Shown: positions 1 to 64,000 of the stretch, piece after piece
Layout: each line of letters begins with the position of its first letter
How positions within the stretch are numbered: position 1 is the stretch's first letter
NCBI GenBank assembly: GCA_029204225.1
Contig: CM055095.1
Location: 76,774,471-76,838,470 of the forward strand
Direction of reading: 5' to 3'
Origin: Diphasiastrum complanatum
Taxonomy: Eukaryota > Streptophyta > Lycopodiopsida > Lycopodiales > Lycopodiaceae
Length of the DNA: 64,000 nucleotides
Notes under the pieces: model-generated
Databases searched by the model: none
What the model was told of the DNA's origin: nothing
The model's input: only the letters and a program-made list of their open reading frames with translations
Position numbers and translations under genes: made by a program

Positions 1-2400
<2,400 letters not shown>

Positions 2401-2424
2401 CATACATAGAGCATACATACTACT

Positions 2425-3240
2425 GTTTGGTCTCATCTTGATTCTTCACGAGTTAAGCTTCAGTTCTACCCCATTCACTTTCTTCACTTGGATGCTTCAG
2501 GGCTTCCCGTTAGACCAAGTTATCTCTCTCAGCCATTGTCTTTTGGCCTGCGCTACCGCATAGGTCAGCTTCGTGTCTCTTCACATCAGCTTGCTATTGA
2601 GACCGGCATATACATAGACATGCCACGATCATTACGGATCTGTCGGTGCTGTACATTGCAGGAGGTTGAGGATGAGTTTCACTTTATTTTCTTATGTCCA
2701 GCTTACTATGAGATCAGAGGCAGATACCACTGTTTCTATCGGGACACTCCACTCACGCTTGGTTCCTTCTTTGCCTACTCAGATGCAGTGTTGTTTTACT
2801 TTTGCGAGAATTGTTCTCCTTGAGATCTTCACTTATGTCAGCCAACCACATATTACACTTTTCTTTCAAAAAAGAGTTAGGGAGGATACTTCTGATAGTG
2901 AGATTGACATTCCAGCTCGCCGACAGAAGCTCCAACGTCTTCCTCGACCATCCAGAGTTCGTCATCAGAGGCCACCATGTGCCTCACACCAGATCACACA
3001 GTTTTTCTCTTTCAGTTAGTGAGTTTTATTCCTCTGCGTAGCTGATGGTTAAGCTACTGCTTTTGTACCCTCACCATAGCTGGAGGTTAAGCTTTGGTTT
3101 TATTTCCAGTTTATTTCTGTTTTTTTAGCTTTAGTTGATAAAAAAAAGTCCAACATGGACAATGCTCCTTTCTGATGTAACTTTTCTTTGTCTTATGTGC
3201 CTAAGGGCACCCGATAGACATTAATATATTCTATTCTATT
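2425..3240 (+). mobile_element. 5'-truncated LINE 3' end (subfamily A)
   Basis: It contains the last part of ORF2: HLDASGLPVRPSYL, SFGLRYRIGQLRVSSHQ and the Cys/His motif RICRCCTLQEVEDEF. A frameshift follows near 2790. The 3' UTR has the TTAAGCT direct repeats at about 3054 and 3087, hairpin GTCCA-ACA-TGGAC at 3148-3160, hairpin GTGCC-TAAG-GGCAC at 3197-3210 and AGACATTAA at 3216-3224. It ends in (TATTC)n and short CT. Confidence 0.9.
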
Positions 3241-4450
3241 CTATTCTCTCTCTGGGTCAGCAGGTGCTTTGCAAAAGGAGCACTGTAGGGAGTGACAGAA
3301 TTTGCACTGGAATCAGTGGGCAGGTGCAATGGAGTAGCAGTTGACAGGTGCGATCGGGTGCTCCATGGCTGACAGCCAGTAGACAGGTAGAGCTAGGAGG
3401 TAGCAATGCCCTTTCAGCGAGGCTAATCCCCTCCTCAGTATGGCAGTGTAGGAAGTCTCTCCACAGTCGAAGACATTTCAAGCAACGGTAGCTCAGGATT
3501 AGACTCAAGGTTTTTTGAAGGCAGCACTCAAGAACATATCAGATCAGCGCTCAGTAGCTCAATGTAATTACGAGACCTTGCCAGATAGCGCTCCACACTA
3601 CACGATCCCCAATAGGCACTGCTCAATCAGTAGCACTCTGTTCTATCACTCATTATTGAAGCTTGGAGTCAGCTTCTCAAGAGGGGCTGACAGGGCGCTG
3701 ACAGAGCACACTGACAGGACACTGACAGGGCTCTGTGACTCCTCCCATCATGGTACGCAAAACCAGGGGAAGCCCACGCTCCCCCTCTCCACCCCGCCCG
3801 GTTTGCTCGGACTCCTCCATCGAACCTGCAAACATAGTTGGACAAGAGCAAGGTGGCAGCTCCACACCATTTCCGGCAGTTGTTTCCGATCGTCTATCTC
3901 ACAATTATACTCCTTCCCAACCTATGGAAGGATTCTTTGTCTATGAACTAGGCTGGCTAAAACAGGAACTAAAAGAACTTCAACTACGGGTAAGCCATTT
4001 GAAAGAAGAAAACGGAATGATCAAAATGCAAATAGGGGATCTGCAGGCTGAAAATTTGGGATTAAAGACGGAGGTCATTGAAGCGAATGCAAAACTGAAA
4101 AAGGAAATGGACGCATTGTAGTGTGAAATTAGAGCCCAACCCATTCTTGCCATACCGGAATCCTCAAATCGTCTCAAAGAAGTCTTGGGCAACGGTGCTC
4201 AAGAAAGGAATCGAACCTACTGCACCTATTTCCTCGGTTATTTCCGCTACTTTATCGGAAGAGAGACTTCGTGGCAGCAAAGCTCTCAATATTCGGGTAC
4301 GTGGTATATTAGACACCCAAAACGCCATTGACGAAGCAAAACCGTTTCTTGCAACCACATTGGACCACCATTATGAAGTGCTTGATACGGCATGGCGGAC
4401 AAAACGAGATAATTCTACCCTTGTAATTTGTGATTTGTCAGTGGTCAGTA
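3241..4450 (+). pseudogene. LINE 5' region with broken ORF1
   Basis: The likely ORF1 start is the ATG at about 3750 (MVRKTRGSPRSPSPPRP), comparable to MAPKKKGG of the full-length copy. It has the shared motif NYTPSQPMEGFFVYEL and a coiled coil of LKEENGM and LQAENLGL heptads. After a TAG at 4119-4121 the frame continues with SWATVLKKG and the RRM start ALNIRVRGI, then stops near 4468. The upstream 500 bp includes repeated CTGACAGGG words (about 3685-3735) and may be a 5' UTR. ORF1 lacks the end of its RRM, and ORF2 is absent. Confidence 0.82.
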
Positions 4451-4928
4451 CATTATTGTACAATTTATAACTTTACTATTTATAATTTCTAGAAGTTCTT
4501 GGATGTCTGAGACTGTGATGTGTTGCATGCATCATGACTCATGAGTCAACTTTGAAGTATTCAAGAATGTACCTACTACTATCATCTATGGACTATCTTT
4601 TATGTACTATAGCTTATAATTTAGATGAATCGGGATTCATCTAAATTGCAAATTACAAATTGTAATCTGTATTTCAATTTTGTCACTGGTAAGTTGGAAT
4701 TGGTCACGACTCACGTCATGCCTCACTACGTGTGAACTTTGAAGCACTTGCCACTTAGCACTGTGAACTAAGTCTTGTAATATGTATGGAGTATGGCAGT
4801 ATCTAGTTTCTACAAGTGTACACAATATGATCACCTATTTATGGGGTCTTATAGATGATAGGGCCCAAATTAGGGCTTGGGTTTATAAGATAAGGGCTAC
4901 CCAATGGGCATTGGGCATAGAAGTGTGA
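4451..4928. other. AT-rich cryptically simple DNA, no gene
   Basis: I see no coding signal. The sequence is built from shuffled short words such as AACTTTGAAG, CAAATTACAAATTG and CTACTA. It resembles the introns of the two hAT genes further right. Confidence 0.5.
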
Positions 4929-5366
4929 TTGTTGACATGTTCAAGAGTCCCCTTGCTCTCCGCCGAGAGGGATATTCGGGGGGAGCCAAGGATCCAGGCC
5001 CCTGCTGCGAGTGCCTACTACCATGTGGCATGCAAACCCTCAAGAGCTAAACTTCTTGCTCTCTTACAAGACTCTAAAGATGTTGATGGTCGTGTCTTTG
5101 CATACTTCCTAAATGCACTGCAGATGGCAGTTGTAGGATCATTCAAGATGCAATCATGACATTGCTATCAAGCTTGCCCTCTACATATGAGAACTGGGTG
5201 ATGATCATATCGACACACTCAAATTTAACTTCATTAGAGTTATCACTATGTTGCTGCAGGAAGAAATCAAAGAAGTCAAGACACCTCTTCGACTTCATCA
5301 TCTCATGCTCTATATGTCAACAAAGGCTCGAAATGATAGAAGAAGAAAAGCTCTAAGCTCGAGGGC
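4929..5366 (+). pseudogene. Ty1/copia gag remnant
   Basis: Two frames give a gag-like segment: the peptide LLSSLPSTYENWVMIISTH, then LLQEEIKEVKTP after a shift, then a run resembling SHALYVNKGSK in another frame. This order (LLxSLPxSYE, then an LLxEE helix, then a serine-rich linker) is typical of copia gag (UBN2/DUF4219 group). No zinc knuckle, protease or integrase remains. The earlier part of the reading frame (4929-5150) is not recognisable. Confidence 0.55.
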
Positions 5367-5545
5367 CATAAGCTTTGTGCTGGCATGAATAGCTTCTTGC
5401 AACCTATCCATCAATAATTGACTGAGGAAAGCGACCATACAGAGTTTCTCCTCTTGAAATTGCATTCTCTAGAGCATTCTCATGAAATTGGATTTATCTA
5501 CTTGGTACTAGTCTTTCTATGACATGTCTAAACCCCAAAAACCCA
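5367..5545 (+). repeat. dispersed repeat, also at 42.6-42.98 kb
   Basis: Shares long stretches with 42603-42830 and 42831-42975, for example AAGCTTTGT, ATTCTCATGRAATTGGAT and the block around TTGCAACCTATCCAT. It is non-coding, and its superfamily is unknown. Confidence 0.6.
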
Positions 5546-5578
5546 TAAAAACACATCTTCAAAAAAAAAAAAAGCCCC

Positions 5579-5674
5579 TAAAATTCTCATTTCGAACCTG
5601 AACCTCCCATTTCAAACATGTTTCGAAACGACATACGAAACGGACCCATGAAACATTGGCACAAAGATGTGGAC
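5579..5674. mobile_element. MITE remnant with GAAACG/TTCGAA words
   Basis: Contains TTTCGAAC, GTTTCGAAACGAC and ACGAAACGGACC and ends CCATGAAACATTG. The reverse complement of that end, CAATGTTTCATGG, resembles sequence starting at 37544 (CAATGTTTCGTGG) and 42472 (CAGTGTTTCC). Probably one end of a small hAT-like element. Confidence 0.45.
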
Positions 5675-5815
5675 AAGGAATCATGGGCTCTGCCAAATGT
5701 GGGCAGGTAGCACTGTGGGTAGAGAGGAGAGATAGAGTGACCACAAGATTGCCAGCATGATCATCGTGCTTACCTCTTCACTCTTCATCCACTACTGACA
5801 TGAAATAGCTACAAC

Positions 5816-6401
5816 ATCGAGCTCAACATCGTTATAAGTCCTTGACTGATCGTCATAGGTCTTTTATAGAGTTTACTGAGGTCCAGTCTCTTTATCTTTG
5901 TCTTTCATTTGACGTCAAATTTTGTTCAAGATTGTTCTATTGCTAAAAAAATTGTCTGCTCGTTATAATGGTCCTTTTGTGATTGACGAGAAGCTTAGCC
6001 CTGTTACTTACCGTTTACAGTTACCTGTTACTACACGTGCTTGTGATATTTTTCATGTTAGTCTACTACGTTCATCTCTTTTTCCCGGTGAGACATGTGA
6101 TTCGTCATTTCCTAGTGACCCAGAACTTTTTCCGTGTTTACATGCTGCTATTTTGCAAGTTCGAGTCCTTTTGCGTCGTCGTCCTCGTATTGTCCAATTC
6201 TTAGTCCAAAGGGGCAGTCGTCCAGTTGATGAGGCTACTTGGGAGTCTTTCAATGTTTTTGCACACTCACCTTTACTGCAGGAACATGCTCGCTCTTTTC
6301 ATGCATTAGTACACGACACTACGGCTTCGTCACCTGCTAATGCACCACTTTATGCCCCTGTTGTTGCAGTTGCTAATCCACATCTTGCTGATGTTTCTTG
6401 A
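5816..6401 (+). pseudogene. Ty3/gypsy integrase C-terminus with chromo-like tail
   Basis: Reading across small shifts gives RYKSLTDRHRSFIEF, then LSARYNGPFVIDEKLSPVTY, LQLPVTTRACDIFHVSLLR and PRIVQFLVQRGSRPVDEATW. This is the integrase C-terminal (GPY/F-type) module followed by a chromodomain-like segment of a Ty3/gypsy polyprotein. Protease, RT and RNase H are missing. The minus-strand piece at 22343-22650 is close in sequence. About 380 bp further right are a polypurine tract and an LTR, as expected for the 3' end of such an element. Confidence 0.85.
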
Positions 6402-6766
6402 TGCAGTTCCCGATTCACATGGTGCTGCTGTTGTACCTCCTGCTGACTTGCCTAATATTGCTGGCTTTGATGCTCTTGCTACTCCAGCTATTGATTCTCC
6501 ATCACTTGTTGATGATGATACCTCAGTTGCCCGACGACCGTCGCTGCTTACATATTGATCCAGCCTTAGCAACTACTAGAATTGAGATAAAACTCTCTTA
6601 GCTTCATTGTACTAAAAGCGGTTTTTCACGGCTGTAGGGGATTCGGCTATTGGACTGACACCACTAGCACGAAATGTATAACCCAAGAAAGAAAATGACA
6701 ATACAGCGGTACTAAAGTAGCTCTAGTAGTTAAGATAATTCAGCCCACATTGAGGGCAATGTTTTA

Positions 6767-6777
6767 GATGAAAGGAG
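6767..6777 (+). promoter_or_regulatory. polypurine tract of gypsy element
   Basis: GATGAAAGGAG lies directly before the TGTTAT of the LTR, the position where plus-strand DNA synthesis is primed. Confidence 0.6.
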
Positions 6778-7182
6778 TGTTATGGACATGCATTATAGTC
6801 CATCCTTCTCTATTTTTCGACAGTATTTTTGGACACGCGGTTATATTACATGTGACAAGCCTAGAAACACCATTTACATGGTTCTCTAATTTTGGCCCTA
6901 ATTTTTGAATTTCACCTTCCCTCCAATTCTATTTGAAGGGAGGTAGGTTTTGTCCATTATAAATAGCCACTAAGGCTGGTCATTTAGTAGCTTTGATCAT
7001 TTTGACTCTTGGGCTTCTTGTAAGGGAGTTGTACTATTTTGGAGGTCTTAGTTGGAGATCTGCCTGAGCTATCAGCGGCCATTGATATTCATACGGATTC
7101 TTAGTTGGAGAATACTTTCTGAATGCTTTTTGCTGTCTTTTATGCATCATTGATATCAAAATCTGTGAATTTGTTCATAACA
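6778..7182 (+). repeat. 3' LTR of gypsy element (about 405 bp)
   Basis: Begins TGTTATGGACATG and ends TTTGTTCATAACA, so the termini form the inverted pair TGTTAT/ATAACA. It follows the polypurine tract and integrase remnant. No matching 5' LTR was found, and no clear target duplication is visible. Confidence 0.65.
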
Positions 7183-7280
7183 TGCAACCTGCAAAAAAAA
7201 CACAAGAAGAAATTTGAAGATTCAAACAACCTGAAAAGAAACCAAAAAACAAAAAACACCTCCCAAATGCTCAAGAAAGT

Positions 7281-7560
7281 GCTCTGATACCAAGTTACGA
7301 ACAAATTTATAGCAGATCAATAGTAGGCTAAGAAAGCAACACATAAGCAGGAATTAGCTCTAGAAAGCAGTAAAGAGAATGCTTAAGGAGACTAAAGAGA
7401 GAGATCAATATCATCAGCAAAGTAATAAACAACAATGTGTCCTACTTATACCCATAAAGAAGACCTAAAGGAAGCTTTTAGAGGATAAGATTACTGAACC
7501 TAAGCTATCTTGGATAAGGTTACTAAATCTTAGCTATCATGGGTGCCATAAGGACATGCC
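7281..7560 (-). repeat. minus-strand primer-binding site and LTR remnant
   Basis: Positions 7281-7292 are the exact complement of TGGTATCAGAGC, the initiator tRNA-Met primer site. The following bases resemble those beside the primer site at 31898, for example AGAGAATGCTTAMGGARRCTAAAG. It is therefore the start of a minus-strand gypsy element, reduced to LTR edge and primer site. 7561-7938 shows nothing else recognisable. Confidence 0.6.
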
Positions 7561-7938
7561 CTCAATGGTAGTGGCCCAATACCTAAGGGTATACTAATTA
7601 GGGGCTATATACCCAGTATATAACTTTAAGCAATGAGCAAGAACTTTTGGTGAATCTTTTAGGACCTAATTCAGCATTAAATCACAAAATGAATCACACC
7701 ACATGCCAACATTGCTATTTTATTTCCAACATTGAGCTGCTATCTTTTCAAAAATCAAAAGAAGGACTTGCAAATCATATGTCAAGCAAAAAAAATAAGT
7801 AAATCCATCCTACCATAATGGTTTGGCTTTGCATAAAGAAGAGAGCTAAATTATGCACCAAATAGTTTATTTCGTATAACGTGACCGTTATCAAGTTAAT
7901 GAAGACAAAAACTTGTACTATGCACATAATTTACTTAC

Positions 7939-8084
7939 CGGTACACTAGATGTTCTTTGTAAGGTTTTAGATGTGAGTCTATCTCGAATATTCGTAGACC
8001 ATCTTCCGGAGGTGGAATAATATTTGTTTCACATCCAGATTGTGAAATATCCCCTCTAAGTGTTGCATTTTCCTCCCTAATTGC
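7939..8084 (-). CDS. SBE: starch branching enzyme, exon 4 (partial gene)
   Basis: A 146-bp exon on the minus strand with acceptor TTTTTCAG and donor CG|GTAAGT. It is open through 48 codons and ends after two bases of an Arg codon. The peptide contains IIPPPEDGLRIFEID and then KPYKEHLVYR. This matches the conserved block of plant 1,4-alpha-glucan branching enzymes just before the CBM48 and catalytic barrel (family pattern PPPxDGxxIYEIDPxL...HLxYR). The enzyme makes alpha-1,6 branches in plastid starch. The following exons would lie left of 7939, and I saw none in this window. The match is from memory of the family; identity is strong, paralogue class is not decided. Confidence 0.8.
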
Positions 8085-8284
8085 CTGAAAAATTTGCATA
8101 AAGTGAATATACAGTTATTAACACTAGAGAACAAATACAAGATAGAAAATCCAAAAACTTGAGATTAGATTCGCAAATGCATTCAAAAATATATGTAACA
8201 ACTCTCTCTCATAATGAGACCAAAAAACAACTACACCATTATGACTAGACACAACATTTCCAAGCTCTATGGGACCATCATACA

Positions 8285-8600
8285 AATAGCAGTGAGAAAT
8301 GAGGCTAAAGCCTCAAGAATGGCATGCTTATGGACAAGGGGGTTCAAGGCACATCATTAAAACTCACATCATATATTCACTCGCAAAGCAATTATTGAGG
8401 AGGAAAATTTCTAGTAGATAATCAACTACCACTTTGTGGAGTTCAAATAAGACCTTTCATTATGTAAAGCACCACATGCTCATCCAAAGGTTGATGGATC
8501 GAAATTTTTCATCTAACATGGAGTTGGCTATCATGGCACCTACTGAGCAAATCATGGGGTGCTTCAAAACAAATGAGGGCTTAGCGCAATGGATTGACAA
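8285..8600 (+). mobile_element. highly degenerate LINE RT fragment
   Basis: The translation still aligns with RT: a KAIIEE segment, HMLIQRLMDRNFSS, LAIMAPTEQIMGCF and EGLAQWID. Several stops interrupt it. It is much more decayed than other copies and so probably older. It abuts a minus-strand LINE at about 8705. The gap 8085-8284 shows nothing. Confidence 0.7.
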
Positions 8601-8704
8601 TAAATATTATAGGAGTGAAGCCTCTTTCTCATTGGATGGTGGACATGATGGAATGATTACAATCCAAGATTGGAGTGAAACAACAATAGACAAAACACGG
8701 TCCA

Positions 8705-10022
8705 CCCTAATCCAAATATAGTGGGCCCGACCCAAGGCTGAAGGAAGTTTCGGACTAAGCAGGCCACCCCACCTGACCCTCGGTCTGTCAATGCTCTCGT
8801 AGCCCTCTGATGTGCAAAGTACCAACAAAAACCCTCAATGGCCGGTAGTCCCCTCAAAGGGCTCTCATGTGTCTCTGTGAGTAATAAGATATCGCCGTCC
8901 GTACAAAAATCTCTAAAATCCCCTGCTATAGCTGAAGAGTGAATACCATTGCAGTTCCATAAGCTCAACCGCAATGCCTTAGAAAGGGCCCCTGAACCGC
9001 TCCTAAGTCCGGGGGGCCCGAATCCCTATTTCTCATATTTCGGCAGGTCAATGTATCGAGCCTTACCATCCCAATATATCACCCTCTTTCCCAAAACTTT
9101 TGCATCGCTAAATGCTATCTTCTGGTCCGCAACCTGCATGGGGGTGAGATCATCATCCATTAATATAAGTGTACCTCCGTCATTCTTCCAAATTTGTGAA
9201 GCGAACAATGAGTGTAGAGAGGTCTCTCTTGGTTCTCCAAGCTCTTTCCAATCCCTCGGAGTGGAGGGAAAGCGTACTTGAAAGAAAACTGGTTACTTCG
9301 GTTATTGGATCAATGGTGTCTTCAATCCATCGTACCCTAATGTCATGGATTTGTACTCTCGCATCTTCTCTTCAGATATGGTAGCTGAAATGACACTATT
9401 AAAGGAGGGTGTACCTATTGCCATCTTTGAAGAGAGAAGCCCACGTCTTTGTCTCAGCTTTGTGTTGCTCAATCTTCTCTTCCAATTCTTGAATCCTTGT
9501 AGAGGTAGAGATGGCTGGCTCTCCTGGCTTGCTTATTGCTGCCTCCAAAGAAGTAATCTGGGCTAGCTTGGCCACCCTTTCGATGGACAGAAATTGAATG
9601 GTCGCTTGAAGCCGTCCCATTTCTTTCCGTAGAGAGCTATTTTCTCGTTTGACCTGTTCAATGTAGGAGAGAATGTACTGTTCAAAGGATTTAGTGGGCG
9701 TGTATAGATCTCAGGAATAGGTAAGATAGGAGCAGTACCAGAGGGTGGAGAAGAGGGTGAGCTAGGATTGGAAGCAAAGCTGATAGGGATAGGAAGGAGC
9801 CCAACAGTAGCACGAAACAACATGTCATCATTAGAAGTGGAAGCAGAAGTATCCGGCAGCAGTATGGAGGTGGCAAACAGCACTGCCACATCATCATCCG
9901 AGGTGGCAGGTAGGGCGGCAGGCAGCCCTGCCACATCATCCAGGGCGGCAGGCAGGACCTTATCCAAACGTCAAGGAGGAAGGACGTCAATATCAAAGGA
10001 TTCGTCATTGGATACAAGAAGC
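8705..10022 (-). mobile_element. LINE 5' half: ORF1, TAG junction, endonuclease start
   Basis: Reading leftwards, ORF1 starts near 10022, where LPPPM matches the start context of the full-length copy. Then come the shared YTPTK motif, a coiled coil (RENSSLRKEMGRL and EELEEKIEQHKAE-type heptads), WASLFKDG, and an RRM end with MDDDLTPMQ and KARYIDLPKYEK. A TAG at 9028-9026 is followed in the same frame by 17 codons and the endonuclease start LRLSLWNCNGIHSS with TETHES. Frameshifts disrupt the N-terminal half of ORF1. ORF2 is cut at about 8705. No ATG lies between the TAG and the endonuclease. Confidence 0.88.
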
Positions 10023-10036
10023 ATAGGCGGAGGAAG

Positions 10037-11404
10037 TTGCACAAACCAAAACCTGCAGTACCTCTAGCCTCCGAAGTACCAGTACCACCAGCAGGTTCGC
10101 CACAAAGATCGGATTTAAATGATCGCTTACAACATCAGGAGATTCTTTTCCAAATGGCAAAACCTGAGGTTCCTCGGACAGAATTGCTCACGAGTATACT
10201 ATCAAGCAGAATAAACGTATCCATTCGAGAGTTTCTGCGGATCACACCACAAGCAAAAAGTGTTCTGGCAAAATGGTTGAATTCGGAACCTGAAACATCA
10301 ACGAGAGAACCCTTGTATTGTGCCCGGTACGAGGAAACAAGCAACATCCTCAATATTGGAGTAGCATGGGAGAGTGAGCAACACAACATCACCCTTCCAA
10401 TCAAGCACAAGCAATACGAGGACGAAGCGGCAGCGGTAGATGGAGGATCCGGTGTAAATCTGATCTCCAGTACCCTGTATCAGAAATGGGGTCTACAAGG
10501 GGCTCACACCGGCGAAGTTTGCTATCGAACTAGCTGATCAATCCTGCATACGACCTAAAAGTGTAGTTGAAGATATACCAGTAAAGATAGCAGGAGTGCA
10601 ATTCGTGACCACTTTTGTGGTCATGGAAATCCCAGAATCTCCTTCCGCCTTTCGAGTCTTACTGGGAAGACCTTGGTTGAGAGTCGCGCAAGTGGTTCAC
10701 AACTGGGGTACAGGAAAACTCACCTTCAAGAACAGAGAGCAGGCAATGAAGGTGGATCCAACCACATGGGCGGTGAAACCCGTCGCTCCTAAAGCTAACA
10801 CAGTGTTGATCGCTCCAAGCAAGTCAAGGGTGGTCATTATGATTCGCAAACGGATACTGTTAGGGACCCAACTCCCTTGGTTCCCAAACCTAAACTTGAG
10901 ATTGAACCAGGTCATGTCGTGAAGGAATGTCCGAAGAAAAGGAAGGCTAAAGGGGCATCTTTTAAAACGCCAGGTAACTCTAGCATATCTTGTGTTGATC
11001 TTTCCTTTGCTAATAATTCTGTGTGTGAGCATTGTTGTTTCAATACTGCTGTTTTTGGTCCTCACGATCTCATTCGGATGAAGGGGGTTGTGGGTGACCG
11101 AGCCGTAACAATTTTATTTGATGATGGTTCCACACATAATTTTATTAACTCTAATTTGTTGCAGAAGCTAAGGGTGGAAACAAGGCAAAGTGACCACCGT
11201 TATACAGTGAAGTTGGCAACAGGAGTGGAAAGCCAAGTTTGGGACCGCATAGTCCCACATCTACCGATTCAAATACAAGCCTATATAGACTTTCATAATA
11301 TGAATCTAGATAAGGTAGATGTAATACTTGGTAAGGAGTGGTTCTATGAGAAGAACGAGTCAATGAATAAAAACTATGTAACACAGTTTGTCGTTCTTGC
11401 ATAA
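10037..11404 (+). pseudogene. Ty3/gypsy-like gag-protease remnants
   Basis: The first open stretch (10037-10537) includes AAVDGGSGVNLISSTLY, and the next (10596-10922) has RVLLGRPWLRVAQVVHNWG. Together they resemble a retropepsin domain and its C-terminal flap region. A second frame (10877-11404) has a second protease-like block, ILFDDGSTHNFINS, with KVDVILGKEWF. Two protease-like blocks in series suggest two different decayed elements joined here. A stop at 11402 and frame changes show loss of function. Confidence 0.65.
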
Positions 11405-11599
11405 CGGCTCATTCATAGAATTGAATGGAAATGTTGATATTTCTTCTCCGTATATGCTTTCTGCTTTAGAAACAGTTAAATGTATGGATATTGTGGATTG
11501 TGATTCTTATTTATGTTGGTTGAAAGATTTACCATGAAGAATATAGTTTGCAATTTTACAATCTCCAAATGGAATTAATGTCTAATAACCTAAAGCAGG

Positions 11600-13400
11600 A
11601 AAATTCAAGGTGAAATCTTTAGGAAACTTAGGCAAGAATTTAACGATGTGTTTTCTTAGCAGCTTCCTGAGGGTCTTCCCCCCTCTAGGGTATTAAACTT
11701 GTTCCTGGTAGTTCTCCTGTATCATTGTATCCTTACAGGATGAGTACTACTGAAGAGGATGAAGTTTATAGGCAACTGCAAAATTACCTTAAGATGGGCC
11801 ATGTTAGGCCTAGTAAGTCCCCTTGGGAGGCACCTATGCTCCTAGTTGATAAAAAAGACGGAGGTACTCGTCTTTGTGTGGACTTTAAAAAATTAAACAG
11901 GTTAACGATTAAAAACCGTTATCCTTTGCACAACTGGTTGATCGATTGCATGGTGCAAAGTACTTCACCAAAATCAATTTGTGATCAGGGTATCATCAAT
12001 ATAAAGACTGAGGATGTTGAAAAAACCGGGTTTAGAACTAGGTATGGCCATTATGAGTTTCTGGTTTTACCATTTGGTTTGACAAATGCTCCAGCGACTT
12101 TCTAGCAGATGATGAATAATCTTCTTTGTCCATATCTTGGAAAGTTCGTCATAGTTTACTTAGATGATATTCTCATCTATAGTAAGACTTTGGACGGAGC
12201 ATGAGGAGCATCTCAAGACTGTCTTAAAGTTACTTAGACAGGAGAAGCTTTTTGCCAAAGAATCCAAATGTGTTTTCTTCCAGAAGAGATTGCTTTATCT
12301 TGGTCACGTTACTTCGGACCATACGTTGGAAATTGACCCAAATAAAGTTCGACAAGTTCGTGAATGGCCAATCCCTATAACCATCCGGGAGGTTAAGTCC
12401 TTTTTGGGCTTTGCAGGGTTTTTTCATAGATTTATCTTGCGTTCTGCATTAATTGCATTGGCCTTGACAAATGTCCTCAAAGGGGCTAAAAGAACGAGCC
12501 GACACAATAAATTCAGCCCTCCGGTTACTTGGACTGAATACCTATTTTACACACAGTGGATCCTAACAAGCCATGTGTACTTGAGACGGATGCCAGTGAC
12601 TATGTTATAGGTGCAATCCTATATCAGGATGGTAGGCCGGTTGCTTTTGAAAGCAAGAAGCTAGATCATGCTCAAAGGCGGTATTCCACCTACGACAAGG
12701 AGTTTTTTCCTGTTATTCATGCCCTGAAAGTGTGGAGACATTATTTGTATGGCTCCCAATTTACCATAGTTACTGACCATCAAGCCTTTAAGTATATTAA
12801 CAATGTTGTCAACCTTAGGGGTCATAAGGCCACATGGTCAGAAATGCTCCAAGAATTTCATTATGACATTGAGTATCGGAAGGGTATTGCTAATAGTGTC
12901 GTGGATGCCTTCAGCCGGATTGGAGAGGTTAATCAGTTAAGCTTTTCTGAGATCCAATCTGAATTATATCTGTCCTTAAGAGATTTGTGTAAGACCGACG
13001 ACAGGTACTTCGGTCGTATTTGGCTAAACGTCTGGCAGGTTCTTCTAGATCTAGTGATGAGCTTGGAATGCAGGATTCCAAGATTTCCCTTCAGGACAAG
13101 ATATTAGGAAACTATTTCATTAGGCATGGGCTGATTTTCCGGAATGGAAAAGTTTGTGCGCCAAAAAATGATGATATAAGGGCCCAAATCTTGCATGAAT
13201 GTCATGACAGCCTGTGCAAGGCACCCTGGCTCACAAAGGACACATAATAAAAAACTTTTATTGGCCAAACTTCAAGTGCAGGCATATGTTCGCAAATGTG
13301 GACAATGTCAGCTTGCTGCGGAACCGATTCCTGAACTACTTGAAGACGATTTGGTATCATGGCAACATGCGCTTTCTTACAATGAAGAAGCTGAGCTGAC
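11600..13400 (+). pseudogene. Ty3/gypsy RT, RNase H and integrase zinc region
   Basis: RT begins around 11700: MGHVRPSKSPWEAPMLLV, DGGTRLCVDFKKLN, FLVLPFGLTNAPATF, and then, after a TAG at 12103, [12 protein letters not shown] with the catalytic YLDD. A shift leads to YLGHV and FLGFAGFFHRFI. RNase H is clear at 12556-13107 (ETDASDYVIGAIL, STYDKEFF, TDHQAFKYI). The integrase HHCC region follows in mixed frames to about 13400. At least three stops or shifts make it inactive. No integrase core follows. Confidence 0.88.
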
Positions 13401-13490
13401 CGACGAATAGATCCTGTGACACTACACGCTATGGCATACAAAATACCAGCTCAACCTCCTCACAAATCTCCATTACCTTGAGTTTCCAAG

Positions 13491-13826
13491 GTGGAACCTC
13501 CCAAAAAACCTGCAGTAAAGAAAAATCAATTCAAGGAGCGCTACATCCGCTGGAGTGACCTACCAGAAGAAGCCATAGCTACAATGGATGAAGATATTCG
13601 GAACCATGAGGCGAATATCCAACCAGTTCCCCAGAATGGCAACAAGGATGCATCCACTCTCCAAGATAGAAAGGGCAAGAAGAAGATCTCAGACTCCTTG
13701 AAGTCAATCCGGCTGGAACAAGATTCTGAGTCATCTTTGCAGATAACTGAAACCATCAAAAATCTGCAGCTCACAAGCAACACGTGGAAGGAGGAACTCG
13801 GTGGGCACCAATTCACGAGAATCTGA
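13491..13826 (+). other. unrecognised 111-codon reading frame
   Basis: A charged, lysine-rich frame starting MEPPKKPAVKKNQF with WSDLPEEAIATMDEDI. I do not recognise it. It lies between the gypsy remnant and a minus-strand LINE and may be leftover gag or linker from the former. Coding status is uncertain. Confidence 0.3.
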
Positions 13827-15466
13827 TAATATCAGGTGATAAATCAAGGTAGGGTAAACCTGTGCCCTCAGCAAAGAGACTCTGGAGGAAAATAACATGT
13901 CGCGACAAAGAGGTCCCTATCCAAACCAATATCCTGTCCAACAATATGAATCCGGATATAACGTGCATGCTCGTCGTGTTTGATGAACTCGATGCTCGGA
14001 TGAAGACATTCCTTGTATAAGCATGCAACCCCCCTCCAGATCCACGACCACTAGCTGATCTAGTCTCAGGTCTGTATACGGAATCCCATCGGTATCCTGG
14101 AAAAATAGGTAATCCTCTCTCCTAACTCTCGTGAGTCTCCATAAAAAGCAATAAGTCTCTGCTAGTGATGAAATCAATCAGGTCTCCAGCCATGGAAGAT
14201 GAGATGAGTGTATATCATCACAGTTCCATCTCCAACCCGTAGATGGTGTGGATGGGGTGCCGGGGCACTCCAGAACCCGGGGACCCCAAGTCCCTAGCAC
14301 TAAGAACTGCGTGGGGCGTCATCAAGGAAACGCGCTGGGCCATCCCGGGAGATAACACGTCTGCCTGACTCCCGGGCTGTTTGAAAGGCCTTGCGCCTTT
14401 CATCCACCTGGATATATGTGAGGTCATCATCCATAAAGATAGTAGTGCCTCGGAGCTTAGCTCTACATTGTAGAGCATCTCTGCGGCTCTATAGGGAGGT
14501 GAAGCGAATAATAACTGTAGCTACATATCTGATGGTCCTCCATGCAGTGTCAAACCCATCAGTCTTATGTCCTAGAGTGGTGTCGAAAAAACGTCTAGCC
14601 TCTGATACTGCATCCTGGGTGTCCGGTATCCTACGAACTCGAATATTATGGGCTTTGTAGGCCCTTGCTTTTTCTTCCGTAATAGTGGCTGAGATGACCG
14701 ATGAAATGGAGGCGCTGGGTTTGGTGCCTTTCTTCAACACAGAAGCCCAAGAAAGCTCCTCTTCTTTTTGCTTTTCAATTTTCTGCTCCAGCTCCCGTAT
14801 CATCATGGTAGCTGACTCCGAACTTGCAACCTGCTTGGTAGTGATTATTTGCTCTAATGAGACAACTTTGGACTGCAGCACATTCTTTTCCTGGATCAAG
14901 GAGACCACTATTCCCTGTAGGTGTGAAATTTCTTGCTGCAAACGCTGGAAATCTGCTTTGAATTGGTCAATTTCCCAGGAAGAGAAAAGTTTGGTGGATT
15001 TGGAGGGAGTGTATGGGATGTGAGTTGTAGATGAGAGCATTGTAGCTGCTTGGGAACTAGGAATGGGAAGAAGTCCATCAGTGGTATTTAGAGCAGAATC
15101 TGAGGTAGAAGAAGATGAAGGAGCAAGGATGTTAGAAGAGGCAGGAGGGGTAGAGCTGCCTGGTGGGACTAGTGTAATGTGACAGGCTGCCCTACCTGCG
15201 TGGCAGACAACACATCCACATATGTAGCAGTCAGTGAGGGTGGAGCGGGTATAGAGGGTATGGTAGGCAGCGAGGGTGGATCTAGGGCAGGTGCAAGAGC
15301 AGCCTCCGGCGAGGCAGAAGGGGAAATCTCCAGCGGGGCAGAAGGGGCAGCTTCCAGCGAGGCAGGCGAAGCATCTTCCAGCGAGGTGACGTCCAGTGAG
15401 GCAACAGGTGAGGTGGCGCCCAGCGAGGCAGGTGAGATGGCCCCCTTTTTACTACGAGGCAAGGCG

Positions 15467-15469
<3 letters not shown>
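13810..15469 (-). mobile_element. LINE 5' part: ORF1, TAG junction, endonuclease start
   Basis: ORF1 begins right after the (CT)n (minus sense) with PRSKKGAISPASL; the expected ATG has become TTG at about 15462. An Ala/Ser/Pro repeat region follows, then PYTPSKSTKLFSSWEID, a long coiled coil, ELSWASVLKKGTKPSASIS and RRM AHNIRVRRIPD. A premature TAG lies at 14489. The frame continues with MDDDLTYIQVDERRK to the TAG at 14296-14294 (an extra TAG lies two codons earlier). Behind it, in frame, come HHLRVG and a shifted endonuclease (RWDSVYRPETRSASG, GVACLYKE). Confidence 0.88.

Positions 15470-15536
<67 letters not shown>
15470..15536 (+). repeat. (GA)n microsatellite between two minus-strand LINEs
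   Basis: A pure GA run. In minus sense it is (CT)n lying between the 3' tail of one LINE (right) and the 5' end of the next (left). Confidence 0.97.
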
Positions 15537-15538
<2 letters not shown>

Positions 15539-17231
15539 AATTGTCATTTTAATGCTTAAAAGCATTTAAGACAAAATAATACATCTCAAGTGTGATAGTC
15601 TATGTAGGAGCATAAATATGTCTCCCAAATCAAACTCAGAATAAACTAGAGTATATCAATCATAAAACTACTCTATGATCGTCTAAAAGAACTATGAATG
15701 AAATCTTTGCATGAAAAAAAGTACCACACCTGATACAATGATCAATACAATGAGCTATCATGTACCTCATGGCCTAGGGGGAGGGGAATGGGAGCTCTGC
15801 TGAAGTCGTCCTTTGATCTCATAAACAGTACATTTGAATAGTAGATGTTCCTCAAACTCCACCTCGTCTAGTGTACATAACTGACAGATCCTGCTCTCAC
15901 GTGTGGGATCTCTTGAAAACGTTCTCTCCCATAATTACCACGAACCGTGGTTTGAATCGTTCAGAGCCTGTTCGAATTGGTTCAAACTGGACATACCGGC
16001 CCGATTTGAATCGGTCGATTTGAATTGGCTGTGGCCTTGCTATCTCCACATATAATTGAAGAAACCTGGAGCTGTCCCAAAGTAACCGCCATAAGCAATG
16101 TGAAAGACCAATATCCAGGTACCGAGGTACTCCCATAATCTAGCTCAAACAAGTGGGAGCGATATACGTCTAGCTTTATTCCAAGAAATCCTTGTCATGT
16201 CTACTATACGTATGCTCTATAAACAAAGCCACGTATTTACCGATGAGAATTTCACGGGAACTCTAAAATAGTCATACCATATGTGCATAGAAGACCAGAG
16301 GTCTAAAATAGTTGTCTGTAAATGTGAATACTGGCTTATTCTGACTCGGGAAGGACCTCTGTAGCATACATGAATATAGGTGAGACCATAGTATCAAATA
16401 ATCTACACTTACCAAGGGTAATCCGAATATGCTTCCTGAAGTAGAAGTGCTCAAGACTGACCAGGGACGCATGACCTTTCCTCAACCTGACAACAATATA
16501 GGTGAGACCATAGTATCAAACAATCTCTAATGGCTGACCATTGAAAGTAAAAATCGTTGCATATAGGACCTAGAGGTGTTAAAGATCATGATCTGGGTCT
16601 TTCTGGCATAAACCGACAGACCCCATCTCTCCCCAAATGAGTGTAGTCTATTCAAATGTCTTTGCAATCCTTCCACTATAGATGAAGTTAGTGCCACGTC
16701 ATCCACATAATCAAGTAAAGATAAGAATGTTGTCAAGTCTACAGTCGATGCTACACTGCTCATCAATGATACGATCAAGCTCGTTGATATATAAGCCAAA
16801 GGGTATGGGGGAGCGAGAGCAACCTTGCTTCACCCTAGTAGTACTCCTTACCAATTGGGAGAAACCCTCACTTGTCCTAAAACAAACCCAGACCTGCTCA
16901 TCGAGTGCCATAACTACAAGTATTGTATCTATAGCGAACCCAAGCTCGCTCAATTTTATATAAGGACGTTTCACAAGATTTAGTCAAATGCCTTCCAGAA
17001 ATCAACAACGCAGTAATACACTATCTCATGCTTGGATCTAGCCTCCTCAATAATAGCCCCGAGTGTGAATACATGGTCAATAGTAGAATGCTGAGCTTTG
17101 AAACCTGCCTGACCCAATGCATGTAGTTGCAAAATCTCTGCCTCACAACTCACTGTTGTCTGGAGAATGGTGCCATACACTGTCGCCACAATATTGCCTA
17201 TCATGATAGTGCCATAATTCTCGGGATTCAT
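15537..17231 (-). mobile_element. 5'-truncated LINE ORF2 with complete 3' tail
   Basis: It starts in the RT N-terminal part (ENYGTIMIGNIVATVYG, GFKAQHSTIDHVFTLGAII), then TRVKQGCSRSP, YVDD (variant of YADD), and the thumb region to VPRYLDIGLSHCL. About 140 bp of GGTTCGAATTGG-type palindromic sequence (about 15915-16055) interrupts it, probably an inserted MITE. It resumes with ESRICQLCTLDEVEFEEHL. The 3' tail carries hairpin ATGCT-TTTA-AGCAT (plus 15552-15565) directly before (CT)n. It is frameshifted in several places. Confidence 0.87.
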
Positions 17232-17247
17232 TGGGTCACTTGTGAAT

Positions 17248-17311
17248 AGGAGGGATGATGTTGCTAACTCATGTGCCTCAGGAGGGATGATGTTGCTAAC
17301 TCATGTGCCTC
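17248..17311 (+). repeat. 32-bp perfect tandem duplication
   Basis: The unit starting AGGAGGGATGATGTTGCTAA occurs twice without a mismatch (17248-17279 and 17280-17311), next to the LINE 5' end. Confidence 0.95.
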
Positions 17312-19163
17312 CCTCAGCTGAAGAAAATACTCACCACATAGAGTGGTCAGACCATCAGCATCAACAGATATCCTGGGAATACCAAAGTCATCACTATCCA
17401 GTATATGTAAAAATGTCAAATCTTGGTCAAAATGGAATATTTTGTTTGGATCTTTACGTTCTAAACAACTTCATGGAACTTTATGGTTTGCCATTGGATA
17501 CCTTTTTGTCAACATATTACACTTTGAACTCTGACTTTTTGGCAGCTTTTTCACAACCTGTTACTTGCTGGTTGTTTTGTCACACTTGGGCTACTTACTT
17601 CCTTGGTGCTCTGTTTGCTGGACATTTTGGCTGCTTCTTCACAATTTATCATTTGTTAGATTTTGTTGTTGTTTAAAAAATCTCTAGGTTTTTTTCTCAT
17701 TACATTTGTTTTCACAGTTTAGCTACCCAAGGGTGACCAAAAAAAACCAAGCGATAGGTGGAGAAGCTGTCAAAATTTGTGAAGCAGGTAGGGCGCCACA
17801 TTGAAGTGTAATATCTTGAGAAAGAGATATCCAATTGGCGAGCTGTAAAGTGCAATGAACTTGTTGAGAAACGAAGAACATAGAGATCCAAAAACAAAAT
17901 CTTTCAGAATCGAAAACATAATATTCCAATTTGACCGGGATTTGACTTTTCAAAAAATTCACTTCTAAAAGGTCAAAATGGATAGAAAATCAATCTTAAG
18001 GATCAAAGAACATAGTAAATAACAAGATCCAATCACATATTCAAAGAGAAATGAAAAGAAGAAGAAAAAAAGTTACCCTTTTTGAAAACTTTGCAAGATC
18101 GATCACATTGTTTTTTTTGTCTTGTTTTCTTTAGTTCGTTTTAGTTTTCCTTAGTTTGTTTTAGTTTTCTTTATTTTGTTTTAGTTTTCTTTAATTTGTT
18201 TTAGTTTTCTTTTTATCGTCATTTAGTTTATGTTTGCTTAGTTCGTCTTGTGCCCTCTTTGTGCATCATTTACCTTTTATTGCGTTCATTTTTCGATTTC
18301 TTTTGTTACTAGTAATTCGTTAAGTTCCCATTTACGCTTTCATATTTTACGTATTGCATACGTTTCATTATGGATATTTGGTTCCAATTATCTCAATTAC
18401 GAAAAGAATTTGCATTTGTTTCGATTTGACGGTATTTGGGTGCTATGGTGACACTGAATTATCAGATTGGTTAAATGCATTCATTTCTTGTTTCAAAATT
18501 TATCCACATTCTGTAATGAGGCCTCAAACACTATGCGTCTTAAAATCAACAAGGGCAATGCATCCTTGGTCTTGTTGTCCATTTTACATTGAACTCACCC
18601 TTTTTAAAGGTCCTTCCTTACTTTGAAACAACATTATCGCAACACATGGGCACTTATATAAAAAATAAACAAGGTTTCATCACTAATCCTTAGTGGATCA
18701 ATCCTTTATAGAACATTATGTCATCGATAAACTTTCATGGTAGACCTATCATGACCATACTCAATATGTCAAAAAAAGAAGTAACCATACATAAGTGTCC
18801 CTACACATGAGTTGTTCATCAAAGTGTCGCTAGAAATGAGTTCATCATCATACATCACCAAAACAAAAGCAAAAGGCATGTGCATTCATAAGTGTAATAA
18901 CCATCCAAATACTTATCATTGAAGCACATAACATCATCGAAGTAAATAACATGCTATATAAGCAAATTCTTCCAAGTTCTTTAGCCTACATGCAAAAGCA
19001 AGATAAAATATGTACATAACATATTGGGTAACACGTAAAGTTTCCAAAAAGAAATTCAAAACTTGAGGTTTAATGGCTCTAGTGAAATATCTTAAGGAAT
19101 AGACAATGTCGAGTACCACATAGAGTTATTGAATTTATTCGATTGAATAAAAAAAGGAAAGAC
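17312..19163. other. intron DNA without recognised gene; small TTTAG-rich minisatellite
   Basis: No supported coding sequence. Positions 18121-18215 hold about four imperfect repeats of roughly 22 bp containing GTTTTAGTTTTCTTTA. The remainder is AT-rich and unrecognised. Confidence 0.5.
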
Positions 19164-19330
19164 CTGGACTTGCTGCACAACATCGCTTGCTTCGTCTTCT
19201 ACATTTTGAGAAATTGCTTTAGTTGAATTTTCAGACAAGCTCGAAGCAAGTCGATCTTTAGAAGTATCCATGACCACACTTGTAGTTGAAAAAGCGGGAG
19301 ATTCGAAAGAAGCATCTCCTTGCACATCCT
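19164..19330 (-). CDS. SBE: starch branching enzyme, exon 3 (linker)
   Basis: A 167-bp open exon: acceptor GGAATTTCAG, donor CAG|GTCTTT. It starts with two bases that complete a Glu codon with the last base of exon 2, and ends in phase 0, matching exon 4. The peptide is Ser/Asp/Glu-rich (DVQGDASFESPAF, KAISQNVEDEASDVVQQVQ) without a known domain. That is usual for the variable segment between transit peptide and catalytic part in branching enzymes. Assignment rests on strand, phase and splice signals. Confidence 0.68.
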
Positions 19331-20270
19331 CTGAAATTCCAAGAATGACTTAGTCTTCATTTTGATGGTCAATAGCAAAAAACCAAATATCAATAGCAAA
19401 AGATAGTCTTCATTTTGATGGTCACATTTTAAAGGGTGAATTTGCAAAAGCTAAGTATAGGTAATACTTTGTCAGAAGCTCTAAGAACATTAACAAAAAT
19501 TATGGACACCTATTGTTTTATCTGAATTACTCAAGATCCATACCACACTGGTGGAATGTAAGACGTTTTATGTTTCTTATAAGCAAAACACATGAATTGA
19601 AAAAACCATACATAGATCAAATATATGCAAACCTATAGCAACAACATATCTTGGAGCATGACTTTGTCTAAAAAATGGTTGTCTTCATTTCAAACCAACA
19701 CCAAAAGGTATCAATCAAGTCTTGCCGAAATACACAATTAACAACTTTTTATGGTAAAGAGAGCATCTCCATCACAAGTTACAACAAACTTGTTTTCCTA
19801 AGTGTTCTAAACATTTTCCTTGGATGCTTTCCGAATCTTCATATGCGCAAACAGCTATCAAAACAAACTCTAGTTTCACGTGGTCCACAACAATTTATAT
19901 ATGGCCATGTCTTTGACGAACAAATCCAAGTTAGCCTTCTCTGTCTACCTAGATGCGTTGTCAATGAAACCTTTATCAAGGATGTGCTTATTAATTTCAG
20001 ATATCTCAAAACCATTTTGTCGTCAATCGAGAATCGTACTAAAGCTTCAGAGGTCAAATATCCATGTTACAAAAAATACTCACGTTCATTTATTGAGAAG
20101 ACATATCCAATCCATTACAATGTGTGAGACATAGCAAAATGTCTTTCGATGTACCCCCTTTAGTAAAGGCACACAATATCCTACAAGAATTTATAGGTAT
20201 TGCAATGGGCAAGGGTGTACCTAGAATGTTCAGTCTACATCTTCTAGAAGAGTATTTTGAGATGCAGTTA
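19331..20270. other. intron DNA, nothing recognised
   Basis: A 150-codon plus-strand frame at 19675-20127 has no family resemblance and no splice or promoter context, so I do not call it a gene. Confidence 0.45.
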
Positions 20271-20274
20271 CACT

Positions 20275-22333
20275 CATTATCCGTTTCACTTCTCTAGAGA
20301 GTCATCGAGATGCTTTGCGGTGCAAAGCTAAGCTTCGTGGCACCACGAGGCATGCCCCTTTCCAAGTCAAGCAGTGCTATCTATCCCATACTAAATATAC
20401 GACCAATAAAAAGTACCCCTAGATAAGTGTAGGATGAAACTATCTCCAAAGTCTGATCGTCAAAGATAAGTATCTGTCGTTGCATGAAAGCCCTAGATGT
20501 CGTGAAGACCATAAGTTTGGTGTTCGCAATGTTCACCCCCAACTCATCTGAGACAAAAGGCATGGAGACAGTCCAATTGTCTTCGTAGACCCTCTCTAGT
20601 CGAGGAGACTAGAACCAAATCATCTACATATAGAAAAATGGCAATCAATATATCACGTAGTCTGCATCCTGTGTTGCATATGGATGACGACCTCACATAT
20701 ATCCTGGTGGAGGAGAGGCGTAAGGGCTGCTGGCAGACGAGTCATTTACCGAGATGGACGAGTGTGCTTTCTTGATAGTGCACCTAGTAGATCCCAGTGC
20801 TAGGGATTTGGGGTGCCCGGGGATGGGAGCACCCCGGGGCCCCATCCACACCACCTTCGGATTGGAGTGTGGAATTGTGCTGGCATACACTCATCTTCTG
20901 CGGCAGGGGACCTTGTTGATTTTATTACAGATAGAGATATATTATTCTTCATGGAGACACACGAGAGCCCGGAGCAAGGACTTCCTTCTTTTCCTGGATA
21001 CAGATGGGACTCAGTATTCCGACGAGAGACTAGATCTGCTAGTGGACTAGGTTCAAGTGGGGTCGCCTGCTTGTATAGAGAGGCTCTTCATTCGAGTATT
21101 GACTTCATCCGACATGACGAGCAGACCGCTACATATGGACTCACATCGTGGGTCAGAATATTGGCTTGGATAGAGATCTTTTCATTGCAGCATGTTACTT
21201 TCCAACAAAGTCCTCATCTTTTGCTGAGGGTATTGGATCTCCATATCAGGACCTCTCACCAGATATTATCAGATTCTCAGAGCGGGGGCATATTCTCCTC
21301 ACAGGGGATTTTAATGTCCGGACATCTTCACGAAAGACAGAGTTCTTCGACATCACTGATCAGCTATGTGTTCCTGCCCTGGACAGTGATATGCTTGGAG
21401 TTACCAGGACCTCTGCGAACAGTCTGGGACCTACTACTTCATATGGTATTGGTCTCACCGACCAGAGAGGGTCTACAGCGACAGTTGGATTGCTTGCATG
21501 AGTTTTGTACCAGATGGGGCCTAGGGGTGAACATTGGGAAGACCAAGGTTATGGTCTTGAAACACTTCGAGAGCATTCAGACAGCGACAGGAGCTTACTT
21601 TGGGTGGGCAGGTTCTAGAGGTGGTCCATTCCTATACATACATGGGGGTCCTTTTCTCAAGTCCTACTTTTAGCATGAGACAGGCCGCTACCACTCAACT
21701 GGGGAAGGGACATGCTTCCCTTGTTCAACTAGAGCGATTTTGCTTCCGGAAATCCATCTAGGATTCTCGCAGTAAGTGTCGCCTCTTTGATATCACTGTT
21801 ACTCCCACGGCTTTATATGCGGCAGAGACATGGTGTACAGGTCTCCCTTCTTCACACCGGGCCAGTCTGTCACGATTACAGACCACCATGCTACCTCAGT
21901 TGATTCGAGCGAAGCCTTTTGTTTCACATGAGATTCTCCTGGTCGAGTTTGCAGTTCCACCTGTACAGATCGAGGCAACTCTTCAGCTCATCACCTTTAT
22001 ACAGAGGATACAGGCGTTACCAGAGATAGACAGGCGATACATACAGGTTGCACTATCCTCTTCACAACGTCTTCACGAGCAGGCTACAGGTTATCATGGT
22101 TCTCTCAGGCCTCTCACCTCCTACTTGCGTCATTTGGCATCTCCATCACAGAGCTCCCCTCAGGCACACATCAGTATATCAGACGCTTCCTCTATCGCAC
22201 ATATCTAGAGGGGACTTGGCATAACTAGTTAGGGGTTAAGCCAACTTTCTACTAGACTCATTTCTTGGAGCTAGATGCATCGGGGACCCCGGTCTTGCCA
22301 CGCTACTTGGACTCGGGATTGTCACTCTATAGG
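20275..22333 (+). mobile_element. LINE with ORF1 end, endonuclease start and large internal deletion
   Basis: It begins in the ORF1 RRM (RFTSLESHRDALRCKAKLRGT), is interrupted at 20346-20679 by an opposite-strand LINE piece, and resumes at MDDDLTYILVEERRK. TAG at 20801-20803 is followed in frame by HHLRIGVWNCAG, METHES, GVACLYRE and LTGDFNVRTSS of the endonuclease. At about 21448 the sequence jumps from endonuclease TTSYG straight to RT position VLVSPTREGLQRQL just after YADD, dropping the endonuclease end and most RT motifs. The thumb region follows to DSGLSLY, where the element is cut at 22333. Confidence 0.88.
20346..20679 (-). mobile_element. nested LINE RT fragment, opposite strand
   Basis: The minus frame gives GCRLRDILIAIFLYVDDLV, STREGLRRQL, TSRAFMQRQILIFDDQ and SSYTYLGVLF. 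It splits the ORF1 of the surrounding plus-strand LINE between AKLRGT and MDDDL. It could be an insertion or an inverted piece from rearrangement. Confidence 0.8.
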
Positions 22334-22342
22334 AAATGTGAG

Positions 22343-22650
22343 ATCGCGAGGAGCATCATCCTCAATGGCAGCTCGTAAAAGGCTAACATGAAAAATATCA
22401 CAGGCTCGTGTCGAATCAGGCAACTATAACCGGTACGTAACAAGGCTGAGGCGATCCAAGATACAGTAAGGCCCATAATAGCGTGGTGCAAGCTTCTCAG
22501 TAAAAGCGTGACCTTGAACAAAGTGCTGACGTGCAAAGCATAATCGGAGGTAAACCATATCACCAACCTGAAACTCAACATGATGGCGATGACGATCAAC
22601 AGAAGTTTGATAGCGTTGTTCAACCTGCTGTAAGTGAGTAGCAATGTTTC
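22343..22650 (-). pseudogene. Ty3/gypsy integrase C-terminus
   Basis: The minus frame reads VDRHRHHVEFQVGDMVYLRL, LAPRYYGPYCILDRLSLVTY, one stop, then STRACDIFHVSLLRAAI. This is the same GPY/F-type module as at 5.8 kb, in the opposite direction. It sits between a truncated LINE and the leader of a plus-strand gypsy element. Confidence 0.85.
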
Positions 22651-22679
22651 AGGGGCTCGTTTCATACGTCATTTCGAAA

Positions 22680-23465
22680 CTTTCGTCGATTTTTTCATCA
22701 GATTTTCATCTTTTTTCCAGATTTGGTAGAGACTGGCCAGCGCCCTACTACCTTGTCACTTTCGTCGATTTTCTCCACCGATTTGCTGCCCATTTCGTGG
22801 CTTGATTGGAGGCTGTCCAGCGCCTTACTTCATCACCATTTTCAGCGGTTTTCTCCATTTTTTTTTAGGTTATGTTTGGTAGCTACTGCCCAGTGCCCTA
22901 CTACCTTGCCATCTTTGACGGATTTCTTCACCGATTTGTTGTCCATTTTGCTGATTGTTTGGAGGCTGTTCAGCGCCCTACTTCATCACCATTTTCAGCG
23001 GTTTTTCCATCATGTTGCAGGACATTTGTGGATCTTACTAGCTGCTGCCCAACACCCATTTTCAGCTTGGATCTTCAGCTCTCTCTCTCTCTCTTTAGCC
23101 TCCTATCCAAAAATCACCCAATTCCGCAGTCGTTTGCTATTCCAGATTGCCAAAATCCTGCAGCCTGTTCATCGCTGCCCCAGCCCTTCCGACTTGTCAC
23201 TTTCGCCTATTACTTTATATGTTTCCAGCCATCTTTCACAGTTTATCAAAAGGCTCTCCAACGCCCATCCTCAACCACATTTCACGGAATTCCGACTCTG
23301 TTTGATATTCCAATTTGACATTTCCCTCCTGGCTGTCCAGCGCATTTTTATAGCCTTCATTTTCACTACCCTTTCTTAGTTTTGATAATATTGGTTTTAA
23401 TAGACTAATTTGGGGTGACGACAAGAGTCCGCTCCCTCAAGTTTTCGTCTATTCCTTCCACTATC
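22680..23465 (+). repeat. gypsy leader with about 75-bp imperfect repeats
   Basis: Copies of a GGCTGTCCAGCGCCCTACT-type core recur at about 22733, 22811, 22882, 22964, 23041 and 23330 with TTTTCAGCGGTTT-type spacers. The same repeats occur in reverse at 31430-31900 in the leader of the opposite-strand relative. Confidence 0.7.
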
Positions 23466-23469
23466 ATTA

Positions 23470-25410
23470 TGGCACATTCACCTACCCCGAGTGAAACTGT
23501 TTAGGAAAACTTATCCGATCAGTTTCGGCGCATGGATGAAACCCTTTCTGGCCTCGTTCTTTGCTTCGATATAGTTATGACCGGCTTTCCTACTATGCAG
23601 TCACATATTGATTCTTTACAGCCTCATGGTCCTGGAAAAGCTCCTGTCTTTCTTTCATTTGGGACTCCCCCTCCATTTGGATTTCCATCTTCTTCTGCTA
23701 GTCAGCCTGGTGGTGGACCGTTCATTCCACCTAACCCACCTCCTAGTTTCTTTCCACGTCCCCCCGTTCCTGAACCACACTTTGCTCGAGACTTTCGTGA
23801 TAGGGTACAACTTGTTACCTATTCCTGTTCCTCTGACGGGAACTTATTAGAGAATTGGTTTGCTAAGCTTGACACATATTTTCAGATCTACCCTAAGACT
23901 GATCCTCAGAAGATCCAGTTGGCTGCTTTACACTTAGATGGACGCGTTGCCACGTGGTGGCAAGTTTATCGAGCTGATCCTGATCGGGAAGGGCTCCATA
24001 TATGGCATACCTTTCACCGTGACCTCTGTCATGCTATGATTGATCCTCAGTGGCTCGACCGCCAACGTGATACATTCCGTAGTCTCACTCAGACCAGTGA
24101 CCTTGCTTTTTATACAGATCAGTTTATGGAGCTTTCTTATCTTTTCACAGATCTACCGCCCACTGACTTATTTCTCGTTACATTGCTGGGCTTCGTGGTG
24201 CCTTACGTTACGATGTTTCTTCCTTCCGTCCTCCCACACTTGTTGAGGCGATGTCTCTTGCCAGTACTTTACAGCACAAGTACTCTGACACCCTTCTTTC
24301 CCACTTCTCCCGACCCCGTCCTTCTACTTCATCTTTTCCCGCTATGTCCACCCCTACACCTACCCCTTCAGTTCCAGCTCCTTGCATTGTCCCTTCGTCT
24401 CCTTGTCCTCTGATCCCTCGACCTGCTTTTGTCCGACGTTACACGTCTGCAGAGTTCGCTGACCTTCAGGATCCTATATCACACAGTTTGAGCGAGTTGC
24501 CTGATTTACTTGAGATAGTTATTGATCTACCTGAGCTCGTCATTGTATCCCATAGTGAGTCAGAGTCACATATACAGGTTCCTAGTGATGTTGATTCACA
24601 TATACAGGTTGCGGCTGATATGGTCCTTGATACTGATATAGCATGCTATGATACTATTGATGATGTTGTTCCATGCTTGGATATTGTTGTTCAGTACTTT
24701 GATGCTACTCGTGTTCCTGAGCGCCATGCTATAGATGTCGCCTATGCTCCTTATTTCAATATTATTCATGGGTCTACGGTATCAAATGCTTTGGCTACTC
24801 CAGTAGATCTCCATATGGCATACGGTTATACATTTCATGATGGTCCTATTGTAAACTCACTAGCTGATTTTGTTGATACCCGTCTAGATGAGTATGCGGT
24901 TCTTCTAGATGCATATTTAGGCCAGAACTTATCAGTTGATGCTTCTGTTATTATGCCTACGTATGTTGTTCCATTTGTTGATCATATTATTCTAGATGGG
25001 GGGCAAGAGTATATTGCTTTAGTGGGTACAGGCAGTACACATTCATTTATTAGCAGTTACATTTCCACCAGGATTCGTGCTACACCTGTTCCTGCTTCCC
25101 AGCCTCTCAGTGTTGAGGTTGCTCGTTCCCATTCTTTTCCCAATTCTCAGATGATTCAAGGCTTGGATTATCGCATTGGTGATTTTTCTGGTCAGGCAGA
25201 TTTCTACTCATCCGATCCCTCACCCTCAGTGGCGGATTCCTCATTAGCGTTAGAGCTAGAGGGACTCTCAGAGGTGTCTGAGACTGCTGCATGGCTCGGG
25301 CCCTCTCCGCTCCTGGTCCTGCGTGCTGCAGCTCGAGTGGTAGGCCCTGCGCAATGCACACAAGGAAATTGGAATCAGGACTTAGGCTCGAGTCTCGACA
25401 TGTCATATTA
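23470..25410 (+). pseudogene. Ty3/gypsy gag and protease, frameshifted
   Basis: The gag core is clear: EPHFARDFRDRVQLVTYS, DPQKIQLAALHLDGRVATWW, RDLCHAMIDPQWLDRQRD and FYTDQFMELSYLFTDLPPT. The frame shifts near 24200 to SLASTLQHKYSDTLL and PRPAFVRRYTSAEFADLQ. The CCHC zinc knuckle present in the minus-strand relative (CYRCKSPDHLARDC) is missing here. A protease-like block follows (YIALVGTGSTHSFISSYIS) in which the catalytic DTG is changed to GTG. No RT follows; the end past 25200 is unrecognised. Confidence 0.85.
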
Positions 25411-25559
25411 CTTTTAAGTTTTAACTTACAATTTACAAATTACAAATTAGTAATTACAATTTACAATCTAGTAATCTACTATCTAGTATATCTACAAAAC
25501 TTCAAAGTACTAAAAGCCTACTAATGTAACGCAGTGAATTGGGGAATTGGGCATTGAAA

Positions 25560-28500
25560 TCAACCTGCAGCTGCTAAGGCCTCCCGATGGAGTAGAGCAT
25601 AGACATCCTCCTCCTCTTGTGATCTTGGTGGCAAGTCCGGAACGTTTGCCACATCGATCTCATTGGGATTAACCTATGAAAATTGAAATTAAACCAAGAT
25701 TTCGATTCTCAATAGTAAGTACTAGTAAACGATTTAAAAAAAATAGCAAATTTGAAATGTAAACGTTGAAAGTTGAAACTTGGAAGCCTAAAGGTTCTAA
25801 CTTCTTAGTGTAGAGTCTAGACTTTACTCTCTAGACAAATCATGATTCATGGTACATACTAGACTCTATAGAATTCAGATTAATGATTTCATCATGAATC
25901 ATGATTCATTACCTGTACGGGCTCCCCGGTCTCTCTCAACTTCTTCACAAGCCGTAGGTTGGCATGCACATACACCAACGTCTCCAGCTGCGCAGTAGAA
26001 AGTCTGTTCCTCCTCTTCGTATGAATCAGAGAGAACACACTCCAATTTCTCTCACATGCAACTGCTGCGCAATCTTGTGAGAGGACGCGGATGGCAAGTT
26101 TCTGCAACTTGGGAACATCATTCTCATACTTCATCCACCACGAAACAGGACGCAATTGCCCTTCCCTCAGCATGGCAGCTGCACGACCGAAATCGAGGCG
26201 CTCGGTCCTGAACATTCAACATTCATCACCATTCAAATTTCAAAATAGTAAATACTAAATGCTTACAAGTTACTACTATTAAGTTTTAACTAGCAGCTAG
26301 CTTAAGCCTTAGACTTCATACATATTACATATACATACTACATAGATGAATACATAGTACATACCTGGGTCCTGAATACATATTACAATTTACTAATTAC
26401 ATAATACATACCTGAATAAATTCAAGTCATCCATGAGTGCATCCTGATCCCTGGGATTAGGAGGAATGCCATCCTTGCCTGAGCTCTCGATCATGGAATT
26501 GATCTTCCGTCCTCCATAGTGGATCAAGCAAGCAAGCCACGAGGTTGATGGAACCACTGCCATCTGCCTAGAAATAGGCCCCTTCTTCCAGCCTGCAAAC
26601 AATCAGGAGTGAAGTTTGAGGCTTGAGCATTCAGGTCTCAAGAACTATTAAGTTTTAACTAAATTCTAATCATAAATGTCAATGAAGATTCAAGAATCAA
26701 CTTTGAAACTTTTAACGTAGTTACTAGACTCTAGTAATATACCTGTCAGGAGCCATGGTGGTGCAACTCTGAAGCTGCTCTCCCAGCTTACTTATAAACT
26801 CATAAAGAAGGCCTAAGGTGGAACCCTCTCTATCAGTAAGGCGAAGCACACTATAGATAGGCTGCAGGGATATGACAATGGAGCGTGCATCATCCCAAAA
26901 TGAAGTCCCCATCATGATCGCCTCAAATCTCCTGGCCTTGGCCTCTCATGATCGGCCCCACTCTGCCCAATGGGGTGAAACCACTGTCATCCTCAGGCTT
27001 CCATGCACTTTTATGAGCCGCTCCAAAACAATGAGCATATAGGCAAACCTAAGATGAAAATCATGAAATAAGATTTGTAATTGGTCATAGCCTATAGGCA
27101 ACAAGCAGGCTATACTATATAGCAAAATTCAAATTTTATGAGCACTGAAACTTGAAGCTAAAACAAAATTGCAATTTCCAAATCAAAAAATTGGAAACAG
27201 GTTGTCAGGTTTGAAGTTGGAACTTGGTTACCTAGTGGGGGCAGGCCTCAAGAGATCCAAGGTGGAATAGGACCTGAAGATGCTCAAGACCCTCTATCTC
27301 TTGGTGACAAATGTCACCAAGAATCGTGCCATGTCTACAACCTCCTTGACCCAGGGTAATCTCCTAATGTCTTCAACTAGGAGGTCAAGACAATGTGCAG
27401 CACATGGACTCCAGAAAATCCAAGGGTACTTCTCATTCACCATCTTCCCCATGGCAACACAATTGGACACGTTGTCCGTGACAACCTGCATTGGAATTCC
27501 GACAAAGGTCGAATCATAACTCATGAACATTCACCATTGAGCATCCCGGAAGCAAATGCAAATGCAAATTGCAAATGTAAATGGCAAATGCAAATTGCAA
27601 CGTTCAAAACAATAATCACGATTCACAAAATGTAAGTTGTAACTTGTAACTTACTAAGTTCTAACTTCAAAGCTGAGAGCTCAATGTCAAAAGTAGAAAC
27701 TTGAAAGTGGCAAGTGCATACCTGGACAACATTCTCTTTTCCGACCTCCTCAATGGCCTGTGAGATGTAATCAAACAATCTCCTGCCATCCAATGCCATG
27801 CCTGGCTCTGACGTATCAATGGATCTCAAAACATGGTGCCCATGCAAGAAGACACCAATATATTCACAAGATGACGCCTCCTTGCATCAGTCCAACCATC
27901 TGATATTATAGTGCATCCAAACCTAAAACATTCGACAACACTTTCAACTAACTAAGTTGCAATTTGCAAATTTGGAGATTGAAAGTTCAAAGTTAGAAAC
28001 TTGAAAGTATTAATTTCTAAAGTAGTAAGTGGCAAGTGCAAAGGTTTTGAAGATGTAAGGTTACAAGTATACCTCGCCCATGACTTCCTAATGGGCTGTA
28101 GGTCAGCATCCACAGACTACCGCTCAGCATGTAGCTCTCTCGTCCTCAACTGCTCCATGGTCGGGCCCTCCCACTCAACACCGATACGAGATACTGCTCG
28201 CATCATATCCCTCCATGCAAGGGTCTGTGCCACATGAAAAGGGAGGTCACACAAGTAAAAGCACCTCCTAACAGCAATAGCAGCTGCATCTCTATGCGAC
28301 TGCTGGAAGGCTGCCACAAAAACATCCCTGCCTCTCACATGTCCTCGACCCCGTCCCCTAACAGTGCAATCCTCAGTGACTCTGGGGCCTGAGTGCAAAC
28401 GGCGATCTCGTATCCTCGAGGACGTAAAAGATGCGCCCTGATTCGAATGGGGCCACCTCCATAAGTGTTCCCACAATACTTGCAAGTCCACTTCTTCGTG

Positions 28501-28564
28501 CCTGATGTGCCATAACCTGAATTAAGGGTGACGTGATCCATAAGGGATCCCACTGTCTGGGCAT
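25560..28564 (-). pseudogene. hAT transposase gene (BED, DUF659, dimerization domain), multi-exon
   Basis: Exons read leftwards: BED zinc finger from the ATG at 28564 (MPRQWDPLW, then KKWTCKYCGNTYG and RIRAHLL); 28117-28255; 27730-27900 (LRSIDTSEPGMALDG); 27231-27485 (VTDNVSNCVAMGK, WSPCAAHCLDLLVED); about 26745-27050; 26412-26593; 25913-26207 with the dimerization motif QDCAAVACERNWSVFSLIH; and a last exon about 25560-25673. Splice AG/GT signals are visible at several borders. It is broken by a 1-nt loss (TGGGAT to TGGAT) in the BED exon and a TGA near 26960. The product would be a nuclear cut-and-paste transposase. Confidence 0.85.
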
Positions 28565-28569
28565 TGCTA

Positions 28570-28880
28570 ATAGCTATCTAGTGTCAACAAAACAATAACT
28601 AACTAAATTCAGACTTCAAATTAAAACTAATCCTAAATTCTAATTTCAAAAACGGTAAACCTATGCTCTAAGTTCTAACCTCAATCTATCCTCAATCTAT
28701 CCCTATCCTGAGTCCTCTCTCTCTCTAGACTCTCTCTCTCTCAATCTCACACACACACATGTCACAACTCACACACACACACCACACAGTGCACACACAC
28801 AAACACAGTTTAACACACCACCACACACACAAACACACAAACACACCACCACACTCAAAGTTCACACACACACACATGTC
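28570..28880. repeat. TTCTAA-, CT- and CA-rich simple sequence
   Basis: Upstream of the hAT ATG (minus sense) lie degenerate TTCTAA words, short CT runs and (CA)n interrupted by single bases. The gypsy RT to the right stops abruptly at the CA repeat. Confidence 0.85.
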
Positions 28881-30963
28881 AGCTTGTTTAAGGCACGATA
28901 GTCAATGCAAAGGCGTTTGGTTCCATCTTTTTTGGCAACAAGGAGGACAGGAGCACCAAAAGGACTATGGCTGGGAACAATGAGGCCCTAACATAAAAGG
29001 GAAGCAATGTGGAGCTGAACCTCATCACATTCATCTTTAGACATACGATATGTAGCACGAGAAGGTGGGGTAGCACCAAGAATAAGATCAATATGGTGGG
29101 TGACATCTCGTAATGGTGGCAGAGACGTAGGTTCTGAAAAGACAACAAAATACCGATGCAATAAGTCAGAAATCACCTGAGGAAGAGGACCCATGGATGG
29201 AGCAGGAGGAGCAGCAACTAATGTACTCTGAATGATAAAAAGAGCTGCACCCTGAGCCTTTGGCAGGCTACGCATAAACTGCTTCCCGGTAACCAACTGA
29301 TAGTCACCCTGGGAATCAATACTTGAAAGTAAATGATGTCGACCAGCATGTGTAAAAGACAATGTCTACTGAGAAAGATCCACAGCAACAGTACCAAGTG
29401 ATGAAAACCAATCTGCACCAAGAATAATGTCATAGCGCTCCAGAAGAATGATATAGAAATCTGCCTGTCCAGAGAAGTCACCAATGCTATAGTCCAAGCC
29501 CTGAAACATCTGAGAACTGATAAAAGTATGTGAGCTAGCAACCTCGAGACTGTGTAGCAGAAAAAGGTGTAGCACGAATCCTGGTGGAAATGTAACTACT
29601 AATAAATGAGTGTGTACCGCCAATATCCAACGAAGCAATATACTCTCGCCCCAAAATGCGAACACGTAACCAAATAGAACGAGGACCAAGACGCCAAACC
29701 CAAGTAGCATAAGCAAGCTGCGCATGGCAAGCAGCAGAAGCAGGATCATCAGGAAGTGGGTCAACCGGCTCATCAATAGAATGTGGGTCAGAAGTATCAA
29801 GAATCTGGATATAAAACATCAGAATCATCAGGAGTAAGAGCCTCATGGTAAAAAACAGCGGTAGGAGCACCAGGAGACTGTCGGCAATCACGAGCTAGAT
29901 GATCTGGACTCTTACAACGATAACAGAGGCGCTTCTGCTGAATCTTAGCGAACTCTGCGGCTGAATAACGGCGAACAAAGGCAGGACGAGGTGTAGAAGG
30001 GCAAGGAGGAACGGTAGTAGAAGAAGCCAAAGTAGGAGAAGCAATGGAAAGAGAGCGAGAAAAACGACAAGAAGTGGACAACTCAGGATACTTATGCTGC
30101 AGGGTAGTAGCCAAGGAGATAGCATCTGAGAGAGTAGGAGGCCGAAAAGAGGAAAACATCATATCGTACAGAGCCTCTAAGACCCGCAATAAAACGTGAA
30201 ATAAGCTCTGTAGGATGAAGATCAGTAAAAAGGTAGGAAAGCTCAGTAAATTGATCAATATAAGCAGTTAAATTACTAGTATGGCGAAGGCTACAAAACA
30301 GATCACGTTGGTGAACCAACCACTGTGGGTCAATCATAGCCATACGAAGATCATGACGAAAAGTAGGCCATATATGTAATCCCTCACGAGTAGGCTCAGA
30401 GCGATAGACACGCCACCAAGTCTGAGCTTGACCATCTAAATGTAACGCAGCCAACTGCACTTTCTGGGTTTCAATCTTGGGATACATAAGAAAATAGGTC
30501 TCTAACTTAGAGAAGATATTCCCATCAGATGAACCAGAATAAGTAGTAAGCTGGATGCGATCACGAAAATCACGAGCAAAATGAGGCTCATGATCACTTG
30601 AAAAAGTAGAAGGAAATCCTGGTGGTGCAGAGGAAAATCCAAGTGGTGGTACAGAAGACCCGAAAGGAGACCCATAAGGACTAGCACTATATGAAGGGAG
30701 ACCAAACGTACTACTAACAGCACCTCCTGAAGATGGAGATGGAGATGGAGCAGGAGCAGGCGTACTCAAAATAGGAAATAAAGGTGCTTTACCAGGACGA
30801 TGAAGAATGTCTGGGGGGTGGTATCCTCTCGTGGTAGGATAGTCTCAAGGCTAGAAAGAACACGATCAATACGACTCTCAAGATGATCCATGCGGGAATC
30901 AATATGTGTAAAACGATCATCTAAAGAGCTCTGCAGAGGGTCTTCTGATGAAGAAGTCGCCAT
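28878..30963 (-). pseudogene. Ty3/gypsy gag-protease-RT, truncated
   Basis: The order is gag start near 30963 (MATSSSEDPLQSSLDDRF, coiled coil), gag core (HEPHFARDFRDRIQLTTYS, QKVQLAALHLDGQAQTWW, DQFTELSYLFTDLHP), a frameshift, PRPAFVRRYSAAEF with zinc knuckle CYRCKSPDHLARDC, and protease YIASLDIGGTHSFISS (DTG changed to DIG). Then come YDIILGADWF and the RT N-terminus ([40 protein letters not shown]). RT is cut at about 28878 in a CA repeat, so the catalytic YxDD, RNase H and integrase are gone. Confidence 0.88.
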
Positions 30964-32225
30964 AGGGACTAAGGAAGAGACAAAAACCTAAGGGAGAGGA
31001 CGTTTGTCGTCACCCCAAATTAGTCTAACTTCCGAAATCACCAAAAATGGCACATAAACAGTCAATCAAGATGGATAATAATCAGGGCTGAGAAGGTAGA
31101 TTAATGGACAGTAGATGTGCAAGGCCAATAAGTAGAAGGGTTCTAACAAAATGGAAAAAAAAGGAAAGAGGAGGGTGTGGGTGTGAGGTAGCAAATATGA
31201 ACAGAAATAGGGGGCTGGAACAGAGCAGAATGTGAGCAGAAAGACAGCAAGTAGGTGCAAAAAGGAAGTGCAAAAGGCTGCAAGCAATACCTGGGTGGGT
31301 GCTGATCCGTCATCCACTCAGTAGTGCCAACAAAGAGAGGTAACAGCTGAAGACAATAGGGCACTGGGCAACAACTACCAAGATCCACAATATGCTGAAG
31401 AATAGGCTGAAAAAGGTGTTGAAGTAAGGCCGCCGGACAGCCTCCAATCAATAGCCGAACCGGACAGCAAGTCGGTGAAGAGAACTGCTGAAAATGAGAC
31501 GGTAGTAGGGCACTGGGCAGCAGCTACCGAATTTGAAAAAAAAGAGCGGAAAATAATGGTGATGTAGGGCACTGGACAGCCTCCAATCAATATCCAAAAT
31601 GGACAGCAAATCGGTGACGAAAAGTGTCGAAAATGATGAAGTAGTAGGGCGTTGGACAGCAGCTACCAAATCTGCAAAAACAATGAAAATTTGCCGAAAA
31701 AATCAACAAAAGTGATGGGTTAGCAGAACACTGGACAGCCACCACCAAAACTGCAAAAAATGATGAAAAAATCATCGAAAGTGATGGGCAGTAAGGCGCT
31801 GGACAGCTACCACCAATCTGCAAAAAATGACGGAGAAAATCGATGAAAGTGATGGGTGGTAGGGCGCTGGACAGCCTCCACCAATCTGCAGGAAAGTGCT
31901 CTGATACCAAGTTACAAGCTAAGATTCACTAGCTATGCTAGAAAGCAGGAAGAGAGAATGCTTACGGAAGCTAAAGGGGAGCAATCATCATAAACTGAAT
32001 AAAGGAATACAATGCTGCTCTAGATATACCCTCTCCCTAAATCAAATAGAGGATTCAAAAAAGGGAGGGAAAAAGGATTTGGAGGGAAAATAGGGCACCC
32101 TCCCAATAGGAGGACCCCCACTCCAATCAACGTGACCAAGTCCTAAAAATATGATGGCCCAAGGCCAGTATATGAATAAAAAAGGGCCCTTAGGCCTGCC
32201 TATGCATGAATAAAAGAATGGACAC

Positions 32226-32227
<2 letters not shown>
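30964..32227 (-). mobile_element. gypsy leader repeats, primer-binding site and 5' LTR remnant
   Basis: 31430-31897 holds about seven imperfect repeats of 60-80 bp with a GGCGCTGGACAGCCTCCACC core. 31898-31909 is the exact complement of TGGTATCAGAGC (tRNA-Met primer site). The LTR begins next to it and resembles 7293-7470. Its far end is unclear and is probably cut by the LINE at 32228. Confidence 0.7.

Positions 32228-32280
<53 letters not shown>
32228..32280 (+). repeat. (CT)n microsatellite at LINE 5' end
   Basis: A pure CT run ending exactly where the next LINE fragment starts. Confidence 0.97.
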
Positions 32281-32282
<2 letters not shown>

Positions 32283-34305
32283 GTTCTATCCCAACTCCAC
32301 GAACCTCATCTCTCTCCTCCATCGACCGTGCTCCCAGATTCACCTTCGCTCACCCTTACATCGAAAGTTACCAGGAAGCCCTTGCCTCTTTACTTCATGA
32401 CTTCCCACATGATACTACATTAGAGTCACAAGCTCATTTCCTTACCACCTCACTTCATACAACTGCCTCGGTTTCCTTTCCATCCACACCCCACCGTCAA
32501 GCAATCACACCAGCTCGTCCTCTTCAGCCTCCATGGTTTGATGATGAGTGTCATTCACTAAACCTCCATGTTACACATGCATGTACACATGATCCACTTA
32601 TTCTTGGCGAGCATTTATCCCTCATACTCCACCCCCTCTTCTTGATGACCTACATGTATGGTCCACCTATGCTACCTCACTCTACACCATACCTACTGAC
32701 TCGCCCATTTCCATCTCCCCCCGTCCTAGTGAATTCACCTTCTTCACCTCCGAAATGGTCACTAAGGCCATAAAGAGAATGAAGACCCACCGCACTAGAG
32801 ACATAGAAGACCTTGAATCGGAACTTCTGATTCATGCGACATATCTACTGTCACCCACTCTAGCCACTCTGCTTAACCGTGTTGTCGTCTCTGGCTTCCC
32901 CAACTCCTGGTGCACTAATATCATCCACCCCATCCACAAAAATGGTGACCCCGTGAATCCTGGTAACTACCATACTATCATGATTGGCCATTCATAGTGA
33001 AGCTTTATGGTGCTATACTTCAGTCAGCGATCAGTTCTGAGGCTGAGACCAAGAGACTACATGCATTGGGCGAGGCTGGCTTTCGGGCTCACCATTCCAC
33101 CACAGATCATGTCTTCACCCTTCGAGCTATCATTGAGGAAGCCAGGCATAGCAGACAAAGGGTTTACTGTTGCTTTGTTGACTTCAGGAAAGCCTTTGAT
33201 TTTGTTCCACGCTTTCTTCTTATAGCGACTACATGATCTTGGCTTCCCTACTGACACAGTTCTAGTTGTGATGGCACTGTATGAGCGAGTCCTTGGATGT
33301 TTCAGGGTGACATTGGCCTCTCAGAGCACATATGGAGTACCATCAGGGTGAAACAAGGTTGCTCCCTTTCACCTACACTATTCCGACTATATATTGACGA
33401 GCTTGAGAGGATCATTGAGCAGCGCAGTCGTACGCGAGCGGTGGTACAGGTTGCAGACTTGGGGATATCCTGATTGTCATTCTCCTATATGCAGATGATA
33501 TTGCTTTAGTCTCCTCGACTAGAGAGGGACTACAAAGACAGTTGGACAGTCTTCATGGTTTCTGTACTAGGTGGGGTTTGCAGGTCAACACTGAGAAGAC
33601 CAAAATTATGGTCTTCAACACATCCAGGGCTTTCATGCAGCGACAAGAGCTTTTTCTAGATGGAAAGCCGTTGGAGATTGGGACATCCTACACCTATCTC
33701 GGGGTCTTTTCACTGGTCCTATATTCGATATGAGACATGCAGCTACAGCCAGACTTGGGAAGGGACAAGCCTCCTTGGTCCAGCTTGAGCGTGTCTGCTT
33801 CCAGAGATCTGTTCGGGATGCCCCAAGTAAGTGTCGACTATTTGATAGTTTTGTCTCTCCTATTGCACTGTATGTCACAGAGACACGGTGCCCAGGACTC
33901 ACCTCCACTGATTGGGCCAGTATCTCACACCTCCAGGTCCTTATGTTATCACGGATGATATGGGCTAAGCCCTTTGTCCTGCACCAGATTCTCCTAGCAG
34001 AGTTTGCAGTTCCACCTTTATAGCTTGATGTCATCTTCCATCTCATCATATATATACAACACCTCCAGCTACTTCCCACTGATGCACAGAGATATCCACA
34101 GGCGGCACTCATATCATCTCAGCACCTCCACAGTTTCGGTTATCACTTATCATGGTTCTCACAAGCAGCACATCTATTGGATACATTTGACATATCTATT
34201 ACGGACCTTCCAATGGGTACACATGATTATATCATACGTTTCCTACAGAGGACACCTTCGCCACACATGGCAAGGTCACTTAGGGGTGGAGAAACTGCAA
34301 ATCCG
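32281..34305 (+). mobile_element. 5'-truncated LINE ORF2, frameshifted
   Basis: It starts in the endonuclease-RT linker (PWFDDECHSLNLHVTHA), then FTFFTSEMVTKAIKRM, NSWCTNIIHPIHKNGDPVNP, GFRAHHSTTDHVFTLRA, FVDFRKAFDFVPR, RVKQGCSLSP and YADDIALVSSTREGLQ with an intact catalytic box. The thumb region runs to FDISITDLPMGTHDY. Frames change near 32995, 33230, 33310 and 33440, and a TAG lies at 34021. The C-terminal Cys/His motif and 3' tail are missing. Confidence 0.92.
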
Positions 34306-34656
34306 GTTGTAACATCGTACATGCAAATTTGCCAGCAATTGAGTAATGCACTCTTGGATATGAACTACAAGAATGATTTAAAAAACCAGCAAATGGAAGT
34401 TTTACTGACCAACTAAAACTATTGTCTTCTCCAAATCTCGGATTCCAGCTTGAGACTTACTCAGGGGAGAAGAAAGAGAAAAAACCAGAGGTTGTTCAAG
34501 ATTGGCTCGTAAACTGGAGCAGCTATTTCAATCTTCCAAAGATAGACAATTGAGGAATCGTTCTATCTCTAAGTGCTTGAGTTGGTGGAAAGGATGTACT
34601 GAGGATGATGGTTCATGGACACTTCTAAGGGCATAAGTAGTTCAAGGGGGGAAGAA
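34306..34656 (+). other. retroelement 3' internal remnant ending in polypurine tract
   Basis: A short gag-like stretch in one frame (PEVVQDWLVNWSSYFNLP) but with stops. 34643-34656, CAAGGGGGGAAGAA, directly precedes a TGTTATG LTR start and looks like a polypurine tract. Confidence 0.4.
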
Positions 34657-35097
34657 TGTTATGTCCATGTCCAGTTCAAAGGATTCGGAATAATCCTTGA
34701 CGTGGATATTTAGTACTCTAGTTTACGAGTTTGTTAGTTGCGCATCGTCATTAAGAACTAGGCCAGAAATGTAATTGATAACCTTGTGAGGACCCAATCA
34801 CAAATCTAATGACGTGTGGAGCTATTGCATGGGTTAGCACGGTTATTGGCATGATGCAGAGTATCAATAGTAATGACTTGCATGTATAAGAATGCAATAG
34901 GCTTGCATGGGCACATGTACAAGCACTACAAGAGTTATGTCTACTTGTAGAAACTCACCCTACTATCATTCCCTATTGTGTAATTGATTGCGCCTCAATC
35001 TCTCTACATCAGTGTCCTATCCTATGGCTTAGGGGTGAGTCTATTGGAGGTTGATCGGTAACCTCTACTTGGTTGGGGCCTGGGCAGATGTTTACCA
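34657..35097 (+). repeat. putative gypsy LTR, right end lost
   Basis: Starts TGTTATGTCCATG after the polypurine tract, similar to the LTR start at 6778 (TGTTATGGACATG). The expected TAACA end is not found; a copia LTR takes over at about 35098. Confidence 0.45.
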
Positions 35098-35630
35098 ATA
35101 TATGTAGTAACTATAGCAATTAGCTTTTTGTCCTTTGCTATTTGCTTTATGATTTTTAGCTTACACATAGACTAGAGAAAGTATATATATAGGCTGGCGC
35201 CCTACCTCAAATGCAATGAGACATAGTTGGAGTACCTCTCTTCATTGTTGTTGTTCTCTCTCATGTGTATGACTCATGGTTGCCCTGAAACACGTTTCTG
35301 GGGAAAAACGTTCCCAGAAACGTGTTTCTAGGAGCATAATTGTTCTGGAAAAAAAAAACTGATTATATATAATTTTTGCCCTAAAATTGCCCAAAACTAG
35401 ACCCAAACAGGGATTAACTGGACCCAAATATCACCAAAGCACCTGGTAACCTACATCAATGCAATGCCCTTGATCAAAGCTTTGATCTAATACCCATATT
35501 TCCCACAAAAATCCAAAAAAAAAAACGTTTCTGAGAAATGCCCCCCCCATTTCAGAAACGCGGTTCAAAAATGAGTTTGTGACCGCGTTTCTGGAAGGGG
35601 GTGCAACTATGGTATGACTATTGTCTAACA
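35098..35630 (+). repeat. partial copia LTR interrupted by a MITE
   Basis: Matches the second half of the LTR at 35631-36068 (GCAATTAGCTTTTTG, TATATATAGGCTGGCGCCC-like block, CTCTCATGTGTATGACT). It lacks its 5' part and is split by the element at 35275-35611. It ends at GTCTAACA, directly joined to the next LTR. Confidence 0.75.
35275..35611 (+). mobile_element. 337-bp hAT-like MITE with 8-bp target duplication
   Basis: Flanked on both sides by GTATGACT (35267-35274 and 35612-35619). The ends CATGGTTGCC and GCAACTATG form an imperfect terminal inverted repeat. Inside, near both ends, are repeated AAACGTTTC/GAAACG words. 8-bp duplications and CA...TG ends are typical of hAT elements. There is no coding capacity, so it would depend on an hAT transposase. 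Confidence 0.82.
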
Positions 35631-36068
35631 TGTTAGAGTTAATGTTTACATTAGTACCCCTAATGTTATCATCTAGGTTAATTAGTGTTTGCTTGGTCAT
35701 GCCTACGTGCTATTATAGGGGCCATTTTATAGTGAGTCGTTTTTTAGTCATGCATGTACGTGGGCGCACTACAACTAGAATATAATTTGGTTTTGCTACT
35801 TAGAAATACATCTTGGGTGTTTACCCAATATAGGTACTAATTATAGCAATTAGCTTTTTGACTTTTGCTATTTGCTTTATGTTTTTTAGCTTACTCATAG
35901 GTTAAAGAAAGTATATATGTAGGCTGGCGCCCAACCTCAAATGTAATGGGAAATAGTTGGAGTACATCTCTTCATCATTGTTGTTCCCTCTCATGTGTAT
36001 GACTATTGTCTAACAACAATAGGAATCTTGTCTTGGGCTACTTGTATGAGCAAGTCGGTTTTCTAACA
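35631..36068 (+). repeat. copia-type 5' LTR (438 bp)
   Basis: Begins TGTTAGAG and ends TTCTAACA (inverted ends). It is followed at 36069-36080 by TAGTATCAGACC, close to the usual primer site TGGTATCAGAGC. It has the same length as the solo LTR at 38217-38654 and a clearly similar sequence. The internal region after the primer site has no coding domain I recognise. Confidence 0.8.
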
Positions 36069-36080
36069 TAGTATCAGACC

Positions 36081-37293
36081 GTGGTTCAAGATTTGAGAGA
36101 ACAAGGAGGTACAACAATGAACAGAATCAATTCACAAGGGATTGATTTCGCCATCATCTTCAAGGAGAAAAGCAGGTGCAAGTGGCGTCCCTAGCCAGCT
36201 CTCAGTTTCGATCTTCATTCACAACGGTGGCAGCTTTGTGAGAAGATCTGGCGCCACGAGGAGCTGAGCAGCAAGGAGGAGATTATGGAATCTCCCTCAG
36301 ATTTCAGGATCAGATCTGATTGTTGTTTGCAGATCAGTTTGTTGCTGTTGGAGGTCGCAAATCTGCAAGTCATTTTTGGAATTCTTCGCTACTGATCAGA
36401 AGGGTCAATGTTCGCACAAGTGATTTTTCAAAGCTTCGCTGCATCCACTATATTCCTAATTGAAGACCACTCACAACTCTTCAAATGTAGGAAAAAAACA
36501 AAACGAAAGCAAGGTTTGCAATCTAAACACCCATATGCAATAATGTCACAAGATCAACAGGCCACCTAAACTCAATGAGATATTATAGGAAATCAAAATA
36601 GCTTGCAATTTTTCTGATATAGAGGAGCCTCTCTCTATAACAAAATGGCCAAAGAACATGACAATAAAAAAGATTGTCCAAGGATGGTTCATCTTGGAAA
36701 AGTGCAATGTTTTTTCCATAGAAACCAAAGGGATTTTTGTTTCTTGGGATAGGTCACAAATTTGAATGAATATTTTTGATAATATGGAAATGCTTTTTAT
36801 GTATTGTGAAGGGTATAGCATGTTGTACTTTGAAAAGATTGACTGTATTTTATGGCAATCATCCCAATGTATGAAGTGGGCAATTTTATAAGCTCAAAGC
36901 TACTCAGCTTCAAACATTGTCAAAAAAATTATAATAAGCTATCTTAAACTGATAGCAAAATGTACTCGCCCTTTTGTTCACAATAATATACTACGAAAGT
37001 CTTGCGTAGTATAAAATGCTCCTTGATGAGAGTAGACTTGTAGCCAAGTCGTCTCTAAAAATCAATCGATAGAAAACATATTTGATACACTCACACACAT
37101 CTTTTAAAACTCGATATCAATTTTCATAAAACATTATTTGCCACTAAGAAAAGCATAGAAATAGAAATAAAACTAGTATGTTATTAGGTTGTGAGGGATC
37201 ATGCCTTGAGGGTCAACTATACTTCATAAACATAGTTAGGTCTTGTTAGATCTTAAGTCAATAGAATAAAGCTAAAGTACAAGAATTTCTTAC
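36081..37293. other. leader of LTR element grading into unrecognised AT-rich DNA
   Basis: 36081-36480 looks like an element leader (ATG at about 36117, no long frame). 36480-37293 shows no supported gene. Confidence 0.4.
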
Positions 37294-37404
37294 CTTGCAA
37301 GTTGGCCGAGCTACCACTTGTCTGCCTAACGTAATTGAACGAAATAATGTCTATGCAATGACTATTTTTCTCTCTATTGACACGTGGAAGGCTTGATCTT
37401 AGCA
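37294..37404 (-). CDS. SBE: starch branching enzyme, exon 2
   Basis: A 111-bp exon: acceptor TTTTCTTGCAG, donor CAAG|GTAAGA. Only one frame is open; it uses two bases to complete a Leu codon with exon 1 and leaves one base for the Glu codon of exon 3. The peptide (LRSSLPRVNREKN, YVRQTSGSSANLQ) has basic and Ser-rich character, fitting the end of a transit peptide or the variable N-terminus. There is no domain of its own; the call rests on phase continuity with exons 1 and 3. Confidence 0.62.
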
Positions 37405-38088
37405 CTGCAAGAAAACAGATCATTGTTAGAAGCCTTGGAGAAGCATGCCATCTACATTTGAGATGTAACTATTAAGCACAGAAATAGAAATTGTTTTAAC
37501 CATTTCACAGCAATATATCAATCATTCACACAACAAAAAATGCAATGTTTCGTGGACCTTTGTGAAACGCCTTTTCGAAAAAGATTTGAAACGGATTTGA
37601 AATAGAAAAGAATTGACAAATTGGTTTTAGGGTTTTCTTTTAGGGGGGGTTTCTAGCCTTCTATTATGGCAAAACAAGTGTTTTTTTTTAGTATTGAGGC
37701 CACGATGTAGATTACAATTAATCAACGATCAATCTTGAATCCTAACTCGGAGTCGGAACTCTCGAGTCCCACCTATTGTCATGATCCATAGTAAAAATCG
37801 TAAATCTAACACTAGTCTCACACTAATTAGTAATCACACACTAATCTAGATTCAATTATTCAACACTAACTATTGATGAGTAATGATTGATCATAAGTGC
37901 TAACACACTAATCTTAATAGCACCATTAACTTCTAGCTTCTAACTTCTCTCCCTCACACTCTCTTTCTCTCAACTTTCAAATTTCAAGCACATTCTAGAT
38001 TCTAATTTATGATTCATCTCATTCCCTACACTCACACACTCCCTCACACAAAAAGACTATTACTAAACACACACAACTCAACTCTCTA
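37405..38088. other. intron DNA with MITE end and simple sequence
   Basis: 37544-37610 has CAATGTTTCGTGGACC and GAAACG words like the MITE family. 37790-38088 is rich in CTAACA, CTCTCAC and CACACA words. No gene. Confidence 0.45.
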
Positions 38089-38089
38089 T

Positions 38090-39110
38090 ATATATTGATG
38101 AGCTTGAGAGAGTCATTGAGCAGTGCGGTGATACAAGTTGCAGACTCGGTGACATTCTGATTGCCATCCTCCTGTGTGCAGTTGATGTGGCTCTAATATC
38201 TATGACTAGAGAGGGTTGTTAGATACAGTTAATGTTCACATTATTACCCCTAATGTTGTCATTTAGGATTAATTAGGATTATTGGACCATGCCTACGTGC
38301 TAATTCTAGGGGGCCTTTACCTATATTTAGTAAAAGCCAAGTTAAGACTATAGTCAGACAAGTTCGAGATTCTAGTGCTTGATTTAGAGCACAAGTTTTT
38401 GCTATAGATAGGTATTGGTGCTTTTACCATATATAGAGACATTAATTAGGCAATTGTTTTTAGGCTGCTTTTACTTTTGCTTTTGGCATAGCCCAAGTCT
38501 ATAAGTATGTAGTGTGCCCGCCCAAGCTCATTTGCAATGGGACATAGTTGGAGTTTCTCATCACTTCTGTTCTCTCTCATGTGTTTAACTATTGTCTTAC
38601 AACAATAGGAATCTTGTCTTGGGTAACTTGTATGAGCAAGACGGTTTTCTAACAAGGGTCTAAAGAGGGAGCTAGACAATCTTCGTGATTTTTGCACCAA
38701 ATGGGGATTGGGGGTTAATACTAATAAGACCAAGATTATGGTCTTTTGTTTACTTGACACAGTTGGTATTTCTATTATGGACCTCCCACTAGGCACTCAC
38801 AACTACATCAAACGGTTCCTATACAGAGCATATCTGAGTCGTGCATGGCAAGGCAACCTCGGGATCAAACTCGACTACTGTCATACTCACTTTTTGGAGT
38901 TCGATATCGCAGGGTTCCCAACTCTACCACGCTATTTGGACAAGATACCCCATGGGAGGAGCGGATTTGCCAGATGTGTTTGTTATTAGAGGTAGAGTCT
39001 GAGGAGCATTTCTTATTCAGGTGTCCAGTATACTATGAGATCAAAGGGAGATATCATTGTCTTTTCCGAGATGCACCTATCACACAGAGGTCCATTATAA
39101 TTTAAATCAT
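38090..39110 (+). mobile_element. LINE fragment with nested solo LTR and internal deletions
   Basis: The RT part (YIDELERVIEQCGD, GDILIAILLCAVDVAL, where YADD has become CAVD) is split by the LTR at 38217-38654. It continues LDNLRDFCTKWGLGVNTNKT and TKIMVF, then jumps to VGISIMDLPLGTHNYIKRF and LPRYLD, then jumps again to PWEERICQMCLLLEVESEEH. Two deletions remove thumb segments. There is no 3' UTR. Confidence 0.88.
38217..38654 (+). repeat. solo copia-type LTR with 5-bp target duplication
   Basis: TGTTAGATAC...TTCTAACA, 438 bp, flanked by AGGGT at 38212-38216 and 38655-38659. The flanks rejoin into the LINE sequence ACTAGAGAGGG-T-CTAAAG. It results from LTR-LTR recombination after insertion into the LINE. 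Confidence 0.92.
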
Positions 39111-39470
39111 GGACATTTCAACATGGAAAAGGGAACAACTATATGTAGGGTAGGAATTAGCTATCGAAATTGACAGAAGACAAATATCAAAATGGATAAC
39201 AAAATTTGCAAGATATGTAACAATGGAGAAATGGAGGACGAATCACGTGCTTATCTTTTGCCACAGATATGATGACATTACATAAAAGCATAACATGCAA
39301 CATTTGGAACCAAATAACATGTCTAGTTTATTTGAGAAACTAGCTAAGTACAGTGAATCCTTTCAAAAAGAGATCTTTAGCATGTACAGAGTAAAGCAGC
39401 AGCTATTTGATGAATTGTTGTTTTGTCCCACAAGTCCCAATGGATCTCCAGTTGCAAATGATAAAGCATT
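39111..39470. other. possible ancient retroelement tail, mostly unrecognised
   Basis: A short peptide KICKICNNGEMEDES at about 39200 resembles the Cys/His motif of LINE ORF2 but lacks the His. Nothing else is recognised. Confidence 0.3.
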
Positions 39471-39514
39471 TCTCTCTCTCTCTCTCCCCCCCCCCTCTCT
39501 CTCTCTCTCTCTCT
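39471..39514 (+). repeat. (CT)n microsatellite at LINE 5' end
   Basis: A CT run with a short C11 interruption, ending at the start of the LINE endonuclease fragment. Confidence 0.95.
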
Positions 39515-40314
39515 AATTCTCCCTCCATTTGCGAGAATTTTTGGGGGTTGCCTCAAGATCTCTTTATAGCAGTTTGTTATTTTGCACCTCAGACATCAGC
39601 TTTTGCAGACTATGGTGGTGACCCGTTTCAGTCTCTTTCAGATAATATTGTCAGTTATGCACAGCAGGATCTTATTCTACTAGCAGGTGATTTTAATGCT
39701 CGCACCAGCACCCATCAGACAGTTTTATGCAGATAGTGATTTCCTAAAGATTCAGGCTTTGGACATGGGTTTGGACAGGACCTCTCAGGATACAGATACT
39801 CCAGCTACACACTTTGGTGAACAGTTGATTGGACTAGCAGAAGCTCATTCTTTAGCCATTCTGAAAGGCCTATATCGTTGGCCATCATCATCAGGTTTTA
39901 CTTGCCATCCTCACGGAGGTGGACACAGCGTTGTTGACTACTTCATTGGTTCACCGGCCTTGATTCCATTTCTTCATACTCTTCATATTATGCACCCTAC
40001 CATCTCTGATCACTCTTTATTGCTCCTGTCCCTTGGCCATGCTACTCCTGGTTCTATTACGCCATCTCCCACCCGCCGCTACCATCCTTCTTTCTCTCCT
40101 CCTGGTCTTCCTTCATACACTTCCTCTTTAACCACACTGCTCCAGATCTTCCCCTTCTCATCCTCAGTAGACCAACAAGCAGCCTTTTTATCTCAGTCGC
40201 TTCTTCACTCAGCCAATACTGCATATCCACCAAAACGCACTTATAATAGATGGTATGATGATGAATGCCTCTCCCTACACAAGCAAGTTGTTCACGCTCA
40301 ATACCATTCTGCTT
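39515..40314 (+). pseudogene. LINE endonuclease fragment
   Basis: LPQDLFIAVCYFAPQTSAF, LLAGDFNARTSTHQT, a short frame change at about 39728, LDMGLDRTSQDTDTPATHFG, HGGGHSVVDYFIGSP and TISDHSLLLLSLGH. These are the AP-endonuclease motifs with the catalytic GDFN and SDH. The linker follows with YNRWYDDECLSLH; its Trp codon is the one changed to a stop in the full-length element. It is cut at about 40314 by an antisense copia gag. Confidence 0.92.
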
Positions 40315-41071
40315 CTGACATTTGCAAGTTCTCCATTCCTTGCTCAAGTGCTTGTGGTGCTCCTTTGTTTTTGCCTTTACCCTTCTTCCTGTCCTTGGTT
40401 GAATTTTGCTTCTTCTTAGAAGCAAACGCATGCTCTTGGAAATCCTCACTCTTGGAGAGATTAACTCTCCTCATCTCCTCATGCAACAAAAGACCATATA
40501 CCTCTTCATAGGTAGGAATTTTGCCCCTCACAGATATCATCACAACAAAGTTCTGATAAGCATATGACAAGCTATTCATAACTATTGGCACCAAGTCTTT
40601 GTCAGCACTAGCCTCTCCAAGCACAGAAAGCTGATATCTAAGATCCTGAATCTTAATAAGATGATCAGTAATTGTCTCCCATGTCTCCATCCTCAGGGTA
40701 TATAGCTTGTTCTTCAAGTAAAGAAGTCTAGTGATATTTGTTGTTTCACACAATGCACAAAGAATGTGTGATGCATCTCTAGGCCCTTTGGCTGACCTGA
40801 TTTGAGGAATAACATTATCCCTTATAGACATGTTGATGATTACGTGTGCCTTTTCCCCTCTCTTGGAATAGTCCTTGAGCTCAAGTTCTGATGTTGAAAG
40901 AGGCTCCTCACCTGTCACAAGCTTCCAACATTCTTTATCTTCCAGAATGTTGTTGATCTTAAATTTCCAGACACTAAAGTTAGTGCCATCAAGCCGGCTG
41001 GCTTCACTCAGTATGCTCTCTGAAAGGCCAAATAGAAATAATACACAAGGTAAATTGGGGCTTTCACCCAA
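40298..41071 (-). CDS. Ty1/copia gag, open for 257 codons
   Basis: Contains LDGTNFSVWKFKINNILEDK (DUF4219-type start), ETWETITDHLIKIQDLRYQL, LVPIVMNSLSYAYQNFV and PTYEEVYGLLLHEEMRR, then a Lys-rich tail. This is the standard order of copia gag. The open frame begins with a non-ATG codon (TTG at 41071), so the real start is uncertain. It ends at the junction with the LINE fragment, so the zinc knuckle and pol are missing. Gag would form the element's virus-like particle. Confidence 0.85.
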   Translation of the reverse strand: MGESPNLPCVLFLFGLSESILSEASRLDGTNFSVWKFKINNILEDKECWKLVTGEEPLSTSELELKDYSKRGEKAHVIINMSIRDNVIPQIRSAKGPRDASHILCALCETTNITRLLYLKNKLYTLRMETWETITDHLIKIQDLRYQLSVLGEASADKDLVPIVMNSLSYAYQNFVVMISVRGKIPTYEEVYGLLLHEEMRRVNLSKSEDFQEHAFASKKKQNSTKDRKKGKGKNKGAPQALEQGMENLQMSEAEWY

Positions 41072-41934
41072 TTAGGGTATGCAGGCCACTTGCTCAATAA
41101 CCCTAAGCTTCTGGATTTGAAACTATCCCCCTATATGGTTGTCCAAGATCCACTCCGTACTTGCACTGAAGTTCCCACTGTAGAAAGCGCCCTCCTACAA
41201 CCCTGGCTGCTCTAGAAAAGTCAAAAAAATTTCTCCCAAATTAGAAAGTTTTTGGATCACAGTACTTCACTTGCCAACAGTACTCCAACCATGCAAACAG
41301 CAAAGAAATCAGATGCTCCTACAGAAAGTGCGCCCAATCCCAAGGTAAGCTCCTCTCTAGGAATGGCAAAAATCTGATCAAAACAAGTCCAAGCTTTCAC
41401 AACACCACAAGCACGGATAGCATAACCTGCTCTGAACCATGACAAAATCCAAGGCCTAGCTATGGAGTACTCAGTATCATAACAACATAGTCAGCACACT
41501 ATGAAAGCTTCAAAAAACCAGCTATGGAGTAGAAGACAAAAGCAAGAGAGAGCTCACACCAACTTAATGATTAGTCAGAAAGTGGGAGGGTGTGGAAACC
41601 CCTCCAAGCCCAGGGCCACAAATAGCATGAAAAACATAGAGGTGGCGTCTTTCTTATTCTAGCTCTAGACCCCACATGGGTCTTTAACCTACTTGTCATT
41701 ACTTGCCTAATTAGTACAAGTGTGGTATACTATGTACATAAATATTTACCCCCATGTCTTATGCACAACTTACAAGTTACAAGTATACAAGCCAAAAGGG
41801 ACAAAATAGGCATTAAATTTCAACACACTGGAGGGCTATAGTTAGCTCTTTTGAGGTTAGGGTTTGTGCCATAAAGTGTGAAGAAAAACATCAATCGATC
41901 ATAAGCAAGCATGACCACAGACAAAGTTATAGCA
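41072..41934. other. upstream of copia gag; no gene seen
   Basis: Probably the leader and LTR of the minus-strand copia element. 41430-41442, GCTCTGAACCATG, resembles a damaged complement of a tRNA-Met primer site. The LTR ends are not defined. Confidence 0.35.
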
Positions 41935-42125
41935 AAATGTGGAGTACAAAAATACTAGCAAATCCTTTTTCACCAATGTTTCCACAATATGGAGTACACT
42001 CTCAAGCAAGGTTACACCCCGATTCAAACAGGTCGATTCGAACTGGCCGGTTCGAACCGATTCTTTGAGGTTCGAACCGACAGGCCAGGTTCGAATCGGA
42101 AAACAGTTCGAACCTATCTTTTCCA
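41935..42125 (+). repeat. one minisatellite unit plus TTCGAA-rich MITE end
   Basis: 41938-42001 matches the 55-bp unit of 53083-53560 (GGAGTACAA, ACTAGCAAATC, CCAATG). After CTCTCAAG comes CAAGGTTACACC and then palindromic TTCGAACTGG and GGTTCGAACCG words. Confidence 0.55.
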
Positions 42126-42469
42126 TTTTTCAAAAAACAATAATTTTCTCTTATGTACAAGTCATATATTCACTGTACAGATACTTAATAGCTAAACAAT
42201 TTCCTCTAAATTTACAGATATCAGGATAATCAGATCTCTTGTGACCTGTCGTATCAAAAGGTAAAACAGGTTACAGGTTACAGAATGACCCAAGTTTAAG
42301 AGAATTGTAGTGAGTTGTAACCATATCCTGGGTACAAGGATCTACTTGCTAAGGAGACTGTGGAGTTAGAACTTGCCACTTGGAACTTAGGGTTTAGAAA
42401 TTAGGAGCATAACTGAAATTTGAGCTCATAGCTGATAACAGTGACTAGTGACTAGTCTGATATGGATCA

Positions 42470-42600
42470 GTGTTTCCACGAAACGCGTTTCGAATGCTGA
42501 AACACGTTCGAAACAAGACGTACGAAACGACCCCATTTCGAAACGCCATAGTAGTGTTCGAAACGACCGGAAAAAAAAAATAACCAATTTTTTTTTTTGA
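42470..42600. mobile_element. MITE remnant with GAAACG array
   Basis: CAGTGTTTCCACGAAACGCG followed by at least five GAAACG/CGTTTC words and an A-run. The ends resemble those at 37544 and 5674. Confidence 0.5.
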
Positions 42601-42602
42601 AA

Positions 42603-42975
42603 CTGCGCCATAAGCTTTGTAATATGTACTGGCAATGGGCATGAACAGATTCTCGCAACCTAATAACCTATCCATGATAGTATCAATAATTTCAATAATT
42701 GACCAAGTGACCATAATCACCATACACAACTCCTCTTGAAATTGCATTCTAATTTCTCTATAGAATTCTCATGGAATTGGATGTATCTACTTGTTACTAG
42801 ACTGTCTATGACATCTGTAAACCCCAAAAACCATGCCATAAGCTTTGTAGTATGTACTAGCAATGGGCATGAACAGATTCTCGCAACCTAATAACCTATC
42901 CATGACAATATCAATAACTGATTGAGGAAAGTGACCATAGTCACCATACATAGCTTCTCCTCTTAAATTGCATAA
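42603..42975 (+). repeat. tandem pair of a dispersed repeat
   Basis: The two copies start at CCATAAGCTTTGTARTATGT (about 42609 and 42836), and both contain GGGCATGAACAGATTCTCGC. A third copy is at 5367-5545. Confidence 0.8.
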
Positions 42976-43301
42976 TTTTGTTTCAAAGTTGAAAGTTGAA
43001 GTTCAAACTTATTTGCAAATTGCAATGTCGAGATCGGAGAAAAGAATAAACAAGAAGGTTATGACAACGTTTGAGAAAGCCAAAAAAATTTAGATTAGAA
43101 ACTTAGATTCATCATTGAACTGTGAACTTTCTATATGTACCTACTAACGTAATACATTAAATACCAAAATCAAAATTGTAAAACCATTAGTGATTATTGA
43201 ATCCTGATATTACTAATTAGATAATCGACTAACAGACTATAGTTAACTTCAAGAATCAGAAATTACAGAAGCGCACTCAAATTTGAGTTGCAACTTGCAT
43301 A

Positions 43302-45044
43302 TCTGGTGGGGGCAGGTCTCAAGACATCCAAGGTGGACTGTCTCCTGAACATGGCCAGGACCCTCGGCCTCTTGGTGACGAATCTCACCAAGGACCGTGC
43401 GGTACGTACCACCTCCGCAATCCATGGAATCTTCTTGGCCACATCCTCGACCAACAAGTCTAGGCAATGTGCAGCACAAGTTGTCCAAAAGATGAGGGGA
43501 AAGGTATCATTAACGAGCCTACCCATGGAGACGCAGTTTGACGCATTGTGTGTGACCACCTACACAACCATACAATGCAATGTGCATGACTTTGGAATTC
43601 CGAATTCAAGTGAACCATAATCCATTGTTAATCAATCGCCATTGAACATTCAACATTAACATTTACAAATTACCATTATAGTAATAAGTATAATATATAT
43701 ACATGTACAACATGTTGTAGTCCCACCTCCTCAATGGCAGCTCGAATGTGTGAGAACATGCACTCACCCGTGACCCAAAAGGTGTCGATGGATCTGAGAA
43801 ACATCGTCCCCATGCACGAAGACACCAGGATATTCAATATGTGGTGCCTCCTCGTGTCGTTCCAACCATCAGTTATGATGGTGCAACCATACCTAGTTCA
43901 CATGTGTCACATTGCAGTGTTGCACAAGACAAGATTCGAGATCGTAATTCAAATTTCATGGCAAGTTGCAACCCAGAGCAGTGAGCCCTCAATGATGAAT
44001 GATCATTTGAAAATTGACAAATATGATTCATGATTAAACATAAATAGCTATTAAAAAGTAATAAGTATGCAATGCCACCACAAAGTATGAAAACTTAATG
44101 TACAAATAAGTAATTACAATGTACATACTACATATCAATGATCAATCATCATAGAGTCTTCAAAGTTTACACTGTATAGTGCATAAAGTTAAAAGGATAG
44201 TAGTACGTACTAGGCCCATGCCTTCCTGAGAGGCTCTAGCTTCTGGTCAACAAAAGCCCACTCATCAAGAAGTCCCTTCATCCTCAGGTGCTCACAAGAT
44301 GGCCCCAGCCACACCTGCCCAATCGCACTCACTACACTCATCGCCCTCCTCCAGTGTAGAACAATTGTCGAACTGCAACCTCTGCCTCTGCCATGGCTCT
44401 GGGAGCGAAGGAGGACACATAGTACTCCCTACCCCCCAATTGTGTAGTGCGGCCCCGTCTACCTCTCCCTCTCTCAGGTGGATGATGTGGTGCCGGTACA
44501 GTCACGGCTGGAGGTGGTGTCAAGGATCCTGATCCTGCACCAGAAGGAGGGTCAGGCCGGGTACTAGGCCCTGCCTCATCTGCAGCTCTGTCCTCTGAGC
44601 CATGGGAAGCGAGGGGTGAGTGGATGGCAACTGGGGGGGCGTGATGTGGTGGCCTCTGGTTGTGTCGTCGTGACTGCATCTCGATCTACCAAAAAAGACA
44701 AATTACAATACAATTTATAAATTAAATGATCAATTATCGTTGAACTTGAAACTTCAAACTTGATGTGACTTAAAACTTGATCAATGTCTGAAGTGTAACA
44801 GTTGAATGTTTACCTCTCTGTCTGGGGCCCCATCCTCGAAGGGCCAACCTCCTCCGATGCAACAGGAGTGAGTAGCGTGTCAAGAGCATGCATGGAAGGG
44901 GCAATCTCGTACCCCCTGCATGTGGTCCCTCCCTCCAATGTAAAACTGGTGACAGTATCTACAACTCCATCTCTTCGTGCCCGATGTGCCATAGGCCATA
45001 GCGACGGTGACGTGATCCCACAAGGGATCCCTATCCCTCGGCAT
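43302..45044 (-). pseudogene. second hAT transposase gene, 3' truncated
   Basis: ATG at 45044 with BED motif DPLWDHVTVAMAYGTSGTKR and WSCRYC. Then a Pro-rich insert, AMAEAEVAVRQLFYTGG, LGPSCEHLRMKGLLDEWAF, DUF659 region (TIITDGWNDTRRHHILNI, LRSIDTFWVTGECMF) and exon 43302-43559 (VTHNASNCVSMGRLVND, WTTCAAHCLDLLVEDV). The latter has acceptor GTTGTGTAG, and donor CCAG then AT, so its splice is changed. The dimerization domain is missing. It is related to the hAT gene at 25.6-28.6 kb. A (GA)n in minus sense lies 8 bp upstream of the ATG. Confidence 0.82.
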
Positions 45045-45049
45045 GGTGG

Positions 45050-47466
<2,417 letters not shown>

Positions 47467-47517
<51 letters not shown>
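47467..47517 (+). repeat. (CT)n between two LINEs
   Basis: A CT run after the tail of the left LINE and immediately before the GC-rich 5' end of the full-length LINE. Confidence 0.97.
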
Positions 47518-47519
<2 letters not shown>

Positions 47520-47762
47520 CCGCCCTGCTGGTGCGCTGCCCGCCTGCTGGTGCGCTGCCCGCCCTGCTGGTGCGCTGCCCGCCCTGCTAGCGCTGCTGTC
47601 CTCTCTCTCTCTTGCGCGCCCACCCGCCCTGCTGGCGCTGCTGTCCGCCCTGCTGGCGCTGACCTTCGCACCTGCCCTACGCTGCCCTACGCTGGTCTGC
47701 GCTACTGCGCTGCTACGCCTGGCCGTTTGTCTACACTGTCCTCCATCTGCTTACCGCCTCCT
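47518..47762 (+). promoter_or_regulatory. LINE 5' UTR with GC-rich tandem repeats
   Basis: About four copies of a 20-22-bp unit with core CCCTGCTGGTGCGCTGCC (47521-47590), then related GCCCTGCTGGCGCTG units. It probably contains the internal promoter expected of a full-length LINE (inference from LINE biology). Confidence 0.6.
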
Positions 47763-48683
47763 ATGGCACCTAAGAAAAAGGGGGGTGTTCTTACACCCCC
47801 CTCCCTGTTGGACACCCCCCCATCACCGGTAGTGATGGAGGAGCCGTCTTCGGTGATAGAAACTAGTGACATTCCTGTCAACATGGCTGCCATTGACTAC
47901 ACTCCTTCCAAACCTACCGAAAGTCTTTTTGCTTATGATCTTAGTTTTATCCGACAAGAAATTCTTGGACTTAAGAAACAACTACACCTCTTTGAAGCTG
48001 AAAATAGCAAGTTAGCTAAGGATCTTTTTGGTGTCACGGAACGTGTGGAGCAGCTTGAGCAAGAAAATATATATCTTAAGCAACGAATTGCAGAAAAAAG
48101 TGCCTTGGAGGAGACTTCCAACAAGATCAATAGCTTGGAGAAACAAGTCGAGGAGACGAAAACGTGGGCAGCACTCTTCAAACCGGATGATATGGGCAGC
48201 AAACTCTCATCACTCGCAAAACAGGTTGAAGAAACGACATCGATCCTTAAGCAAGGTAATCACTCTCAGATTTCATCTTTTCCGAAGGAAAACGATTTGG
48301 AGACAGTTTTGGGTGAACAAGCCAGAAGGGCCAAAAAAGCCTTTAACATTAGAGTAAGAGGCATTGCCAATGGTGGAAAACCGTTGGAAGAAGCTACGGA
48401 TTTGCTCATTTCCAAGTTATCTCATGTGGATGATGGTTTTGATATTGCTTGGCATAGTAAATTTGATGACAATGTTTTGTTTATCAAGTTCCGCTCGCTT
48501 TCACAACGCAATGCTGCCCTTCGGCTTAGGGCAAAGCTTAAAGGTACTTTCATTTATATGGATGATGACTTAACAAATACTCAATGGTTGGCAAGAAAAA
48601 AGATTATCCTTGAAGCGAAAGAGAAAGGGCAAAGGGTTGTTTTTATTGACGGGAAACCGAGATTTTTCAACCTTCCACAATAG
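47763..48683 (+). CDS. LINE ORF1 protein (coiled coil and RRM)
   Basis: 306 residues from ATG 47763 (MAPKKKGGVLTPP). About residues 45-60 carry YTPSKPTESLFAYDL, a motif shared by all copies. About 60-145 form a coiled coil with a Leu/Glu heptad pattern, then WAALFK. About 205-300 form an RRM-like domain: AFNIRVRGIANGG, DDNVLFIKFRSLSQRNAALR, GTFIYMDDDLTNTQW, GQRVVFIDGKPRFFN. Such proteins bind LINE RNA and form multimers. The frame is open throughout. It ends at TAG 48681-48683, and ORF2 continues in the same frame. Confidence 0.88.
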   Translation: MAPKKKGGVLTPPSLLDTPPSPVVMEEPSSVIETSDIPVNMAAIDYTPSKPTESLFAYDLSFIRQEILGLKKQLHLFEAENSKLAKDLFGVTERVEQLEQENIYLKQRIAEKSALEETSNKINSLEKQVEETKTWAALFKPDDMGSKLSSLAKQVEETTSILKQGNHSQISSFPKENDLETVLGEQARRAKKAFNIRVRGIANGGKPLEEATDLLISKLSHVDDGFDIAWHSKFDDNVLFIKFRSLSQRNAALRLRAKLKGTFIYMDDDLTNTQWLARKKIILEAKEKGQRVVFIDGKPRFFNLPQ

Positions 48684-48731
48684 GAACTAGGGGCCCCCGG
48701 ATATAGAAGCTACCCGAGATCCCCTACCAAT
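48681..48731 (+). promoter_or_regulatory. conserved TAG readthrough-like junction
   Basis: CAA TAG GAACTA then GGGGCCCCCGG. The 16 codons after TAG are open and in frame with ORF2, with no ATG. The same arrangement (TAG, 6 nt, G-run opening a potential stem) occurs at 9028-8974 and 14296 (minus) and 20801 (plus). I infer that ORF2 is made as an ORF1-ORF2 fusion by stop-codon readthrough. Confidence 0.65.
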
Positions 48732-51700
48732 TTGAGACTTGGCTTCTGGAATTGTAATGGTTTTTTATCTTCGTCATCAGCCGGAGACTTTGCTGATTTT
48801 ATTAGAAAATGCGACATTTTGTTGTTGGCTGAAACTCATGAGTCCTTATATCATCCTCTTCCAAATATACAGGAGTACTCTTGGCATTCTGCTTTTCGTC
48901 CATTTGTTAGGGGAAAAACTTGTCGAGGATCTGGAGGAGTAGCTTGTTTATACAGAGACACCACAGTTCAGATGGTTAAACAAGATCCATACGCCCGCTA
49001 TATTTGGTTACACATTATTGGCTCACTATTGGGATTACCTCAGGACATCTATATAGCTGTATGCTATTTTGCTCCACAGACCTCAATGTTTGCTGAGTTT
49101 GGCGGGGACCCTTTTCAGGCTCTCTCAGATGATATTGCTATCTTTTCTCAGCAGGGTTCCATTTTACTAGCAGGTGATTTCAACGCCCGCACAAGCTCTA
49201 GACAAACCGAATTTCATGCAGCTACGGATCTTCTCAGGCTTTACCCTTTGGATATGGGGCTAGACCGGGTATCACAGGATGCAGACACTCCAGCTACATC
49301 TTTCGGGGAGCACTTGATCACTCTAGCAGAGACACACGCTCTTGCCATTTTGAATGGCCTCACACAGTGGCCTTCCTCATCAGCATATACATGCTATCCT
49401 CATGGTGGAGGACATAGTGTGGTCGACTACTTCATTGGATCACCTGCTTTGATCTCTCACATTTCTGATTTCTCCATTACACCCCCTACCATTTCCGATC
49501 ACTCACTCTTACACATCTCACTTGGTCACATAACCTCTTCTTTGCAAGTTTCTTGCTCTCTTCCCACTCATAAACGTATTCCTTTCACCCAATCTGGATT
49601 CACTAATTACACCACAATCTTATCCCAACTACTCGCTAACTTCCCGTTCATGGCACCAATTGACCAGCAAGCCACTTTTCTCTCTACATCCCTCTTAGCT
49701 GCTGCTTCCTCATCCTTCCCCACCAAAACGACATCATCACACAGAAGTGTTCACAACAGATGATATGATGCAGAATGCCGCTCTCTTCACAATCATGTGA
49801 CATATGCCAGGTCACACTCCCCTGCCACACTCAAACAATGCCAGAAAGAATATCATAGAACCACCAGAACAAAGAAGATCAAGTACCTACAATCACTCTG
49901 CCAAAAAATGATCAACTCTTTAGATTCACCCTCCTCCTCTTTTTTCTGGAAACATTTCACCAGACACTCTTCAACATTGGCCCCCATAGCCATCGAATCC
50001 TGGATCGAGTATGCCACGGAGTTATATACCACGGACTCTCCTCCTACCTCACTCTCACCGAGACCTGACCACTGCTCACTTTTCACCCCTGACATGGTTG
50101 AAAACGCCATTAAACATGCCAAACTAAATAAAGCCACTGACTATGACTCCTTAAGTGTAGACTTCCTAAAGCCCGTAGCACATCTCATCTCCCCTTACAT
50201 TGCTCATGTTTTTAACACAGCTGTTACTTCTGGTTTTCCTACGGCTTGGTGTACTAATATCCTTCACCCCATCCTCAAGGCAGGTGATCCCATGAATGTA
50301 GGAAACTACCGCACCATTATGATTGGCCACACTCTGGCTAAGATATATGGCTCTATACTACAGACAGTTACTGGATCTTTTGCTGAAACTGAGGGTTTAC
50401 ACGCTATGGGTCAAGCTGGTTTCAGACCGGGATATTCTACTTCAGACCAGATCTTCATTTTGAGATGCATTATTGAGGAGGCTCGACATCGGAAACAGAG
50501 AATTTACTGTTGCTTTGTGGATTTTCGCAAAGCTTTTGACTCTGTTCCACGACATCTTCTTTTCCAGAGACTGTCTTCACTTGGCTTTTCAGAGGATACT
50601 ATTGCTGCGATCATTACTTTATATGAACGAGTCTTGGCACGTTTCAGAGATGGTAGTGGCTGGTCCTCACAGATACATTCTACCATTGGTGTGAAGCAGG
50701 GTTGCCCCTTATCACCCACTCTTTTTGCACTATATATAGATGACCTCGAGCGGATTATTCGCGAGGAAGGTGGAGAGGGCTGTCCCCTAGCAGACATTAT
50801 TATCCCCATTCTCTTGTACGCTGATGATGTGGTTCTCCTCTCATCCTCTGCAGCTGGTTTACAGAGTCACCTTTCTGCTTTACATCACTTTTGCCAGCGT
50901 TGGGGATTGACGGTTAACCTTAAGAAGACTAAGATTATGGTGTTTAACACCAACAGACAGCATATGAGAGATGTGATTTTCTATTATGACGGGCTACCGA
51001 TTGAGATCGTGACCTCCTACACCTATTTGGGAGTTCTTTTCTCTGGTCCGCTACTCACTTTTCGACCAGCAGCCACCGCCAGGCTCCGCAAGGGGCATAC
51101 CGCTCTTGTGCATATGGAGAGATTTTGCTCTACTTATTATGTGCAGGATCCTGCTACCAGATGCCTACTATTTTCTGCTACTGTCTCCCCAGTTGTGCTA
51201 TATTCGGCTGAGACTTGGTGCCCTGATTTATCACGCGATACATGGAGAGATCTTACTCGTATCCAGATTCTCATGCTCAGTAGGATAATCCGGGCTAAGC
51301 CCTCAGTACCACATGATATCATACTAGCCGAGTTTGCTTCTCCTCCATTAGTTGTTGGTGCTATGTTTCAGATCATCACCTTTCTTCACAGGGTATCAGA
51401 TCTAGATACCTCCAGATACATTGTTGCTGCTCTCACTTCATCTTGTACCATTGCGGATCAGGGAGCCAAGCACTCTTGGTATCGCAGTGTCTCAGCCCTT
51501 CTTCAGACTTGGGGTTTATCCGCACTTGATCTTCCGAATGGAACCCATGCTTATATCAGACAGCAGATCTACCGGAGCTACATACGCACTATATGGCCAC
51601 ATCCTGATCCAGATAGGGTCAAGCTACATTATTATGGCACACATCTTTTACGGCTGGACGTTTCGGGCTTGCCTATTCTTCCAGTTTATCTTACACAGAC

Positions 51701-52235
51701 GCTATCTTTTGGTCTGAGATATCGTATAGGACAGCTTCGAGTCTCTTCTCATCAGCTTGCTATCGAGACAGGTAGATACACAGACACTCCCAGATTGCAG
51801 CGGATATGTCAGCTCTGTTCTCTTCAGGAGGTGGAAGATGAGTTTCATTTCATCTTTCGCTGCCCAGTATACTATGAGATTAGAGGACGATACCATTGTT
51901 TATACCGAGATATTCCCCTCACGTTGAGCTCCTTCCTCGAGTATCCAGACGCTAGATGTGTGGGTCTTCTTTTGAGAGAGATGTATATTTTACGAGCTTC
52001 ACTTCTACCTACGCTCTCAGATATGGATTCCAGTCAGGCTCACATTACTCAGTTCTTCCAGAAGCGAGACAGAGTGGATATTTCGGTTGCGGATTTTGAC
52101 GTCCCCGTCCGAAGATCGAAGATACAGAGAGTTTCGGCTCGATCCAGTGCTACTAGATCTTCATACGCCTCCCACCAGCCTACATCACGACCCACTACTA
52201 CCATCACTCATTACTTTCGGCTTGCTCGTAGCTAG
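48732..52235 (+). pseudogene. LINE ORF2 (endonuclease-reverse transcriptase) with one nonsense codon
   Basis: 1,167 residues counted from the LRLGFWNCNG motif. The AP-endonuclease has WNCNG (6-10), AETHE (33-37), GDFNAR (148-153) and SDH (255-257). RT has NYRTIMIGHTLAKIYGSIL, GFRPGYSTSDQIF, FVDFRKAFDSVP, GVKQGCPLSP and catalytic YADD at about 696-699. A long thumb follows, then Cys/His tail RICQLCSLQEVEDEFHF near 51.8 kb. The only break is TGA at 49761-49763, where sister copies have Trp (RWYDDEC); this equals a TGG to TGA change. Everything else is open. It would nick DNA and reverse-transcribe the element RNA at the nick. Confidence 0.93.
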
Positions 52236-52254
52236 TTTCCTCCGCGGAGCAGGT

Positions 52255-52485
52255 GGTTAAGCTCTTGCTTTGTACCCTCACCAGCTGGTGGTCAAGCTTG
52301 GATACTTTTTCTCTTAGAGACAGAGAGATCGATATTTTAGTTTTAGTTTTACTGTCTTTTCATTGGTAAATAAGTCCTTATGCGGACAATGCTTCTCACA
52401 TTTTGTACTCTCTTTTGTCTTATGTGCCCCTGGGCACCAAAAGACGTTAATAATAATAATTCTAATTCTAATTCTCTCTCTCAAG
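52255..52485 (+). promoter_or_regulatory. LINE 3' UTR and terminal hairpins
   Basis: Has the family repeat GGTTAAGCTCTTGCTTTGT and GTCAAGCTT. GTCC...GGAC pairs at 52374-52387, and GTGCC-CCTG-GGCAC at 52424-52437, followed by AAAAGACGTTAA and (TAA)n, (TTCTAA)n. The element ends in a short CT run rather than poly(A). Confidence 0.75.
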
Positions 52486-52489
52486 TGAC

Positions 52490-52791
52490 GAGTCTCTAAA
52501 ATCTATGTAGTATACCCTAAATTCTAAATTCTAATCTAGTTTCTAACCCTAACCGCTAACTTCTAACTCCTAAGTTCTAACTAGTAACTCGGACTAACTC
52601 CTAAGTTCTAACTTTTAAGTAGTAAGTACCTACTACCCAGGTCCCACACCCCTCTCACAATGCCCAGGCCCCACACTCTGAACCCCATCAAGATTCAACA
52701 CACACACACACACACACACACACTCACTCTCACACACATAAACACACACACACACAAAATCTCAAGACTCACACACACACACACAATATTA

Positions 52792-52862
<71 letters not shown>

Positions 52863-52887
52863 ACACAATCTCAATGCACACACACAC

Positions 52888-52967
<80 letters not shown>

Positions 52968-52974
52968 GAACAGA
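52490..52974. repeat. TTCTAA-like, CA and CT simple repeats
   Basis: 52500-52640 is degenerate TTCTAA/CTAACT; 52698-52795 is (CA)n with interruptions; 52795-52859 and 52891-52965 are (CT)n. No LINE follows the right-hand CT run, so it is an unoccupied CT site. Confidence 0.93.
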
Positions 52975-53060
52975 ACCGGGATTCGGGTATTTTAGCAGCA
53001 GACGGTTAGAACCAGGTTCGTCCGATTCGATGGTTCGAACCGCGGTTCGATGCAACCTTG
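52975..53060. mobile_element. TTCGAA-rich MITE end
   Basis: GATGGTTCGAACCGCGGTTC and an end GCAACCTTG next to CTCTCAAG. The reverse complement CAAGGTTGC resembles the MITE start at 42002 (CAAGGTTAC). Confidence 0.5.
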
Positions 53061-53082
53061 CTCTCAAGTAATTTTTTGCCAA

Positions 53083-53560
53083 TGCTACCTCAATATGAAA
53101 TACAAGTATGCTAGCCCTAGTATATATATCTTTTATCACCAATGCAGCCTCAACATGGAGTATAAAATGATGATTTTAGTTGCCAATGCTGCCTCCGTAT
53201 GGAATACACGAATGATGACTCTAGCAAGTGTTGGCAATGTCGTCTCGATACAAAATACAAGAAGGACAACTCTAGCAAGTCATCTGTTGGCCAGGCCGCC
53301 TCAAACCAAAATACAAGAATGATAACTCTACCAAGTCATTTAATGGCAATGCCGCCTCAATACTGAATACAACAATAACTCTAGTACGTCCTTCAAGGGG
53401 AATGCTGCCTAAATACTGAATACAAGAATGATAACTCTTGCCAAAGCAGCCTCAATATGGGTACAAGAATGATGACTCTAGCAAGTCGATTTGTGCAATG
53501 CTGGCTCATATGGAGTACAAGACATGGAGTACAAGCATGATGACTCTAGTGAGTATATGA
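53083..53560 (+). repeat. minisatellite, about nine units of about 50-60 bp
   Basis: The unit contains AATGCCGCCTCAATATGGA, ATACAAGAATGATGACTC and TAGCAAGTCATTTGTTGGC-type blocks, diverged between units. Confidence 0.88.
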
Positions 53561-53702
53561 ACAGAAAGAAAGTGCATGGGACGAATTGGCAAAGGCCACC
53601 CATATTGCTCTAACAAAAATTACATTATCAACCGCAAGTTTGGTTGAGCATGAGGGTTCTGATGTGTATCCAGTAGAGTACTTGAACACAATTTAAAAAC
53701 CT

Positions 53703-54057
53703 CTACTCATCATCACTTCCTCCCTCCTCGCCTCCTTCGTCTTGTAGGTGTAGCAGCAACACTTGCTGTTTGGCATCTTGGATGGCTTTGTCCACTTCAT
53801 CCCGCGTGGTTGTCAATGTGTTCTGAAGAGTCACCACATAGCCTTCTAGGGCGTTGGCTGTTTGTTGGGCTTTCTTCATCTTGGCCTCGAACTTTGACTC
53901 AAGGTGTTTGGCGATCTTAAGCTCTCGATTCAACTGTATCACTTTCTAGCTGATCAAGGTATTCTCTGATTCCAATTCCGAGATGCGCTTGTCCATTGTC
54001 GTCTTCTCATCGAGCATGGTCTGGATCAGTAGGCATGAGACTACCATCTCTTCATTT
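53703..54057 (-). other. unrecognised coiled-coil reading frame
   Basis: The minus frame from about 54057 (MVVSCLLIQTMLDEKTT) has one TAG near 53947, then RELKIAKHLESKFEAKMKK, ANALEGYVVTLQNTL and an acidic end GGEEGGSDDE. It is a long coiled coil of unknown family. It could be gag-like TE sequence or an exon; it resembles in style the frame at 61.38 kb. Confidence 0.35.
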
Positions 54058-54297
54058 TAAAGAGTGGAAGTTACAGATCAAATTGGAAGCAAAGAAAGGA
54101 AAACAAAGTGTAAAACGCAATTATAGAATAATAATGGAAACAAAGTGTGAGTCTAGATAAATGGAAACGAACTGAAAAACCCAACCAAACATATAATTAG
54201 AAAAAAAAAATTGTAAAACCAAGTATACAATAACGATTGAGATATCAAACCAATGGGAAAGAAAAGCGACTAGAGAGTCTACGTTGGAGCTTCTTAC

Positions 54298-54550
54298 AAG
54301 AGACCTGGGAGTCGACCAATTGGGGGCAGAGCCATGGAGATCTGCTGCTGCTGCTACTGCTGCTGCTGATGCTGCTGCCGGTAATGCTGATGCTGGTGGC
54401 AGCAGCAGAAAGGCAGATTCTGTTGATGGTGGTGGTGGTGGTGGATTGAAGGACAGCAGCAGGGGGAGCGCAAGAAGCAAGGCAGGCAGGAGGAGCCATT
54501 GCACAAGAAACGGTGGCGCTTCTGGAGGCCGCGTGCATCGTCCCAGCCAT
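54298..54550 (-). CDS. SBE: starch branching enzyme, exon 1 (transit peptide)
   Basis: Starts at ATG 54550 (MAGTMHAASRSATVSC) and gives 84 codons plus one base before donor TCTT|GTAAGA. It is rich in Ser, Ala and Thr and poor in acidic residues (SISITGSSISSSSSSSSRSP), typical of a plastid transit peptide. The leftover T plus TG of exon 2 gives Leu, so the phase fits. It contains ACC and AGC trinucleotide runs. An overlapping frame at 54121-54627 with poly-Pro is a shadow. The link to exons 2-4 across 17 kb is inferred from phase, strand and protein type; transcript data would settle it. Confidence 0.62.
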
Positions 54551-54935
54551 AGGCGTCGATGCCCTCTCTCATCTCTCGACAAATCTCTCTCTCTCTCGCG
54601 CGCAGCGATCCATGGTCCTAATGGCACAACACATTCGAATCAGATGCTAGCCACGTGTGACCATATGCCACGTGGAGAAATCTTGATGGCTGTAAACTCC
54701 AAGGGAAGGACGTGGCAAAATCTGAATGATGGTGGGAAGATCCAACGGTGTGAGGGTTAGGATCATGGCGTGCCATGAGGATGCGAGAGGGAGCCATGGC
54801 CGAGATACGTGCGGGCCGAGAGAAGGGGTCACGTGGACCCCGCCATCCGCAGTGCCAATGGCGGCCTGGCAGTTGGCCAGGAGGCCACGTAGTGTAATTT
54901 AATAAATTTAAGTGGCCTGTGAAGGTCACGTGTCG
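54551..54935 (-). promoter_or_regulatory. promoter region with four G-boxes
   Basis: CACGTG occurs at 54652, 54669, 54830 and 54927, and a near match CACGTA at 54886, all within 390 bp upstream of the minus-strand ATG. G-box/ABRE cores bind bZIP and bHLH factors in light, sugar and ABA responses. CCAAT-type words are also present. No convincing TATA box was identified. Confidence 0.5.
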
Positions 54936-54939
54936 CCCG

Positions 54940-55450
54940 GGGGTTATTCATGAATGGCAGGCCCCCATTGGCTGCTCCCAAAAGCTTGGTGGACGCCGCC
55001 CAACCTTTTCAATTGGGCTTAATAGCCTCTCCCCTATGCCAACATAGAGGGACTAGTGTTTCTATTTTTCTTTGTGAATAAGCCTCAAAGGACCTTGTTG
55101 AATTCTTTGGTATTTCTTTGCCCTTACCTGCTGCCAACGGCCGCCAAGCTTTCTCCCCTTTGCCCAGCGCCCCGGCCCCCGGCGCCTCCTCCTCCCTGTG
55201 CCTGCCCAGCACCACCAGCGGTGCCCAGCGTCACAGGTGGGGTGTCGGGATCGTTGCACAAGCTGGTGCCTACGAAAAACCCATTTTTAACGGGCACCGT
55301 ACGCACGCAACCGGCAAAAACAATGGTCGGGCAGCCCAATCCACGTGTCGCAGAGGCAGGACCGGCCGTTACCCCCCCTCCCTCCCGTGTCAATAAGCGG
55401 CTTCGCCTCAAGGCATTGAGAGCACATGCACAAGGTGAGAGAGCGTAGTA
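54940..55450. other. GC-rich block, function unclear
   Basis: 55130-55440 is GC-rich and open in several frames; for example, the plus frame ending near 55448 has TPPPSRVNKRLRLKALRAHA. I recognise no family. It may be 5' region of the host gene or of a TE. Confidence 0.35.
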
Positions 55451-57185
55451 GAGCTTTTGGTTACATCTCAAGCAATCTAGTCAAGTTTGGTGTGTGAATT
55501 TGATTTGGGGATCATTAAAACTAATATTTGTGTCATCCCTCAAGTGTAGTCTTATGGGTGATTCGTACCACCAATACACTCTCCATCGTACACACCCCTC
55601 TCCAATTGGCAAGACATAGTAATGCTTGCCAATTTTATCATAGCTAGCTTTCATATTGCAAGCCAAGGGTGACTTGATTCATATCCATTGATGAAGTGTA
55701 TGAGCCCTTATGAACATGTGTGAGACTAGATCAATATTCCTACATACCCTTCAAACAAAAAAAAACATTAACGTAAGACATGGCATGACAAAATGGGAAA
55801 AATTCAAAGACCTAGTAGTAGGTGACTTAGCCCTAATGTATAACAATAAAGTCAGTAAAGGCAAGTTGAAGTTTGTTAAGAGCTCAAGCCCAATCGATTG
55901 ACTAAAACTTAAGAGAATAGAGCCGTACAATTAGCTGACCTAGAAGGTATTCCTTACTTTAGTGAATGGTAGCCAGCTTAGGCATTACTACCACGTGTAT
56001 CAACCTGCTTGAACTTGATAAAACCATTATCTCAATTTTAATATTTTGTTTTTTTCCTGTTGCTATTGCCTTCTACCAAATTGGGTGTGTGTTATTATTT
56101 TCTTATTTCCTCTCACATCCTATTAGTATGAAGGCAAAAGTTGTAAAAGAAGCACTTAAACCCTTTGAGATTTATCAAGACAAGCTCATCTGAGTCTACC
56201 CAACCTAATATAACATAAACTAATTATCAGACATCCAACTATGCACTTGACGAACATAACAATAGTGCATTTGCCAAGTCAAAAATCTTTAAAATTGATG
56301 CTTCTCCATGTTCGTTGACTTCACCACCGATCTTATAATTTTGTAAACTGCAACTGTGTTTAACAATGAACACTCTTTTCTAGATTCGCCAAGCCTTCGT
56401 CATGATTATCGTACATTGTTTGTGTTTGTCCTATATACCATTAAAATCATCACACTTTTTTCTAATATTTGTGTATTGGCATATGTGATGGAGTTAAACT
56501 TACTCCTACTCTCCAATTTTATCTTCTGAGGAGTTCTATTCATTTGTATATAAACATTCTTTCACAAGCTACTTGAACGGTCTACAATATTACAAGGCAT
56601 TTGACACAATCTGCAGTATTACTCAAGCTTTTACTCAGTTTGTGTTGAAATTTATTTCCACCATGAGAATCAAAATCCATTTCGACCTTGTGTCTATTTC
56701 AACCTTGAGAATGACCAGCTTAAAAAATGAATGGGATTTTTTCTCTTAAAAGAATGTAGAAACTACTCTCGTATTAGCCTAAGCTTGTAAACACCCAGTT
56801 TAGTGTAATGTAGTTTACAAGAATTAAACTCTCTAACTTCAACTGTATAACTATAGAAAAGTTTTAGACAAATGTGAGATGTATTGATCTCGAAATTGGT
56901 TTCTTCAATATAAAGTATGCACAGTGCCTAATTAATGTGAGACTTACTCGACCACCATAGTGTTAGAATACTCACAATATAATTCATTATCTCATTGATA
57001 TCCTCAAATAGCTCAATATATAGAATTATTTACTTCATTTCTTATGTGTACTAGGTTTGGAATTAGTTGTTGTGTACTAATTGTCTGTTCTGCTTAAAGT
57101 ATCAATCTAGTATGTTCAATCCCTCACTAATCTATGTTGAATATCATATCGAGGTCATAGACGTCTAAAATTCCATGTTCATCAA
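55451..57185. other. AT-rich DNA without recognised features
   Basis: Only short frames; no domain, splice or TE hallmark that I can support. Confidence 0.45.
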
Positions 57186-57420
57186 GTACTACTACAAAAA
57201 ATGTGTATAGCGATGAAAGTTTGCGATGTTTATATAGTAAAAATTAAATGTCGCTCCGCGATTTTAATAGCGACAGATTTTCTTTTAATCGTTGCAAATG
57301 AACGTCGCTTTGCGATATCTTAATCGTCATCGTGCAACACGCCATATTCAACACTTTGCGATACTTTTTTTAGTGACATTCAAACAACGTTTACCAAACA
57401 TCATAAAATAGGTTCATCAA
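57186..57420 (+). mobile_element. CACTA-like terminus with subterminal GCGAT repeats
   Basis: TACTACTACAAAAAATG at 57188 resembles CACTA-superfamily ends (CACTACAAGAAA type). The next 180 bp have repeated TAGCGA, TTGCGAT and GTCGCT words. The opposite end was not found. Confidence 0.45.
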
Positions 57421-57534
57421 CGAGAGTGTAATGTAAGTGATAGAAGTGCATCTTAAAAGACATATCGTACAAAAATTACACCATTTAATTACAAAAGGAC
57501 ATTGCATAGCCAAAAAAATTACACCATTTATTTA

Positions 57535-57821
57535 CAAAATAGAGTTCATTACATTTTTTATGGTAGATGGCAATGGACGATTATAGTCATAGCTAATGAA
57601 TAATTCATCTCCAGCTTGCAATGATTTACAAGCACAAACCATCACATAAGTACCTTTAACGAATATAGTAAAACAATCTTCCATGCCATCGTTACGCTCT
57701 TCAAAAATACAATTTTATAAACTAGGAAAACCATAAGAACTATTAATATATCCTGCTATATTTCCAAATTCACATGGCCTTCCATCGATGTATGTATACT
57801 TTCCATGTCCCACCAACTCGC

Positions 57822-57825
<4 letters not shown>
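57535..57825 (-). pseudogene. SET-domain fragment
   Basis: The minus frame reads GKYTYIDGRPCEFGNIAGYI, a stop (TAA), then NCIFEERNDGMEDCFTIF, GTYVMVCACKSLQAGDELF and ISYDYN. This has the order of the C-terminal half of a SET methyltransferase domain (GNxAxxIN core, then the GDELFxxYDY motif). It is split on its right by (CT)n at 57826. The substrate is not predictable. It may be the last exon of the minus-strand gene at 58-61 kb, or a fragment captured by a transposon. Confidence 0.65.

Positions 57826-57901
<76 letters not shown>
57826..57901 (+). repeat. (CT)n microsatellite without LINE
   Basis: A pure CT run between unique sequences; no LINE borders it, so it serves as an empty-site comparison. 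Confidence 0.97.
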
Positions 57902-57904
<3 letters not shown>

Positions 57905-58139
57905 GGAGCATGCATTTGAATGTAAACCATATATTTGCATCTTCCAATAATATTTGCATAAAGCATGCCAATCACCCTAATTGTACTCAGGGCCTCCATA
58001 AACCATGAGTGTGACATAACTACATGGAGGCACATCCACATGAGTGTCGATATACAAGCTTAGGCAGGCGTCTAGAAATCATAAGCTAGGCACGAGCTGA
58101 TAGGTTCGATACCAGTATTAAAATATATCACCTACCCTA

Positions 58140-59640
58140 GGGAAAGCAATGGACTCTGGCCAACATCCATATCGTATACGGTTGAAAGGTTTCTGGATGG
58201 CAAATAGGTGCGGTAGGATAATATCTACGGTGTCGGGTATTTGGTCCAAAATAGTGGCACTCACATCATGAATACGCAAAAGTTTTAATCTTTTTATTTA
58301 GTGCCCTGATTTGCCTTTGATGACATGTTCTATCTACAAGAGGGCGGTCCATAGTATTAATAGAAGAAGATTTGGAGGGACTCTCAATGGGTGACTCCAT
58401 CACATTTTCAAATAACCCCAAAGGAAAATCTTCAACATCATTTATTGTGGCCGAATCTATGACCTCGTCAATATCATCCACCATATCACACACCAAATCC
58501 TCATCTTATGCTAATGATGATCCAAAATCTAGACAAAGTCTTATTATTTTTAGCCATCCACTAGGTGATTTTGAAGGTGTGGATGGACAGGTCAGCAATT
58601 CTTGCATGCCATCTGGTAATATAGGTCGATTGACAGGAATAGCATGTGGTTGTAGTTCATTAAACATCAAGCACAATATTATGAACAAAATCATGTTCAC
58701 TTACTTGCAAGTACAAACAACAAACAGTGATCTTTTTTCAACAAGATAAATTACCATAAAACTTGCTAAAAAAGAATGAATATTTCATGATAATATATTT
58801 TTGTGAATGTTTGTAGCAAACTAGTGGATTGAGCAAACTATGTACCATGGCATGATCTTCAATCCCTTGAGCACTTATTGGGTTTGAAGGACCCGCAAGC
58901 GCTTGATCAAGTTTTGGTGGAGGCCTCCTCCACATGTAATCTTTGACTACTTTTGTGATATTTAATCCTTTGCAATTGACACAATCACAACGGACCTTTT
59001 CATCCCATGGATCCGGCTACATAAATCAGAAGAAAAAAGTATCATTAGTGTCATATATTGAGGCACTCAAATATGGCTAGTAATTAGAAATGAGCAATTA
59101 TTTTGAAATTCAAAAGATTGTATGTTATGGAAATCTAAAAAAAGTAGGACTACTTGTAATGCAAACAAATAAAAGATACAAACAAACATTATGAACAATA
59201 TTTTATCGTACTCGTCCAAAAAGATGTGGATATCGTAATTTGTGTCTTGCAAGGAACAATTGGAGACCTATTAGGTGGTCTGGATCGATCACTACCTGAA
59301 GTGCTAGACGGAACTCGACCTGCATGTATTCTTGTCAGTACTAACATCATTACTCTACATCTATTTTAACTAGTGACATAAATTTACATTGCAAGAGAAT
59401 TACAAGAGAGCCACAAACACATTATATAGAAACAGTGGATATAATAACTAGACCTTCATCATGTGAAGGAGCAGGCGCCGAATGATCATGAGTACTAGGT
59501 CGTGGCATTGCTGATGAGGTAGTGGTTGGCTCACAAGAAGCAACAACATTTGACGTCCTCCCAGTGCCTTGCAATCCACGTCCACGTCCACGGATAGGAG
59601 CATTTATGAAATCTCTCCGAAGAAAATACTACATAAAAAA
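58140..59640 (-). other. exon-like pieces of an unrecognised minus-strand gene
   Basis: Open pieces with splice signals: 59460-59635 (FLRRDFINAPIRGRGRGLQG; acceptor TTTTATGTAG, donor GAAG|GTCTAG), about 59230-59325, 58850-59017 (DEKVRCDCVNCKGLNITKVV; acceptor TTTATGTAG, donor ATG|GTACAT), 58266-58700 (PILPDGMQELLTCPSTPSKS, then a stop and DEDLVCDMVDDIDEVID), and 58140-58260 (TVDIILPHLFAIQKPF). The CxCxxC piece vaguely resembles the N-terminal domain of CACTA transposases. The family is not identified, and the stop suggests decay or a missed intron. Confidence 0.4.
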
Positions 59641-59829
59641 CATTCATAAAAACTAGGAATATCAACATCAATTTTTCTCTTTAAAACATTGAGGATAGAT
59701 ATTTTCACTAATTTTTGAGACATATAAGAATATCAGAGTGCATAGATCCATGATGAGGCGGCTTAGAACTCCAAAAAATATTCAATACAATATTTTAAAA
59801 CAAAGCAAAATGCCAAAGATAAAACAAAG

Positions 59830-61190
59830 CTAAAAACATGGATCACTAGAAGCATATGTGCGTTGCACATTCTTTGAGGACTCGCTACATTGTGTACATA
59901 AAACATCATCTGCCCTATAATTTAAGTGGCAAGCTAGCAAAATGTTGAGCAAATGCGTATGGAACTCATCATGAATACGATCTTTCATACGTTGATGGCT
60001 CAAGCATATATAGTTATCAGTATTTTCCCTGATAAAAATCAGTTGGGCTGAGCCAGTTGTCATGTTTAGTTAATTGCCATCCTCATCAAAGATCCTTAGA
60101 CAATAAATGCCCTCCACCATTCCCTCTCCAATATGAACATCCTTGAAGCATGCTTCACCATTTTCAATCGTTAATAGTACTCAGTAGCACACGTGATCCA
60201 ATGTCTTGCTGCTTGTTGTTTGACCATACATCCATTGATAATTGGTAAGGATAATATACGTTCGGCACAAAGCTATGCACCATTGACTTCAATGCATGTG
60301 TTTCTCATGCCCATGTTGTTCCTCAAAAAATTATATTTTTGCAGGTGGCCCATGTTTGACAATCAATGTCAAAGAAACTGAAGAGATCTTTGGAGAATGA
60401 CTCATATTAAGAATGCATCTAATGTTCAGCAACCTCTATGCAACATCAAAACTATCATTCATAATCATTCATGGTTCTGTATATGGTGCAATATTCAAAA
60501 TGCTCCCCCAAGTATGAAATCGCGAATGAACTTACATTTTATCTCACACCATCAAGACACGAAGACGATCATCATCATCGTGCTTATCCAAATAGACAGA
60601 ATCATATGTCTTCTTACAAAAGTACTTCAGCTTCCAATTCTCCAACTTTATCTTAAAAATTTTGTATCTGAACTTCAAGAACGTGGACATTGTTACTAAG
60701 ATCAGCCATATTATATTTTTGTAGAGACTGATCAAATAGATCTTTGGATATGAGAGAGAAAATGCCATAGAATAAGTAGCAGATCGTGATGGAGCATAGA
60801 CACAAGAAAAGATGAACACTGAATATTTTCTAAGCCATGAATGCTGACCAATCATTTCTTGAAAAGGTTTTGCACAACACATTTTCAATTTTGTTGCAAT
60901 TCCCTTCCTCGGGGATATCCAACAAGTTGAATTGTACAAGGTCACCGTAGTACTCAACATTGTTCATAAACCTAAGAATTGACCTAAAATCCTTCTTAAA
61001 TAATGATATAGTCCATCTACAGTAGTACTCATCAACCGCACACATGATCCAATGTCTTGCAACTTGATGTTTGACCATAAATCCATTGATAATTGTTTTG
61101 GATAATATACGTTCGGCACGAAGCTTTGTGCCATTGACTTCAGTGCATGGATTGGCATGAGAATCAGAAACTTTCACTATCAACATATCT
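59830..61190 (-). repeat. local duplication within unrecognised gene region
   Basis: 60190-60370 plus 60705-60842 repeat as 61020-61365: shared blocks include ATAATATACGTTCGGCAC, TATTTTTGCAGGTGGCC and GAGAGAAAATGCCATAGAAT. The left copy holds about 330 extra bases. Minus frames such as GTKLRAERILSKTIINGFMV and TTGSAQLIFIRENTDNYICL are not recognised. Confidence 0.7.
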
Positions 61191-61379
61191 CAAAAAATTC
61201 TATTTTTGCAGGTGGCCTATGTTTGACAACCAATGTCATGATTAGAGCGAATGATCAAAGAGATCTTTGAATCTGAGAGAGAAAATGCCATAGAATAAGT
61301 ACCAGATCGTGATGGAGCATACACACGACAAAAGCTGAACAATGAATCTTTTATAAGACATGAATATTGGGAAATTATT

Positions 61380-61900
61380 TTTTCAAAACCAATTGGACAG
61401 CCACATATTTGAGCTGGCTACCAATAACACAAAGCTACGCGCCGAGCTGGCACAACTCCAACAAGAGAACCAAGTGGCACAACAACATGTCCAAGCGGCG
61501 AAGGCCATAGTCCTAAAGCTAAAAAAAATGAGGCAACCTTTCATGACTACATTAAGGCTCTTTACAAGTCATTGGTGGATGCAACTGCCAAGATCCAAGA
61601 AGCCACGACTTCAGTGCAACAAGAGCTATGCCCATTCCAGGCCCAAATACAGTGCCCCAGACAGAGAATCAACGCCTAGGAGCAGAGGTAGCAGCCCTCC
61701 ATCAAGAAAGAACGGAGTGGCGAGCCCAGCCAATGCCAACCACATGCCCGCTCACCCAACATGAGGCAGACAATCTGACCTAGTAGTTGCAGCTTTTCAG
61801 ACAAACGCTCATGGGCTACCAAACTGCCTTTGATCAGTACCGACACTCATTTGAATGTTACAAACACCTTCAATTATTACATTGTAATTTTGACGAATTC
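61380..61900 (+). other. unrecognised coiled-coil reading frame, frameshifted
   Basis: Starts NTKLRAELAQLQQENQVAQQ, continues after shifts with NEATFHDYIKALYKSLVD, ENQRLGAEVAALHQERTEW and LMGYQTAFDQYRHSF. Probably a decayed TE or gene exon with a coiled coil. No family assigned. Confidence 0.4.
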
Positions 61901-63570
61901 AAGCTTCTCCCTATTTGAAATTAAGTACAATGACATACAACTGGCTCTTCTTTGGTATACATGTATAACCAGCCTTCTTTGTGTTACATGGAAAGGATGA
62001 CACATAGTGGTATTTACAAGCAAAACCTCATTTAATTAATTGGAAGTACTAAACATGCTTACATTCTTTAGTATTTCTATGCTTATTAGAGTCAAATTTT
62101 ATGGCCTCTTTATGTGTTGTGCCAATTTGCCATATTTATACTTGGCCTAGATACTTTTTGATTGACCTTTACCTACACTATACTAATTGGGGACTCCCCC
62201 ATGAACATCAGATGGATTTGAGTCTTATAAGCCATAACTTTGTGGCTTCAACTTTCTTAATATCATGTACATTTTGTTTAAAATGACAAATAAGAGATGG
62301 CACCGTCACGTTTTTATAAAAATTAAATCCTTGCAATAAACTAGTGGCTTCAAGTGGTTGAAATTTAGGCTTATATGAGTTGATTGCGGTTAAACTCGTT
62401 CAGTCTTCCACTCCTTAGAACACAATTTTAACAACTGCACATGTTCCCCCTCGTAACAGTTTATTAACTTGTTTTGTTTTTTTTTCCTAAATGAGCTTAG
62501 AGCACATCACGTACTACTAATTTTATGCACAAGTGCACATTGTGAGGTTGAACCTAACCCTGGAGCCAAGCCCTAAGTATGCCAATGGAGAAGTAGAAGC
62601 GCTTTCTGCTCTATCAACATGGCAAAAATTTCTCTCTTGCCTTATTCATCTCACTATTCTTGACTTTGATGCTAGTTCGCACATCATACATTTATCTTTT
62701 GTACACCAATATGAAATACGATTAATATTTATATAATGATATTGCCAATTTTAACTTCATACATTGATCCTTTGCGTACTATGAGATTAGAGCATCGTTT
62801 AAATAATGATAGTACATGTTTGAACTTCATACATTTATCTTTTGCATACCAACCAAACTTCATACATTTATCTTTTGTGTACGAACATGAGATAAGATCA
62901 TTGTGTATATAATTATAGCCTCAAAAGTTTGAGCTTAATTTAAGGATTTTATTTTATATATAGGGAGTTATGACTATTTGCTAAGAGAGACATAAGCTTT
63001 TTCTATAGCAATTTATTGATAACATCTCAATACCATACTCATGTTCCATATTTACACTACACATCCATTTACAACCCGTCTTAGGCCTATAATCATAATT
63101 TAGTACAAAGATCCTAAGTTTTGGAGCTTGCAATTTAATATTGAGTTGATTTCTACGAATGCACATTATCAAATTTTGAGGTGGGAGGACCGGAGGTGGG
63201 TTTCCTTTGCCACACCAACGCTCTTATGACTAGGATGCACCAATATGAATTGTTTCAAGATGAAGTACTAAGTGCCTGTCCCCAAGGGTCACCTGGGATT
63301 AGAAGGTGGGCTGAGCCCCTCTTTCATTGAACACTCAATTAGGTTTTAGGCACGAACTTGTGCCTCGGATAGATCACCTAGGATTTAGAACGTGGGCCGA
63401 GGCCCGAGCCCCTTTTCCATTAAACACCCAATTAAGTTCTAGGCATCTACAACCCCCCATTCTCTCAAAGGAGTCACACATCATATTCACCCAGTCAATG
63501 GCTATTCAAGCTATGAAATGGCAGCTCAGATCATGGATACTAAGAAGGTGATAAAGGGTAAACCACCATA
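61901..63570. other. AT-rich DNA, nothing recognised
   Basis: Short repeats of TTCATACATTTATCTTTTG occur near 62690-62880 (at least three copies). 63280-63450 has two related GTGCCTxGGATxRxTCACCT blocks. No gene seen. Confidence 0.45.
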
Positions 63571-63579
63571 ATGTACTAT

Positions 63580-64000
63580 ATATACCTGGTGGGGCACGTG
63601 CAGCGGTGCAGGGTTCGATCCCAGGGAAAGGCGTTATTTATTTCTTATAAAAGAATTGGCTGGCCTTAACGAATTAGCATTAATATATAAATTATCGTAT
63701 TAGAGCTCGCCACGTGGGCTCCATAACCCCCGGAGAGCCGTCACATGACGGGCCTGGTGGGTGAAGTTTTCTTACAGATTTGTCATGTTATCGTTCGTCA
63801 TGGAGACGGGCAGCCGGCGGTTGACCGTAGGGATGGACCGCTTCCGTGGGCTTTTGACGGGTCCCTTGACGGGCTAGTGACGGTCTCCTCGCTCTTGCGC
63901 GCGCGCGCGCGCTGCCGTCTCGTCGAAGCTAATCGATCAATAATGTATCGATATCGATCACAACAAGAGAGAACGAAAACTAATGGATCGATCGAAAATT
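63580..64000. other. CpG-rich block with B-box-like word, (GC)8 and ATCGAT cluster
   Basis: 63610-63624 GGGTTCGATCCCAGG resembles a Pol III B box. 63751-63764 CCGTCACATGACGG is a hairpin. TGACGGG-type words recur. 63897-63912 is (GC)8, followed by an ATCGAT-rich end. This may be a promoter or TE end; undecided. Confidence 0.35.

Follow-up and report, generated by a model that had tools for sequence, protein, structure and literature searches.

Results

An L1-type LINE with ORF1 and ORF2 in one frame

The window, by which we mean the whole stretch of 64,000 nucleotides of Diphasiastrum complanatum DNA that was analysed, contains four LINE copies (A, B, C and D), in each of which ORF1 ends at TAG-G and ORF2 follows in the same frame (Table 1). 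ORF1 of copy A is 98% identical to the annotated D. complanatum protein O6H91_02G138100. The AF2 model of this protein has a helix at residues 51–138, a beta-alpha-beta-beta-alpha-beta arrangement at 195–267 and a helix at 272–287 with a hairpin, and with its low confidence (mean pLDDT 60) was used, together with Foldseek, for assigning the class of ORF1 only. The best Foldseek match was the trimer of human LINE-1 ORF1p (2yko, E 4e-5), with low TM values (0.23/0.32). The order of coiled coil, RRM and C-terminal domain in the model would be that of an L1-type ORF1p. In ORF2 the AP-type endonuclease precedes the reverse transcriptase, as in L1-type elements, and in a profile search of the reverse transcriptase against solved structures LINE-1 ORF2p accounted for the four best among 18 sequences (best E 2.8e-50). 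The element is an L1-type LINE, an APE non-LTR retrotransposon. Copy A had been described in the initial annotation as full-length; its ORFs are indeed joined in frame at the TAG, but a TGA lies inside ORF2.

Table 1. Features of the LINE copies in the window
Feature	Position	Strand	Basis
Copy A, ORF1: 306 aa, coiled coil, RRM-like and C-terminal domain	47763..48680	+	AF2 model, Foldseek
Copy A, ORF1 stop TAG, proposed readthrough codon	48681..48683	+	sequence; genome copies
Copy A, conserved 3′ context GRAYTNGG: GAACTAGG	48684..48691	+	common to the four window junctions and the distant locus L003
Copy A, predicted stem 1, 5′ arm UAGGGG and partner	48688..48693 with 48721..48726	+	computed
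Copy A, predicted stem 2	48704..48712 with 48740..48748	+	computed
Copy A, start of ORF2: a spacer of 21 codons followed by the AP-type endonuclease; Met first occurs in frame at residue 97	48684..49760	+	PF03372 4.5e-15
Copy A, TGA within ORF2, a defect of copy A	49761..49763	+	sequence; open frame of at least 1,400 aa in 105/150 genome copies
Copy A, ORF2 remainder: reverse transcriptase and C-terminal Cys/His region	49764..52232	+	PF00078 8.8e-34; profile match to human LINE-1 ORF2p
Copy B, stop TAG	9026..9028	-	sequence
Copy B, predicted stem arms	9013..9019 and 8986..8992	-	computed
Copy C, stop TAG; damaged, with a second TAG two codons earlier and a frameshift further on	14294..14296	-	sequence
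Copy D, stop TAG	20801..20803	+	sequence
Copy D, predicted stem 1 arms	20810..20816 and 20829..20835	+	computed
Copy D, predicted stem 2 arms	20821..20827 and 20841..20847	+	computed

The junctions in the window

The initial annotation had reported an in-frame TAG joining the two ORFs in four copies, with a spacer of six nucleotides and then a run of G behind it, and all four copies bear this out (GAACTA-GGGG in A, GGATTC-GGGCCCC in B, GGACTT-GGGG in C and GGATTT-GGGGTGC in D). The perfect 7-bp partners that it gave for two of them also exist (GGGCCCC/GGGGCCC in B and GGGGTGC/GCACCCC in D). ORF2 is open onward in frame as far as LR(L/I/V) in all four copies and WN-C in three, but the frame of copy C is lost just after LRVG. 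The residues that follow the stop are alike as well: ELGAPGYRS in A, GFGPPGLRS in B, GLGVPGFWS in C and GFGVPGDGS in D. As separate witnesses the four copies amount to about three lineages, because the damaged copy C is closely related to copy D (73% DNA identity). The pattern TAGGRAYTNGG occurs four times on the two strands of the window, each time at a LINE junction, against 0.49 expected with equal base frequencies; it was written after the four junctions had been seen, so the count describes how specific it is and cannot serve as a separate test. Independent evidence comes from the genome searches and from two distant loci (L003 and L081), described below.

The endonuclease motif WNxNG, which by analogy with the LINE-1 endonuclease we take to contain a catalytic Asn, starts at residue 22 to 28 after the TAG in A, B, D and L003, and none of these has an in-frame AUG upstream of it. 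The first in-frame Met is residue 50 in D and 53 in L003 and, like that of A, lies beyond the motif, so that a start at any of these codons would lose it; in B there is none in the 93 open codons. That no ATG is present at the junction, another point of the initial annotation, holds in every frame between the TAG and WNxNG for A and B, and over the first 66 nt for C, but not for D, where there is one out-of-frame ATG; L003 likewise has one out of frame.

Retention of the stop and frame among genome copies

Copies of the A-type (young) and D-type (older) families, which are those covered by the counts, were sought, with the A and D junctions as queries, in the 1.74-Gb assembly in which the window occupies positions 76,774,471 to 76,838,470 of contig CM055095.1. 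In the young family exactly one TAG was present in the contiguous in-frame match in 150 of 150 copies scored, out of 11,408 candidates, at 99% identity, and in 105 of these the frame extended for at least 1,400 aa across the TAG (counted by eye; the window copy is among the 150 rows). The 72 nt from the TAG onward were identical in 29 of the 30 copies fetched, the other differing by one base. Since the 150 copies are near-identical, the TAG they carry represents a single state passed on repeatedly, and the family, being young, reflects recent copies and not long-term conservation. At least 150 near-identical copies are thus present in one genome.

The older family is more diverse (81–99% identity), and here at least one TAG was found in 145 of 150 scored copies from 8,592 candidates, with none in the remaining five. 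The position of the TAG was checked in 30 fetched loci, which include window copy D and some mutual duplicates; the junction codon was TAG in 27, GAG in two, which do not differ within the sequence read, and AAG in one. We read the further stops in many copies of this family as decay. A check of TAG and frame in genome copies had been proposed with the initial annotation, and both are retained. The observation is confirmed as real and generalises beyond the window.

A second proposed check concerned selection across the junction. Among 31 D-family rows, a dN/dS-like ratio calculated from shared variants was 0.33 for the 21-codon spacer, 0.30 for the start of the endonuclease and 0.66 for the ORF1 tail, while from singletons the values were 0.62, 0.24 and 0.52 respectively, all of them biased low since the rows were ranked by protein similarity. 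The low ratio expected of the spacer was therefore seen for its shared variants, which are few (4 N and 5 S), but not for its singletons.

Predicted RNA structure 3′ of the stop

Stems are predicted downstream of the stop in copies A, B and D (Table 1). When stems beginning 4 to 10 nt past the stop were compared with dinucleotide shuffles at five junctions (A, B, C, D and L003), p was 0.04 for A, B and L003, 0.05 for D and 0.33 for C; the corresponding MFE p values were 0.11 (A), 0.63 (B), 0.25 (C), 0.04 (D) and 0.03 (L003). The combined values, 0.001 for the stem and 0.01 for the MFE, are somewhat too good because C and D are related. MFE z scores were weak over 60 nt in B (+0.32) and C (-0.55), and over 80 nt were -1.79 in B and -2.35 in D, with weak values in A (-0.42), C (-0.63) and L003 (-0.31).

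In a gapless alignment of B, C and D, positions +7..+11 can pair with +36..+40 in 15 of 15 cells, and sliding the partner by 1 to 6 reduces this to 1–11. Pair 10–37 is C-G in B and G-C in C and D, a single pair changed on both sides, and the covariation rests on few changes. The +7..+11 arm fits +28..+32 just as well, pairing with it in 16 of 16 distinct rows, and two folds therefore compete. A pseudoknot score, designed after the sequences had been seen, gave p values of 0.01 (A), 0.045 (B), 0.006 (D) and 0.21 (L003) against synonymous-codon randomisation. Against dinucleotide shuffles it was reached in 0 of 300 for A, with p of 0.08 for B, 0.44 for C, 0.03 for D and 0.25 for L003 (combined 0 of 300), and by this comparison A and D alone stand out. 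For copy B, the best pseudoknot that could be drawn is of doubtful steric feasibility, and we make no claim for it. The potential to form a stem or pseudoknot after the stop would appear to exceed chance when the junctions are pooled, though not in each copy taken singly. The stem-forming context of the initial annotation has support from the five junctions taken together, but is weak in single copies (stem p 0.036–0.33, MFE p 0.03–0.63).

Distant relatives

Scanning prokaryote assemblies turned up four LINE-like loci; we read such loci as foreign DNA in MAGs. L003 (bin Cli_8) has the arrangement ORF1-TAG-GAATTTGGC-ORF2, in frame, and is about 29% identical to the window LINE in the reverse transcriptase part. 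Its junction reads TTT TAG GAA TTT GGC and is followed by an ORF2 with WNFNG, while near the N terminus its ORF1 has GDVETNPGP, a 2A motif. This motif and the name of the bin point to a sponge as the host. L001 and L002 stop short of any usable junction, and L004 is a further listed locus. In L080/L081, from a Trichormus MAG, for which the host is probably the fern Azolla, ORF1 ends GCG TGA CGG and the frame continues into ORF2. UGA followed by CGG matches a type II readthrough context; a 3′ stem starting about 8 nt downstream was absent in L081 (z +0.97 over 60 nt and +0.03 over 80 nt). The initial annotation had set against its own reading the presence of a conserved ORF2 ATG close to the junction; the lycophyte copies lack one, but the fern-type L081 has an in-frame AUG three codons before WNCNG.

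ORF2 was in the same frame in all six junctions read (A, B, C, D, L003 and L081). Judged by sequence, all three host groups would thus have an ORF2 that continues the frame past a stop whose context is among those described for readthrough, the fern type with an ordinary AUG as an alternative. Scans of viral contigs found no relative, and searches of plasmids and phages yielded nothing that enters the analysis. Two matches to the motif pattern in phage-like contigs were, from their surroundings, judged to be chance.

Discussion

Type III readthrough is described as involving UAG, a 3′ G or purine-rich octanucleotide and 3′ structure, with UAG-G as the type III and UGA-CGG as the type II context (PMC3542737). 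The stop here is UAG with G at +1 in A, B, C, D and L003, though GRAYTNGG is not composed of purines throughout. It would seem probable that type III readthrough of this stop yields an ORF1-ORF2 fusion, and this is the best explanation we can offer. ORF1 and ORF2 would then be one long frame interrupted by a single programmed stop, at which most ribosomes would terminate to give ORF1p while a minority would decode the UAG and continue into ORF2. Decoding may be helped by the adjacent GRAYUNGG and by a stem or pseudoknot starting 4–8 nt downstream. A single RNA would in this way supply RNA-binding protein in quantity and the enzyme in small amounts, as for Gag and Gag-Pol.

In favour of the readthrough proposed in the initial annotation are the frame, the stop and its type III context, their retention in the genome and the finding that no readable copy has an in-frame AUG ahead of the endonuclease motif, all of which are observed directly, but the structural signal is present in aggregate only. 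The occurrence of readthrough, its rate, a role for the RNA structure and the fusion as the working form are inferred. A weak signal could suffice, since low-level readthrough has been proposed to give functional human L1 ORF2p; the stops in that case are premature ones inside ORF2 that arose by chance mutation, with no junction signal (PMC4176336).

The main rival is that ribosomes terminate at the TAG and ORF2 is started separately, by reinitiation or internal initiation at a non-AUG codon or through an unconventional mechanism such as has been proposed for mammalian LINE-1. Such initiation has precedents in LINEs, with stop-restart and downstream structure in SART1, and in LINE-1 (PMC5972666), and Zorro3 requires the first ATG of its ORF2 (PMC1965478). 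The ATG of the fern-type L081 would suit it, as would the predicted proteins of some relatives, which begin MAAWNCNG or MTLWNCNG. However, the only AUGs before WNxNG in A, B, D and L003 are the two out-of-frame ones, and reinitiation needs neither a shared frame nor a fixed TAG-GRAYTNGG nor coding-like change in the spacer, and we consider it unlikely. Alternatively, ORF1p and ORF2p may be made separately and share a frame through chance and descent from an ancestral TAG that was never lost. The chance of a shared frame is 1/3 per independent lineage and only three host groups have been seen, but ORF2 would still need a start, and the same frame at six junctions (the four in the window, L003 and L081) in three host groups, the motif common to the lycophyte copies and L003 and the aggregate structure potential make this very improbable.

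YAG/G fits the consensus of a splice acceptor, and the TAG/G of the junction could in principle be a 3′ acceptor, the spliced RNA losing ORF1 and giving ORF2 another start. Spliced genomic copies should then be expected, as with SpIREs (PMC5860796). Copy A does have a pyrimidine-rich stretch before CAATAG, but in copy B the stop is preceded by the purine-rich TATGAGAAATAG and the fern-type L081 has GCGTGA at the junction with no AG, which is why we give this reading very little weight; nor does splicing demand that ORF2 be in frame with the end of ORF1. The UAG might also be turned into a sense codon before translation, by a suppressor tRNA or by U-to-C RNA editing, which acts on stop codons in the organelles of lycophytes and ferns. 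Nuclear transcripts are not, to our knowledge, expected to be edited, however, and such a change would remove free ORF1p, so that this is hardly to be entertained.

The translation of the second ORF in LINEs is a long-standing problem, and for LINE-1 an unconventional and probably novel type of initiation has been proposed (PMC5009743, PMC5972666). Readthrough at the TAG, if it takes place, would tie ORF2p to ORF1p as a fusion made in a fixed proportion, might account for the enzyme remaining with the RNA that encodes it, and would provide a case of a nuclear plant gene expressed by recoding. More tentatively, and with somewhat less than an even chance in our estimate, an entire branch of the L1-type LINEs, represented in lycophytes, in an animal-like host and, with UGA-CGG, in ferns, may make its reverse transcriptase as an ORF1-ORF2 fusion in this way. 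The signal UAG-GRAYUNGG with a downstream stem or pseudoknot would then be very old or have been reached repeatedly, and LINEs would have a Gag-Pol strategy of their own.

Comparison with known systems

Among the literature matches listed, as titles and abstract starts and with subscription journals mostly outside, no LINE with programmed readthrough between its ORFs was recognised, which is weak evidence. Among solved structures the nearest by protein is human LINE-1, which is alike in the fold of ORF1p and in the endonuclease and reverse transcriptase of ORF2p, but has a 63-nt spacer between its ORFs and an AUG for ORF2 (PMC5972666). SART1 and Zorro3 are also two-ORF LINEs, and SART1 uses downstream structure, but they differ from the readthrough proposed here in relying on reinitiation and on an ATG of ORF2, respectively (PMC5972666, PMC1965478). 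In Candida Tca2 an in-frame stop lies between two ORFs with a possible pseudoknot, although this is an LTR retrotransposon with the arrangement gag-UGA-pol (PMC2194720). An epsilonretrovirus, again an LTR element, has UAG followed by a purine and an extended stem-loop (PMC3542737). The likeness in signal extends to the type III readthrough of gammaretroviruses and Tombusviridae, with UAG, an adjacent G or purine-rich octanucleotide and 3′ structure, the last predicted here (PMC3542737, PMC4178896); the spacer of MuLV is 8 nt, compared with stems predicted here to start 4–8 nt after the stop. The element described here differs from these in being a non-LTR retrotransposon with a predicted signal, but, as in gammaretroviruses, where the enzyme is a minor C-terminal extension of Gag (PMC3542737, PMC4178896), its enzyme would be made as a minor extension of ORF1p.

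LINE copies in the window

The window is crowded with further fragments of the same LINE clade, and because these are 32-75% identical in protein, many LINE subfamilies lie side by side. In two cases a (CT)n run stands between two LINEs of like orientation: it comes after the 3' end of the first, and the second begins with its 5' end immediately behind the run. This repeated arrangement suggests that the LINEs insert into CT microsatellites or else into the tails of earlier copies.

Positions of LINE features
Feature	Record	Positions
LINE/(CT)n/LINE boundary	window	15470-15540
LINE/(CT)n/LINE boundary	window	47460-47520
Same-clade LINE fragments	window	1-3000, 8214-8595, 16357-17437, 20354-20669, 32240-34254, 38076-40241, 45215-47114
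QAHITQFF	window	52035-52058
QAQITSFF	window	46989-47012
ORF1 with 2A/StopGo-type motif	L003	373-1461
Unannotated LINE-like locus (L007)	NZ_CP104070.1	20280-21350

Related elements in other records

LINE contigs are also found inside prokaryote MAGs, namely those of Trichormus (L001, L002 and the fern-type L080 and L081) and Cli_8 (the distant relative L003), and are probably eukaryotic host DNA binned together with symbionts. L007 lies in a record that is titled as a plasmid of Alicyclobacillus, and by sequence comparison its encoded protein resembles (28% over 380 aa) the reverse transcriptase of a LINE.

Near its N terminus, ORF1 of L003 carries the 2A/StopGo-type motif GDVETNPGP, and judging from this sequence the one element may therefore pair ribosome skipping with stop readthrough.

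Near the C terminus of ORF2 two window copies have the octapeptides QAHITQFF and QAQITSFF, and the predicted proteins P0002, P0003, P0005, P0009 and P0011 of relatives have the variants QRQITDFF, QAQLTDFF, QSQITDFF and QTQLTDFF. We take this octapeptide in ORF2 of the clade to resemble the PCNA-interacting PIP box of the QxxLTDFF type.
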